A stretch of 64,000 bases of DNA from NCBI GenBank assembly GCA_027596195.1, contig JADGJG010000023.1:1-64000 (forward strand), written 5' to 3'. Under the pieces are notes generated by a model. It was not told the origin of the DNA and ran no database searches. It saw only the letters and a program-made list of their open reading frames with translations. Shown in pieces: positions 1 to 64,000 of the stretch (the first letter of the stretch is position 1; each line of letters starts with the position of its first letter). The position numbers and the translations under genes are program-made. The stretch comes from Podochytrium sp. JEL0797. Lineage: Eukaryota > Chytridiomycota > Chytridiomycetes > Chytridiales > Chytriomycetaceae.

Positions 1-842
1 CGCGGCCGCCCGGGGGGCGGGCGGGGGGCCCGCGGGCGCCGCCGCGCGGGGGGGCGCGGTTGGCGCCGCGGTCTCCGGGGAGGTCGGCGTGGGGGGGTGG
101 AGGGTTTGGGAGTTCGAAGGCAGATGTGCCTGTGGGTGGGCTTGTACCGCCGCCGCCGCCGGTGATTGTAAGGCCGACGGTGGGGATGAATAAGTCGCCG
201 CCGTCGAGTTATACTCCTGAGGCGGGGGAGGTTGGGGCATCGGAGGTGGGGTCGTTGTCGTCGCGGTCTTATGGTTTGTTTTTAGTTTTGTGTTGGGGGT
301 TTATTTTTTTTACGCGATTCTCACGGATTTTATTTTTTTCTATCTCAGATCGAGGCGAATCAGGGGGTAGAGATTTTGGAAACTCTTCTTCTTGGTCGAG
401 CAGCAGTGGTGGTGGTGGTGGCAGTCGATACCGAACCAACGAGCCTCCACCCCCGCCACCCCCCGTTTCATCCCGCGATACTTCAGCAGGCGGGGGTGGA
501 TACCGGACCAGTCGAATTGACAGTCGCGATCGACCAGAGACGGGAAGGGATCGTGGATACAATGCTCGTGGCGGGGTTCCGCCTCCTTCATCGTCATCAT
601 CGTCGCATTACGCTGGGACGAATAGTCGCGAGTATGGTGCTGGGGGTGGGGAGTATGGACGGAGGGAGAGGTATCCATCAGCTAGTGGTGGTGGAGGTGG
701 TGGGGTGCGGGGAGGGTTTGCGGGTGAGAGGGTGGATGAACGTGAAAGGGAAAGGGAGGAAGGCAAGCATCGGACGAGTTCAAGTGGGGGGAGTGGGAAT
801 CGGTTGCCGCCTCCGCCGCCTCCACCGTCAGCATCTCGTTAA
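1..842 (+). CDS. Gly/Arg/Pro-rich protein, C-terminal part (5' partial)
   Basis: The reading frame is open from the left edge and ends at the TAA at 840-842. No ATG start is visible, so the gene begins outside the window. A probable intron lies at 274-348 (GTTTGT donor, CTCAG acceptor). It is 75 nt long and free of stops in this frame, so it can be spliced or read through without a shift. The protein is low complexity: poly-Gly, poly-Pro (runs of 6-8), poly-Ser and many RGG/RDR/RER tripeptides. This composition is typical of disordered tails of RNA-binding or splicing proteins. No folded domain is visible and I cannot name the family. The next gene follows on the same strand after 88 bp. Confidence 0.5.
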   Translation, partial: RPPGGRAGGPRAPPRGGARLAPRSPGRSAWGGGGFGSSKADVPVGGLVPPPPPVIVRPTVGMNKSPPSSYTPEAGEVGASEVGSLSSRSYGLFLVLCWGFIFFTRFSRILFFSISDRGESGGRDFGNSSSWSSSSGGGGGSRYRTNEPPPPPPPVSSRDTSAGGGGYRTSRIDSRDRPETGRDRGYNARGGVPPPSSSSSSHYAGTNSREYGAGGGEYGRRERYPSASGGGGGGVRGGFAGERVDEREREREEGKHRTSSSGGSGNRLPPPPPPPSASR

Positions 843-930
843 AATATATATTCTAAAATATGAAGAGTTGAAGGGAGGCCGGGGGGGCGTCGCTCTCCTT
901 TTTTTTGAAGGGCAAAAAGAAAAGGGGAAA

Positions 931-3900
931 ATGCAACAAGCACTGCGAGTTGGACGGACGACTGGGGCAGCCGTGCGTGTGGGCGATCTTGTGCAAGTGC
1001 GAAGGTAGCTAGCTATTGCTTGTAAAGGTCAAGACTAACAGAGAGTATTCTAGAGAGCCGTGTGTTCTCGCACAGCTTCCGACTGGACGGGACGGCCAGT
1101 GCGTGTCGATTGCAGCGTCTGGACACTCTGTGCGACACGCGCTGGGCGACATTGGCTTTGTGGCGTCGCAGTGGAGTTTTGGCGTTGAAGGCGAGGCATC
1201 GAAACAAACATCCAAACCTCTCTCGGCTTCCAAACCACACACGCCCCTCGCGCTCACCACTGCCAGCGATGCGCTTCTCTCTGCAGCGCGCATTCCCTCG
1301 TCTGTCCTCGAACACCTCGCGCGCTTCGACACTCAGGTCGACAAGCTGCTGTTTGACCACCGCGCTGCCTTTGCAAATGTCCATCACCACTTTGCTTCGC
1401 GTGTCGCATCAGACAACTCTGTCTCCGTCGAATCCGTGGCGCGCTTCGTCTTTCGCGCCGAGTCCAGCAGTGATCCTCTGGATCCTGTTGAGCTATGCGC
1501 CGCCCACGTGTATCTGTCCCAGAACCCAAAGTGGTTCCGCCAGGACACACCCATCGCCACCAGTGCGGGTCTGGTCATGCATCCGGTCTTTAGACTCAAC
1601 AGTCTGGAGGATGTGGACGAATCCGTATGGCTGGAGAAGCAGGCAAAGGGATCGCGCCCGGGGAAGGAGCTGGCCTCGTTTTTGGAAAAGGCAAAGGTGT
1701 TGATTGAGTGGTGAGTCTCGCGATGCGATGCGTGACGCGTTGTTTTGACCTTTTTTTATTAGGGCTGCAACCCACCCCACCGTTGACGCTTCCCAACTGA
1801 ATCCAGAAGCAAGTCCAAAACAAACCCAGCAACCCCCGCGTGTCGAATTCTCAGATTCCGACTTGAAATTCATCAAAGCCATCAAATCGGCGGCCTTCCA
1901 CCCAGCCTCCATGCTGAACCCGAACCCACTCACAGATCTAGTCAACCGCGGCATCTTGTCGCGTCTCCCACATGGCTATTCGCGCAGACCCGTGTACCGA
2001 TCTTCAGCTAATGGACCAACTGCTGCTGGTCGAGGGAGGGATTCCATGCGGTTGTTGAAGGATCTGGGTGTGGTTCCGGCTTGGGAGAACACTTCGATTG
2101 CTTCTGCCAAAAGAGAAGGGGGTGCGTTGGATGGGATTGATGGGCATGGGTTATCCAAGTGGGCGGATGCGGCGGTTTCAGAGAGCGCGGTTTGGGTCGA
2201 CAAGCTGCTCTCCGGTCCCACGTTTTACGGAGAATCGGGCCCTGCGGACGCAGCTCCGGTCACGGCAAGTGACCCAGCGGAATCGTTGACTGTCACCAGT
2301 GAAACGATTGCAACTGCTTCTTCTAACGATGCCAAGTCCGACCTCCTCAAAGCCATCATGGAGCGTACTGTGCTTCCAGAAACCCCAATGCAAGATTCGT
2401 TTCCGTTGCGTGACGATTGCGAAGCTATTCGAAGAGATTTTGGCGACATGCCCGTCTACGTGATTGACTCTCCAACGGCTCACGAATTGGACGACGGTAT
2501 CTCGATTGAAGAAACTCCCGAAGGAACGTGGATGCATGCGCATATTGCGGATCCCACTGCCTACCTCCCTGTCGGACACCCGTTGTCCATGTTGGCCCAA
2601 TTGCGTGGAAACTCCTTGTACCTTCCCGAACGTCACTACCCGATGCTCCCTGACGTGCTGAGTAACGCACGGTTCAACCTCGGAAAGTCGCATTGCGCAC
2701 TCACGTTCAGTTGTCGGTTGGGAAGCGATGGAGAAATCTGCGACTACAAAATCACACCGTCGATTGTCAAAAACATTCGCATCCTGCATTACCGCACCGT
2801 GAACCGCGTGCTCGATTGGTCCAACGTGTATGGCGTGTCTTCCCCACCGGAAAACCTCATGCCGTGGGTCAACAAGGCCTTGACCGAGCTCCAACCCACC
2901 GCCACCGACGCCCCATCCCTCGACCCCGAAACCGTCACCAATCTCCGAAAGCTCCAACAATTTGCCTACACCCACCTCCAACTCCGTATTTCGCGAGGAG
3001 GATTCGTTTCGGACCAACCAGACATGAGCGTCAAAGTCGAACCGTACCCACTCCCCATCACCCCAACACACCCGACCCACGCGTTTGCCTACACTTCACA
3101 GCAACCAACTCCACCCCCTCTCGTTCTCCTCGACGCGAACCATGCCTCCCATATTGAACCGTCGTCGAACCTCGTGTCTGAATGCATGATCATGGCGAAC
3201 CGTGTGGCAGCCAAGTTTTGCACGGACCGTGCACTTCCAGCCGTGTATCGCGGACAAGCGCCGTTGAAACCTGTGTTTGGGGAAGAAGAACGCGCGATGG
3301 TTTCCGAAGCGTTGGCGACGGTGGATCCTGTGTCTGGGGTGTTGGCGTACAACTCGTTTCGACGGATTTTGCCGTATTTCTCTGGCGCCGAGGTTTCCAT
3401 GACGCCCGTTGCGCATTACATGCTAGGTGTGCGCGGGGGTGAGGAGGAGTTTGGGGGGTATATGAAGGTGACGTCGCCGTTGAGGAGGTATAAGGATTTG
3501 ATGATGCATTGGATAATTAAGGGGAGTTTGTTGACTGGCGCGACGGGGGAGAATGTTGTGTTTCAACGGCATGATGTGGAACGGATTGCGGCGCGAGGGT
3601 TTGATATTGAAAAGAGGACGGGGAAGGTGTCATCTGCGGGAGCGCGGTTCTGGGCGCTTGAGTGGATTTTGAGGCGGGAGGTGTTGTGGCGGTGTGGGGC
3701 GGAGGAGAAGGTTGTGTTTTCGGGGGTGGCTGGGGAGATGGAGGGGTTGAAGGATCTTGGGGTTGGGTTGCCTGGATTGGGGGTGGGGCCGAGGGGTCCT
3801 GTTGTGTGGAGTAGTGAGTATCGCGGGGCTGTGGAGTGGGGGCAGGAGAGTAAGGAGTGGGAGGTGGGGATGGCGCAGCGGTGTGGGCAGCCAACGTTTC

Positions 3901-4076
3901 GGTTGGTGTTGAGTTCCGTGTTTGATGGGCAATCTGGGATTGGGATGTTGGGTGATTTGGGGGGTGTTTCTGCACGGATTGGGATGAAGGTGCCGCATTA
4001 TCCTGGGGATGTGATTTTGTGTGTGGTAGACTCGGTAGATCCGGCGTCGGGCGTCTTGATCATGCGGGAATTATAA
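931..4076 (+). CDS. DSS1: RNase II/RNB-domain 3'-5' exoribonuclease, mitochondrial Dss1-like
   Basis: Three exons, 931-1004, 1054-1710 and 1763-4076, give 1,014 residues. Intron 1 (49 nt) has a CTAAC branch site before TTCTAG; intron 2 has GTGAGT. Splicing joins VGDLVQVRR to EPCVLAQLPTG, restoring the small N-terminal beta domain with its GDLV start that Dss1/Cyt-4 proteins carry. The RNB domain starts near residue 460. Its metal-binding motif reads IDSPTAHELDDGI (near 478), the AHE-DDG form of the mitochondrial degradosome nuclease. Conserved HIADPTAYLP and YLPERHYPMLP blocks follow. In yeast, Dss1 works with the Suv3 helicase in mitochondrial RNA turnover. No clear targeting peptide is seen after the ATG at 931, so a further 5' exon may exist. 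The last 250 residues are divergent. Confidence 0.85.
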
Positions 4077-5247
4077 GCAATAATTTTAAAGTCACAAGCT
4101 GAGAGATTTTATCAAGAACGCCTTTTTTGCGTTGTTGACTTTTGGGTGTGTGTGTGTTTGGCACTTCTTTTGGATGCTTATTGAAGGAAGGGCTGTGACG
4201 TCACTTTTGTATTCAAAAACTGTATTCATAAAAGCGTGAGTTGAAATAGAATTTGGCGCAAAATCAAAGTGTGCCTTGGCAGGCATGTGGACGGCGTGTC
4301 CGATGGAAAAATTTGAAAACATTCTCCACCCTATCATGAGGTATATGAAAGTGTTCGCAGCTACGGCTTGGACTGATGAAAATGTCGTCAGATCCTTAAA
4401 ACACTTGAAAACTAAACCTCTTGTCATTTTAGGTAAAAAATTTGATTCACAAAAAACGTGTACAAGAAGGCGGGCCCATTCCCATTTTTCATTTCATTTC
4501 CCCCTTCCCAATACATGTGAAATGGAGCGATGTCCATCCATCCTCTGTCACAGGGTGACACCTGTTGATTTCTTCGGATAATCCAGGGGTCCGACCACCC
4601 TCCTTTGTCGACAATCTCCAGCATGGTGCTGGTGTCGTATCCCCCACATACAGACACTCTCTCGAATCAGTTCATGTCCTTGTATGGGCTGACACGGGGT
4701 AAACCCACTGCTGCATCGTTTGTAGGCGACAGAGGGGGATTCTTCGCGTATGGGTCTTTGGAATTCCTGCGAATTGTGTGGATACCAATTTTTGGAACCG
4801 GCTTCACGGCCATCAACCAGATTCGGTGCTTTCGAGTACTTTGAGTCTCTTTTTCTGGTGGTGCGATCTTTTCTTTGAATAAACCAAATGATGAAAACGA
4901 ACAAAATTGATCCGATCTCTCGATCCATAAGGCTTTGGCCACCATATGCGATGCATATTGCGTCTTGAGTTCCTCCCTCACAGCACCCAGCTGCAAGCAA
5001 CGGCTTGCTGCTTGTTTTATTTGGTTGACAGGTTGGGGCCAAAAAAAATCCGGAAAAGACACTAGAACTATTTAGGAAAAAGAGAAAGAGATAAAGAGTT
5101 GAATTTCGTGTTGTGTAAGAATTTATTTCAACGTCGCGTTCGCTGTTGGGCGCGATGCACGTGCCTTCCATTCATCCGGCAGGAAGTTTGAGTGTGGGAT
5201 GATGGCGGTATCAAACAAATAATTAAAATGTTAAACTTTAATGCACA
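4077..5247. other. 1.17-kb gap between two convergent genes, content unresolved
   Basis: This stretch separates the 3' ends of the RNB gene and the Skg3-like gene. It must hold both 3' UTRs but is longer than most gaps here. On the minus strand three overlapping frames of 77-207 codons run through 4424-5171. One (about 4850-5000) has CC-E-G-x5-C, a short hydrophobic stretch (SILFVFIIWF) and basic RKDRTTRKR, resembling a small single-pass membrane protein. I could not build a splice model that joins these pieces convincingly. No tRNA or known RNA motif was recognised. Confidence 0.3.
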
Positions 5248-8200
5248 TCACTCGGCCGCAACGACCTTCTCCTTCTTGCTCTTCTTTCCCTTCTTCTTCC
5301 TGCGGATAATGACAATCTCCTCATCACTACTTGAGTCGTCATCTTCCTCTTCGGGACTCTTACTCTTTGCTGCCTTCGAAGCAGCCTTCTTTTTACCCGC
5401 GCGCTCCAGAATATCGTCCAACTCATCTGCATCCAACAACGCCTTCCCGCCCACACGAATCTTGGGCTCATCAACCACCCCAACGTCCCCAACAGCCTTT
5501 CCGAGCGACATCAGTCGCTGCTCCGACACGGGAGACGCAACCACTACATCAGGCGACAACACATTCTCGACTTCCTCCGCAATCGCTTCCTCCTCCTCCT
5601 CGCTTTCCGACACTTGGACCCCGCGACGACGCAACCTTCGACGACGCTCCCGCTCCCGCTCCTTGCGTTCGGCTTCTTCCTCCGCAGCGGCTTCCACAAC
5701 GTTGCGCATCGGCAGGGTGGGTCGCTTCCGTTCCCCAATCAATTCACGCCCAGAAGGTCCACCCACAGCGCCCGCGGCCTGCGGTTGCTGTTGCTGCTGC
5801 TGCTGCTGGTTCATCGAAACACCGGCGTGACCTCCCGGAAGGTACGACATTCTCTGGTCAGGCCCGAATGCACCGTTGTAAGACGACATTCGATTGTCGG
5901 GACCAAGAGCACCCGGGTACGACATGCGATTGTCCGGTGGTGGACCTCCAAACAGGCGTTGCTGGCCAAACGGATCGTTGACTGGTGGTTGCTGTTGTTG
6001 TGGTGGGTAGAACATTCCTTGAGGAGGTCCAGGCGGTTGGTTGTAACTTTGCATGTGGGGCGGCGGCCTCGGGTATGGCGGGTACGCCGCGTTACTCATG
6101 GGGCTTCCCAACCCTTGCTGCTGCTGTTGGTGGAAGTCTGGATACATGGCCGGCATCATGGGGAGAGTAGGTTGTGAAAGGGGGGCACCGTTCGTGGGGA
6201 GAAGAACACCGCCGCTCGATGCGCGAGAGGGGCTGTCCGAGTTGTCTGAGGAGTTGGCGTGAGCAGTGGTGGGGTTGGGTCGAGCCGATTTGAGGGACAT
6301 GACGGCTGCAGAAGCGCGTTTCGAGAGGGCCTTGTGTTTTCGGGACGCGAGGCTTTGGCGGTCACTCGACGTGTCGCTGCCGTTGCCTTCATCATCCTCA
6401 TCCTCTTCTTCTTCTTCCTCCTCTTCGTCGTGATCCTCGGAGTCAGAAGATTCGGTGCCACTCTTTTCGTCTTCCTCCTCCTTGTCCGAGTCGTCCGAAT
6501 CGTACTTTGGACTGCGCTTGACACCCTTGCCAACGGGCTTCTTCGTACCCCCAGGAGACGAGTTGCTGCCAGATCCACCCGAAACAGACTTCTTGGCTTG
6601 GTCTGTTTGAATTTCGGTCAATAACCCGCGCCGGCCAACAGAAAACTAAAAAACACTCAAAACACAAACCTTGAGGCAACTCTCCGCGCTCCATCATTCT
6701 TTGACGCTCCTTAATGCTATTGTGATCCCAAAAAAGAAACCGCATTTTAGAAATCGGTTCGACTTTGAACACACGAGAAAAACAAACAAGCACAAACCGT
6801 TCAGTCTCCAACCACTGCTGTCTCAAAATGTGATGGTTCGTGGCAAGAGCAGGATCCTCCCAACCCCCTTCGAATCCATACTCGCTGTAAGGGTATCCCA
6901 TCTGGAACTGACTCGGCATGGGCGGCGGGAATCCGAAACCGGGGTGCGGCGGCGGCGGGTACATTCCAGGTGGACCAAACGGCGCCTGGCTGTACGGACC
7001 AGCCGGGGGCATTCCAGGGAACCCAGGACCAAACGGTGGCTGCATGGGGGGACCTCCCATCATATTGAAGGGCATTCCAGTTTGGGGGTCCATCATGGTC
7101 GACATGGGCCTTCCGTACGGGTCAATCATCGACACGGGGCGACTCGCTTGTTGGTCCATGCCAGAGAGCGGGCGCTGGTTGGGATTGTACATGGCCGCCG
7201 GTGGCATCATGATGGAAGCGCGGTACGCGCCCAACTTCTTCAAAATGTCCTTCTCCTTCTCCCACTTGTCGACTTCACCCAACAGACCGCCTTCAATCTT
7301 GGGCTTGATTTGCGGTTGTGCAAATTTTTGCGCGTTCGTGGCCAACGCGCTTCCTCCGCCTCCCGATTGCATCGCCAATCCATCGTACGTTTGACGAATG
7401 TTTTCGGCCGCGTTGGGGTCGTTTCCGGTACCACCGAGACCCACGGATTTGATGGCGAGTTCGTAGTTTCGGAGCTGGAGGGCCTTCTCTTGCGCCTTCT
7501 TGACGTCCGTGGGGAGGTTGATCAGGGGGCCAGAAGAAATCGGCGCGGTGCGGTTGGGACTCTTGTCAATGAACGCGCCCTTGGCATTCTTGTCTGGCAG
7601 TTGGGCCAAGAGGGAGTTGTCGGCATAAATCTTGTACGCAGAGTCTTCTTCTTCCTCGGGCTCGTTCTGCATCAAAGTAAAAAAATCGATGAGTGAGGAA
7701 AACAAAGTGAAGCCAAAAACAAATACACACCGGAACAGGAGCAAACTGGTTCATGCCAGGTTGGAACGGGAGCACGGGCATTTGGCCAGGAATGAAGTTG
7801 GGCAATCCAGGAATCATTTGAGGCGGGTAGAATCCAGCAGGCATCATCACCATGGGGTTCATTCTTTGCATCTCAGCATTCTGTGCGCCGTCTTCGTACT
7901 CATCGTCGTCTTCATCGTCTTCTGCGTTGAGGGTGTCAGTTGTGCAAAAAATTCCCACCCCGATAACCCCAGAGAAAACACACCTTCGTCCTCATCTTCC
8001 TCATCATCGACGTCCTCATCCCCAGAGCTACGACTCTCCTCACTCTGACTCCCCTCATCATCATCCTCATCGTCCTCATTCTTCTTCGTGACAACCACCT
8101 TGCTCAACCGACTCTGCTTCTTCTTCGGCACAGGCCTTGGCGAAGGCGCAACGGGGGCAGCCATAAACTGCATCCCCTGCGGCGGCATCATCCCCTGCGG

Positions 8201-11200
8201 CATCATCCCCTGCGGCATCATTCCAGGCGCCATCATCATCGGCACGCCATACGAATTGTTGAGCTGGTTCACACTCATCATACCCGGCGCAACGGATCCT
8301 GCTTTCGACACGTCCGATACGGCGAGGGAGAGGCTCGAATCGCGGTTTCGGAGAGCAGCGAATCCCGCGGCTGAAAGGGCCACGGAGCTTCGGTTGTTGT
8401 TGCTGGCAGAGTGGAGAGAGGCGGCGAGGGACACGTTGTCGTCGTCGCTGTCGTCTTCGCTTTCGTCAGTGTCTTCGTCGTCGTCGTCGGCATCTTGGGG
8501 AGTGGAGGCTTGTTTGGTGGCGCCTGGGACACCCGATCGTGGGGGAGTGACCATGGATTGGGGTGATCCATCGACAGCGGATTGATTGGCAAACTACAAG
8601 CATGAATCAGAAATAATCAAAACAAAAAGATTTACAAGCCAATCGATTTCTCACCTGATATTGCCAAGCCCAAGTTCCATCCGGTTGCAAAACAGGAACC
8701 GCCACGAGAACCAAATCCGTCTTGACAATCTCGGGTCCGGACGAAAGCGACGTGTTGGTAACTGATTTTCCAGTAGTTCCGCCCGGCGAGGCATTCGAAA
8801 CAGGAGCGGAGGGCGTGCGTTGGATAGGAGGTGGCGTGGCTGCCTGAGGGGGTTGACTTGCAGTGGGCGGCTGGATCGGTAACAAGACAGGTGCCACAAA
8901 CGCGGTCGCCTCATGGCCTTCCTCCTCTTCCTCGCTTTCCTCTTCGCTTTCCTCCTCGCTTTCCGACTCCTCCGTTTGGTCTGGATATCCAACAACAGTC
9001 GCAGGCCGAATGCCTTCAAGAACAAGCGGTTGGGCATGAACAACTGGAGACGGCACCGTCTTGGGAACACCCTGTGGCTCAGCTTGAGTAACAGCAGCCG
9101 CAGCTGCAGGCACGGGAGAGGAAGCTCCACGTTGCTGAGGGGGGATTGCAGAAGTGACGCTAGCAGCCGCAACGGTGGCAACAACGGCGGCAGCAACAAT
9201 CTTGGGTGATCCCACTACAGCAGCAGTCGCAGGCGCAGGCACAGGAGAGGAAGCTCCTCGTTGTTGAGGAGGAACTGCAGAAGCGACGCTCGCAGCCGCA
9301 ATAGTAGCAGCAACAGCCTTGGGCGATCCCACGCGCTCCACAGCAGCAGCAGCAGCAGGCTTTGGAGTAACGGCCCGCTCCGCAACAACAGCAGCCCCAG
9401 AAAGCGGCACACTCTTCTGCACTACAACGACAGGCTCTTGCACATCAACCGGCACAACTCTTTGCGCCTGTGGCTCAACAACCGGAACCACCACCGCTGA
9501 AACTCCACTCGCCTTGCCCGCTTCCACAGCCACCATCCGTCTCCTCTCATCCCCGTCCTCCAACGTATCCCCTCTACTGCTCGTCGCTTCCGACTCCTGA
9601 CGCACAGGCGGGGTCATTGCCTTCTGCCCATCCAACCACGCAATCAACCCCTTCACCTTCTCAAACACCTCATTCCGCTCCACAACCATTCTCGCATCAA
9701 CCCCCTTCGCCACCGCATCGACCCACTTGTCCATGAACCCACTCTTGCGTGCAGACCGCTTGTCCGCCAACACCAAATCGAACATGCGTTTCGTCGAAAC
9801 TCCCGTCTCGGGGGGTGCCTGGCTCAACCCTGCCACTTCATCCGTGTTGAGGTACAACAGTCCCCATCCACTCGACCCCGTTTCAACAGCGTACCGGAAC
9901 GCGCCAAACTCTTTACTACTCGCACCCGAACCCCCGAAACTCGTGGACGCCCCACTCAACGGAGAAGAAGTGTTGGACGACCCAGCCTTCCCACTTCCAC
10001 TCAACACACTCATCTCAAACGGAAGAATCCCAATCTCACCTTCCCTCAACTCCACCTCACGTCCAATCATATTCGCCTCCAAATGAAACGTCGCAAGCGT
10101 GCTCGTGACCCATCGGAACGCATCCAACTGTCCCATCGACGCCAACACAGTTCCATCCCTCTGCTGCTGCTGCTTGCCTCCAGATGCAACCACAACAGGC
10201 ACGAATTGGATAAAATCGGGCGTCGGGCGCGGGTCAGAGTCGTTCTTGAGATTCGTGAGGTAATCGTACGCGAGGAGGAACCGAGCAGGGTCCGTCGTGG
10301 CCGCGGCAAGGAACGACTTTTGGAACCGCTGTTGTTGCTGCTGCTGCTGTAGTTGCGTCGGATCCGATGATGGGCTTGGCTGGTTTCCGCCGAGAACGGT
10401 TCCTTGCACGCGCACGGGCGGCACGCGTGCGCCGTCTTGGAGCGTTGCGGCAGGAGCGTTGCTGTCGACTTCGCAGAGGTCCGTGGCGTTGTCGGAGAGG
10501 AACGAGGTGTAGTCGAGGTTGACTTGCGACGCGTTTTCGATGCGGAAGATGGGTGGGGTCGTGTGGCTGCGGTACGATTCGATGGATTCGTAGAATGAAA
10601 TATCGGGGGTTCGGAACGATTGAACTCCGCCTGCTGCGGCAATGAAGATGTTGGAGAGGGAGGAGTGGGAGGAGAGAGGCGAAGGTTCGGGTTCGGCGCC
10701 GGTTCCGCTCTTTTTTTTGAACATTTTCAAAAAGCCACGGCCGCCGTTGTTGTTGCTACTCGCTGCAGAGGAAGCGGAAGCCTTTTTATCGGCTTGCTTT
10801 TTTCGGTCGTAGGCATCGAAATCGGCATCGTAATCACCCGTAACGGCAACATTTCCAACCACAGCATACATCAATTGCCAAGTCTGCGCATATCCGACGC
10901 GAACGCGAACCCAGCCTTCGAAAAGCATGGGGATTCTGGCAGCTTTGGATTGACTCGAAGAGGACGTTTTGAAGGGAGAAAGACCGACGTCCTTCCAAGC
11001 ACGAGCAGAATCCGATTCGGGCGCATCCGTGTCCTCAATAGAATTCGAAGTAGAAAGGTTGGCTCCGAGTCGACGTAAAGTGACATGATTGTTAACTTTT
11101 GACGCCTATGGAAAATTCATCACGTCAGACACAAGCGAACTCCGAGATAAGAAATTTTTTCGCGGTCTTGATTTAACGATCAAAAATCGACGCTGTCCTC

Positions 11201-12295
11201 GTACCTCAAATTGCGACAAACGGATGGCAGTGACCCAGTGATTCGCAGCAATTGAGCTCCGGAGAGCGAAATAAACCAAGTTCGAAGCGTTCGTGTTGAC
11301 GGCGATGCAAATGTCGTAAGGAGTTGGCGGTGGAGGAGAGTTCGAATTTGACATGGGCGGTTGGAATCCAAAGGGCAGAATTTCGGCAACTGCATTCGAA
11401 AAGGAGATGGTGTGCGGCTTTGATGCGGCTTTCAGGGAATGGATCAGTTTGGCCGATGGGGCCGGCGAGCCCTCCGAGTCCATGATGGAGGCGACGGAAG
11501 GATTCGGAAAGTACGGCGCAGCGGCAATGGCTAGATGGGGGGCGGGAGAGGAAGGCAGGGGGTGGTTTGCGATCAATCAGTATTACAAATATTAGAGATA
11601 CAAGCGAAATGTGGGGGTGCGACTGGAAGTAAGGTTTGCAGATGTACGAGAGTGGAGGGCAAAGGATGGATGAAGAGAAGAGGGCGAAGGGAACAAGGTA
11701 TGGTGGGTTCTTTTCGCAGAAGGAAGGCAGGCACAGCACTACCTTCGGGTACGGGATACAAGGCCAAGGTTCCACCAGCCAACTCGGCCCAGTACTTCGC
11801 CCAGCCGCGTTGTGCCATCACCGGTAGCGGCGACTTGTTGGGATGCAGCACTGCAGCCGAGAAGGGTGCGACAAGGGCATAGACGAAGCCAGCAGCATAA
11901 GGCTTCGCCTGGTGCGAAACGAGCAGCGGGGCCAGATCAACAAGCTCGGGACCGATCGCACGCGCAGTCAGAGCAAGCTGTGGAGCGAGGGACGCAGCGA
12001 GCGCGTGGGAGTGGTTGTTGTGGGCCCCTTGACCTTGTTGGTGGGGGTGGGATCTGTGCTGGGGCTGAGCTTGGAGCAGCTTAGCCTGGGACTGTGCGAG
12101 AGACTGGGGCTGTGCCTGGTGCTGCGTGTGGCTCGCGTGGCCGGGCACCACAGCGCCTTGGCCTGAGGAAGCGTTCGAGTCGCTGGCATTGTCCGACTCG
12201 CTTTCGCTGCCGCTGTCGCTGGTATCGCTGTTGCCAATGATGCGAGGAACAACTAATGGCGAATGCCGCTGGTCCCGTGTTGGAGAGAGCGACAT
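5248..12295 (-). CDS. PH-domain protein of the Skg3/Caf120 family, 2,133 aa
   Basis: Eight exons on the minus strand: 12295-11743, 11530-11205, 11105-8655, 8593-7984, 7921-7731, 7666-6798, 6716-6670 and 6602-5248. All phases close and total 2,134 codons. The split PH-like module of Skg3/Caf120 is spread over exons 1-3: GPELVDLAPLL, then RGWAKYWAELAGGTLALYP, then HWVTAIRLSQFE, then FEGWVRVRVGYAQTWQLMY. The remainder is disordered: Ala/Pro/Val repeats, acidic Asp/Glu/Ser runs, Pro-Met-Gly-rich stretches, poly-Gln, and a basic Lys-rich C-terminus. Yeast Skg3 and Caf120 are paralogues linked to the bud neck and to the CCR4-NOT complex respectively, so a signalling or scaffold role is likely. The start codon lies 59 bp from the RED start on the other strand. 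The family call is strong; the long tail is lineage-specific. Confidence 0.82.
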
Positions 12296-12354
12296 GGGGA
12301 AGAGAGTGGGAGAGGACTTGGAGGTTTTTCGAAGAACAAGCTTCCAAAAAAACA
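12296..12354. promoter_or_regulatory. Bidirectional promoter, Skg3-like / RED
   Basis: These 59 bp separate two start codons pointing apart. The left part is purine-rich (GGGGAAGAGAGTGGGAGAGG) and an A-run stands just before the RED ATG. Core promoter elements must lie inside one or both coding regions. Confidence 0.6.
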
Positions 12355-14626
12355 ATGTCACTTTCGCAGGACGACTTTCGAAAACTACTGGCAACGCCCA
12401 GGCATCCAACCCAGGGCGGATCCAGCGAGTCCAAGTTTGCGTAAGTTTGATATAACGTCTCTCTCCATCGCTTACACTATTGAATGCGCCAGCAAACCAC
12501 TCCCAAAGAAAAAGTCGGACTTTGCACGCCCTGTTCCTGCAAAGCTCCGCAAGAAACACGAGTAAGCTACTACTAGTCCTTTATACCCAACAATATACTC
12601 ATACCCCTTCCCCCCAAGCCCCGCTGCCCAAGACCCCGACGACCCCGAAGATCCAAACTCGCGCTTCCGCGACCGCGCCAAGGAGCGCAGGCTGGGCGTG
12701 AACCCAGACTACAAGGACAGCGAGCAGATCATTGCGAGCATGGCCCAGGCTGAGCAGCTGTTTGTGTTGTTTCTGCCCTCTTCTGCCCATTCCACACTGA
12801 CATCACACACACAGCGAAACGGACGAAGACGCAGCAAAACTGCAGTACGAACAATCAAAGTTCTTGGGCGGCGATGTAGAACACACACATCTCGTCAAGG
12901 GTCTCGATTTTGTTCTGCTCAAAAAACTCAAAAGCGAGCTCAAACAGCCCACCACCAACAACGAGTTGAGTCAGCCCCACACCCCCTCCTTCCTTTCGAA
13001 ACCCAGACCCCCAATATTCAAACTCCTTCCTCTATTTCTTACTCTTTCTTGATAGCGAAGAAAACGCGGACGCATTCCTCGACCGAATCGAAACCACCTC
13101 CCTCCACTCCACTCTCCCCTTTTCTGCCACACCCACCACCGAAGACAACACCACCACATTCCTCTCCCCCTTTGCCGAACGAATTCACACCGCCGCGTTG
13201 CAAACGAACCGCAAGAAGGCCCTCCCGAAACAGAACGACCTGTTCCGCGCGGGATTGATGGCGTTTTGCTGGGACGTGCGGAACGGGGAGGATATGCCTA
13301 CGACGATTGTGAGGAGTAAAGCTGATTTGAAGGATGAGGTTCGTTGTTGCTGTGCGGGTTTTATGGAATGTCTCGGCTTCCTAATACGGTTTCGTAATAA
13401 TTGGGGGGGTGTAGATGAAATCGGCGACGGCGGATTCGGAGATTGTGATTGGCAAGATTGCCGAGATTCTCGCGTCTGTGCGGTTCGGGACGCGGACTAA
13501 GGAAGGATTGACGGCTGGAGAAAAGAAGTTGTTGAAAAAGAAGGAGATTGAGGAACAACAGCGGATTCAAAAAGAGGCTGAGGCCAAACTCCAAAAGGCG
13601 GAGGATATGATGGAGGATGATGGGGATGAGTGAGTTTTTTTGATGATATTTTATGGGAACGGTGGTTCAGTGCTGATTTGGCGTTTTTTCTTTCGTCTTT
13701 CCAACAGCATTTTTGCCGACGTTGGACGCGATTATTCTCTCGAAGTTGTGGACAAGTCGACAGGAGAACGTGTCAAAGCCACCGCCGCGCCGACTCTCTC
13801 GAAACCCGGCGGCACTGCATCCTTCAAATCCACCACCTACTTTGCCAAACCCGTCCTCGACTCGGACGATTCAGATTCAGACCGAGACGCTAAACACCCC
13901 ACCACCGCCCCTTCAGGAATGAATGAAGACGACGACGACGACATGTTTGCAGACCTGGAACCCTCCACCACCACCACCTCCACCGCCCCTCCCACCTCCA
14001 CCAACCCCCTCTCAAGCCTCCTCACCACCAGCGCCGCCATGCTAAACCAACTCCAAGGCGCGGGCACGGCCGAAAAGATGCTCACGGAGGAACGTCACGC
14101 CCAAGCCAAAACTCACAAAGGTTTATCACTTTCACGATTGACCAACAACTATGGAGAAGAAGATGCCGAGTTTGATCAGTATTATGATTCGGATGATGCG
14201 GATGAGGAGGAGGAAGCGGCGGCGGATACGGCGCAGTTGGATTTGGGGATTAAAGCGAGGAAGAAGAGTCAGATGAAGAGGTTTGTTTGGTGGTGTAGGG
14301 TTTTTTTGTGGGGAGTTTGACACCGTTGCGTCGCACGAAAAAACAGATACGACTTTGACACGGAAGAAGAGTTCCAAAAGTACAAGGACTCTCAAGTCGT
14401 GATGCCCAAGAGTGCGTACCAATTCGGTATCAAGAGCTCGGAGGGCCGCAAGAACCGCAACGAGCTCAAAGGTGGCAAGGGAGGCAAGCAAGGGGAAGAG
14501 AAGGAGTTGAAGCAGTTGGAAAAGATTTTGGGAGAAAAGTATGGAATGTCCATGAATGATGATAAGAAGAGGGAAGGGTCGGGGAAGGGTGGGCCTGCGG
14601 CCAAGAAGACACGGATTATGAAGTAA
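12355..14626 (+). CDS. RED: RED/IK spliceosomal protein
   Basis: Eight exons: 12355-12440, 12493-12561, 12619-12759, 12815-12964, 13056-13338, 13415-13629, 13708-14280 and 14347-14626, giving 598 residues. The N-terminal RED signature is clear: DDFRKLLATP at the start, FRDRAKERRLGVNPDY, and SKFLGGDVEHTHLVKGLDF. It is followed by MPTTIVRSKADL and DSEIVIGKIAEILASVRFGT. The C-terminal RED domain starts YDFDTEEEFQKYK and includes MPKSAYQFGIKSSEGRK. RED (also called IK) pairs with SMU1 and joins the spliceosomal B complex. Between the two domains there is an acidic, Thr/Ser-rich linker. Introns are 52-91 nt. A RED gene fits the intron-rich genome seen here. Confidence 0.95.
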
Positions 14627-14867
14627 ATCAATGGGAGTGAAGAAAGAATAATTCTCCGTCTCTTACCTGGTCTCTTTTTCGAAAATAAAGAAGTTTGAGT
14701 TGTTCGGTCTCTCGTTGCACCTCCGGATGATGAAGGAAATCAAAAAGGAAAAGCATGAATTCTCTGTCCCTTTCCTTGGTCTCTCGTCAAGGCCTCCCCG
14801 TTGTTCCTCTTCCTTCTCGTTGTTCATTTTTTTGTTTTTTTCCTTTTGCCGTTCGCAATCTTCAATC

Positions 14868-16969
14868 ATGCCCCCTAAGGACAAAGTGAGCCGATCCCCC
14901 CACCCGCTCACAACGAATGCCGCATTAACCCCACCAACTCCTCACCAGAAAAAAGCCGTTGAAGACAAAACCTTTGGTCTCAAGAACAAGAAGGGTGCCA
15001 AGGCAAGCCAGCCCCGAAATGATTGATAACCCCCTCCCACTTCTCTCCCCGCCTCGTCACACCATCCTCTCAGGACCTCATCACCATGCGAATCTCATTC
15101 AACGTTTACGCCCTCCCCCCCTGTCCCCTCGAATCGACTTCACCATCCCGTTTTATCCTCCCCCGAATTGGACTTTTGAACTCTGCTCTCGTGACACTCG
15201 AGCCCCTCTTCCCCCTCACCATGGGGGTTGGAAACGTCCTAACATGTGTGTTTGGTCTTCTCGTATTATAGGTCGGAAAGTATGTCGAGTTGGTCAAGAA
15301 CCAAGCCGAATCGGCCGGGAACCGAAAGATGATGGTATGAAACCGGCTTTCGTGGCTTGCCTCTCTCTCGTTGGGACACTAACCGCTTTATTCACACCAT
15401 CCTCAATCAACCCACCTCCTGTCCTCTCTCTCCTGTCCTCCCCACCGCAACTGAACCCAACTTCACGACGATCCAAAATCCTTTGCGCAACATTTTTTTG
15501 TATGAATGTATAGGACGACGCTGCTGCACGTAAAAAGGCTGCTGAGCAGAAAAAGATGTCAGAGCAGCAGCGGAAGGCCGAGTTGGCGGAGCTGTTCAAA
15601 CCTGTTGCGCAAGTTCAGAAAGTCCCGTTTGGTATGTTTGTTTTTCTTTGTTGGGTGTTCTTGTTGAGAGAGTGATTAGGGGGTGGGAGGAGGAATGCGT
15701 GGGTGGGGGGGCGGTGAAAGTTGGTGGGGGAACGGGGCGGGATCGGAATTTTATTTTGCGAGGGAAGAAAAAATTTGCGAACGGTTCCGTGCGTTTATGG
15801 GGATATTTTGATTACGGGAATTGGGGAAGCGGGTGGTGGAGGGAGATAAGGAGTGGGGATTTCGAACTGCAAAACAGCAAACTCTTCATTCAGAGGGGGT
15901 GTGGGAAGGGTTGGGGGAAAAAACACTGACTTTTTGTTGCCTCCCTCGACAGGTGTCGACCCCAAGACGATTGTGTGCAACTTTTTCAAGCAGGGAACGT
16001 GTCAAAAGGGATCCAAGTGCAAGTTCTCTCACGACAAGGACTTGGATCGCAAGGGGACCAAGATTGACATGTATGCCGATGCGAGAGAGAAGGGTGCGTT
16101 TTTATGATTTTTTTTTGCGTCCCCTTATTTCCCTTCGCTGATGTGTGTATTTACAGAGGTGTCCAAGAAAGACGACAGCATGGAAACATGGGACGACGCG
16201 AAGCTCGCTGCGGTAGTGGACTCGAAGCAAGCCCTCGACAACAAGAACATGCCAACCGAAATTGTGTGCAAATTCTTCCTCGATGCGATTGAAGACCGCA
16301 AGTACGGATGGTTCTGGGAATGTCCGAACGGCGGAAAGACGTGCAAGTACAGACACGCGTTGCCGCCTGGATATATTCTCAAGAAGAAGGAGACGGAGGC
16401 GGAGAGAAGGGAGAGAGAGAAGGATGAGAAGGAGAATGCGATTACGATTGAAGATTTCTTGGATACGGAGGTAGGGGAGGGGGTGGTGGTGTTTTTTTGG
16501 TTTGGAGGGGTGGTGCTGACTTTTTTTTGGTGTCAAGCGTCACAACCTTGGACCCAACTTGACGCCCATCACGGAAGAGTCTTTCAACAAATGGAAGAAG
16601 GATCGTCAAACCAAGGCGGACGCCGAGAACGCTGCTGCGGCCAAGGCCAAGGCGGACGCGTTCAAGAAGATGAAGTCTGGAATGAAGTCTGGCATGGCGC
16701 TGTCTGGAAAGGACCTGTTCGATTTCAACCCCGACTGGGCAGTTGCGGACGAGGACGACGAAGATGGCGCGATGGATGTGTACGTTCGCGAAGACTCTGA
16801 CCACGAGGGTGAGGAGTTGGATCCTGTGGAGGAGTATTTGGGCGAGGACGACCATGCGGTGGATGATATTCTCAACGACAAGGGCAAAGGGCGGGCGGAG
16901 GTTGTTGCGGAGCTGTTTGATGTGGATGAGCTTGCAGGATTGGAGGATGATTCTGACGATGAGGCGTAG
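14868..16969 (+). CDS. TMA46: Tma46/ZC3H15 (DFRP1) CCCH zinc-finger protein
   Basis: Seven exons: 14868-14885, 14949-15002, 15272-15334, 15514-15631, 15953-16093, 16157-16470 and 16538-16969, giving 379 residues. Family marks in order: [33 protein letters not shown], first CCCH finger ([19 protein letters not shown]), second CCCH finger (CKFF...[12 protein letters not shown]) followed by [11 protein letters not shown], and the DRG-binding region [18 protein letters not shown]. The protein binds the Rbg1/DRG1 GTPase and associates with translating ribosomes. The second intron (15003-15271) starts with GC, not GT; see findings. Introns 2-4 (269, 179, 321 nt) are long for this window. Confidence 0.95.
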
Positions 16970-17136
16970 TGTGTGGGGAGAGGAGTTTATCATTGTTTTT
17001 TTGTGGGGGAGCGGATGAGGAAATGATTTTTTTTCTTTCTTGCAATAAGTGGCTGGGAAAGTTAGAATTTTGTGGGATCAAGTTGGCGTCCAGCAAGCAC
17101 ACGCTTTTCAAGCCAGATTAAATTTTTAGACTGGGA

Positions 17137-19706
17137 ATGTTTTCGCAGACACACCGACGGGCCACGGGTCTGCCGACGCACCAGCACGACGCGCCAGGCA
17201 GCACATCAGCCATTGACATGCGGGTGCGCGCGTCTTCTTCTTCTTCTTCTTCTTCAAAAGACGACGGCGACTCGAAGAAGCGCAAGCTGCGGCGCGGCCT
17301 CTTTGCGGTGCCTGGCCCAGCCCTGGCGCGCAACTCTGTGCCCCTCGTGGCCGTGCTTCTTCTTGTGCTGGTCGCCTTCGCCGCGGGCCTCGCCGCCTCA
17401 GCCAGGCTCTTTTCCGCCACGCCGAGGTCCCTGCCCGAACCCGCGAGTCCAATGCCGCCGCAGCCGCCTGCCCCGCCTCAACAGCAAGGCGCCGACGAGT
17501 GGCGCCGCAAATACGAAAGTAATCCTGACTTCCTTTGATTCCAACTTCAACTCCCAATTTATTCACCAGTGCTATCAATTTACCAGGCCTCATCGATGCC
17601 GTCGCAAAGTCTCAGCTGCCCGCTCCCACACAAGAGCTTTCCGTCGCTGACCCAGTCCCATCCGCAAAACAGGACGAAAAGTCGCCGAAACAGGAAGTCA
17701 TTGATGCAATCGAAAACAAGGAGAAGGAGAACCAGATGAAGAAGCTGATGGACCAGTCGGGTGACTCGATCGAAGGCGTCAAGCTCAAGGAGTCGACTGA
17801 AAAAATGCCCGTCTTTGGTGGAATGCCCGAAATCGAAACCGTGGCCCAACTGCCTGCCTCGTCCGTTTGGTGCCAGGGCGACACCTTGGCAACACGGTAT
17901 AACGCGACTTGTTTGTGGTTCCAATCGTATCGAAGATGCTGACCCTGTTCAATTGCCTGCCAGAACCTGCAAATTCCGCAACATCTGCTATTCCGAGAAA
18001 TACCAGTGGTTCATTGTCAGAAACAACGCGTCCGACCTGAAGGGCGTGCCGACCCCTGCCCAAATCCTCAACGACGTGCGTCCCGGAGTCGTGGAAATCA
18101 GCACCATCGAAGACCACCCCTACACGGCATGGTCCTACGACCAAGTTTCCCAATTCGCCCCCGAATTCCAAAACCGACGCGTCCGTTACCACACGGACTT
18201 TACCATTCTTTTCAAGAGATTCCACGCCAACAACATCATGCACAGTCTCCACGACGATGTCCTCCCCCTGTTTCACCACATTCGCGAAGTCATTGGCGGG
18301 TTTATGAACGGTTTCAGTCACTTTGAGTTTGACCTCCGGAACCACCGGATCCAGTTTGTGGATGACTATGAAGTGACGGAGACTTTCCGACCGTTTCAGT
18401 ACCTCACGGATCTGCCGATTGGCCGGCTCGCGGACTTGACTGAAGACCCGGACCTCATCACGTGTTTCCGCGACGCGACGGCTGGTGTGCGAAAGCTCAC
18501 GACGTGGTACCAGTACGGATTCAGTGGACCGCAGGGACCCATTGAAAACAAGTTTGTGAATGGGCTTCATGTGAGGATGGTGTCAGACTTTTTCACGTCG
18601 CGGCTCGGGTTGATGACGCAAGATTACTACGGGGAGGCCAACGATCTCATGCTCAACGCTGCCAAAGGGTTGGTCGTGGTCAAAAACGGGGATGAGTTTG
18701 GGACTTCCAAGACGTCTGGGGTTGACTTTGTGGGACCCGATTTGATTATTATCCTCTCGCGCACGCGGAATCGGTTGATTATGAATGAGGACAAGTTGGC
18801 GGAGCATTTAGAGAAGACGTTTAAGCATCAGGTGTTGTTGGTGAGGAATGAGGATCATACGCTTGAGGAGCAGATTATTCTGATGCGGAGAGCGAAAGTG
18901 CTTGTGGCTATGCATGGGAGTATTATGATTATGGGAATGTTTTGCAGGAAGGGGACGGTTATGTTGGAGTTGTATCCGTATGCTGTGCCTTCGGATAATT
19001 ATACGCCGTACCGGACGATGGCGCAACTGAGTGGAATGAATTTGGTGTATCGCGCGTGGGAGGTTTGTGTATTTGTATTTTTTGTGCGTTGTTTGGTATC
19101 AATTCTCATCCTGATTTTTGATTTGATTTTTGGCAGAACAAACATCCCGAAAATTCCGTTTCACACCCCGACTGGCCCGAAGCTCTCGGCGGAATCGCGC
19201 ACCTCTCCCCCGAAGAGCAAAAAACGATCCAAGACACGACCACCGTCCCCTCCCACAAATGCTGCGTCGATCCCTACTGGCTCTTCCGCATCTACCAAGA
19301 CACCACCGTTGACATTCAAGAAATCTCGACCCTCCTCAAGGACGCGTTGCAAGAATCGGCGCGGCTCATGCAAACTTTGGCGAATACGAATCCGATGGAG
19401 GCGATTGATATCCTCCCGCCTGCGATTACGGGGCCCATGTTCAATTGTCTTGGGGAAGGAAGGCCGAAGGACGCGTTGTGGATTCGATGGGCGGAGCCGT
19501 GGAATGGGGCCAAGCCGGATTATTATATCGTGCGATCGAGGATTGATGGGGATGAGTCGGAGGATCCGTTCGTATTGTATCAGGCCAATTCGACGGAATT
19601 GTTTGTGAAGGGGTTTAAGCCGGGGACGGGGGTGATTTTTAGTGTTAAGAGTGTGGTGGGGGGGCAGGAGACGAGTTATGGAGATGAGGCGATTTGCACA
19701 ATCTAG
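17137..19706 (+). CDS. POMGNT2: GT61 glycosyltransferase, POMGNT2 (AGO61)-like
   Basis: Exons 17137-17518, 17587-17914, 17964-19062 and 19137-19706 give 792 residues. The topology is type II: a basic cytosolic tail (KKRKLRRG), one hydrophobic helix (about residues 68-92), and a Pro-rich stem. The catalytic region matches POMGNT2: SVWCQGD, CKFRNICYS, FHANNIMHSLHDDVLPLFH, KLTTWYQYGFSGPQGP, ILSRTRNRLI, VAMHGS, LELYPYAVPSDNYTPYRT and HPENSVSHP, then CCVDPYWLFRIYQDTTVDI. A C-terminal fibronectin-III-like domain ends the protein, as in POMGNT2. The animal enzyme adds beta-1,4-GlcNAc to O-mannose in the ER. The acceptor in this organism is unknown. The intron-2 donor is the least certain junction. 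The gene sits next to a large Ser/Thr-rich surface protein. Confidence 0.88.
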
Positions 19707-19745
19707 TTTTTGATTAACTTTTGGGAGTAAAAATCCATATCCGCT

Positions 19746-19850
19746 TTCCCTGATCAATCCGTCGGTAGCTGTGTGTTCTATGGCGGAATGCTGTCGTCTA
19801 GAATACATTGAATTACTCTCTCTTTAAAGTAAGCCGTTTGTGCTTCCTTC
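19746..19850 (+). pseudogene. Broken copy of the WSC exon of the downstream surface protein
   Basis: TTCCCTGATCAATC, GTAGCTGTGTGT, ATGCTGTCGTCTA and AAGCCGTTTGTGCTT occur here in the same order as in exon 2 of the surface-protein gene (about 20607-20730), with small deletions and substitutions between them. The fragment has no signal-peptide exon and an in-frame stop. It stops at about 19847, where homology to the glycosyltransferase copy soon begins. Confidence 0.7.
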
Positions 19851-19861
19851 CAAACAATTAC

Positions 19862-20256
19862 ACTCCAAACCCAAATCTCGACGCCTTCCTCACGGACACC
19901 TCACGGACGCGTTTGCAAGAATCCGCGCGGCTCATGCAAACCTTGGATACCACGAAACCCGCTCGAGTCGATTGATATTCTCCCGCCTGCTATTACTGGA
20001 CCCATGTTCAATTGTATTGGGGAAGGAAGGCCGAAGGACGCGTTTGTGGATTCGATGGGGGGAGCTGTGGAATGGGCGAAACCGGATTACTATATCGTGC
20101 GGTCGAGGATTGATGGGGATGAGTCGGAAGATCCTGCTTGTATTGTATCAGGCCAATTCGACTGAGTTGTGTGTGAAGGGGTTTAAACCGGACACTGGGG
20201 GTGATTTTTGGTAGGTAAGTTATAAAAGGCGATTTGCGCAATCTAGTTAGTTTTTC
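19862..20256 (+). pseudogene. Broken copy of the 3' end of the POMGNT2-like gene
   Basis: This repeats 19320-19712, the FnIII-coding end of the POMGNT2-like gene, at high identity, including CATGTTCAATTGT, GGGGAAGGAAGGCCGAAGGA and GAGGATTGATGGGGATGAGT and the stop-codon context. Single-base indels shift the frame several times, for example GCGTTTGTGG where the gene has GCGTTGTGG. No complete reading frame remains and nothing upstream of the FnIII region is copied. It is a decayed partial duplicate. Confidence 0.8.
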
Positions 20257-20357
20257 TATCTTATCAATGTTTAAAACCTTTGGTCAATAAGGGATTGCCT
20301 TCCGATTGATTGCCAGAAAAAAATTTCTTTTCGTCCCCACCAGACTTCTCGAAAAGA

Positions 20358-23300
20358 ATGACCTTGCGTCATTTGCTGCTTCCGGCCCTCTTTGCGCTAT
20401 TCGCTCCAGCCCGAGCCGCGGCTCAGGCCAATCAAACTGAAATCAGTGTCGACACGCAGACCCAGTTGGGGTATCTCGGTACGGGCGTGATCCCATCTGA
20501 CCCAGTCTTTTCATGAGTGGCGGGGATGTTGACGCGTTTTTTTCTCTGTATTTCAGGCTGCTTCGAAGGAGCTGTTGCGAACCCTGTCTTTAGCGAACAA
20601 TCCATCGGATTCCCTGATCAATCTGTGCGTAGCTGTGTGTCCACGTGCAAGAGCATTTCCATGGAGTATGCTGTCGTCTATAATATATCGAATACTCCTA
20701 TTCACAATCAAGCCGTTTGTGCTTGTGATTCTGGGTGTGCAATGTTTACGGACGTTTTGAATCCCGTCGCGGTGGAGAGTTGAGTTTAAACATCCTCTCT
20801 CTCTCTCTCTCATTGATGTTTTTGGACTGAAATGATATCGAATTATTTGTTATTTAGATGCAAAGTGTGACGAATATTCTCGAACAGTGTATTATTCCGT
20901 TTACGCGACTGGAAGCCAGGCTGGATCTTGCGCTGCAAATATAAGACGGGATCGAGGTGAAGGTGGAGGATCCGGAATGTGGGGAGGTGATGACGGTGGA
21001 GGATCCGGAATTTGGGGTGGTAATCAAGCTGGAGGATCAAGAATGAGTGGGGGTGATGAAGGCGGAGGATCCGGAATGTGGGGGGGTAATCAAGATGGAG
21101 GATCCGAAATGTACGGGGGTAATGAAGGCGGAGGATCCGGAATGAGGGTGCTTGCTCAAGCCCCCGTCTCTATTCCCGCTGATTGCTCAAAACTTTCTAC
21201 AATTTATCCGTCCCTGTGGAGTCAAACGTCCAATTGCTGCACTGCGCCTTCACTTGTTGCGAACGCTCAAGTAGTCTGTTCTGGCGGATATGTGATCACA
21301 TTGTTTGTGCCCCTTTTTTTTGTTTCTTCTCCTCTTTTTGTTCTTTGCTTATATCGATGGAAAAATCCAGGTCCATTTTTCAACAGTCTCCTCCTTTTGG
21401 GGTCACTACAGCGACTATTCCTTCGACGCTTCCCGATTTATCAGCCCTCGCGCATCTTCAAAACATGTTCGTTGCTTCAAACTTTTTTTCTGTCAGTTTA
21501 TGAGTTTTCATATCCGCTAGCACAATGCATTACAACCGCATCACTGGACCGATTCCTACTTCATGGTGCGCATTGACATCGTTGATCAACTTGTAAGCTT
21601 TTTCTTACAAATCATGGCGGAAGCAAAAAGGAAAAAGGCTGATTTCCTTTTTCTATTCTTTGTTTCACAGGGACGTGAGCTTGAACAATTTGACTGGCAC
21701 GATTCCAACTTGCTTAACTCAATTGACTCAGCTTACATCTTTGTAAGTGGTTCCTTCCCATACGCTGAGTTTTTGTTGCACAGAAAGTTGATTCTAAACA
21801 AATTAATCTAGGCAAGTTGGATACAATATTGGCATCACGGGAACACTTCCAGCAGCTCTCTGCACGCTCCCACTCACATACTGGTTTGCTATCCAGCGGG
21901 TTTTGTTTTGTTTAGGTTTATGGAATACTCATAGTTCTTCTCTAATTAGGAACGGAGCGGGGACAAGTATGGGACTCAATCCTGCGCCACCGTATGGAGC
22001 ATTGATTTATGATGGAACGATTACGTCAACGCCAATGAATCGAAACTCGTCCATGTGTTTGGTGGGGGTGGCGGCTCGAATCGCAACAAAGACGTCCTCT
22101 ACTACCACATCCACAACGCTGTCAACCACAACTTCCAAATTAACAAGCACGAGTACCACTTCTTCAACATCCACATCAACTGGAACTTCCACGTCGACAA
22201 CGAGCAGTTCTACGTTGACGAGCGCGTCCACTTCATCATCCACAACACTTGTTCGACCGGATCTCCTCCGGCAGGGTATGGTTATTATTCCTTCAACCAC
22301 GACTACCTCGACTTCTGCAACAACGAGTACTTCCACGTCGTCCACGTCGAGCTCAACGAGCAGTTCTACATCAACGACTTCATCGTCAACAACGGTAACC
22401 AGTACTTCATCTACGAGCACTTCCAGTACGACTTCGACGAGTACATCAACTTCGTCGTCCACAACTGCCACCAGCACTTCATCGACGAGCTCGACAACAA
22501 GCTCGTCCACGTCTAGCTCAACGAGTAGTTCTACATCGACGACTTCTTCGTCTACAACAGCAACCAGCACTTCATCTACGAGCACTTCCAGAACCTCGAC
22601 AACTTCGTCGTCCACAACTGCCACCAGCACTTCATCGACTAGTTCAACAACAAGCTCATCAACGTCTAGCTCAACGAGTAGTTCTACATCGACGACTTCC
22701 TCGTCAACAACGGCGACCAGCACTTCATCGACTAGCTCAACAACAAGCTCATCCACTTCGACTTGCTCTACATCAACGACTTCATCGTCAACAACGGCGA
22801 CCAGCACTTCATCTACCACATCAACTTTGTCGACCACCACGGCCACCAGCACTTCATCGACTAGCTCAACAACAAGCTCCTCCACGTCTAGCTCAACGAG
22901 CAGCTCTACATCGACTACTTCGTCTTCTACAACAGGTACTAGCACTTCATCCACAAGCACTTCCAGTACGACCTCGACCAGTACATCGACTTTGTCAACC
23001 ACAACGGGCACCAGCACCTCTTCAACAAGCTCGACAACAAGCTCATCCATGTCTAGCTCAACGAGCAGTTCTACATCGACTACTTCGTCGTCTACATCAG
23101 CTACTAGTACTTCATCCACAAGTACTTCTAGCACCACATCAACGAGCACGTCCACTTTGTCAACCACAACGGCCACTAGCACTTCATCTACCAGCTCGAC
23201 AACAAGCTCGTCCACAAGCTCATCCACGTCTAGCTCAACGAGCAGCTCTACATCGACTACTTCGTCTTCTACAACGGCAACCAGCACTTCATCCACTGGC

Positions 23301-26300
23301 ACCTCGACTTCTGCAACAACGAGTACTTCAACGGCGACCACATCTTCAACGACGGCAGAATCCACCACCACATCAACTTCGTCGTCCATAACGGCCACCA
23401 GCACCTCTTCAACGAGCTCAACAACAAGCATGTCTACCTCCACAAGCAGCTCTACATCTATAACTGCCTTGTCAACAACGACAACCAGCACTTCATCGAC
23501 TAGCACCTCGACGGCGACCACATCTTCAACGACGACGGAATCCACCACTACATCAACTTCGTCATCCATAACAGCCACCAGCACCTCTTCAACAAGCTCA
23601 ACGAGCTCGTCCACATCTACCTCAAGTAGCAGCTCTTCATCGACTACATCATCCACAACAGCGCTTGTTCGACCGGCTCTACAACAAGCTATGGTGATCA
23701 TCTCTTCAACCACGAGCACTTCCACTTCTGACACGACGAGCTCTTCCACGTCGACCTCCTCTTCAGCCACAACGGAATCCACCACATCAACCTCGTCGTC
23801 TTCAACAGAATCCAACACCGCATCAACTTCGTCGTCCACAATGGCCACCAGCGCGTCCACGTTTACCTCAACGAGCAGCTCGACATCCCCAACGACAACA
23901 AACCACCTTTCCCCACAACTTGTTAACGTATTGATACCAGAATTTGCTGCGATCATAGCTATGCATTCTACAACTCGATCAACTCAAACTGGAATTATGG
24001 CGTCGTTTGCATCTTTCTTGGGATTTACGCGATCGACTGAGTCAACTACATCCAGTTCATCAGTTCCGACATTTTCAGCCATTCAAGCAGGTCAGCTGCA
24101 TAAATTCCAGCCCAAAATATGTATATGAAGCTTAATTTTAACTCTCCATAGTAATACCAGTGACATTGAGTTCGGCTTCGGTGAATACAGTGCCAACTCA
24201 ATCCCCAGCTGTCCAAACTAACGTTCTCAAGTCCGCTATGGTGGCCCCAGCTTTCACACAAATCAGCTCAACTTCCACTGGTAGCGTTTCATTCAAAAAT
24301 GCTAGCGCAGGTCCAACGCCACCAGCGCAAACATCATCTCCTTCTAACCAACCCCTCAATGTCGTTCAACATGCAGTTTCGAGCGTCACTGTTGGGGGCC
24401 AAAATTCAATTGGTGGAACCAGTGAATCGCCTCCGGCAGCTCACCCACACAGTTCGACATCTAGTTTTGGAGCGAAGATTTCTGGGGTAGCTTTCAAATC
24501 AGCCAGCTCAAGTCAAATACAATCTTCTTCCACGACATTCCAATCTGCGGTTTCCCATGCCGGTTTTCTGAACGCTGCCGTTTCTCCACCTTCTGCTGGA
24601 GGAATCAGCCTCTCATCCGTGACAGTGAATTCCGCTGGCTCCCCTGTCAATGCAGGAGCGAGCACTGGTCGTGTATCTGTCAAATCTAGTAGCGCAAGTC
24701 TGGCTTCCACAGTCAAAGCACCATCTGCGTCTGTTCAACCGCTCAACGTCGTCCAAGCTGCTGTTTCTATCGCCACTGTGGCGGGGCATTCCTCCATTGG
24801 TGGAACGATTGTCTCATCTGCGGCGACTAAGCCAAGTAGCTCGCCATTGGGTGCTGGTGCGAACATTGCTGGAATAGTTTCCAAATCAACGACCTCGAGT
24901 CAAATACCAACGTCTACAGCTGCTTCCACGGCATTCCAATCTGTGGCCGCCCATGCCAATGTTCTGAAGGCCGTGGTGTTGAGTGGATCGGTTCCTACAC
25001 CGACTTCGACTGGTACAATTTTTCTTTTCCTCCTTTTTATTGATTTAAAATTGAAGGTATCTCTTCTATCTGTATTAGCATTGAAAGTGACCGCCACCAC
25101 AATTAACGCGGCTCTGGGTGCTGCATCTTCTCCAGTATCTGTCAATCTACCTTATTGTATCTTGAGCAGCCAAATCACGCAGAACTGCACGTGTGGTACC
25201 ATGATTTGCATGCCCGGAATGTTCTGCGGAAACTCTGTTTGCTCGAGTTCATCCGTATATTCGGCGAATGGTTTGAAGATACTTTTTGTTGGTTGCAAGC
25301 TTAATTGTTTTTTGTAGGTTTGACGAAATCTGTGTGGACGTCACTGCGATCGAGCCCCAACATTCTTCAAATCGCTTCCATCGCGAATCAGAACGGAATA
25401 CTCGAATCCTTCCTTATTGATGCAAATAATGTGCTTTGGCATGCTGTCCAAACCGGCAACACATTTTTCAGGTACAGGTTGGATCAGGTACCAGCCCAAG
25501 CTGTTGCGGTGGGCATGAATTTAGATGGTCGCTTGGAAGTGTTTGTCATTGGAATCAACGACAACTTGCTTTACCATGCATTCCAGAGTTCTCCGGGGTC
25601 TTCTTATGGATCCTTCAGTAATTTGGGCGGAAGCGATGCGCAAACTGTGAATGTTGTCAATAACGCAGATGGGCGACTTGAAGTGATTGTCAGCGATTCA
25701 TATGGTGATTTGAGCGTCACTTTTCAAACGAGTGTGAATGGGGGAGTTGGGAATAGCCAGTGGAGTGGTTGGACAGCAATTGCGCCCAATATGATCCATG
25801 GATTCTCGTCTCAGATCCAATTGGAGTCTATTTCCTCTATTGTGTATCAGGGCGGGCGCTATTTCGTGTTTGGCCTCGGCGTGAATGAGGCTCTCGTAAA
25901 GCAAGTCATCTACTTTGGCCAATCCGCACCCAATACGGTGACGGTAGGGCAGATGGCTGAACTGCCGGTCATGAAACATGGATTCAGTTACATATCAGTT
26001 GCAACAACCTCTAGCCGTACACTGATTGTGTTTGCCGTTGATTTGATCGGAACTGTGTGGTTTTCTCAAGAACAAACTATTGGGAAATTGGATTGGTCCA
26101 GTTGGGAGCCAACTGGTCTTACGAAAGTCAGTTACATTACTGTAGGCTTTGGTGATTCTGGATTTGCAAGCTTGATTGGGATTTCCAGCATTGACAACAG
26201 TGTGTTCTATAGTCTGATTCAACCAAATTCGACTGGTGGTGTTATCACTACCACGGTTAAAATTGGAGGAGGATATCCTATCGCCTCCATTACCGCTTCC

Positions 26301-28249
26301 CGAGCAAGTGATGGCACACTAGTGTTATTCGGACTGTCCACGTCTGATGGAAGCGTAAGCTTCTACTCTATTGGGTCACAGCTTGCAGCGTGCACCACCA
26401 ATCCCATCTCTGTTTCAAGCGGATGTAATTGTTCAGGAAGCAGTTGTCCATTTGGATCTTCTTGCTCCGGAAGTGGATGTCTTCCCGCACCCAAGATTGC
26501 AGCAATGAATGCAGCAGTGAAGAACGTTTCCACCAGTTCCAATGTTGCTGCTAATCCTATTGCGGCAATTGTGCAGAGTATTTCAGTTAAATCGGCAGCA
26601 ATGATTACTTCGGCGAAGGCATTGGTGACATCCATCATTCCTCCTCCGGTGATACCTGTCGGAAAGTCGGCTTCTTCTGCTGTGGTTTCTGCGTCCAAAA
26701 CAACAAGTGCAGTTTTGAATCCACCAGTGGCGCAGGTCAATATTGCAATTCCTCCACCTCTGGCGTCGAGTCTGAAGTTGGCTTCTTCTGCCGTGGTTTC
26801 TGTTGCCAAAGCAACGAGCTCGTCCTTGAATCCACAAGTGCTGCAGGTCAATAATGCAATTCCTGCACCTCCGACGCCGACTAGTCTAACGTCGGCTTCT
26901 TCTGCTATGGTTTCTGTTGCCAAAGCAACGAGCTCGTCCTTGAATCCACCAGTCATGCAAGCCAATGTTGTCATTCCACCTGTCACAGCAACTAGCTCAC
27001 AGCTATCTGTTTCCGCGAAGGCACCTGCTGTTGCGGGAAAAGTTGTTGCTCCCGCCGCGAGTTCCGTCACGACCACCACATCAACCAAGACCAGTGGGAC
27101 GTCGTCCACTAGTACCACCACATCAACCAAGACGAGTGCCACTTCCACCACATCCACTAAGACAACTGGGACTTCGTCAACGAGTACCACCACCTCAACC
27201 AAGACGAGTGTCACTTCCTCGACTAGTACCACCACATCTTCATCTGCCGCGGTTTCTGCTGCCAAGGCAACGAGTTCATCGTTGAATCAACCAGTGATGC
27301 ACGCCAATGTTGTCATTCCATCTGTTGCAGCAACTAGCGCACAGCTATCTGTTTCCGCGAAGGCACCTGCTGTTGCGGGAAAAGTTGTTGCTCCCGCCGC
27401 GAGTTCCTTCACGACCACCACATCAACCAAGACCAGTGGGACGTCGTCCACTAGTACCATCACATCAACCAAGACGAGTGCCACTTCCACCACATCCACC
27501 AAGACAACTGGGACTTCGTCAACTAGTACCACAACGTTAACATACAGCACGAACACGAGTACAACGACAACCAAGCCAAAGGCAGCCGCAGCCCACGTAT
27601 TGTTTAATCTAGTGGAAACCTCTACAACTAGCACCAGTACCACGACATCCAAAACGACGAGCACGACGAGTACAACATCGAGTACAAGTACATCTACGTC
27701 CACGTCTAAAACCACGAGTACATCGAGTACGTCGAGTACCACGTCCACATCCAAAACCACGAGTACGTCGAGTACAAGTACGTCTACGTCCACTTCCAAA
27801 ACCACGACTACGTCGAGTACGTCGAGTACCACGTCCACCTCGAGCACAACAAAGACTTCCAGCACAAGCACTTCAACGCTCACAACAAAGACATCAACAA
27901 CGTCCACCAGTATGACCACGACCACCACAACCACCACACCGGTCGCTGTACAAGCCGGAGTTTGTCGTGCTCCTTGGTCCGCTGCCAAAAACTACCTGGC
28001 ATTATTCACGGGAGTTAGTTATGGAGGATATAACTGGCAAAACACGCAACCAATCAACGCCTCACCGCAGCCGCCAAGTCTAGGGGGTAGCAGTGGAGGA
28101 AGATGTAAATATATTTGTTTGTAACTTGACTTCACTTTCTGACCTCTTATTTTTTGATAGGGGTGCGATTGAATAGTTGTGTGCCTGCGCAAGGTGGACC
28201 TGCGGCAGCAGCAGCAGCAGCGTTTGCAGCGGGTGGATTCGGTCGATGA
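20358..28249 (+). CDS. Giant WSC/LRR/mucin/lectin-propeller surface glycoprotein, 2,389 aa
   Basis: Twelve exons: 20358-20478, 20557-20778, 20858-21302, 21371-21466, 21521-21592, 21671-21742, 21812-21883, 21950-24090, 24152-25012, 25079-25270, 25318-28104 and 28161-28249. All phases close. Order of parts: signal peptide (MTLRHLLLPALFALF); WSC domain (LGYLGCFEGA to about 130); 11-residue Gly repeats (about 150-210); four leucine-rich repeats (about 260-370, e.g. NRITGPIPTSWCALTSL); Ser/Thr tract (about 410-1030); two 125-residue repeats (to 1370); Cys block; seven-bladed lectin-like propeller (about 1430-1790, with DGRLEVFVIG, LLYHAFQ); matching Cys block; second Ser/Thr tract; and a tail like a CBM5/12 chitin-binding module (about 2310-2370). 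No transmembrane helix or GPI signal is visible. WSC and the tail suggest wall or chitin binding, and the propeller suggests glycan binding: probably an adhesin. The exact product is undescribed to me. Confidence 0.8.
20962..21147 (+). repeat. 33-bp tandem repeat, five and a half units
   Basis: Units of 33 bp encode 11-residue variants GGSGMWGGDDG, GGSGIWGGNQA, GGSRMSGGDEG, GGSGMWGGNQD and GGSEMYGGNEG. They form a Gly-rich linker between the WSC domain and the LRRs. Unit number is likely to vary between strains. Confidence 0.9.
22086..23930 (+). repeat. Ser/Thr mucin-like repeat tract 1
   Basis: About 600 codons are almost all Ser and Thr, in short motifs such as TSSSTTATSTSSTS that recur at irregular spacing. 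The tract is a probable substrate for dense O-glycosylation, keeping the lectin part away from the wall. Its codons use both TCG/ACG and TCC/ACC, which creates a long meaningless open frame on the opposite strand. Confidence 0.9.
26900..27583 (+). repeat. 342-bp in-frame tandem duplication inside the surface-protein gene
   Basis: The segment starting at 26900 is repeated from 27242 with few changes. Both copies encode KATSSSLN-PVM-ANVVIP, then SAKAPAVAGKVVAPAASS, then a Thr-rich run (TSTKTSGTSSTST). The second copy is shortened at its end. Earlier, three units of about 115 bp (26668, 26782, 26899) show an older round of the same process. Confidence 0.85.
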
Positions 28250-28293
28250 GGCTGATGTTCATTTATTTTTTCTCCTTCAGAAGTTGATCTTTA

Positions 28294-28968
28294 TTACAAT
28301 CTTCTCTTTCTCTTTGGACGACAACCAGCATGTCTGATGGGAGTCACGTCTGAGACTCTCCGGATGTTCCAGCCCATGGCACGCACTGCGCGGAAGGCCA
28401 TCTCGCGTGCCGCGCCGTATCCGTTGAGACGCAGCTCGACGCCCGCCTCGGCATCAACGAGCAGATCCAGGCCCTTCTTGACGGCCTTCTCGTTCAGCTG
28501 CAGCACGGCCTGGTAGCCAATGTCTGAGGAACCACGGTGCGACTTCTTCATGCCGACGGTTCCCGCAGAGGCCCAGACGATGGCGTTGCCCTGGTAGTCG
28601 GTCAGGGTAGCGATGGTGTTGTTGCGCGAGGTCTTGACGTGCACAATGTGGGCTCGCGGCTGGTAGATGGACGCGAGGGGAAACGCGGCGCGGAAGTCGC
28701 CCGGCTGCGCGGCGGCGGAAGCGGTTGCCGGGGATGCCTTGGCGCGCGGGCCGGCCATCGTGTTGATCACATCCATCAGGAGGCGGCGGGCCGCGGGAGG
28801 GGGGGTTGCTGCTGCGGCTGCCGCAGGTGCAGTGGTGGGGGAGGTCGGGACTGCGGTCGCAGTAGCGGTGGCAGCACCACTGGAACCCGTCGGCCGTGTA
28901 AATGCCGCGAACCGATTCGCCTCAGAGGAATACAGGCGCCGTTGAAGGCCACACAGCGATCGCAACAT
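28294..28968 (-). CDS. Mitochondrial ribosomal protein uS11m
   Basis: A single exon of 224 residues, with ATG at 28968-28966. The N-terminus MLRSLCGLQRRLYSSEANRF is basic and free of acidic residues apart from one Glu, as expected of a mitochondrial targeting peptide. An Ala/Thr/Pro-rich linker follows. The S11 fold is clear: HIVHVKTSRNNTIATLTDYQGN, SAGTVGMKKSHRGS, AVLQLNEKAVKKGLDLL, and the C-terminal signature DVTPIRHAGCRPKRKRRL. It contacts the 3' end of small-subunit rRNA at the platform of the mitoribosome. Its stop lies 44 bp from the end of the convergent surface-protein gene. Confidence 0.95.
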   Translation of the reverse strand: MLRSLCGLQRRLYSSEANRFAAFTRPTGSSGAATATATAVPTSPTTAPAAAAAATPPPAARRLLMDVINTMAGPRAKASPATASAAAQPGDFRAAFPLASIYQPRAHIVHVKTSRNNTIATLTDYQGNAIVWASAGTVGMKKSHRGSSDIGYQAVLQLNEKAVKKGLDLLVDAEAGVELRLNGYGAAREMAFRAVRAMGWNIRRVSDVTPIRHAGCRPKRKRRL

Positions 28969-29022
28969 TTTGCTTTTTTTTTTATTCTGTGTTGGTGAAG
29001 AAAAAAGTAATCCGCTCACTGC

Positions 29023-29881
29023 TCACGCGAGCATCACCCGCATAAAGTCGTCCATCTGGATGCGTCCCTGAGCATCCGCATTTGTGTCGCGGATCATCTC
29101 GTCCACCTCATCCTTGCTGAGCTTCTCGCCCATCGACGTCAACACGTGGCGGAGCTCGTTGGCGCTGATATATCCAGTGCCCTTGGGGTCGAACATGCGG
29201 AACGCCGCCTTGATGTCCACGGCGTTGTCGCCGTCCTTCAATTTACGCGCCTGTGATTATTTTGAGCAATAAAACACATTAGAATACTTGTGCATCCAGC
29301 AATCGAGAAACGCCATTCCGTATCCAGAGTGCCAGGAGCTGTGTTTCGATGCCTTCGTATTCTTCGTGTGAATCCCAAGACCGTGTATCATGCATGTGAC
29401 TCTTTCAATTTACGGGTCTTTCCCCTCCCGAATTTTGATGCAGCAGCCACCGCATCCCCCCCACGCAAACGAGGAGCCATCAGCACATACCATCATGGTA
29501 AGGAACTCGGGGAATTCGATCGCGCCCTTGTGGTTCGAGTCGGCCTCCTTGATGAGGTCCTTGAGTTCCCTGCCCACGCATAAATTGGTTTACGAAATTA
29601 AAAACCGCCGGGATCAAACTCCCCCCCTCCGATGTGGCCACCCCTCCCCTCAAACTGCTTACCTCTGGCTGATGTTCTGTCCGAGGGATCGAATGACGGT
29701 GCCGATCTCGGCGTTGGCGATCATGCCGTCGCCGTCCTGGTCCTGCGGGTTGGGTTGAAACGAGGCAATGAGCATTCCACAACAGTCAACGTATTCAGGA
29801 GGGAGGGTATCGACGGTTGCTTACAAAGAGAGAGAAGGCCTCCTTGAACTGCGTAATTTGGTCTTGAGAGAGGGATGACAT
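29023..29881 (-). CDS. Divergent calmodulin
   Basis: Four exons, 29881-29825, 29742-29663, 29569-29491 and 29250-29023, give 147 residues. Calmodulin landmarks are intact: [33 protein letters not shown] and [13 protein letters not shown]. The EF-hands differ in quality. Loop 1 ([12 protein letters not shown]) is canonical. Loop 2 ([12 protein letters not shown]) has Lys at position 5, loop 3 ([12 protein letters not shown]) has Lys at position 3, and loop 4 ([12 protein letters not shown]) lacks the first Asp and the final Glu. Only site 1 is sure to bind calcium. It could be the main calmodulin or a calmodulin-like light chain such as one for myosin. The start codon is 42 bp from the next gene on the other strand. 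Confidence 0.88.
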
Positions 29882-29923
29882 TTTGCGAGGAGATTTTTGC
29901 ACAGTGGAGCTCCAAAAAAAATC
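29882..29923. promoter_or_regulatory. Bidirectional promoter, calmodulin / unknown protein
   Basis: Only 42 bp lie between opposite start codons, ending in an A-run before the plus-strand ATG. Transcript 5' ends must overlap or be extremely short. Confidence 0.6.
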
Positions 29924-30556
29924 ATGTCCAACAACGAGCTTGGCCCTGTGGCACCACAATCGATTCTCTGCGAGTCGTGCAAGGGATGGGGATACCTCGA
30001 ATCACCAACAACACCCACATCCTCCACTGCCACGACACCCACAACCTCTCCACCCCCCCTCGCCCTCGAAATTCCCTGTTTCGAATGTCCGGGCCCAGCA
30101 TTGGCGGTCATTTCCCTCTCACCCGCGCCGCTGCGCCAAACATCCCCGAAACGCATCAGCCCGACCACTTCCGCAACCGCCAGAACCTTCAAGTGGGGAA
30201 AATCCACTATCCGCAAGATGGTGTCTCCCAACCGAAATGGCGGAATCATGCGGTTCCAAGGGCACCACACAGGAATTTTGTATGAGCAGCATGATCCGGA
30301 GGCGTTGGGTATTCAGGGTGGCACTGGTCCCTCTGCGGTGAATGAGCGGGACGAGACGGAAGACGATTCCGATGAAGGGGTCGTGTGGATGCCGTTTGGA
30401 CGAGGAGCCAAGCCACTACGAATCAACCGCGTTGCTGTTGCAAAGAGTGGGGATGAGAGGAGTGGCGATGAAAGTGATGTGGGTGGCGTTGGCAAGATGC
30501 GTGTGGCTGCGCCGACAAGCCCAAATCTCTTCCGATCCTCGAAGGTGAAAAAGTAA
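29924..30556 (+). CDS. Unknown protein with CxxCxGxG and CxxC motifs, 210 aa
   Basis: A single exon beginning with ATG at 29924. Near the N-terminus it has CESCKGWGYL, one unit of the DnaJ-type CxxCxGxG zinc motif, then a Thr/Pro-rich spacer and CFEC. The middle part is basic (RTFKWGKSTIRKMVSP), and the C-terminal part is acidic then ends RSSKVKK. No known family was recognised. The paired Cys motifs could bind one zinc. It is head to head with calmodulin and ends before the Tsr4 gene on the same strand. The intron-less frame and ordinary codon use support a real gene. Confidence 0.6.
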   Translation: MSNNELGPVAPQSILCESCKGWGYLESPTTPTSSTATTPTTSPPPLALEIPCFECPGPALAVISLSPAPLRQTSPKRISPTTSATARTFKWGKSTIRKMVSPNRNGGIMRFQGHHTGILYEQHDPEALGIQGGTGPSAVNERDETEDDSDEGVVWMPFGRGAKPLRINRVAVAKSGDERSGDESDVGGVGKMRVAAPTSPNLFRSSKVKK

Positions 30557-30781
30557 CGGAACAACCAGGGAACGGAATTGGATCGTGGTTAAAATTGCTG
30601 TGTGTATATATAAAATAAAAAGTTTGAAGAATCGTTTCCGAGGAATTTATCAAGCGTTGGCAAGAGAGGTGTCATATAACAGAACGACAAGCTGACGCCT
30701 TGTAATGCGATATATTCAAGCCACTGTTGTCGAATTCATGGAATGCACAGCGATGGTGTTTTTTTTGTTTTTTTCTCCAAG

Positions 30782-32633
30782 ATGACCACCCAGATTGCAT
30801 ACGCCTCTGCCGACTGGCCCATCCTCGGCGGAACCGACACCGACACCGATCCATTTCTAGACAAGATTGGCGGTTCTGCGGTAAGACCCTCTTTTGCGAT
30901 TCCACAAGGTGGGCAGGAGGTTTGATCATGCAATTCCCGCGCACACGACAGCTCTGGCTCTCGAACCAACCAAATCCCCACGGACACCCCAAATGCAAAC
31001 AATGCGCTTCCGAAATGTACCTGTTGTCCCAGATCCTTGCTTCCCCCATGCCATCGGGCATTCCGAATGCATCCATGGATCGGATTCTGTACGTGTTTGC
31101 GTGCAATAAGGCTGACTGTTCCAAAAAGGAGGGAAGGTAATTTGAAATCTTGGTTTCTTTCTTTCCATTCCCTGATTGGTAGGGGTGCAGTTCGTGATTT
31201 TTAACTTTTGGCGTATTCCAGCTTCACCGCACTTCGAGCCATCCGAGTTCCCACCTCCAAGAGCGCCACCATCGCATCTACAGCACTTACCACTCCTCAA
31301 CTGACACCACCACCACTTGCCACAACATCAACAACGACTCCTAAACCGGTCGCCGCAGTCGCCCCCGCGAAACCCACAATCCTCGCACCCACGCATTCAA
31401 AACAGCCCCAAAACCCACCCAAATTCCGCATGAAGATGGACGCGGGGATTCCGTTCGAATTGCCTGATACGGAAGAAGCGGCGGTCGTGGCCCCGAAACC
31501 AGCGGCGGGGAAGAAAAAGAAAGCGTCCATATTTGCTTCGTCTGCGTTTGGCGCGGGAGATGCGTTTGACGTTGGGGGTGGGTTGGGTGGTGGGTTTGGT
31601 GGGGATACCGCGTTTGGAGGTGGTGCGTTTGGAACCACGAGTGCGTTCGGGGGTCCTTCGGCCTCCAGCGGCGATGGAGCGTTTGGGCAGGTTTCCAAGG
31701 ATGATGAAATCTCAAAGCTCTTGTCGAAACGGGACAAGTCCTATGTCGCGTGGGTAGATGAGGAAGAGGAGGAGGCTCCCGTGGATTCCAATGGTCCCAA
31801 AAAAAAGTCTGGCAAGGGGAAAAAATCGGCAGCTGCTGCTGCTGTTGTAGATGAAACCGCGGACCCTGTCAACGAGTTGCAAGAGGGAATCGACAAGATG
31901 GAGATTGGCACTAAACAGCGCAGCGAGGGTCCCCATTTCCCTGGATACGCGTTGGAGTTTTTCGATCCCGTAGAAGTCGCAGGGACCAAGAAGCGCGACG
32001 ATATGGCGCATGAGATGCAGTTGTTGGCGCAATACCAGAAAGCCGAGTCTGTGGACATTTCAGCACTGTTGGAGCGTGGTGCGGAGTCGTCGGGTGCTGG
32101 GGTGGCGGGATGGGAGGGGGAAGTGTATGAAAAGGCGCAAGTGAAGGGTGCCACGAAGGCCTTCAAAAAGTTTCAGAAGGAGGTTGCAAAGTACCCGGAG
32201 CAGTGTGTTCGGTAATTATTATTTTTTCTCGTTTTTTTTTGTGGTTTGTTTTGATCAGCACTCAATTTTTTCCACCCCTCCCCTCCAATACACCAGCTAC
32301 GGCTTCACCTCCGACCCCCTCCTATACAACGAAAAACCCTTCTCCCAACCCCCACCATGTCCCCACTGTACCCACCCCCGCGTGTTTGAAATGCAACTCA
32401 TGCCCGCGCTCCTCACATTCCTTCCCACCGAGCAATACGCACTCAAGGACTCAAAGTCCACCAAACCGTCCAAGAACGCCAAACCCTCGCTCGCCGACTT
32501 GTCCGCCAAGGGGGTCGATTTTGGAACCATCCTCGTGTTCACGTGTTCCAAAAACTGTTTGGGAGCTGCCGGGGACGGGAATGTGATTCGTTATGTGGAA
32601 GAGACGGTGGTAATTAGGCAGGACGATTGGTGA
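30782..32633 (+). CDS. TSR4: PDCD2/Tsr4-family ribosomal protein S2 chaperone
   Basis: Exons 30782-30880, 30952-31136, 31222-32211 and 32297-32633 give 536 residues. The N-terminal KIGGSALWLSNQ is created by joining exons 1 and 2. It is followed by CKQCASEMYLLSQILA, DRILYVFACNKADC and SFTALRAIRVP. The C-terminal PDCD2 domain has EQCVRYGFTSDPLL, PPCPHC, FEMQLMPALLTFL and DFGTILVFTCSKNC. The long middle holds a Gly/Phe-rich insert (about residues 190-235) and an acidic/basic linker. In yeast, Tsr4 binds nascent uS5 (Rps2) and is needed for small-subunit production. The stop codon lies 45 bp before the target-site duplication of a TIR element. Confidence 0.93.
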
Positions 32634-32681
32634 AATGCGAGAGCATTTCAAAAATAAAATACAATTCAACTTCGTCTTTTA

Positions 32682-33623
32682 GGGTGACTTTATAAACTAT
32701 TTTGGGGGCTGATTTCGAAGCAAAACGAGAAAAAAAAATCGTGCGAAAATGGATGTTTTTTTCAACGGGTTTTGGGAAAAAAAGTTGTCAATCCTGCTCG
32801 AGGAGTAGGATTGAACGTTGCTTTTTTCAAAAGTTGCCAAAAACGACAATAATGAGAAACTGTCCAACAACACACGGCCGTCACACCCCACGCCGGCCCG
32901 CCACTATGATCATTGAACTTCTACGGCTGCACCAATACTCCCCCCTGCAAACCCCGAACTTGTCAAGGTTGCCCAATTCGTGACGCTGCTGCAGTCACTG
33001 TCATGCTTCAGATTGTTCACATCCATGTTCACCGCGACTCCACGAAGACGGAGGATAAATCGAATCCGCGGTTGTTTCGGAAATCGCGGGGCCGAGCAGG
33101 CGGCCAAGGTTGAGGGTGGGGGGAGTGGTGGAGAACTCAAGAATCGAATCGAATACTCGTTTCTCCAGTCTCCATGCATTGGTGTGGCAATGAATGATGC
33201 GAATCATGCGTCGACTGCCAACGGTTTCGCCGCAGAGATACGGCCGCGACGCCCTGTTGTGCGAGGTTATAAAACCAATTTCCAACCGAAACCAATAAAC
33301 GCACCCTTGTCGTCCTCGTGCAGATAAGGCCACAGCTCCCGGCACGTGCCGAGAAATGCCTCGCGACAGAACGAGCCAGAACGGCGGACACGTGCGCGGC
33401 ATCAGGCCCTTGGCCGTTGAAGGTTCGAGGGTAGATACGGCCGCTGCTGCATGGCGGATATCCGGCAAAACCACCATAATCCCAAATGTTTATAAAGTGG
33501 GAGGGGAAAAAAAAGCTCCATTTTCGCTCACACGAAGCGGTCAAAACCGCTCGCACAAACTGGTCGGAATCGCAATCTTTTTTCGATCGGCAAAAAGCCC
33601 AATTTCTGTTTATAAAGTCACCC
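32682..33623. mobile_element. Non-autonomous TIR element, Tourist/PIF-Harbinger-like
   Basis: A perfect 16-bp terminal inverted repeat, GGGTGACTTTATAAAC at 32682-32697, has its complement at 33608-33623. The trinucleotide TTA directly flanks both ends (32679-32681 and 33624-33626), as a target-site duplication would. GGG-starting ends with TTA/TAA duplications are typical of PIF/Harbinger and Tourist MITEs. Weaker inverted similarity continues inward: CGTGCGAAAATGGA near 32742 against TCCATTTTCGCTCACACG near 33520. ACTTTATAAAC recurs at 33488-33498 inside the right end. No transposase frame is present in the 942 bp. It sits between the 3' ends of Tsr4 and actin. Confidence 0.72.
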
Positions 33624-33834
33624 TTAATATACTTAATAAAGAAGTTGTCGACAACGGCCGCGTGTCACCGCCTGTGATTTCACTTCATAACAGACTGCTA
33701 TTTTCCCATTTTCTTTCCCGTTTCCTTAAAAAAAACCAACAATCACAAAAAATTCACATTTTTCTTCTCAAAAAAAGAACACAAAAGCAAAAGAGAGAAA
33801 AAAAAATAATCCCCTCCCCACAATAAAACACTCC

Positions 33835-35400
<1,566 letters not shown>

Positions 35401-35785
35401 TGTTGTTTTTGTGGTGTTTTTCGGGTTTGTTTTTTTGGAAGCGGCCCGTTGCTTTTCTATGTTCCAGGAAAATTTTCGCAACATCCACCCTCCCGTTTTT
35501 TTTCGTTTTGGGCAGGGGCGGGGTGGGACCCTGGTCCCTTTCTTGGGCACGCCACTCCGCCTTAAAAATAAGGGGGATGATTTGATGCACAAGAGCGAGC
35601 TGCTGCAAACGTGGCCCCGCTTGCTCGGCGACAAGAACAACGCACATTCCTCACAATGACCAACATAAGCGTAAAAAAAAACACCCGAAATGGCTTCCAA
35701 TTTGCAATCATTTCCTCCCGCCCACAAACACAGACACAGCCCCCCAATTTGCACACCCACCTTCTCTCTTTTTTTACTGATTTCT
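35401..35785 (-). promoter_or_regulatory. Actin 5' region
   Basis: These 385 bp lie between the actin ATG and the stop codon of the katanin p80 gene on the same strand, so they hold the actin promoter and 5' UTR and the katanin 3' UTR. There is an AACAACA context at the ATG. No clear TATA box was assigned. Confidence 0.5.
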
Positions 35786-38677
35786 TTATTCGCCCAAAAA
35801 TTCGAGCTCAATCAACGCATCCTGCACACTCGCCCCAATCCGCCCGGGAGACTTGGCCAGCTCCGTCAACGTCAACTGAATGTCTCGGAGCTTGTGGTAA
35901 CACGTGACGCATTTGCGTTGTCTGTTTTTGTGCATCAAAAATGCGTGAGCAAAATGAGTCAGGGAGAACGACAAGGGGTGGGTCGGTGTGTGCGTCTTTG
36001 TGTCTGAGCCGAGAAAAGAGAAGAGGAAGAAAAAATAAAAAGAAAGAGAGAGAGGGAGAAAAGGCCGCACCGTTCTTCACGCGTGAGATCGATCCCAGGA
36101 GAAGAAATCGTATTGGGACCCAGCTGCGCAACAATCAGAGGTCCAAAGCTTTTGCACAGAAGTTTGATGGTATTGCACGCTTCCACGATATAACTAACAA
36201 GCACAATCAAAACAAAACAAAAAATTGTCAAACGAGCCGCGACATCAAACAAGGGGGGGAAGGGGGGTACTCAACTCCTCATACACCTCAAACAACAACT
36301 CATTCACAACCGGAAGCACAAGAATCGCCACATCCAACGTAAACACTTTCGCCCTCCCATTCATAACCCGCAACATATCCATCCGCACTCCACTGTCCGC
36401 GCCCCCATGATGCGCCTCTTCCACCATCTTGAGCACCGCAGGCCGCACATTCGTTTCGTCCCACACGGATTTGATTTGTTGCAGCGCAGTGAGTCGAGAT
36501 TGGAGGGTCAGCGTCATTCTCGTGTTGCATTCGCTGAGGGTGTTGATGAGGTCGGTTTCGGAGGTGGGGCTGAGGGCGTCGGAGGTGGGAGCGAGGGTTG
36601 GGAGGGAGGTGGCGTGGTGGAGGAGAGGGGAGACTCGTTTGTGGCCGTTCTGGTTTGGTGGAGACAGGGGGGTCAAATTGATGTTGATCAAAACAAACGA
36701 AGTTTTTTTCCAAACCTGACAGAACTTGTTGATATCGAGATTCAATGGCACGGTTCCACCACTGGATCCCACAAACGACGGCCTTTTTGTTTGAAGAAGA
36801 GGCTGACTTTGTTGTTGGACTCGCACCTCGGGCACAGGGGTCGCGGTGGGTCGTTGTTGTTGGGGCCGCGGGGTGATGACAGGTCTCTGTTGTTCCGGTG
36901 TGGGGACTTGGCGCACCTCATTGGGTGTCGCGGCGCGGGAGATGGATTGCGGTGGAGTTTCAATATGTTCTCGAGGAGGAATCTCGTTTTCTGATTTGTT
37001 TGTGAAATGAGTGATTTTTTTGACAGAGATAGCGGAAGAGAGTGGGTACCGTCTTGAAGGGGCGGAGTTTCTTTGGTTGGTTTTGCATATGCATGTTTGT
37101 ACGGCTTCAGTCGCTGCAGCAAACGAGTAAACTGTATTTAGAGTGTGATCACGCACGCACGCACACCACATCTAGCACTCACCTCGACTTTGATTCCCCA
37201 AATTCCCACCATATTCTGATCCAGCGAAGCACCCACGAGTTTGTTGCCTTCGAGAATTTTGAAGTCGGCGATATTGGGCCAGCCAATGGGTGCAGAATCG
37301 TGTCGAAGCAGAGGATCCCATGACCAAACCTTCAAAGAGGTTTTCAATTAAAAAAAATAGGTGAGGCCCAAAGGGGGTCGTTACCTGAATAGAATCTTGA
37401 CACGCAATCAACACCTCTTTTCCGTCCTTGTGAAACTCGACGCAATGTGGAGCACTGCCCAACACGTCCGTTGCGGCAATCGCGTCAAACAGTTCCAAAT
37501 CGTAAAACCACACCCGTCCGTCGGCGTATCCAACCGCCATGATGAATTCGACGGGACTGAACGCGACACACGTGACACGGGCGGACGAGTCTGTGAAAGT
37601 TTTGAGCAGTTTGCCTGCAGTCATGTCCCAAATCTAGAGAGAATTGGATGAGAATTTTTTGCAAAAACAAACTGACAAACAAAAAAAACATGATGTTCAC
37701 CTTCACACTCCCATCCTCCCACCCACTCGCAATCCACTTCCCATCCGGGGTCACCCGAATCACTTCCACACTCCCTCCCCCGCCAGCCAACCCCCTCCCG
37801 GCAACCCCTCCAACCCCACCACCAACCCCACCACCATACGTCTGAATACACCCTTTCTTCTTCACATCCCACACTTTTACAACAGCCTCCGTACCGCCAC
37901 TGACAAAAAAGTCGCCGTACGGATGCCACTCGAGCGCGGTGGTGGCCTCGCGATGACCCGTGAGTGTACGCGCGACTTTTTCTTGCTGAATGTCCCAGAG
38001 CTTGATGGGACCTGCTGCGCATCCGGCCACGACGTGGTCTTCGGGCCAGTCGAGGGCGAGGGAGGTGATGGCAGAGGTGTGGCCGCTGAGGTTCTATAAT
38101 TATTTTTTGTGGTGGGTGTTTCGATGTGAGGAATGATGAGAACTGAGGATGGGAGAATTCGCGAGGGTTTGACTTTCGAGGGCGGGGGGGAGGTGGGGCG
38201 ATTCGAAGCCGGGGGGGGGGGTGTTTGTCGGTTTTTTTGTGGGAGATTCCAACGGCTTTTGTCGGACATTCGAATTTCCAGGACGTGGATTGGGTCGGGC
38301 GATAGATGGATTCGATGGATATATGGATGGAAGTGTGTGTGTGTGGAATTGAGGAATCACGACGTACGAGATGGGGCCTCGTCTTGCCAAGCACCCATAA
38401 TGACAGCAGGCCGTCCGAGCATCCCGAGACCATGATCTTGCCCGACTTTGGGCCGATGCGCAGGCTTGTTGCGGTGGACGCGTGGACGAGGTCGTCTGTG
38501 TTGGTGGGTGAGAGGCGGGATGGGGCGTGGGATGGGTTTGGATGGGATGGGGTGGGGTGGGGATAGATTCAGCTAGGTGTGTGTAGAGAGAGGGAGTGGG
38601 AGGGATGGGTGGGCTAGGGCTGGCTAGACATGGCAGCACGTACGCAGCTTTGTGGCGACAGCGCCAGAGGTAGACAT
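35786..38677 (-). CDS. KATNB1: Katanin p80 WD40 subunit
   Basis: Ten exons: 38677-38644, 38495-38368, 38093-37701, 37633-37385, 37329-37183, 37113-37050, 36990-36716, 36649-36276, 36193-36071 and 35921-35786, giving 640 residues (human about 655). The N-terminus MSTSGAVATKLHDLVHAS begins the beta propeller. WD repeats include NLSGHTSAITSLALDW, GPIKLWDIQQEKVARTL, EWHPYGDFFVSGG and VVKVWDVKKKGCIQTY. A Pro/Gln-rich linker follows. The C-terminal con80 region (KSVWDETNVRPAVLKM to CVTCYHKLRDIQLTL) binds the p60 ATPase. Katanin severs microtubules in spindles, at basal bodies and in flagella. A 66-nt intron (36650-36715) has no in-frame stop. The start codon is 35 bp from VPS8. Confidence 0.93.
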
Positions 38678-38712
38678 TTCGCGGGGTGTGTTTGGGCAAC
38701 AAAAAAAACCGA
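38678..38712. promoter_or_regulatory. Bidirectional promoter, katanin p80 / VPS8
   Basis: 35 bp separate the opposite start codons. It is GT-rich on the katanin side and contains an A8 run just before the VPS8 ATG. Confidence 0.6.
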
Positions 38713-41700
38713 ATGCAATTGCAGCTTGCAGACATCAACGATGTTGCTGCTGGCGCAGCCTGGGCCGAAGAGAAGATCACGAGCAGCGACGACGACGAAC
38801 ACGTTGCTCCAAAGCCGCTGCTGTCGCCGCCGCCAGTGCGTCGCCGTCTGGCCCCAACAAGGCCAGCTACAAGCGCTACAACACCTACTACACAACAGCA
38901 GCAGCAGCGCGTACTGCTGCTGAAGCGCGTCTCGCATCTGTGAGTCTGTGTGTGTGAATGTGCTTCGCGTGTATTCACTCCATCCTGTGCATTTAGCTCC
39001 TCAGACGCATCGCCCAGGCTCAACCCCGCCGCAACAGGTACCCAACACCCGCATCCGCCGCGCACCTCACCCAACCAAACAACCCAGACTCCTCCTTATC
39101 CTCCCTCGAATCGCGCCTCAAACTGCTCGCCGTCGACCCAGACAGCCTCGTCGACGCGCCCCAGTCCCTCATCGAACAATCCATTGCGAGTCTGGAAGCT
39201 CTCACGAAGTCTGTTCTGCTGTGGTGGGAACGCCACCAGCACACCGCTGACGATTCCAATGATCGAAACTCTCGCAGTCTCTCAGACTGGGATGTCTCCA
39301 TTTCGCAACCTGATCTGATCTTGTACCAGCGCATGAAGTCGCTGCTGGACCGTATTGACCAGGAGATTGCTCTGTGCGAGCAGTTTCTCGCCGCGAATGG
39401 TACAATTTGTGCTTGGCCCCTTTCCAATCCAGTGTGAATTCGAATCCACCGAATCAAATTCGAAGAATCATTGCTATCCTCGGGACCTGGAACGGAACAT
39501 GTGACGAAATATGATGCGCATTGATGAATCGAAAACATTTGACTGTCGCATGCGTCCCCTTCACCACCACCAAATGCAAATCTCTCATCCCATCCAACAC
39601 CACTTCACGAAATTGCACCAACAACAACCAACTCACTAGCCCTCCCTTTTCTTCCCCAGCCGACAACCTCCGAATCGAAAATATACTCAACGACGACGAC
39701 TCCCTCTCCATCACCGAATCCAACATCATCAGCACCTCCGAAGAAACCCCCTCGGAACCCCCCGCCTTCCCCCCTCCTGCCCAATACGGCTTGCGCAGCC
39801 CTTCCATCACATCCACTTCCTCCTCGTTCCGACCCGCCGCCGCCGGCGTCCCTACGCGACTCGTGGAGGCTCGGCAGTCACGGTCTTCGAGTGTCCTGTC
39901 GGCGAGCAATCCGAATTCGTTGTCAGTGTTGGATGATGTGGCGGAAGCCACGGGGGATTATTTGGCTTCCACGACGGGGGCGCCAACTTGTTTGGATAAG
40001 GATGAGGTGTTTAAATGGACGCTTTTGAGGGCGCTTTCGGAGGAATTGTTGAGTGATTCTATGACGATGCAGTTTGGGATGCCGACCGTGTTTACGGTTC
40101 GTAATATGGTTGCTTTTTTCTGCCTCACTGTGTCGGTTTTGACGTATTTATTCGGTCGCGTGTAGGCGTCTGGGGTTATTGCCGTCGGAACATCGCGATC
40201 CATGATTCTCGTGTACGATTTGAGGCAGACTCTGAAATGCGTGTTGGGAGACGTGGCGACAGGTATTTTTCCTCCCCGAAAACGACCCATTTCAAAAGCA
40301 CTGCGGCGCTCGAGAAGCCTTTGATTTCGACACTCACACCACGCCCAAAAAAAAAACTCACAGCCTCCGACTTCGGCGCCGTCACGTCCCTCGCCGTGTC
40401 CCTCGACCACTCCAAAATCGCAGCCGGATACGCGTGTGGCGTTGTCTGCGTGTGGGATGTGGTCAAAAAGACGGCTGTTAAAACGATCCATCCTGTTGCG
40501 CGGCGGGAAGGGCGGGGGGGTGGTGAGGAGGAAGAAGAAGAGGGTAACAATCGCGGGGCGGTGGCAGCAGCAGCAACAGGACATGTACGCAACTCGAAAG
40601 TTGTGCATGTTGCGTTTGTGGGGAGTAAGATGGATTTGATTTCGGCGGATAACGAGGTTGGTTTGTGTGGGGGGATTTTATTAGGGTTTGAGTCCCTCGC
40701 TCGTTACTAAACATTTCGGAAAAAGGGATGCGCCTTCTACCACTCCATCACGTCCCTTCTCATGCTCTCAGCCCTTTCCACGACCCAACTCGCCGCCAAT
40801 CAACCCATCTACGCGATCCAGCCCCTCCCACGCGCACAGCGCTCACATGTCACGGACGCGGCACGTATCGTGGCGGTTGCGACGCCGTTTCGGTTGACGT
40901 TCATGCGGCTCAAACCGACGCCGACGGTGGTGCATAAAATTGTGATGCGGAAGCAGCAGGGGGCTGGTGTTGGAGGAGGAGGGGTTTCTTGTGCGGCGTT
41001 GGCGTGGAGACCTGCGCTGGTGAATGGTAATTTGGTTTCTTTTTCCTGGGGAGATGGTATAGTTTCTCATGACGGAAGAGTTTTTGTTTCGGGTATCGAA
41101 CACAAACAGGCAACACCATGACGCCGCCCGTTCTCGTGGCCACGTTTGGTAAAAAAGTGATGCTGTATTCGATTGCCAAGGCGGCCTTGTCCGCGCCTCC
41201 CTCGGCTTTGGAAAACGGGAAACGAAAGGCGAACGAGTTTGCAGTCCAGCCGCTGGGAACGTGGGAATCGGATGAAACGATTGTGGCTGTTCATTGGATC
41301 AATTTCGATGTATGTTTTTGTTTATTGCCCGATTTTCCGTCTCCTCTCCCTCTCCAATTTTTTGTGCGATACTAAAACGCGTCCTTTGCTTTCTCGAAAA
41401 CCTCTTCTTAGCTAATTGCTCTCCTCACGCGAGAAGAAACTATCATTGTGTTTGACACGCAGCGCATGTGTGCCGTCGAACGCACGAGTATACGCGCACG
41501 GCACATTGTGTTGCACGACTACTTTTCACACGAGTTGCGGCGGTTCGGAGTTATACCCGAAATGGCGTATTTCCACAACTTTCAGAGCTACAAGGGGCGA
41601 TTGTTTTTGTTGGTTCGTATTTTATATTAAGATCAAAGGAAGTCAGTCTAAAACATCTTCAACATCAAAAACACACACACACACACACACATACACACAG

Positions 41701-44700
41701 GGTCGAAACGGGATCCAACTCGCGACCCTCTTCCCCTGGACAGAACGACTCACGAACCTCGTCAAATTCGGAGACTACACCACCGCCATTTCCATGGCCA
41801 CCTGTTTCTACACTTCTCTCACCCCGACCATCTCCACCACCACCCCCATAGTACCCGCCGTCTCAGGCCTCCCCACCGACCCTACGACACTGCACCAAAC
41901 CGTTGGCGCGTTCCTCTGCAACATTCTTACAACGAATGTCACCCTCGTGTTGACTCAAACGGAGTGCGTGGGGTTGCAAGAGGATGAGGAAGAGGAGGAA
42001 GAAGCAGCGAGGTTGCGAGCGCGTCGAACCCTTGCCGAGACGTGTTTCGAAACGTGTCTCGTGATTGGAGACGAAAACGTCCTATTTGGAGAAATCTACG
42101 AAAGTTTCAACGAGGCTGGATCATCTGCAGTGTTTTTGGACGTATTGGAAGTGTACCTTTTGAAACGGGAGGAGTGGGGTGGAGGAGGGGGCAAGTTCAA
42201 TCGGCCAGAGGTTGTGCAAGACTTTGTGTCGTATTTCGTGCGGGAGAAGCGGTTCACGCGGTTAGAGCAGGTGATTTTGAGGGTCGATCCTGCGTCTGTG
42301 GATGTGGATGAGGTGGTCAAGGTTTGTGAACGCGAGGGGATGTATTCGGCTTTGATTTATGTGTATACCGGGGCTCTGAGGGATTACGTTGCGCCTGTTG
42401 TGGTGCTGTTGGGGAAGATTGATGCGGCTGTTGCGGGGGGTGATGGAAGTGGGGGAGAGGGGGAGCGACGACGCGGGGTTTCGGAAGCAGGGTACCTCTT
42501 GTTTGTGTACCTCGCGTACGTCCTCACGGGGAAGGTGTTTCCGTTGGGAACGGTTGCTCCGCATCGGGAAGCGTTGAAGGCCAAATCGGACGTGTACAAC
42601 TTTTTGCTGTCTACTACGTGGACGACTTGGCCGCCTGCGGATGAGGATGCTGTTGTGCGTGTGTTGGGGGTACAACCGTATCCGTACCTTCGCCTCCTGT
42701 TGCAATACGATGCGAAGGAGTTGGTTGGGGTTTTAAGCGTCGGGTTTGAAGATTCCGGGTTGGATGGGGAGATTTGGATGCGGGATGGAAGTGCTGGGGA
42801 TGGGAGGGTGCGGTTCGCGGATTTGTATGGGGAGTTGAATCGGCAGGTTGTTGTGGATGCTTTGGTGATGGTGACGCGGAGTGAAGGTGGGGGGGTGGAT
42901 GATTCGGTGAGAGTTGTGGTGGATGTGTTTGTGGCCAAGATGGTTGCGCGGTATGTTGGGAAAGTGGAGGTTTCAAGGGAGACTTTGAGGGAGATTTTTT
43001 TTGGGTTGGTGGAGTGCGGGGAGGTGGGGGGGAGGGAGGAGAGGCAGGCTGCTGTTGGGGTTTTGATGGAGGTGTTTGAGCCGTGGGAGACGGAGGAGGG
43101 GAGGGAGGAGGTGGTGCAGGTTTGTAGACGGGCTGGGTTTTGGAAGGTGGCGGAGTGGGTGTATCTTCGTGCGAGGATGTTTGAGAGTGTTGTGGATTGT
43201 TGTTTGAGTGATGATGTGAGGCGTGGGGAGGTGTTTGATTGTGTGGAGGGGTTGTTGAGTGAGGGTGGGTTGGAGGAGGAGGAGGTTGTGAGGTTGAAGC
43301 GGCATGTGTTGGAACTGTTGGTGCCGCTTGTGGAGGTGGATGGGGTTCAAACAGCTATGCTTGTGACGAATGTGTTTCCTGGGGAGACGGAGCAGATTAT
43401 TGACCGGTTGCGGGTGGATCCGAGGGCGTTGTATTTCTATTTGAGGGGATTGTTGGAGTATGAGATGAGGAAGGCGGAGGTGCATCAGATTCCGTTGGTT
43501 GTTGGCGGTGGTGTGGGCAGTGGTGGGAATAGCAACGGCACCGGCTCAAGACGCGGGAGCTTAGTAGCTTCCAGACTCCTGCGAGCCAAATCTTCCCAAA
43601 TCTCGTTACTCAAGGCCGGCCCTCGATCGCAATACTTTACAACCGACAACTACAACCTCCTGATCCAACTCATGCTGCAATTCGAACCCTCGGGAGTCCT
43701 CGCGTTCCTCACCAACACGGCGCGACAGTGCGAAATGCAAGGCGACCGGTCGGACCCGTATGACTTTGAAACGGTCGTGCGGGCGTGTTTGGACGCCGGT
43801 GTTAAACCGCCCGTTTTGTGGATGCTGGAACGCGATGGACAGGTCACACGGGCGTTGGGGATTGTGTTGCAGGATTTGGGGGAGGTTGTGGCGGAGTGTA
43901 TGGAGATTGTCAAGACGGAGGTGGTGGACCCTGTGCCTGCACGTGATCCGTTGATGTTGCCGATGGGACAGCAGGATCTGTTTACGACGAATCCGTTTGC
44001 TCAACATGGAGAAGCTATGAATCGACAACGTGCGCAGCTGGAAGTTGGGATCCAAACCATGAACAAGGAATTTGGAACCGCCCTCGCGTTGTGTCAACGC
44101 AAAGCTTCCGGGTTGGAAAAATGGGAACGCGAGAGTTTGTGGTTCCGGCTGTTGGACTGCATTCTCGAACAACACAATGACTTGCGGTTGTTTGTGGGAT
44201 CTCCATACTATGACGTTGTGGACGTGGATCCAACGGATGGCCGTCGAACCCCGATCGCATCACGATCCTCGAACGACTCGATCGCGTACCACCTCATGAC
44301 CGCGTTCCGCACGCTTCTCCAAAACGTGGTTGGGTCCATGGTCCAACAAATCGCGCTCCCCTCGATTCTGTTACACATTCTCGAGTCCCTGCATGATCGT
44401 GAGGCACGCTTTGGCGAACTCCGCCGCACAATCACGATCCTGTTGCAGGAATACACGTCCTCGAGTCAACTGTTTGACACGGCGAGTCGGATCCTTGCCA
44501 AAGACGCACATGGGCTCAACACGCGCCTCGTGCGGCTCATGCATGGCGCGTTGAGGCCCATGAAGGGACAATGTGGAGTCTGTCGACGGTTGTTGCATAT
44601 TCAAACTGCTGGGGAACGGAGGGAAGAGTTTGTGGATCGGGTGGTTGTGTTTGAGTGTCGACATATATTCCATGAGCGGTGTTTGAAGGGGGAGATTGAG

Positions 44701-45299
44701 GAAAAGAACGGGGAGGTGGAAGGGTATGTGGGGAGAGGGGAGTATTGGTGTGTGGTCTGTGAGGTGTTGAACGAGAATGGGGTGAGGTCGTTTAAACGCG
44801 ATATTTTGGAGAGGATTGAGGAGGTTGTGAAGAGAGATAAAGGGAAGAGGCCAATGACGGTATGGGGTGTTGATTTTTTTTTGTGTTTGTGGAGGTTGTT
44901 TGATGATTTTTATTGGTACGTGTTTTAGGATGTTGCAGCGAAAACGAAGGAAATACCCACGACTGAACCACCAGTCGACCTGGATAGAATTTATCATCTT
45001 TTCGATCAGTTGCCGTTGCCTGTGAGTGTCTTCTCTTTTCCCCCTGCAATGATTCTCATGATTCTGAACGCTTTTTTCATTAGGACCAAATCTTTGACAC
45101 GTTGGAGACCAACGAGTTTGATTTCGAGGACCATATCAGTCTGAATGAGTCGTTTGACGACACGACCACGACTTCCACGATGCATGCGTCGACCATGGCG
45201 CCCGTGACTCGTCGGTTGCCGGCACGCGTGTTGAAACTGCTGGACCCGAGTCTCAAAAAGAGTGATTTGATTTTGGAACCTCCCGTGAATATGCAGTAA
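38713..45299 (+). CDS. VPS8: Vps8, CORVET tethering complex subunit
   Basis: Twelve exons: 38713-38939, 38997-39037, 39088-39399, 39660-40096, 40166-40262, 40364-40656, 40726-41026, 41110-41309, 41412-41612, 41701-44859, 44929-45021 and 45084-45299, giving 1,858 residues. A 50-nt intron at 39038-39087 is needed to keep the frame. The N-terminal half is a WD-like propeller (ASGVIAVGTSRSMILVYDL, KIAAGYACGVVCVWDVVKK, SADNEGCAFYHSI, SYKGRLFLLGRNGIQLATLFPW). An alpha-solenoid follows. A RING-H2 finger is near residue 1660: CGVC, then CRHIFHERC, then CVVC. Vps8 binds Rab5-GTP on early endosomes and tethers vesicles with the Vps-C core. Length exceeds yeast Vps8 (about 1,270) because of disordered inserts. 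Confidence 0.92.
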
Positions 45300-45363
45300 A
45301 TTCTTGTTTCATTTTTGTATTTATGCGCGATATCTTCTTTATTTTATGTTGTATTCGATCGCG

Positions 45364-46617
45364 TCACAACGGAACCTCCCAAATGTCAATGGTTCCTGGA
45401 TTCCGCTTGTCCAATGGACATCCGCCAATCAAGACGCGAGCCGAGTTGTTGTCTGCGGTGGAGGACGAGGAAAAGGACGATGAAGGGAGACATAGCAGCG
45501 AGTCCACTTTTCGGCCAATGTCCCACACGCCTCGCACGGCGTATTCGGCGATTACGCAATCGGTGGAATCGTTGGAATCGGTGGCACGCGACGAGCATTC
45601 AATCAGACCCATCTTGCCGTCGAGGCCGCCCGTTACAACGAACGCATCTTGCCTTGCTTCGGCGTGAGAATCGCAAAAATCGAGGGCGGTGCAGCTCCAT
45701 GAGTGCAGTTGGTTGACGAGCGAGATGGAATGCGGGGGTGCTCGTTTCTTTTTCTTTGAATTTTTTGATTTGGGAGGAGACGCGTCGGGACGGTCGAGAA
45801 AGACGACGCTGCCGTTTCCAAGGGCGGCAGCTACTTTGTCTGAAGTGGCCGCAATGGCCAGGTCGTGGACAAAGGGCGGGTTGAAGGACTGTTGGGCGGA
45901 TGCGTCGGGATGCAGGGTGGACATGTCGAACTGGTCAGCACAGGAAGCGTTTGTAAAGTCCCATCGTTTGACTTTGTAGTCGAAGCCCGCGGACCACAGG
46001 TGGCTTGTTTGTTTGAGGGGGTGTTTTGCAAAGGCCACTGCCATGGCAATGTTTGCGTGTGCATCGGGCAGTGATTTGAAGACGGGGGTGGATGGTTTGC
46101 GCAGGTCGAGGATTGTGACGCAGCCCGAGTCGTCAGCGGCAGCAAGAAAGTTTGCGGATGGGTGCAATGCGAGGGCGTTGACGTCGTCGGTGGCTTCAAA
46201 GACGCGGCGCGAAAGTGACGGATGCGTCACTTTGTCGACATTCGTTGAAGGCGACACGTTGTCGAGGCGAGTCGAGGGCGAGGGCGAAGGCGAAACAAGT
46301 GACGAAAGTGACGGATGCGACACTCGCGTCGAAAAGACTTTCGCGTCGCGGCACCGCGCATCGACCAACGACACTTTGCCTGCGCCAGCCAAAGCAACGA
46401 CACTTTGTGGCGCATCGCCAAACGACGCAAACGCAACCGCGTCGCAGCCCAAGTCGAATCCGTCACAAGAAAACACGCTGAGTCCCAATGCCAGGTCCCA
46501 CAGCCGAACACTGCCGTCACAAGACGCAGAAGCTGCAAAGTGTCCATCTAAAGTACGATCCAAAGAGAGCACCGCCCCAGTGTGCCCGCTGAGTCGCGCA
46601 GTGAGTGTTGGGGACAT
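45364..46617 (-). CDS. WDR53: WDR53-like WD40 repeat protein
   Basis: A single exon of 417 residues starting MSPTLTARLSGHTGAVLSLD, with ATG at 46617-46615. WD repeats are visible: ASASCDGSVRLWDLA, DDVNALALHPSANFLAAADD followed by SGCVTILDLRKP, HANIAMAVAF, LWSAGFDYKVKRWDF, and FVVTGGLDGKMGLIE. The third and fourth blades match WDR53 best (DDSG-ILDL then HSNI..VAF). WDR53 is a poorly studied candidate DCAF for CUL4-DDB1 ligases. No intron is seen, unusual here for a gene of this length. A tract around 46240-46330 has repeated CACTTTG/GACGGATGCG words that encode a Ser/Pro insert. The 3' end converges on VPS8 with 64 bp between stops. Confidence 0.72.
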   Translation of the reverse strand: MSPTLTARLSGHTGAVLSLDRTLDGHFAASASCDGSVRLWDLALGLSVFSCDGFDLGCDAVAFASFGDAPQSVVALAGAGKVSLVDARCRDAKVFSTRVSHPSLSSLVSPSPSPSTRLDNVSPSTNVDKVTHPSLSRRVFEATDDVNALALHPSANFLAAADDSGCVTILDLRKPSTPVFKSLPDAHANIAMAVAFAKHPLKQTSHLWSAGFDYKVKRWDFTNASCADQFDMSTLHPDASAQQSFNPPFVHDLAIAATSDKVAAALGNGSVVFLDRPDASPPKSKNSKKKKRAPPHSISLVNQLHSWSCTALDFCDSHAEARQDAFVVTGGLDGKMGLIECSSRATDSNDSTDCVIAEYAVRGVWDIGRKVDSLLCLPSSSFSSSSTADNNSARVLIGGCPLDKRNPGTIDIWEVPL

Positions 46618-46645
46618 GGGCAAAAAAAAAATAAATAAAAAAATC
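46618..46645. promoter_or_regulatory. Bidirectional promoter, WDR53-like / MDM1-like
   Basis: 28 bp separate the opposite start codons, nearly all A and T on the right side (runs of A9, A4 and A7). Whole core promoters cannot fit here. Confidence 0.6.
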
Positions 46646-48626
46646 ATGCCGGCCCCGAAAACGCGAACAGCTGCCCCACTGCAAAAGCAACCCGTGGATA
46701 TCCGCTGGCAGAGCGAATATGCCCGCCAGTATTCCTTTGCCTGGCCAGCACACAAAACCGCAAAGGCTGCTGCAAAGCCCACAAACAACCCACTCCACAC
46801 GCGTTTCAACAACACAAACCCAGCCGCCTCCTCCAAAACACTCTCTGAAGACGCACAAATCCTCAGCAACGAACTGCACGCCCTCGAAAACCGCAGCCGT
46901 CCGCTTCAGTACGCCAACATGGCCCCGCCAAAGATTGACACCTACCCATCTCCACTCAACATCAAGTTTGAGTCCGATCAAAACTACGGCTACGCGCCCG
47001 TGACGCCCAAGACGCAAAAGAAAAAGAGCATGGGTGGCGGCTTTGCGGGAAAGCTGTATTCCTCGTCTCACTCCAGACGACAAGATCAGCAAGATTTTCC
47101 TACTCCACCTCACCAAACGACTCCATTTTTGCAGGAACAAGCAGAACGCGAGCAACACGAACAACAAGATTATGCCCCAGAATTTACCGTGGATTCCACA
47201 GGATTCGTATACCGCCCACACAATCGAGACACCCACCCACACCCCAACAACGCGTCCCCCGAAAACACCACAGCCACCACCCTCGCAAACCTCACAGCTG
47301 CAAGCCGCAAACACCGCAACCTCCCACCCCCTCCCTCCTCCACCTCCACCTCCCACCGCTCCCGCCCAACCTCTTCCACCCCTTCCACTACCACCGACGT
47401 CCTCAACACCCGCAACGGATTCCCCACCCGCCCCACCGCAGCACCACCCTCCCGTTCCACCACCAACAACCCCCACCACCAACAATACCAACCCCAAGAC
47501 CTCCACACCTCCCCCCCACCCCCACGTCACACCCAACTACCCATCACACCAACCTCCGCATACCACAACCATCCATCCCACAGCACATCTCCACACCATC
47601 ACCACGACCAAGCCACGACAACCTTATTCCAAACCACCGTCCCGTTCAAAGCGGCCCCACATCCGGGGGGGTACGTGAACCCGTTTTTGCGTCGTCCCGG
47701 GGGTGTGACGGGGGAAATGGTTCGCCGCGGTGGCGGGCACGATGTTCCTATGAACGGGTACGATTTCAGCGCGTGTCAGAGGGAGCAGGAGGGGGGCAGG
47801 GTGTATGCTGTTCAGCAGGTGCAGCAGCGCGGAGACGAGAAAGGGGGTGAAGGGTGGGAACTCGAGGAGGACGGTGGGGATGGGGATGAGGTGGATTCGT
47901 TTCGTGGAGAGGAGGAAGAGGGGGAGGTGCAGTTTCGGCCGTCGAGGTTGATTGGGAAGGGGAGGGGGAAGTCGGCGGGCGTGCGAGTTGTGCAACGGGG
48001 TGATGAAGTAAAGAGGAATGGGAGTGGTGGGAGTAGTGTTAGTGGGTTGAGTGTTGGGGAGGTGGAGGGGCGGTATGAGGCTCAACAGGTAGGGGGGGAA
48101 CGCAATGGGTGTGATTTGTATTGACGCCCCTCCTTTTTTTTTGTCAACAAGGATACACGTACGATGAGAAACCATCCCACTATCCGTCCCAGCTCAGGAG
48201 CGAGCAACGGCAGCGCGTCGTCATCGCTGTCATCCGGCTCCACGGCTGTTGACTCGTTCACGTCTTCTCAAATCCAAAACGAAATGGACACGCGATACAA
48301 CCACGCCCGTTTCACTGACTCACCTTCACAACACGAGGATGCAGAACAAGAGGTATGTCAACCTCCCCCCCTTCAATGAAAAGAAAAATTGATCCTTTTT
48401 TTAGGAACCCGACTCCGACTCACACATGTACAAACACCAACCACCCCCACTCGCAACAGCAACAGCACCAGCGCCCAAGAAAAACGACCCGTACGTGAGT
48501 GAATACAACCGCGAGTTTCAGGACTGGTCTCGGAAGCGGCAGAAGGACATGGAGGCCCTGTTTGCGCGAAAGGCGGGTGGAAAGAAGGGAGATCCGTTGG
48601 TGATGCTGGGGGTCGGGGCCAAATAG
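46646..48626 (+). CDS. MDM1-like microtubule-associated protein (candidate), 621 aa
   Basis: Exons 46646-48088, 48152-48352 and 48405-48626. Most of the protein is disordered (His/Pro/Thr/Gln-rich middle, then Gly/Glu/Arg-rich). Two motifs stand out: WQSEYARQYSFAWP near the N-terminus (about residues 21-34) and VSEYNREFQDWSRKR near the C-terminus. They resemble the SEYxRxFxW motif that repeats in the centriolar protein MDM1 and related SAXO microtubule-binding proteins. Animal MDM1 binds microtubules and restrains centriole duplication. The match is limited to these motifs, so family membership is an inference. An organism with centrioles is supported by B9D1 and katanin p80 nearby. The head-to-head partner is the WDR53-like gene. 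Confidence 0.5.
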
Positions 48627-49388
48627 AAAAGGATAAGGGAGGGAGGTTGTGGGGGGGTTGGTTTTTTTTGATTTTGTCGCGAAAATATTTACATTCCTTA
48701 AAAAAGAAAAGATGTTTAAATTTTTTTTTGAATTTCCCCTCTCCTTTAAGTTCTCAAACTTCATATTTTTCCCACTCCCTTGAACATGAAAGTTGACGGA
48801 ATTATGAATGGAAAAACTAGAAAAGAACCCCCCCCCCCCACATCACGCTAAAAAAAATAAACTCACTCTTAGTTGGAGAAAGGGCTGCGCAGGGGACACC
48901 GCGAGGATGGAAAAACCTACTTGGCCCAAGAAGCTGTTTATGTTTTATAAACAGCTTTAAAATAGGTGGCATTGCCTCTTTTTCTTCGGGAGGGGGGCTC
49001 AATGACACCCATTTTTTTTCTCGTAAGACTGGGGTCAATCCCGTGATTTTTTCACGTGCCACCCTTTTGAAGGAAGGAATGTGAAGCAACCGACGCAAAG
49101 TGTTTCTCGAGTATTCCCTCCACGCCCGACTTTAATGTGCGCGCTGCGAACCTTTGCCAAAAGGAAAACGAATAGCTCTCCCCATTAAAACGACCATTTT
49201 TCTCTTTTATTCCATTTCTCCTTTTATTTATTACTTCTTATTAAGAATAAGAAACACATTCTAAAATCCCCAAAAAACACACACACATTTCACACAAGAA
49301 AAAACAACGAACAGCGAGACAAAATAAAGACATGAGGGAGGAGGTGTGAGAAAGTGAGAAAGAGAGGAGAAAAAACAAGAAATCCGAA
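48627..49388. other. 762-bp gap between two convergent genes
   Basis: AT-rich with homopolymer runs (T9, C11, A8). It holds one perfect 11-bp stem hairpin, AAGCTGTTTAT at 48931-48941 with its complement at 48947-48957, over a five-base loop. A second short palindrome (CGTGATTTTTTCACG) lies near 49040. No gene is visible; both 3' UTRs must be here. Confidence 0.4.
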
Positions 49389-52300
49389 TCAGACATGACT
49401 CCTGCGCAACCGATCCGCCAGCACAAACACTCCCAAGAAAATAACCCCAATCGCCAACATAAAGAGTCCATACTGTCGTGGCGTGAACCCGTCAAATTCG
49501 TTAAAGTACACACCGCCACCACTAATCAAACAGGAGTGGAATCAGCCAAAAAAAATTCAACGCATCAAAAGGAAAAAGGGATACGTACACGACATCAAAG
49601 ACAGTCCACACGACAAAAAACACGGGAATCTGGAGCAACGCGTCGTACCGTTGCAGACCCATGTTGATCCAGTAAACTTGTGCGAGGGCCGTAAAGACGG
49701 TGACGCCGGCAATCAGCCAAGCGTAGATGCTCTTGAACTGGTTGTCGCCGAGGAACGTGTTGGTCAAGAGATGGATGGTGCTCTGGGCGGACGAAGAAAA
49801 ACGTTAGCTCGTTATTGGTAGAAACCTTGAGTGAGAGCGTAAAACACCACATACCTTGGCAAACAAAGTACACGTAGTTCCCATCAGTCCCTTAAAAAGA
49901 CGAAAAAAAGATTCGTTAGTCACCCCCTTGTCACGCACAAAACAACCAAAATAATTACCCCCAACGCCGCATAACTCAACGGCAACCCAATCGTCACAAC
50001 CTTATCCCCTCCCCCAAACCGTCTCCTCAACCGCGGCACAACCTCAATCCTCCCCGCCCAATCCCACCACCGCCTCATCCCCCCGGGCAACGCGCGATAC
50101 ACCCGCTTCCACACCCCTTTGCCGTCCCCACTCCCAACACCACTACTCCCGCGACTAGGCCGATGCACCAACGTGGCTGAATTAAACCCCCCTTCCTCCA
50201 CCCCTTCCCCTACATACTTCCCATCCACAAAATGATGATTCGCATCCTCACTAGAAATCTCAAACCGCCTCCGCCCTGTAACCCCTTCCTTCCCCGCCTC
50301 CCCTTCCTCCTCCTCATCATCACCCCCCTTCAACCGCATCCGCATCATTGTCGGTGCCACACCCCCCTCCGCAACCACATCAATCCCAAGTCCAACCTCT
50401 CCGCCGGCCCGCAGCGGTGGTTGAGTCGGTGTTCCCACCATGGGACTAGGGTTCCCACTCCTGCTCGGGGTGGCGGATTGGGGGGTCGCTGTGCGAAAGA
50501 AACTGCTCATTCGTTGCACGGGATTCAAAGTATAAACTTGGTTGTACAGACGAGAGGTCCATTCGAGACCGGCAGCGGTGGTGCCCGTGGGGGGTGGAAT
50601 GTATGGGCTTGGTGGTGGTATGGAGGGTTGTTGAGTGGTGTTGGTAGTAGGTGGGTGTAAGAAAGTAGCAGTGGTGGTGGTTGTAGTGGTGGTTGTGATT
50701 GTGATTTCGGCCGCATTGGGGTCGCTGTTGTTTTCAGTGGGTGCAGTAGGGGTGGTGGTGGAGGTTGTAATGATGCTTGTGGTTGATGTGGGTGCGTCGG
50801 TGGGGAGGACGATGGGCACCATGTTTTTTTCGACAATGCAAATGAAGAGGAAGGTGGCGAGGATGCAGGCCATGGTGGCGGAGAGGAAAATGATGGTGGA
50901 GAGTTGTTTGAAGAGTTTGAGGAGCACGCAGAGGTTGTAGTCTGATTTTTTTGCGTTGAGAGCAAGAAGGGGGAGGGAAACGAGGAATTGTCACGACAAA
51001 TCACAAACCTGAAGAACTAACCCCCGCAAACACCACCGTCATGGAAGACCCACCCACAATAAACACTCCCCCCACCACGTCCTTCCACGTAAACTTTTCC
51101 TTATTAATCAACGGCGCCGCAATCACATTCACAACCAGCGAAATGGACCCCAACGGCGCCACGAGGGACTGCGGCGCGAATTGGAGTGCCGCAAAGTTGA
51201 GAAAGTTGGCGGATACGTAAATGATGAGACCGAGGACCCATATCTGGCCATGAGTGTGAGATTACGTAAGCCAGCAAAATAGTCGCAACCACCCACCCAC
51301 ACACCCAAACACACACACACACACACAAACAGAAAGAGAGGAGATAAAAAAAGAGAGAAAAACAAACTCACAGGATTCTTGATCAAATCCCCAAAATTCA
51401 AATTCTGCTGCAAATCCGGCGCCCCCGCAACCCCCTCCACGGGCGCCACCACAACCGTAATCGGCAAACTCTCCCCTTCCTTCTCCATCCCCGCCGCAGC
51501 AGCCGGTGCAGAAGAAGTTGTCCGAATCGTATTCACCGTTACGCGACGCGTGACTGTGTGTTCCGAGTCCCCCACAGCAGCAGCCGCGAGCCCCCCGCCG
51601 AGAGAATGGCGACGCAACATGTTGACCATTTCTTGGCGTTCTGAGGGGTCGAGTTGGAGGTCGGGGTCTTGGACGGCAAAGAGGGCGAGGTTGGCGGCGG
51701 CGTCGGCGGCGAGGATGGATTCGGGGTCCGTGGGGGGTGTGGAGGAGGTTGGTAAGGGGGAGGAGGATTGCGGTTTGGAGAAGAGGTTGTCCATTTTGAA
51801 AGTCGTGAGGTTGCGTTTGACTGAGTTGGCGAACGAGTTCGGGAATCTGTTGTGTATGGGTGTGTGAAAATGTCAGACGAGTATTCCCCCCTTGAGGTCA
51901 TCTGTAGTTTTGGCACACATACTTCAACGCGCCAATCCTCAATTTCACCATCTGCTCCTCCCTCTCCCTCTCCTCCTCCACCTTCTCCGCCCGCTTCCTC
52001 AACGCCAACTTTTGCAAATTCAACCCAATATTATTACAAGCCGCTCCAATCAACGTCACCACAATCCCAATCCACAAAGTCGACTGCTGAGGATCCGCCG
52101 CCAAACAAAACTGTGTCACCGCGTTCCCAACCGTACAAGCCGTCCCCGTTCCACACGTATCCACACTCCCAAACGCCGTACAAGTCGAAGTGAGCGGCCC
52201 GCCCGCGCAGCAGGCCACGCCTTCGGAAAAGGTGGGTAATTGGAGCGGGTTTGCGGGGGAGAAGAGGGCCGTGCTGTCAGGGCTGCAGGCGGATGCGATT

Positions 52301-52778
52301 GTGCAGAAGGACGAGTCGCAGAGTTGGGAGAGGTAGGTTTGTGGGTCTGTGAGGAGGAGGGATGGGTGTGTGGTTGTGGCGTTGGCGAGGATCGAGGGGA
52401 GGGTGGCGTTTTGGGCGAGGCGGCGGGTGACCCATTGGTATTGGGCGCAGTCGCTTGCTTTGGTGCAGACTTGGGCTGGGTTTGGGGTGGGACGGGGGGC
52501 AATCAATATGTTGTCAAATTCACCGAGCCGATTTCTAATTGTGGAGAAGGATGTGGGAGACAGTTGCACAACATACACACACCTGCGGCTACAGCAACGG
52601 TGCACACGTTCGCGATGCATAGGTATACGGATTGCTTCGCCACGCCTTGGTACGCTGTGGCAGCGAGGCAATCCGAGTCGGTTTGGCAGGTCACGGACAC
52701 GGAAGTCCCCGTAGCGCTTTGTGCCAGTGCGGCAGTGGCTAGTGCCAGCAGGAGTAGTATCCTGGGGATGGCGGTCAT
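49389..52778 (-). CDS. NIPA-type (DUF803) magnesium transporter with Cys-rich ectodomain
   Basis: Eight exons: 52778-52583, 52475-51923, 51846-51372, 51243-51009, 50941-49959, 49890-49855, 49782-49589 and 49521-49389, giving 934 residues. A signal peptide (IPRILLLLALATAALAQ) leads an ectodomain with about 16 Cys (residues 30-200). The NIPA membrane core follows in pieces: LWIGIVVTLIGAACNNIGLNLQK; IWVLGLIIYVSANFLNFAA, then LVAPLGSISLVVNVIAAPL; FLSATMACILATFLFICI; LSYAALGGLMGTTCTLFAK; and SIYAWLIAGVTVFTALAQVY, then FNEFDGF and the last helix. Two cytosolic or lumenal inserts (about 160 and 270 residues) split the core. NIPA proteins carry Mg2+ in animals, and fungal relatives are mostly untested. 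The Cys ectodomain fusion is unusual relative to human NIPA1-4. Confidence 0.85.
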
Positions 52779-53031
52779 CTAATCCACGTCTCGTGAGGTT
52801 GGGGAAAGCGAGGGAAGTGCGCGCTGTCGATTTCTTTTTTGAGGGACCGACAAACTTCTCGAAGTCCTCTCCTCTCTTCGAAATCATCTTCTTTTTCAAA
52901 AACAAAAACCAAGACCATTCCGTTTCCTCGATTCTCTCCGTTCCTCAGCTCGCATATCTATCAGGGGCAAGCACGCACGCCAATGAAATTTTCAATCAAT
53001 ATTTTTGATTAAAAAACAAAAAACTCGCTCC

Positions 53032-53987
<956 letters not shown>

Positions 53988-54100
53988 GGCGGAGTGAGGA
54001 GATTGGGAAAAAAACAAAAAAAAAACAAACACAAGATTTTGTTGCAACTTTCGATTCCAACACAACACAAACAGAAACAGAGAAACTAAAGGCGTGGTTA

Positions 54101-55042
54101 TTAAAACATGAAAGGATCGGACGAGTCGTTGAGCAAAGAGGCGAGCGGGTCAGATCCGAAATCAACTGGGTTCGGGGCGTGTCCGAAACAGGGACGATCG
54201 TGAGAATCGAGAACTCGGAAACAAAAAGACACTGGCTTACGGGTATCAAAGTCACTGGAAGCATCGCGCGTGGCGCTGGCGGGCATCAGCTCGGGCTCTG
54301 TGTCAAAGTCGCTAATGTCGCCCAGATCGCGCACGGGGAAGGCGTCGCACATGCGCACGGTCGTGAGCGAAGCGAGGTCGAGCGGGGCGGCAATGTCGAA
54401 TGCTGGTCGGGAGGTTAATAGAAGTAGTGGGGGCACTCAAGTAGAGGGATACTCACGCAACGGACAGATCGGGTCGATGGGGGCATATTCAATATCAACG
54501 ATGGCGGGGGCGGCGGGCGGATCGGCAACAACTACAGGGGCGTGTTGCGCGAGTGTCTGTTGCTGCTGTGGCAGTGTGCGCACGCGCGTAGATTTGCGGG
54601 ACGAGGCGGCTCGTTGCAGCGGCGTCTTTTTTTCGGACGAAGCGACAGCGTTGTCGTTGAACACAGCGAGACGCGTGGCGGGGCGAACAGAGCCAAGGCG
54701 TGGCTGTGTTGGCTTTGCGGCTGAGGAGCGTTGTTTGGGAAGAGGCGTTTTGTTGGTGATGTCGCCAAGGGCGAGGATGCGTGGATTGGCTGCCTTGAAA
54801 GTGGAGTGTTTGGCGTCTGTAAATAGTAGTGTTTGAAGTGTTTGAAGTGCGTGAGTAGTAGTAGGTGTGTAGTAGTAGCAGTAGTAGTGGAGTGCGTGAG
54901 TGTGTGGTGAAAAGAGAATGTGTTCAACTGTGTTCTACTCACTCATCACTCCGCCCTTCCCCAGTGGCGTCTTGGCTGCAAGGCTGCTGCTCGCCCCCGC
55001 GTTCTCTTGCTGTCCAACAACGCGGTGTTGGTTGAGAAACAT
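54101..55042 (-). CDS. Securin-like anaphase inhibitor (candidate), 228 aa
   Basis: Exons 55042-54943, 54816-54457, 54402-54241 and 54165-54101. Features: a QQENAG stretch near the N-terminus reminiscent of a KEN box but without the Lys; [14 protein letters not shown], a destruction-box-like ALGDITN element (about residues 46-59); basic Ser/Thr/Gln-rich middle; and [18 protein letters not shown] (about 140-157), which resembles the separase pseudosubstrate segment of securins (human EIEKFFPFNPLDFESFDL). An acidic, Asp/Ser-rich tail ends DSSDPFMF. Size is close to human securin (202). Securins inhibit separase and are destroyed by APC/C at anaphase. Securins evolve quickly and are often missed by homology, so this is inferred from the order of motifs. 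It is head to head with NUFIP1. Confidence 0.5.
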
Positions 55043-55066
55043 TGAATTTTTGTTTTTTTCGACAGA
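55043..55066. promoter_or_regulatory. 24-bp divergent start-codon interval, securin-like / NUFIP1
   Basis: The shortest of five such gaps. It is T-rich and ends TTTTTTTCGACAG just before A-ATG, which looks like a 3' splice site. The NUFIP1 message may therefore have a 5' UTR intron whose first exon lies inside the securin-like gene. Confidence 0.5.
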
Positions 55067-56519
55067 ATGTCTTCGCGCCCACCAGGAGGTTTCCGCCGCC
55101 CTCCACCGCCGTCAAACTCAAACACCCCACCCAACCAATACCAATACCAACAACAACACGTTACATCAACCCCACCCCCACCCCCACCCCCGCGAACCCA
55201 CCTGCCCGTTCCTCGCACCCACTCTCTCCCCGCACGTCCCCACCAACTCCCACCCGCGCCCCAACCCGCGAGACCACACCAACAACAGCAGCAACAACAG
55301 CAAAAACCCATCTTCATCCCATCCCAGCTATCAGACCGAAACTGCTCCTTCTGTCCCCAAGAGTTTGACTCGGAACCCCTGTTGAACCAACACGTCAAAA
55401 CGCAACACGTGAGCTGCAACTTTTGTCTGTTTAATGGCACGCGGGACGCGTTGAATGCCCATTATGATGTGAAGCATCCGGGGAAAGCGTAAGTTCGTTG
55501 TGGGTTCTTGGCGCGAGTATTCCTTGATCATCGTTCGTCGCATCTCATCACGTACTCCCATCAACACATTACAGTCCCGTTCTCAAAACAAAAGTCGAAG
55601 ACCCCGCCGAAATCGCCGCCTGGATCGCTGAACGCAAGAAAAAGTATCCCACAGAAGCCACAGTGGAACAAAAGGTACCCCCCCCCCTCTTTCTCACTCT
55701 CTCTAAACTCCCCCACCCAGAAACTCGCCAAAGAGCAAAAACTAGATTCAGGCATGATCCTCCAAACCCGTACGAGCGTCAAACGCAACCACTCCTCCCG
55801 CAACACGGGCGACGCCGACGCCGACGCGCTTCTTTCAGATGACGAAATGGACGATGACGATGAAGAAGAAGAAGGCGCGATTGGTGGTGGTGCCGATGGA
55901 TCCTCGTCACGCCCGCCACCGCAGAAAAAGAAACAGTTTCCGTGCAAGTACTTTGCGTCTGGGAAGTGCAAGAACGGGGCTGCGTGTCCGTTCTTGCATA
56001 TTAAGGAGGCGGTGGTGTTGAAGGTGGATCGGCCTGCGTTGGGTGGGGGGAAGAGGAGGAATTTGAGGAGTATGGTGAGGAAGCCCTCCCCTGTTTTTTG
56101 CATGCTGCGTGTGTATCTTTTTTTCTTGTCCGATTCTAAGTCGCCCAAAATCCTTCTCTCTCTTTTTGAACCCGTAGTTGCTCGAAACGCAAGTCAGGAG
56201 ACAAAACAATATCATTTTGCAGTGCATTCGGTTTCTTTTGAGGGATGGGAGTTTGATGGGTGATGGGAATCGGAGTGGGAGTGGGAGCGGGGTTGTGGTT
56301 AGAGATGCGGGCGATGATGCTGCTGCTGCTGCGTTACCCCCAACATCAGCAGCACCGGCAGGGGAGAAAGATGGTGGCGCGGAGGGTGGAGCGCCCGACG
56401 TTGTTGTTGCTGGTGATGAGGGAATGGTCGATGCGGAGAAAAGTGACGCAGTGTCTTCAGAAAAGTGTTTGGTATCGGGTTCAGGACGGGTAGTAGAGCA
56501 TGTGGAAATGAGACAGTGA
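55067..56519 (+). CDS. NUFIP1: NUFIP1-like box C/D snoRNP assembly factor
   Basis: Exons 55067-55488, 55575-55674, 55721-56074 and 56178-56519 give 405 residues. The N-terminus is Pro/Gln-rich. Two C2H2-like fingers follow: CSFCPQEF...HVKTQH and CNFC...HYDVKH (about residues 105-135). The NUFIP1 signature is DPAEIAAWIAERKKKYPT, then KLAKEQKLDSG. An acidic stretch and a basic CCCH finger (CKYFASGKCKNGAACPFLH) come next, followed by LLETQVRRQNNIILQCIRFLL, the usual end helix of the family. NUFIP1 bridges 15.5K/Snu13 and the R2TP complex in snoRNP assembly. The 46-nt intron 2 is the shortest in the window. Confidence 0.88.
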
Positions 56520-56567
56520 TGGATTTTTCTATTTTGTTTGTTGTTCCGTTTTCTCCTGTTTCCCTTT

Positions 56568-57603
56568 TCATCGTTTCGACGACACTTGCAACCCAAACTT
56601 TTCGATATCCTTTGTCGCGATATCCAACACGACTTTAATCGCTCCTTGGCTCTTGACGCGTGTGACTGAATTTTTTTCATGTTCATTAATATCAACACAC
56701 CCTCGTTCTCTCTCACCTTCACGTCCTTTCGCCTGCGCCACAAAATTGTGATCCAGGTACTCGGGTAACCGCCCCGTGACCCAGGACAAGATTTCGTGGA
56801 AGGGCGAGGTGGCGAGGGGGACTACGGTTGGTATGTAGAGGACGTGTCTTTGGAATAGAGGGGAAAGGAGGTTTTTGGGGGTTAGGAATGGGTTACTTTT
56901 TTTGGGGGGGGGGTTGCCGTAGCGTTTTCCGTGCCCCATCTCGACTTTCGTTTCGCGATCCGATCCCTCGTTCATAACGTGTCCGGGTAGAATCCTCGCA
57001 AAACAAAGACCCCCCACCCAAAAAAAAACGCGTCTTGCTTTTTTCCAAACTCACCTCCCCGCCGTCATCGGCACCCTCACAGCCCCATACCCCCTCACCA
57101 CATCCCTCCCCAACTCATCCAACCCATACACACACACCACAATCTGCGGCCACCCGAACGCATTCGTGGCCTTGAACGCGACGTCTACAGGGAAATTCCA
57201 CACACATGTGCGCGCGACGGTGCCGGAAGAGTACATTTGTTGGGAGAAGGTTGCGGAGGTGGATGTGCGAGACATTTGGGTGAGGCCGTCTTCGAGGCCG
57301 GAGAGGACTGTCTTTTTGGGTGGGGGGGTGAGATGGGTGTGGGTTTGGAGGAGAGGGGTGGTTTATTACCCAGTCTGGGCCGTATTTGAAGTTGTATTTG
57401 CAGTAGAGGTTGTCATAGGTGGGATACTATGTGTTTTGTGTTGATGAGCATGTTTTTGTTTGTGTTTTGTTTACACCTCGGCAAAACACGCCGAGCGCGC
57501 GTTTTGGGTCGAGAAAGGATCGCGATCTGGCGAAGAGTCGGGGGAGTGTACTTACGAGAGCTGATTCGATCTGGCCAATGGCAGAGACGGAGAAGAAACT
57601 CAT
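56568..57603 (-). CDS. B9D1: B9 domain-containing protein 1 (ciliary transition zone)
   Basis: Exons 57603-57556, 57426-57370, 57311-57055, 56847-56717 and 56665-56568 give 196 residues (human 204). The B9 domain covers almost the whole protein: [93 protein letters not shown], and [13 protein letters not shown]9D1 works with MKS1 and B9D2 in the MKS module of the transition zone, where the flagellum meets the basal body. This gene is the clearest evidence that the organism builds a flagellum. It converges on NUFIP1 with 48 bp between stops. Confidence 0.95.
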
Positions 57604-57794
57604 GTGGGACCCGCGCGAAATTTGGATTTTGACAGGTCTTTTTTTTGGTTGACAGTTTGTTCTGATTTTTGAGGTTGCATAAGAATCACTACTTCTTTTC
57701 CCCGTTCTCATTAACCTTTTTTTTCCCCTTTCTCATTGTAAAAAATAATAAAAAATACACACTCCCCCTTCCAACCCCATACAAACACACAAAA

Positions 57795-60700
57795 CTATAA
57801 CTCTTTCGGAGTTTCCACCAACAATGGCGCCCCAGCAACCAAACTCCTCGACAGCTCGCGCAGCGATTCCACGGATGGCGAAGAGTGTGGGAAGAAGGAC
57901 AACAGGTACAAAAACAGCGAGATCCAGTTGGCCAGGGTTGGCGGCCATTGGCGGTGTCGCGGGCTCCATAGGGAGGACGGGGCCAGGTCAATGAAGAGAG
58001 GGCGTTTGAGGATCCCACTGGAAAGGCAGGGAATTTTTAGAGGTTTTGAAATGTCTTGACAAGGGGGGGAATCGGTTTACCAGAACAACAGGCCCGCGAG
58101 TTGAAGATAGTCGGCTGCTTGCTCGCGCGTTCCAAAGTAAATCAAGTCTTCCACAATGTGCATGTATCGGAAATAGAGTTCGGCTGCCTTTTCATTTCCT
58201 TGGTGCTGATTTTTTTACAATGAGAGTTAGAGAGAGCGAAAGGAAGGGAAGAAATAAAAAACTCACATTATTGGCTTCCGTACTCGCATCCACCAACACG
58301 TTGAAGACGGATTCGTTCGCGTTGATTTCTCTCAACAACCGAATGATTTGACCCTCCAGAACAATATAAGAATGCCGCGAGCCCGTTGCAACCTTTTTTG
58401 TGGTTTCATGAGTGCATTTAATTTTGGAATCTGTTTTTGCAATAAACACTGATTTCTCCTCACCTGGAACTGCGTCAAATGGCCAAAGCTCAACTTCAAC
58501 ACCACCCAATACTTTTCACTCGGCCTCTTTTTGTTGTAGACTGTGATTTGCTCCACGATATACTTCTCCTGTTGATTTCAAAAACAAATGGAGTCAGAAC
58601 AAGACAAAGACCAAAGCAACAACTCACCCTACGCAACACATCAATATCCTTCATCAACGCACTCATCACCGGAAACACACGAATCACCCGCGACTGATCC
58701 ACATCCACAACAGCCGAACAATTCTGCGTCCTCCGCACCGAAGGAATCACCGACGGAACCGCCGTATCCGACTCCCCACCCCCAACAATATCAACCCCAA
58801 AATACATGGAATCGTTCAACACTTCGAAATCCAACGAATCCGCCAACAAATTCTCAATCCGCAATGTGGCCACAGGTTCGGCAAACTTGATCTCCCATCC
58901 TTCCTTTTCCGATTCCTCCACCACCGAGGCGCGCTCTCCACCACCACCATTTGCGGCTTCTCGTCGACGAATCTTGCCCGTAAAGATCACTTCCTGCGTA
59001 GGCAAGTAGATTTGCGGGCGTCGACACGTGGCCCGCAAGTAAATCGTCTTTTGGTAATCCTTAACCAACCGACAATTCACAGAAACCTCAATCAGCTTCT
59101 CATCCGCCACATTCGCGGTCGTCAAATCCATCTTGGCGCGCACCTCGTCGTCCCCTAATGAAGGTCGATACCGCAAAAACACGCGCATATTCGACTCGGG
59201 TTGCACAATCACGCTGCGAAACACTTTGGCCGCCGACCGCGAGAGCGAAAAGATGAGTTCGGTGGGGTCGTTGGACTTGAGGTTCGCCTTGATGAAAAAC
59301 TCGAGGGGCACGCTCTCATGGTTGTTGATGATGATGGACCGGGCCGTGTACTCCATATCGTAGTACAACCCGTTCATGGTAATAACGTCGTTGCTGAGTC
59401 CTTCGTTGGCCAGTGGATCCAAGCCAGCCACAATCACGTCAAACACGTTGATGGTTTCGGAAGTCGACTGAGATGGAACCATGGGAGGAACCTGAGCAAC
59501 TTGTCCGAGACCCGCTGTTCGGCGAAGATTCTGCTTTCCCACCACCGCCATGGACGTTCGAATGATTTTCGAGTCGAGCGGGTTCTCGAGGTTGTCAATG
59601 ATAATGTACGTTGAGAACATACCACGCACACTCGTCACAAAGTTGAAGTTGATGGAATTGCTGGCCGTGCCCGTGTTGCGACCGTCCAGCGTCCCGTCCG
59701 CCCGGCTGATCAACAGCCAAGACCGATCGCTCTCAGACAACGTTCGGATTTTGTACGACACGCGATCGTTGGTGACGTTCTCGAGCACGATGCGCTTCGT
59801 GACAATGGCGGTGGAGATGTCTTGTTGCCCGAGGTCCAGTTCAAAGAGACCACCCGGCTCGGAGCTCTGCTGCGGGGAATCCGAAATCCGCTTGCACCCT
59901 CGAAGGTTCAGCAAATATCCGGTGCTTTTCCTCCTGTAACAAGAACACGTTTCAATACACGCAGCCCGGCTTCGCAAAAAATGTACTCACGCAACATGAC
60001 CCGAAAAATCAGACCTCGCCGACTGCGTATACGAAACCTTGTCAATCGCGCCGCTCACATTCGAATTCGGGAACGACATGTTGTCCGAAACCGATACCTC
60101 ATCATCCAAGCTTTGGGGCTCGTCAAACGACTCGTCTTGCTCCGACCCGAGATTGTCGGTGATCCCATCGAGCGACTCCGACATGGAATCATTTATTTGC
60201 TCGCCGTCCACATGCCGCGCCGCAGAGAGCGCTTCGAGGGTATTGCTGTACGTGATGGCGCTCTCGGTGATGGAAATCTGGACGGTTTGGAAGAAGCTGT
60301 TGATTGAGTTGGTGTCGTAAATGTGCAGCTTGACGGAATCCGAAATGCCTCCAATGTTTGACTTGAGCAGCGTCACAGACAACATTAGCTGCGAGCCGGG
60401 CTCCACCGTGCCCTCGTTTTCGGAACCGAGCGGCGAAATCTCAAACAGGTTCGTGCCGAGTGGGAACTCGAGGGGGTAGTCGATGGCGACACGGAAGCTC
60501 AAGGGAAAGAAGCGGGAGTGGTTGATCAACGTGATTTGCTTCACTTGGTGATGTTGAGGGCTGAGAGGTTCCAGAGACTCGACGGGGAAGCACGTGAACT
60601 TGATGCGCTTGTCGCTGACGGCGAACGTGGGACCTTCGACGATCGTGCAGCGTAGGGGTATATATTGGGTCATTCGCTTCGGCGCAGAAGCCATGGTAGT

Positions 60701-63700
60701 CGGCTGACCGTCAGTAGTCGATGCAAGGTACTTGGTGGTAATCAAGAGCGATCCCATCATGACCCCAGACGCACTCGTCAAGAGTTTCGATTGTTCAGAG
60801 TTGGACAGCAACCTCGAAGCGTCTTGGACATAGGCGCGAATGCGAACGTCGAGAGTGCCGAACGGCTCGAGGGTCAAAATCCCGTTCAGATGCGAGTTGG
60901 CCGATCGCGAAACGATATCCAGATGCACAAAGTCCTTCAACTCGGGCAGAGGATCAAACTCGATTTCAAACTTGAGGTCCTGCTCCGACTTGTTGATGAT
61001 CTTGAACCAGTTGTCGCACGGGGACCCCGCAGACGTGGAAGGGTATACCAGAGGAGGGAGAACCAGCTCGCCGTCCATGAGACGCTCGAATTTCAAGTCC
61101 AAAAGCGTGAGAACCGACCGAGCCTCGACAACCATCGAGTTTCGTGGGTTGAACAGATTGACGACCGTAATTTGGCCGACATGGGGCCCCACCTTGCTGT
61201 TGGCAATCTTGCGAGGTTTCAGAACGGCCTCAACAACGTGGGTCTTGCCGCTCCCAATGCATCGGTCCAAAGCGACTTGCCCGTCCTCGCCGGAAATCTT
61301 GACAACCTCAATCATATCAGGCATCTCGAGGTCGTACTGGAGCGTGCATTCCGACTGGTTCACAACCCGGAACGTGAACGGCGCGTCTTCCCAGTTGTTC
61401 AAATGACCCACACGACCGAGATCCACAAAACTGGGCTCCACACTCCCAATCGACAACCCATAAGACGCAATCAAATCAATCGCCTGAAGGGCAATCGACT
61501 TCTCCGGGTTCTCCAACAACAACAACCCCCGAATCGTCACATTCTTTCCCGCCAGCAACCGTCGACAAACATCCTCCGTAGTGGGTGGCATGTGGACCGA
61601 CACATACACGCTGGCCTTTTGATGCTTGTGGAGCAACAGGTTGCCAGTTTGCGTCATATCCGAGTTGCTGTTCATCACAAACCCACTCCCTCCACTCAAA
61701 ACCCATCGAACGTTGTTGCCGAGCGACGCGTTCGCGACGATCTCCAACAGCTCCTCCGTTTTGTTGACAACATCAAAGCTCCGCTCATACGACAACAAAA
61801 TATCCGTCCCCGACTTCTTCTGGAGGTACACCATCGGCGAACCATCGCTCGTCAACTCGGCAGAGCTCAAAGACACGTAAATGTCGTCCCACCAAATGAC
61901 TGGACACGTCTGATCGTCGGGCAACTTGGACTCGAAACGCGACTTGGAGTACGTCGAGTCCTGGCGGTACATGATTTTCGACGGGCAATACGTTTCGAGA
62001 CCGTTGACGCGAGTGAACCCGATATCGGCAAAGAATCGAACGTCAATCACGGCTACTTGTTGAGAGTTGTTGTCGTTGCGCACAATGATACACTCGCTCG
62101 AGTAACCCCACTTGGAGCACTTGAACGTGAACGGGATCACGACGCTCGTCAAGGAGTTGGAGAAGGACGAAGTTCCATCATCCTCCAGAGCCGCGATAAC
62201 GCCAGAGTACTTGTCCAACACCAAATCCGCCGAATCACACTCCATCGAAAACATCAGGGGAAGCCGTGGGGACCGATTCAAAATCGTAAACTGGCCCTGG
62301 TATACCCCGCCAATGCTGCTGGCACACCCCAAATCAATGTGACTCTCATCCAGAGCCAAATTCGAAACCCCAATCACGGCCGAGAACTTGACCGTCTGCG
62401 TGAGCACGTAAAACGGCGAAACGAGCGGACTCGACGCGTCGGCTTGATTCGCTTCCAAGATGTTGACGGCAAAACGGATACCACCAATCAGCGTTCGTGA
62501 CGCTTCTGCCTGAGGCTTCTCGGAAACCAGACTGGGAACAGTCAAGTCCGTGGTAGTTGGGGCGTTGAGGTTCGTGTTGGACTTGGAGACGCCTTTGGAA
62601 GCACCTTGGAACGTGTTGCTCGGCTTGACGACCGAAGGTTGGAGGGCAATGTAGACCGTGAGTCGCTCCAGAGGTTTCATGATGACTTCGGAAGCGGGTA
62701 TCTCCAAACTCTGCTCCGCAAAAATGAAGCACTGCTGCGTCAAGTTGGATGTAGCAGAGATGGCAATCTCGTTTGACGAAACGTTGACAATGTCGAAAGG
62801 GAGAACCTTGGCAAACTTGCGCGAGGCATTCACGTAGCAGGGGCCAAAGTCGAGCTGCGAACTCGGCGTTACGAGGTAAGGAAACTGAAGATACGAGCTG
62901 AGCATGCCGTAGAAGGAGAAAGCCACAGATTCCACCGTGTCCAAGCTGGCGACTTTGAACTCGTGAATCTGCCGGCCGAGCGACGCTGCCGTGATCTGAA
63001 GGTATATCCGTCGTGACTCGCGCGGCTCCAAGCAACCGACGGGCTCTTTGAAGAGCATGGACGAACTCGTAACACCGGGAATGACCTCAAATTCGATCTT
63101 CTCGTCGGTTTGGTTGAACATGGTGAAGTAACAGTCTCTCTTCTCGTTGATCTCCAGACGACCGATATCGATGAGGCTCAGTTCCAACGAGAAGACAGGT
63201 TTGGCAACGTCCATAGGAGAAGCCATCAACGCAGCGCTCCCGCCTCCCAAAACGGTTTCGGAATCGTTCTTGAGCTGCGAGTTGATTGGGTTCTGCGACA
63301 TCAACGCCATGTTGGTTCCTTCGGCCAGCAGGAGCTCGGAAAAGCGCTTGTGCTCCAGGCATGCAACGCATCGAAACGAGACCGTCTTGACAACGTCCGT
63401 GTTCTTGAACTCATGCACAAACACGGACCCGTGACACACCTCGGAGTCCTGAACAGGGAGCTGGGTGATCTGTGAGGGGGGGAAACAATGAGATGATTGC
63501 AACAAGGGAAACATCGGGTGGAGAAAAATGCCTCACCGACTGCTTTCGCATCGGTCGAATATGAACAGCAACAGTCTTGGAACTCCGAGACGCGATCGAA
63601 ATCACAAGCGGCTTCGCCGTGTACTTGGCCTTGTCATTCCGCGGCTGCGTAATAACAGAGTCGCTCACACTCGGCGCATCCTCAGACCCGACTTTGCCCG

Positions 63701-64000
63701 ACTCCTCCGGCTCATCCTTCGACTTGCCAATATCATCCTCCATGTTCCCAGACCTCAACTTCTCGAGCTTGTCCAACGCCTTCTTGATCTTCTCCTCCTT
63801 CCCTTTCCGCCGATAAATCTTGAGCTTCTGCTCCAACTCCTCAATCTTCTCCATAATCTCCTTGGTCAATGCCGGCTTCTTCTTCCCCGACGCATCTTGA
63901 TCCGGATTCACCCCATCCCCAACCCCGCCCAAAGCCTCCAACCGCACATCCAACACCACACTCCTAAAATCCAACTTCTCATCATCAATCCTCACTTCAA
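57795..64000 (-). CDS. Large Ig/ASH-like repeat protein (5' partial)
   Basis: Exons in transcript order: 64000-63537 (continues off the right edge), 63469-59991, 59933-58628, 58568-58464, 58392-58267, 58205-58081 and 58017-57795, about 1,940 residues seen. The visible N-terminal part has a charged helix (EKIEELEQKLKIYRRKGKEE). The body is a chain of beta-sandwich-like units with recurring patterns such as LIDIGRLEINEKRDCYFTMFNQ, SQLDFGPCYVNASRKF and VDLGRVGHLNNWEDAPFTFRV. These are typical of ASH/PapD-like domains in HYDIN, CFAP and CEP192-type proteins. A helical C-terminal part follows (about 190 residues, e.g. EKAAELYFRYMHIVEDLIYF). The domain type fits a centrosomal or axonemal protein, but I cannot name the family. 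Confidence 0.65.

What the first reader, a model, noticed from the sequence alone, without database searches (positions are those of the whole stretch)
20358..28249. A new-looking domain combination: WSC + LRR + mucin + seven-bladed lectin-like propeller + chitin-binding-like tail
All 12 exons join in frame into 2,389 residues. The propeller has seven recognisable blade motifs (LESFLIDANNVLWHAVQ, LEVFVIGINDNLLYHAFQ, LEVIVSDSYGDLSVTFQ, YFVFGLGVNEALVKQ, LIVFAVDLIGTVWFSQE, LIGISSIDNSVFYSLIQ, LVLFGLSTSDGSVSF), like PLL/tachylectin-type lectins. With WSC and a CBM5/12-like end it could tether chitin at one side and host or algal glycans at the other. I do not know a described protein with this order.
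Basis: partly seen in the sequence, partly recalled or inferred. Interest (0 to 1): 0.8.

Follow-up and report, generated by a model that had tools for sequence, protein, structure and literature searches.

The report
Fungal mucin protein with bacterial-type propeller
A swimming-spore fungus appears to encode one giant secreted, sugar-coated protein that carries, between two long stalks, a seven-bladed propeller of a kind known mainly from bacterial sugar-binding proteins; its parts are familiar, their combination looks new, and what it binds is not known.

The parts
20358..20420 (+). Putative signal peptide, residues 1-21 (by eye: Leu/Ala-rich core, AxA-type end; no predictor run; best 19-residue hydropathy 1.46)
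20469..20907 (+). Divergent WSC/PAN-like domain, residues 38-131 (two introns inside)
   Evidence: Pfam WSC 17.3 bits, below cut-off 27.8; Cys 42-67-71-95-97-101-118, no CGG
20958..21148 (+). Gly-rich tandem repeat, 33-bp unit x 5.8 (11 residues)
21184..22079 (+). LRR domain with N-terminal Cys cap, residues 224-410; three successive 72-bp phase-2 exons (5, 6, 7)
   Evidence: LRR_1 1.5e-6; exons
22080..24090 (+). Mucin-like stalk 1, residues 411-1080; 83% Ser/Thr over 411-1040; 153-165-bp DNA repeats
24152..25012 (+). Ser/Thr/Ala linker, exon 9 (symmetric 1-1, 861 bp)
25156..25242 (+). Six-cysteine module 1, residues 1394-1422 (steps 10,2,5,6,5), in symmetric exon 10
25320..26378 (+). PLL-type seven-bladed beta-propeller, residues 1433-1785; no internal intron; N-terminal VWTSL segment probably closes the last blade (inferred)
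26391..26480 (+). Six-cysteine module 2, residues 1790-1819 (steps 11,2,5,6,5)
26514..27953 (+). Mucin-like stalk 2, residues 1831-2310 (53% Ser/Thr), with a 342-bp internal duplication, 94% matches
27957..28180 (+). CBM5/12-like C-terminal module, residues 2312-2367, interrupted by intron 28105-28160; lacks the Trp-Trp pair
28161..28249 (+). Last exon; Ala/Gly-rich end, stop at 28247-28249; no hydrophobic anchor in a simple scan

Best explanation
One gene of a zoosporic, chitin-walled fungus makes a very large secreted, probably heavily O-glycosylated modular protein. The WSC-like, LRR and CBM5/12-like ends most likely hold or orient it in the fungal wall or extracellular coat, the two Ser/Thr stalks act as spacers, and the PLL-type propeller, bracketed by two six-cysteine modules, is the displayed binding head. 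Shown: the exon model's coherence, the propeller fold, the module order, no anchor in a simple hydropathy scan. Inferred: secretion, glycosylation, surface location, and that the propeller still binds a glycan; if it does, its pockets are altered (Trp replaced by Phe/Tyr or lost), so the ligand probably differs from the fucose or galactose of bacterial PLLs.
Against: No transcript, localisation or binding data. Of 25 alignment columns that are Trp in at least 10 of 19 relatives, this protein has Trp in 5, Phe/Tyr in 7 and something else or a gap in 13. WSC and CBM5/12 ends fall below Pfam cut-offs and lack signature residues. The putative signal peptide was called by eye and stays under 1.5 in the hydropathy scan (1.46). 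Ser/Thr-rich length alone is common in fungal surface proteins (recalled).
Confidence: 0.5

Rival explanations
1. Self-directed wall protein: the propeller and ends bind the fungus's own wall polysaccharides and mucin sugars, cross-linking the coat; no host is involved.
For: Genome with many WSC-type domains and chitin-synthase-type genes; a PLL was reported to recognise chitin oligosaccharides (stated in PMC12203525, passage read).
Against: Chitin-binding Trp pair absent in the tail; no direct evidence on ligand.
Confidence: 0.25
2. Defence lectin: the propeller recognises bacteria or grazers, as proposed for tectonin propellers of mushrooms.
For: PLL-type lectins bind O-methylated sugars (PMC6943638, passages); the mushroom tectonin Lb-Tec2 is proposed to serve pathogen recognition (PMC12203525, passage).
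Against: Bacterial PLL pocket residues mostly lost; the Pfam scans of 20 neighbouring open frames show nothing that suggests defence; PMC12203525 itself thinks that role unlikely for PLLs.
Confidence: 0.1
3. Propeller is a degenerate scaffold without sugar binding; the gene is drifting, like the broken C632 copy and the decayed WSC fragment upstream.
For: Few Trp (7 against 14-26 in 19 of 19 relatives); second propeller copy in three frames and without a match to the last blades; decayed fragment at 19746-19845.
Against: The 2,787-bp exon stays open and its frame is the best of six by codon usage; Trp replaced by Phe/Tyr at all four such columns of blade 2; model confident.
Confidence: 0.15
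4. Two or three separate genes wrongly joined (WSC-LRR-mucin; linker; propeller-mucin-tail).
For: Several weak donors (GTTTGT, GTTCGT, GTTTGC, GTTTGA); codon usage does not favour the used frame in 5 of 12 exons; no RNA.
Against: All 11 junctions are GT-AG and in frame; introns are AT-richer; the first ATG of the exon 9 frame is not followed by a signal-like stretch and that of the exon 11 frame lies inside the propeller.
Confidence: 0.12

Closest known systems
PLL/PHL family of seven-bladed propeller lectins (Photorhabdus; PropLec7A, DUF346)
   Different: The solved ones are stand-alone bacterial lectins of about 370 residues; here one domain of a 2,389-residue fungal protein, most pocket Trp lost
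Bacterial multidomain PLL-like proteins (PF26607 with M10, C1A, GH25, astacin-type and other domains)
   Same: PLL-like propeller fused to other domains
   Different: I saw no WSC, LRR or CBM5/12 among the precomputed Pfam domains of the listed rows
WSC + CBM5/12 open frames of the same genome (C24, C7, C87)
   Same: WSC and CBM5/12 in one reading frame
   Different: No propeller match there; their WSC domains pass the Pfam cut-off; CBM5/12 passes on C24 (27.4 bits) and falls just short on C87 and C7 (25.6, 25.5; cut-off 26.2)
C470 open frames of the same genome
   Same: Two CBM5/12-like domains of the same Trp-poor type, Ser/Thr linkers, similar Cys stretch
   Different: No propeller match there; not shown to be one gene

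Membership tests
PLL-type propeller (fold and homology) | Seven-bladed beta-propeller homologous to PLL/PHL | tested here: met
PLL lectin (function) | Two-Trp fucose pockets and Arg/Glu/Gln/Trp galactose pockets between blades (residues from PMC5584973, passages) | tested here: not met
   Trp kept in 5 of 25 columns; RLE Arg in 3 of 7, Glu in 3 of 7, Gln in 5 of 7. Column-to-pocket mapping is my inference from the motif
PLL lectin (function) | Binds fucose or O-methylated sugars | not testable with these tools
   Needs glycan array
WSC (PF01822) | Score over Pfam cut-off 27.8 | tested here: not met
   17.3 and 17.6 bits
WSC (PF01822) | Eight Cys incl. C-x3-C and C-x-C core, and CGG (PMC9024836, passages) | tested here: not met
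   First Cys, C-x3-C and C-x-C present; later Cys step 4, 17, 21 instead of 15, 4, 8; no CGG
CBM5/12 (PF02839) | Pfam match over cut-off 26.2 | tested here: not met
   No hit for the tail. Its C470 relatives reach 29.2 bits only as a 122-residue piece with both domains; the better one alone scored 22.1 in the genome search
CBM5/12 (PF02839) | Homology to accepted members | tested here: inconclusive
   Tail to C470 E 4.9e-6 within the genome; 3-row tail group to 7 canonical rows probability 86.7; tail alone to that profile 2.8; PDB: nothing for the tail alone at E <= 10, SgChiC domain 2d49 at E 0.11 for the group
CBM5/12 (PF02839) | Surface Trp pair that binds carbohydrate (SgChiC; PMC5328894, passages) | tested here: not met
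   Trp-Trp in 7 of 7 canonical rows, chosen from 28 matches; absent in 3 of 3 rows of the tail group
LRR (PF00560) | Score over cut-off 20.6 | tested here: met
   27.6 bits, 2 stretches
Mucin-like surface protein | Long Ser/Thr-rich stretches | tested here: met
   83% over 630 and 53% over 480 residues
Anchored fungal adhesin | GPI or transmembrane anchor | tested here: not met
   No C-terminal hydrophobic segment in a simple hydropathy scan; no dedicated predictor was available

The most novel reading that the evidence does not exclude
A zoosporic fungus captured a bacterial PLL-type propeller and built it, between duplicated cysteine modules and on symmetric phase-1 exons, into a giant mucin-like coat protein by animal-style exon shuffling; the remodelled pockets now recognise a new ligand used in attachment of the swimming spore. 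This would be the first PLL-type propeller from such a fungus.
Probability: 0.25. Interest if true: 0.65.

Novelty: new variant of a known kind. Interest (0 to 1): 0.42.

Why it matters
How chytrid zoospores recognise and stick to surfaces is poorly known in molecular terms (recalled). A PLL-type propeller displayed on mucin stalks is a concrete candidate head group, and the 353-residue domain is small, encoded in one exon and of a fold solved many times. It also extends the PLL family: a 2023 survey of fungal fucose proteins found DUF346/PLL homologues in fungi, but for Chytridiomycota listed only Lectin_legB among lectins (PMC10481521, passages). Symmetric exons around the modules make it a possible case of exon shuffling in a fungus.

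Tried and rejected
Same-architecture relatives: three protein searches (full length with propeller region, 21 hits; 934-residue exon with propeller region, 318 hits, 120 listed; propeller alone, 295 hits, 120 listed). Organism names appear for 2 of 21, 13 of 120 and 10 of 120 rows, all bacterial; the other rows bear none, so fungal members cannot be excluded. The source protein itself was not found, so the database may hold few proteins of such fungi; absence of relatives is weak evidence. In some searches only the 7,981 and 7,994 candidates sharing most words were scored.

Pfam and NCBIfam did not call the propeller over a cut-off (FG-GAP_3 E 0.49; NF052348 31.6 bits, cut-off 200, and NF052350 27.4, cut-off 350). 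DUF346 gave nothing at this locus in the own genome (2 sub-threshold matches elsewhere at E <= 1). PF26607, the precomputed label on the listed hits, is not in the library here.

Tachylectin membership: I saw no such entry among the rows shown; the absence is told here only.

Species: no paper matched assembly size and contig number (0 papers). Literature for the combination; I saw listings and abstract starts only, except for papers whose passages I read.

The similarity score of the two cysteine modules (42) is not beyond composition-matched shuffles (mean 29.9, maximum 51 of 1000); the case for them rests on spacing only. The codon scoring printed is withdrawn: two of its six training pieces were read out of frame; one search repeats it correctly. 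Horizontal transfer from bacteria was not tested by a tree. The chitin-synthase family model also passes its cut-off in 4 of 14 control genomes, bacteria among them, so only its strong matches (best E 3.3e-163) count; its 42 matches are exon pieces, not genes.

Full report
What is there. Introns are AT-richer than exons (0.26-0.50 against 0.42-0.61 G+C); 8 of 11 would introduce a stop if kept. Introns 3, 7 and 9 would not, so some alternative forms remain possible. Codon usage ranks the used frame best of six in 7 of 12 exons, among them exon 11 with the propeller, but not in exons 3, 6, 8, 10 and 12, of which 3 and 8 are largely repeats. Order: signal-peptide-like start; WSC-like domain; 11-residue Gly-rich repeats; LRR domain, with three successive 72-bp exons in the same phase; a stalk with 83% Ser/Thr over 630 residues; a Ser/Thr/Ala linker; a six-cysteine module; the propeller; a second six-cysteine module; a second stalk with 53% Ser/Thr; a CBM5/12-like tail; an Ala/Gly-rich end without hydrophobic anchor in a simple scan.

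What the propeller probably lost or changed. In PHL, fucose sits against two Trp of one blade and galactose against an Arg, Glu, Gln and Trp set of neighbouring blades (PMC5584973, passages). In my alignment 25 columns are Trp in at least 10 of 19 relatives; this protein keeps Trp in 5, has Phe/Tyr in 7 and other residues or gaps in 13. It has 7 Trp in the span against 14-26 in the 19 relatives, but more Phe/Tyr (8.9% against 2.7-6.5%). Of the seven RLE-type Arg and Glu columns it keeps three each, in the first four blades. So 'PLL-like propeller' is safe, 'PLL lectin' is not.

The ends. The N-terminal domain has the GCF start and the C-x3-C and C-x-C core of WSC/PAN domains but scores 17.3 bits against a cut-off of 27.8 and lacks CGG. 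The tail is not called by Pfam. It matches, inside the genome, a pair of domains on C470 (E 4.9e-6). That pair together scores 29.2 bits with PF02839 (cut-off 26.2), but its better domain alone scored 22.1 in the genome search. The three-row tail group aligns to seven canonical CBM5/12 rows, chosen from 28 matches, with probability 86.7; the tail alone does not (2.8). The three rows lack the Trp-Trp pair that is invariant in the seven and that functions in carbohydrate binding in SgChiC (PMC5328894, passages). Chitin binding is thus doubtful, and even membership rests on the group, not on the tail.

Symmetry of parts. The two six-cysteine modules step 10,2,5,6,5 and 11,2,5,6,5 and are the only matches to that pattern in the protein; their sequence score alone is not significant. 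Eight of 10 internal exons are multiples of three (binomial P 0.0034 for one third each; the three 72-bp LRR exons are not independent, so this overstates it). The WSC-like core, linker, first cysteine module and propeller exon are all phase 1-1, which would ease exon shuffling.

Setting. The genome (24.4 Mb, 995 contigs, unnamed) has strong chitin-synthase matches (best E 3.3e-163; 42 exon-level matches; 4 of 14 control genomes also pass the cut-off, so weak matches mean little), IFT57 over its cut-off on C80 (no control over it), and in this window a HYDIN/CFA65-like frame (29.2 bits, cut-off 25.5) and a katanin con80 domain. With 68 WSC matches, 64 over cut-off, this indicates a flagellated, chitinous fungus, most likely a chytrid (inferred). 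WSC and CBM5/12 share one reading frame on C24, C7 and C87, so that part of the combination is not new here. A second PLL-like propeller on C632 (34% identity over 139 residues) is read in three frames, with gaps of 43 and 31 nt between the pieces, shorter than any intron of this gene, and shows no match to the last blades; it looks broken or misassembled.

Mechanism. I think it a secreted, stalked coat or matrix protein with the propeller as binding head (0.5). Secretion, glycosylation, location and ligand are inferred. Rivals: self-directed wall cross-linker (0.25), degenerate scaffold (0.15), wrongly joined genes (0.12), defence lectin (0.1); these overlap, so they need not add up to one.

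Novelty. No listed hit of three protein searches shares the architecture, and no title or abstract start listed describes it. A 2023 survey of fungal fucose proteins reports PLL/DUF346 homologues in fungi but only Lectin_legB for Chytridiomycota (PMC10481521, passages). Verdict: real, a new combination of known domains, and a new variant of the PLL kind; binding function open.

Noticed in passing
window 19334-20248: Tandem duplicate of the 3' part of the upstream GT61-like gene: 87.6% identity over 322 aligned bases with 7 gap positions, about 567 bp downstream; the second copy is spread over two frames.
   Followed up: partly
window 19746-19845: Decayed copy of part of the WSC-like exon lies between the two GT61 ends (90% over 31 and 83% over 59 bases), so the 5' part of this gene was probably once duplicated together with its neighbour's end.
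   Followed up: partly
L040 (G000 C632:8500-12500), minus strand: Second PLL-like propeller of the genome, in three frames without room for introns of the size seen here and without a match to the last blades; described only.
   Followed up: partly
L006/L039 (G000 C470): Neighbouring open frames with two Trp-poor CBM5/12-like domains, Ser/Thr linkers and a six-cysteine stretch of similar steps (9,2,6,6,6).
   Followed up: partly
window 25013-25078 and 21884-21949: Introns 9 and 7 are multiples of three without in-frame stops; kept, they would add 22-residue segments rich in hydrophobic residues.
   Followed up: no
window 26909-27532 and 20958-21148: Internal tandem duplications (342-bp unit, 94% matches; 33-bp unit x 5.8), suggesting length variation between strains.
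   Followed up: no
G000: Very many LRR matches (222 at E <= 0.1 with this LRR domain as query, this locus's own pieces included).
   Followed up: no
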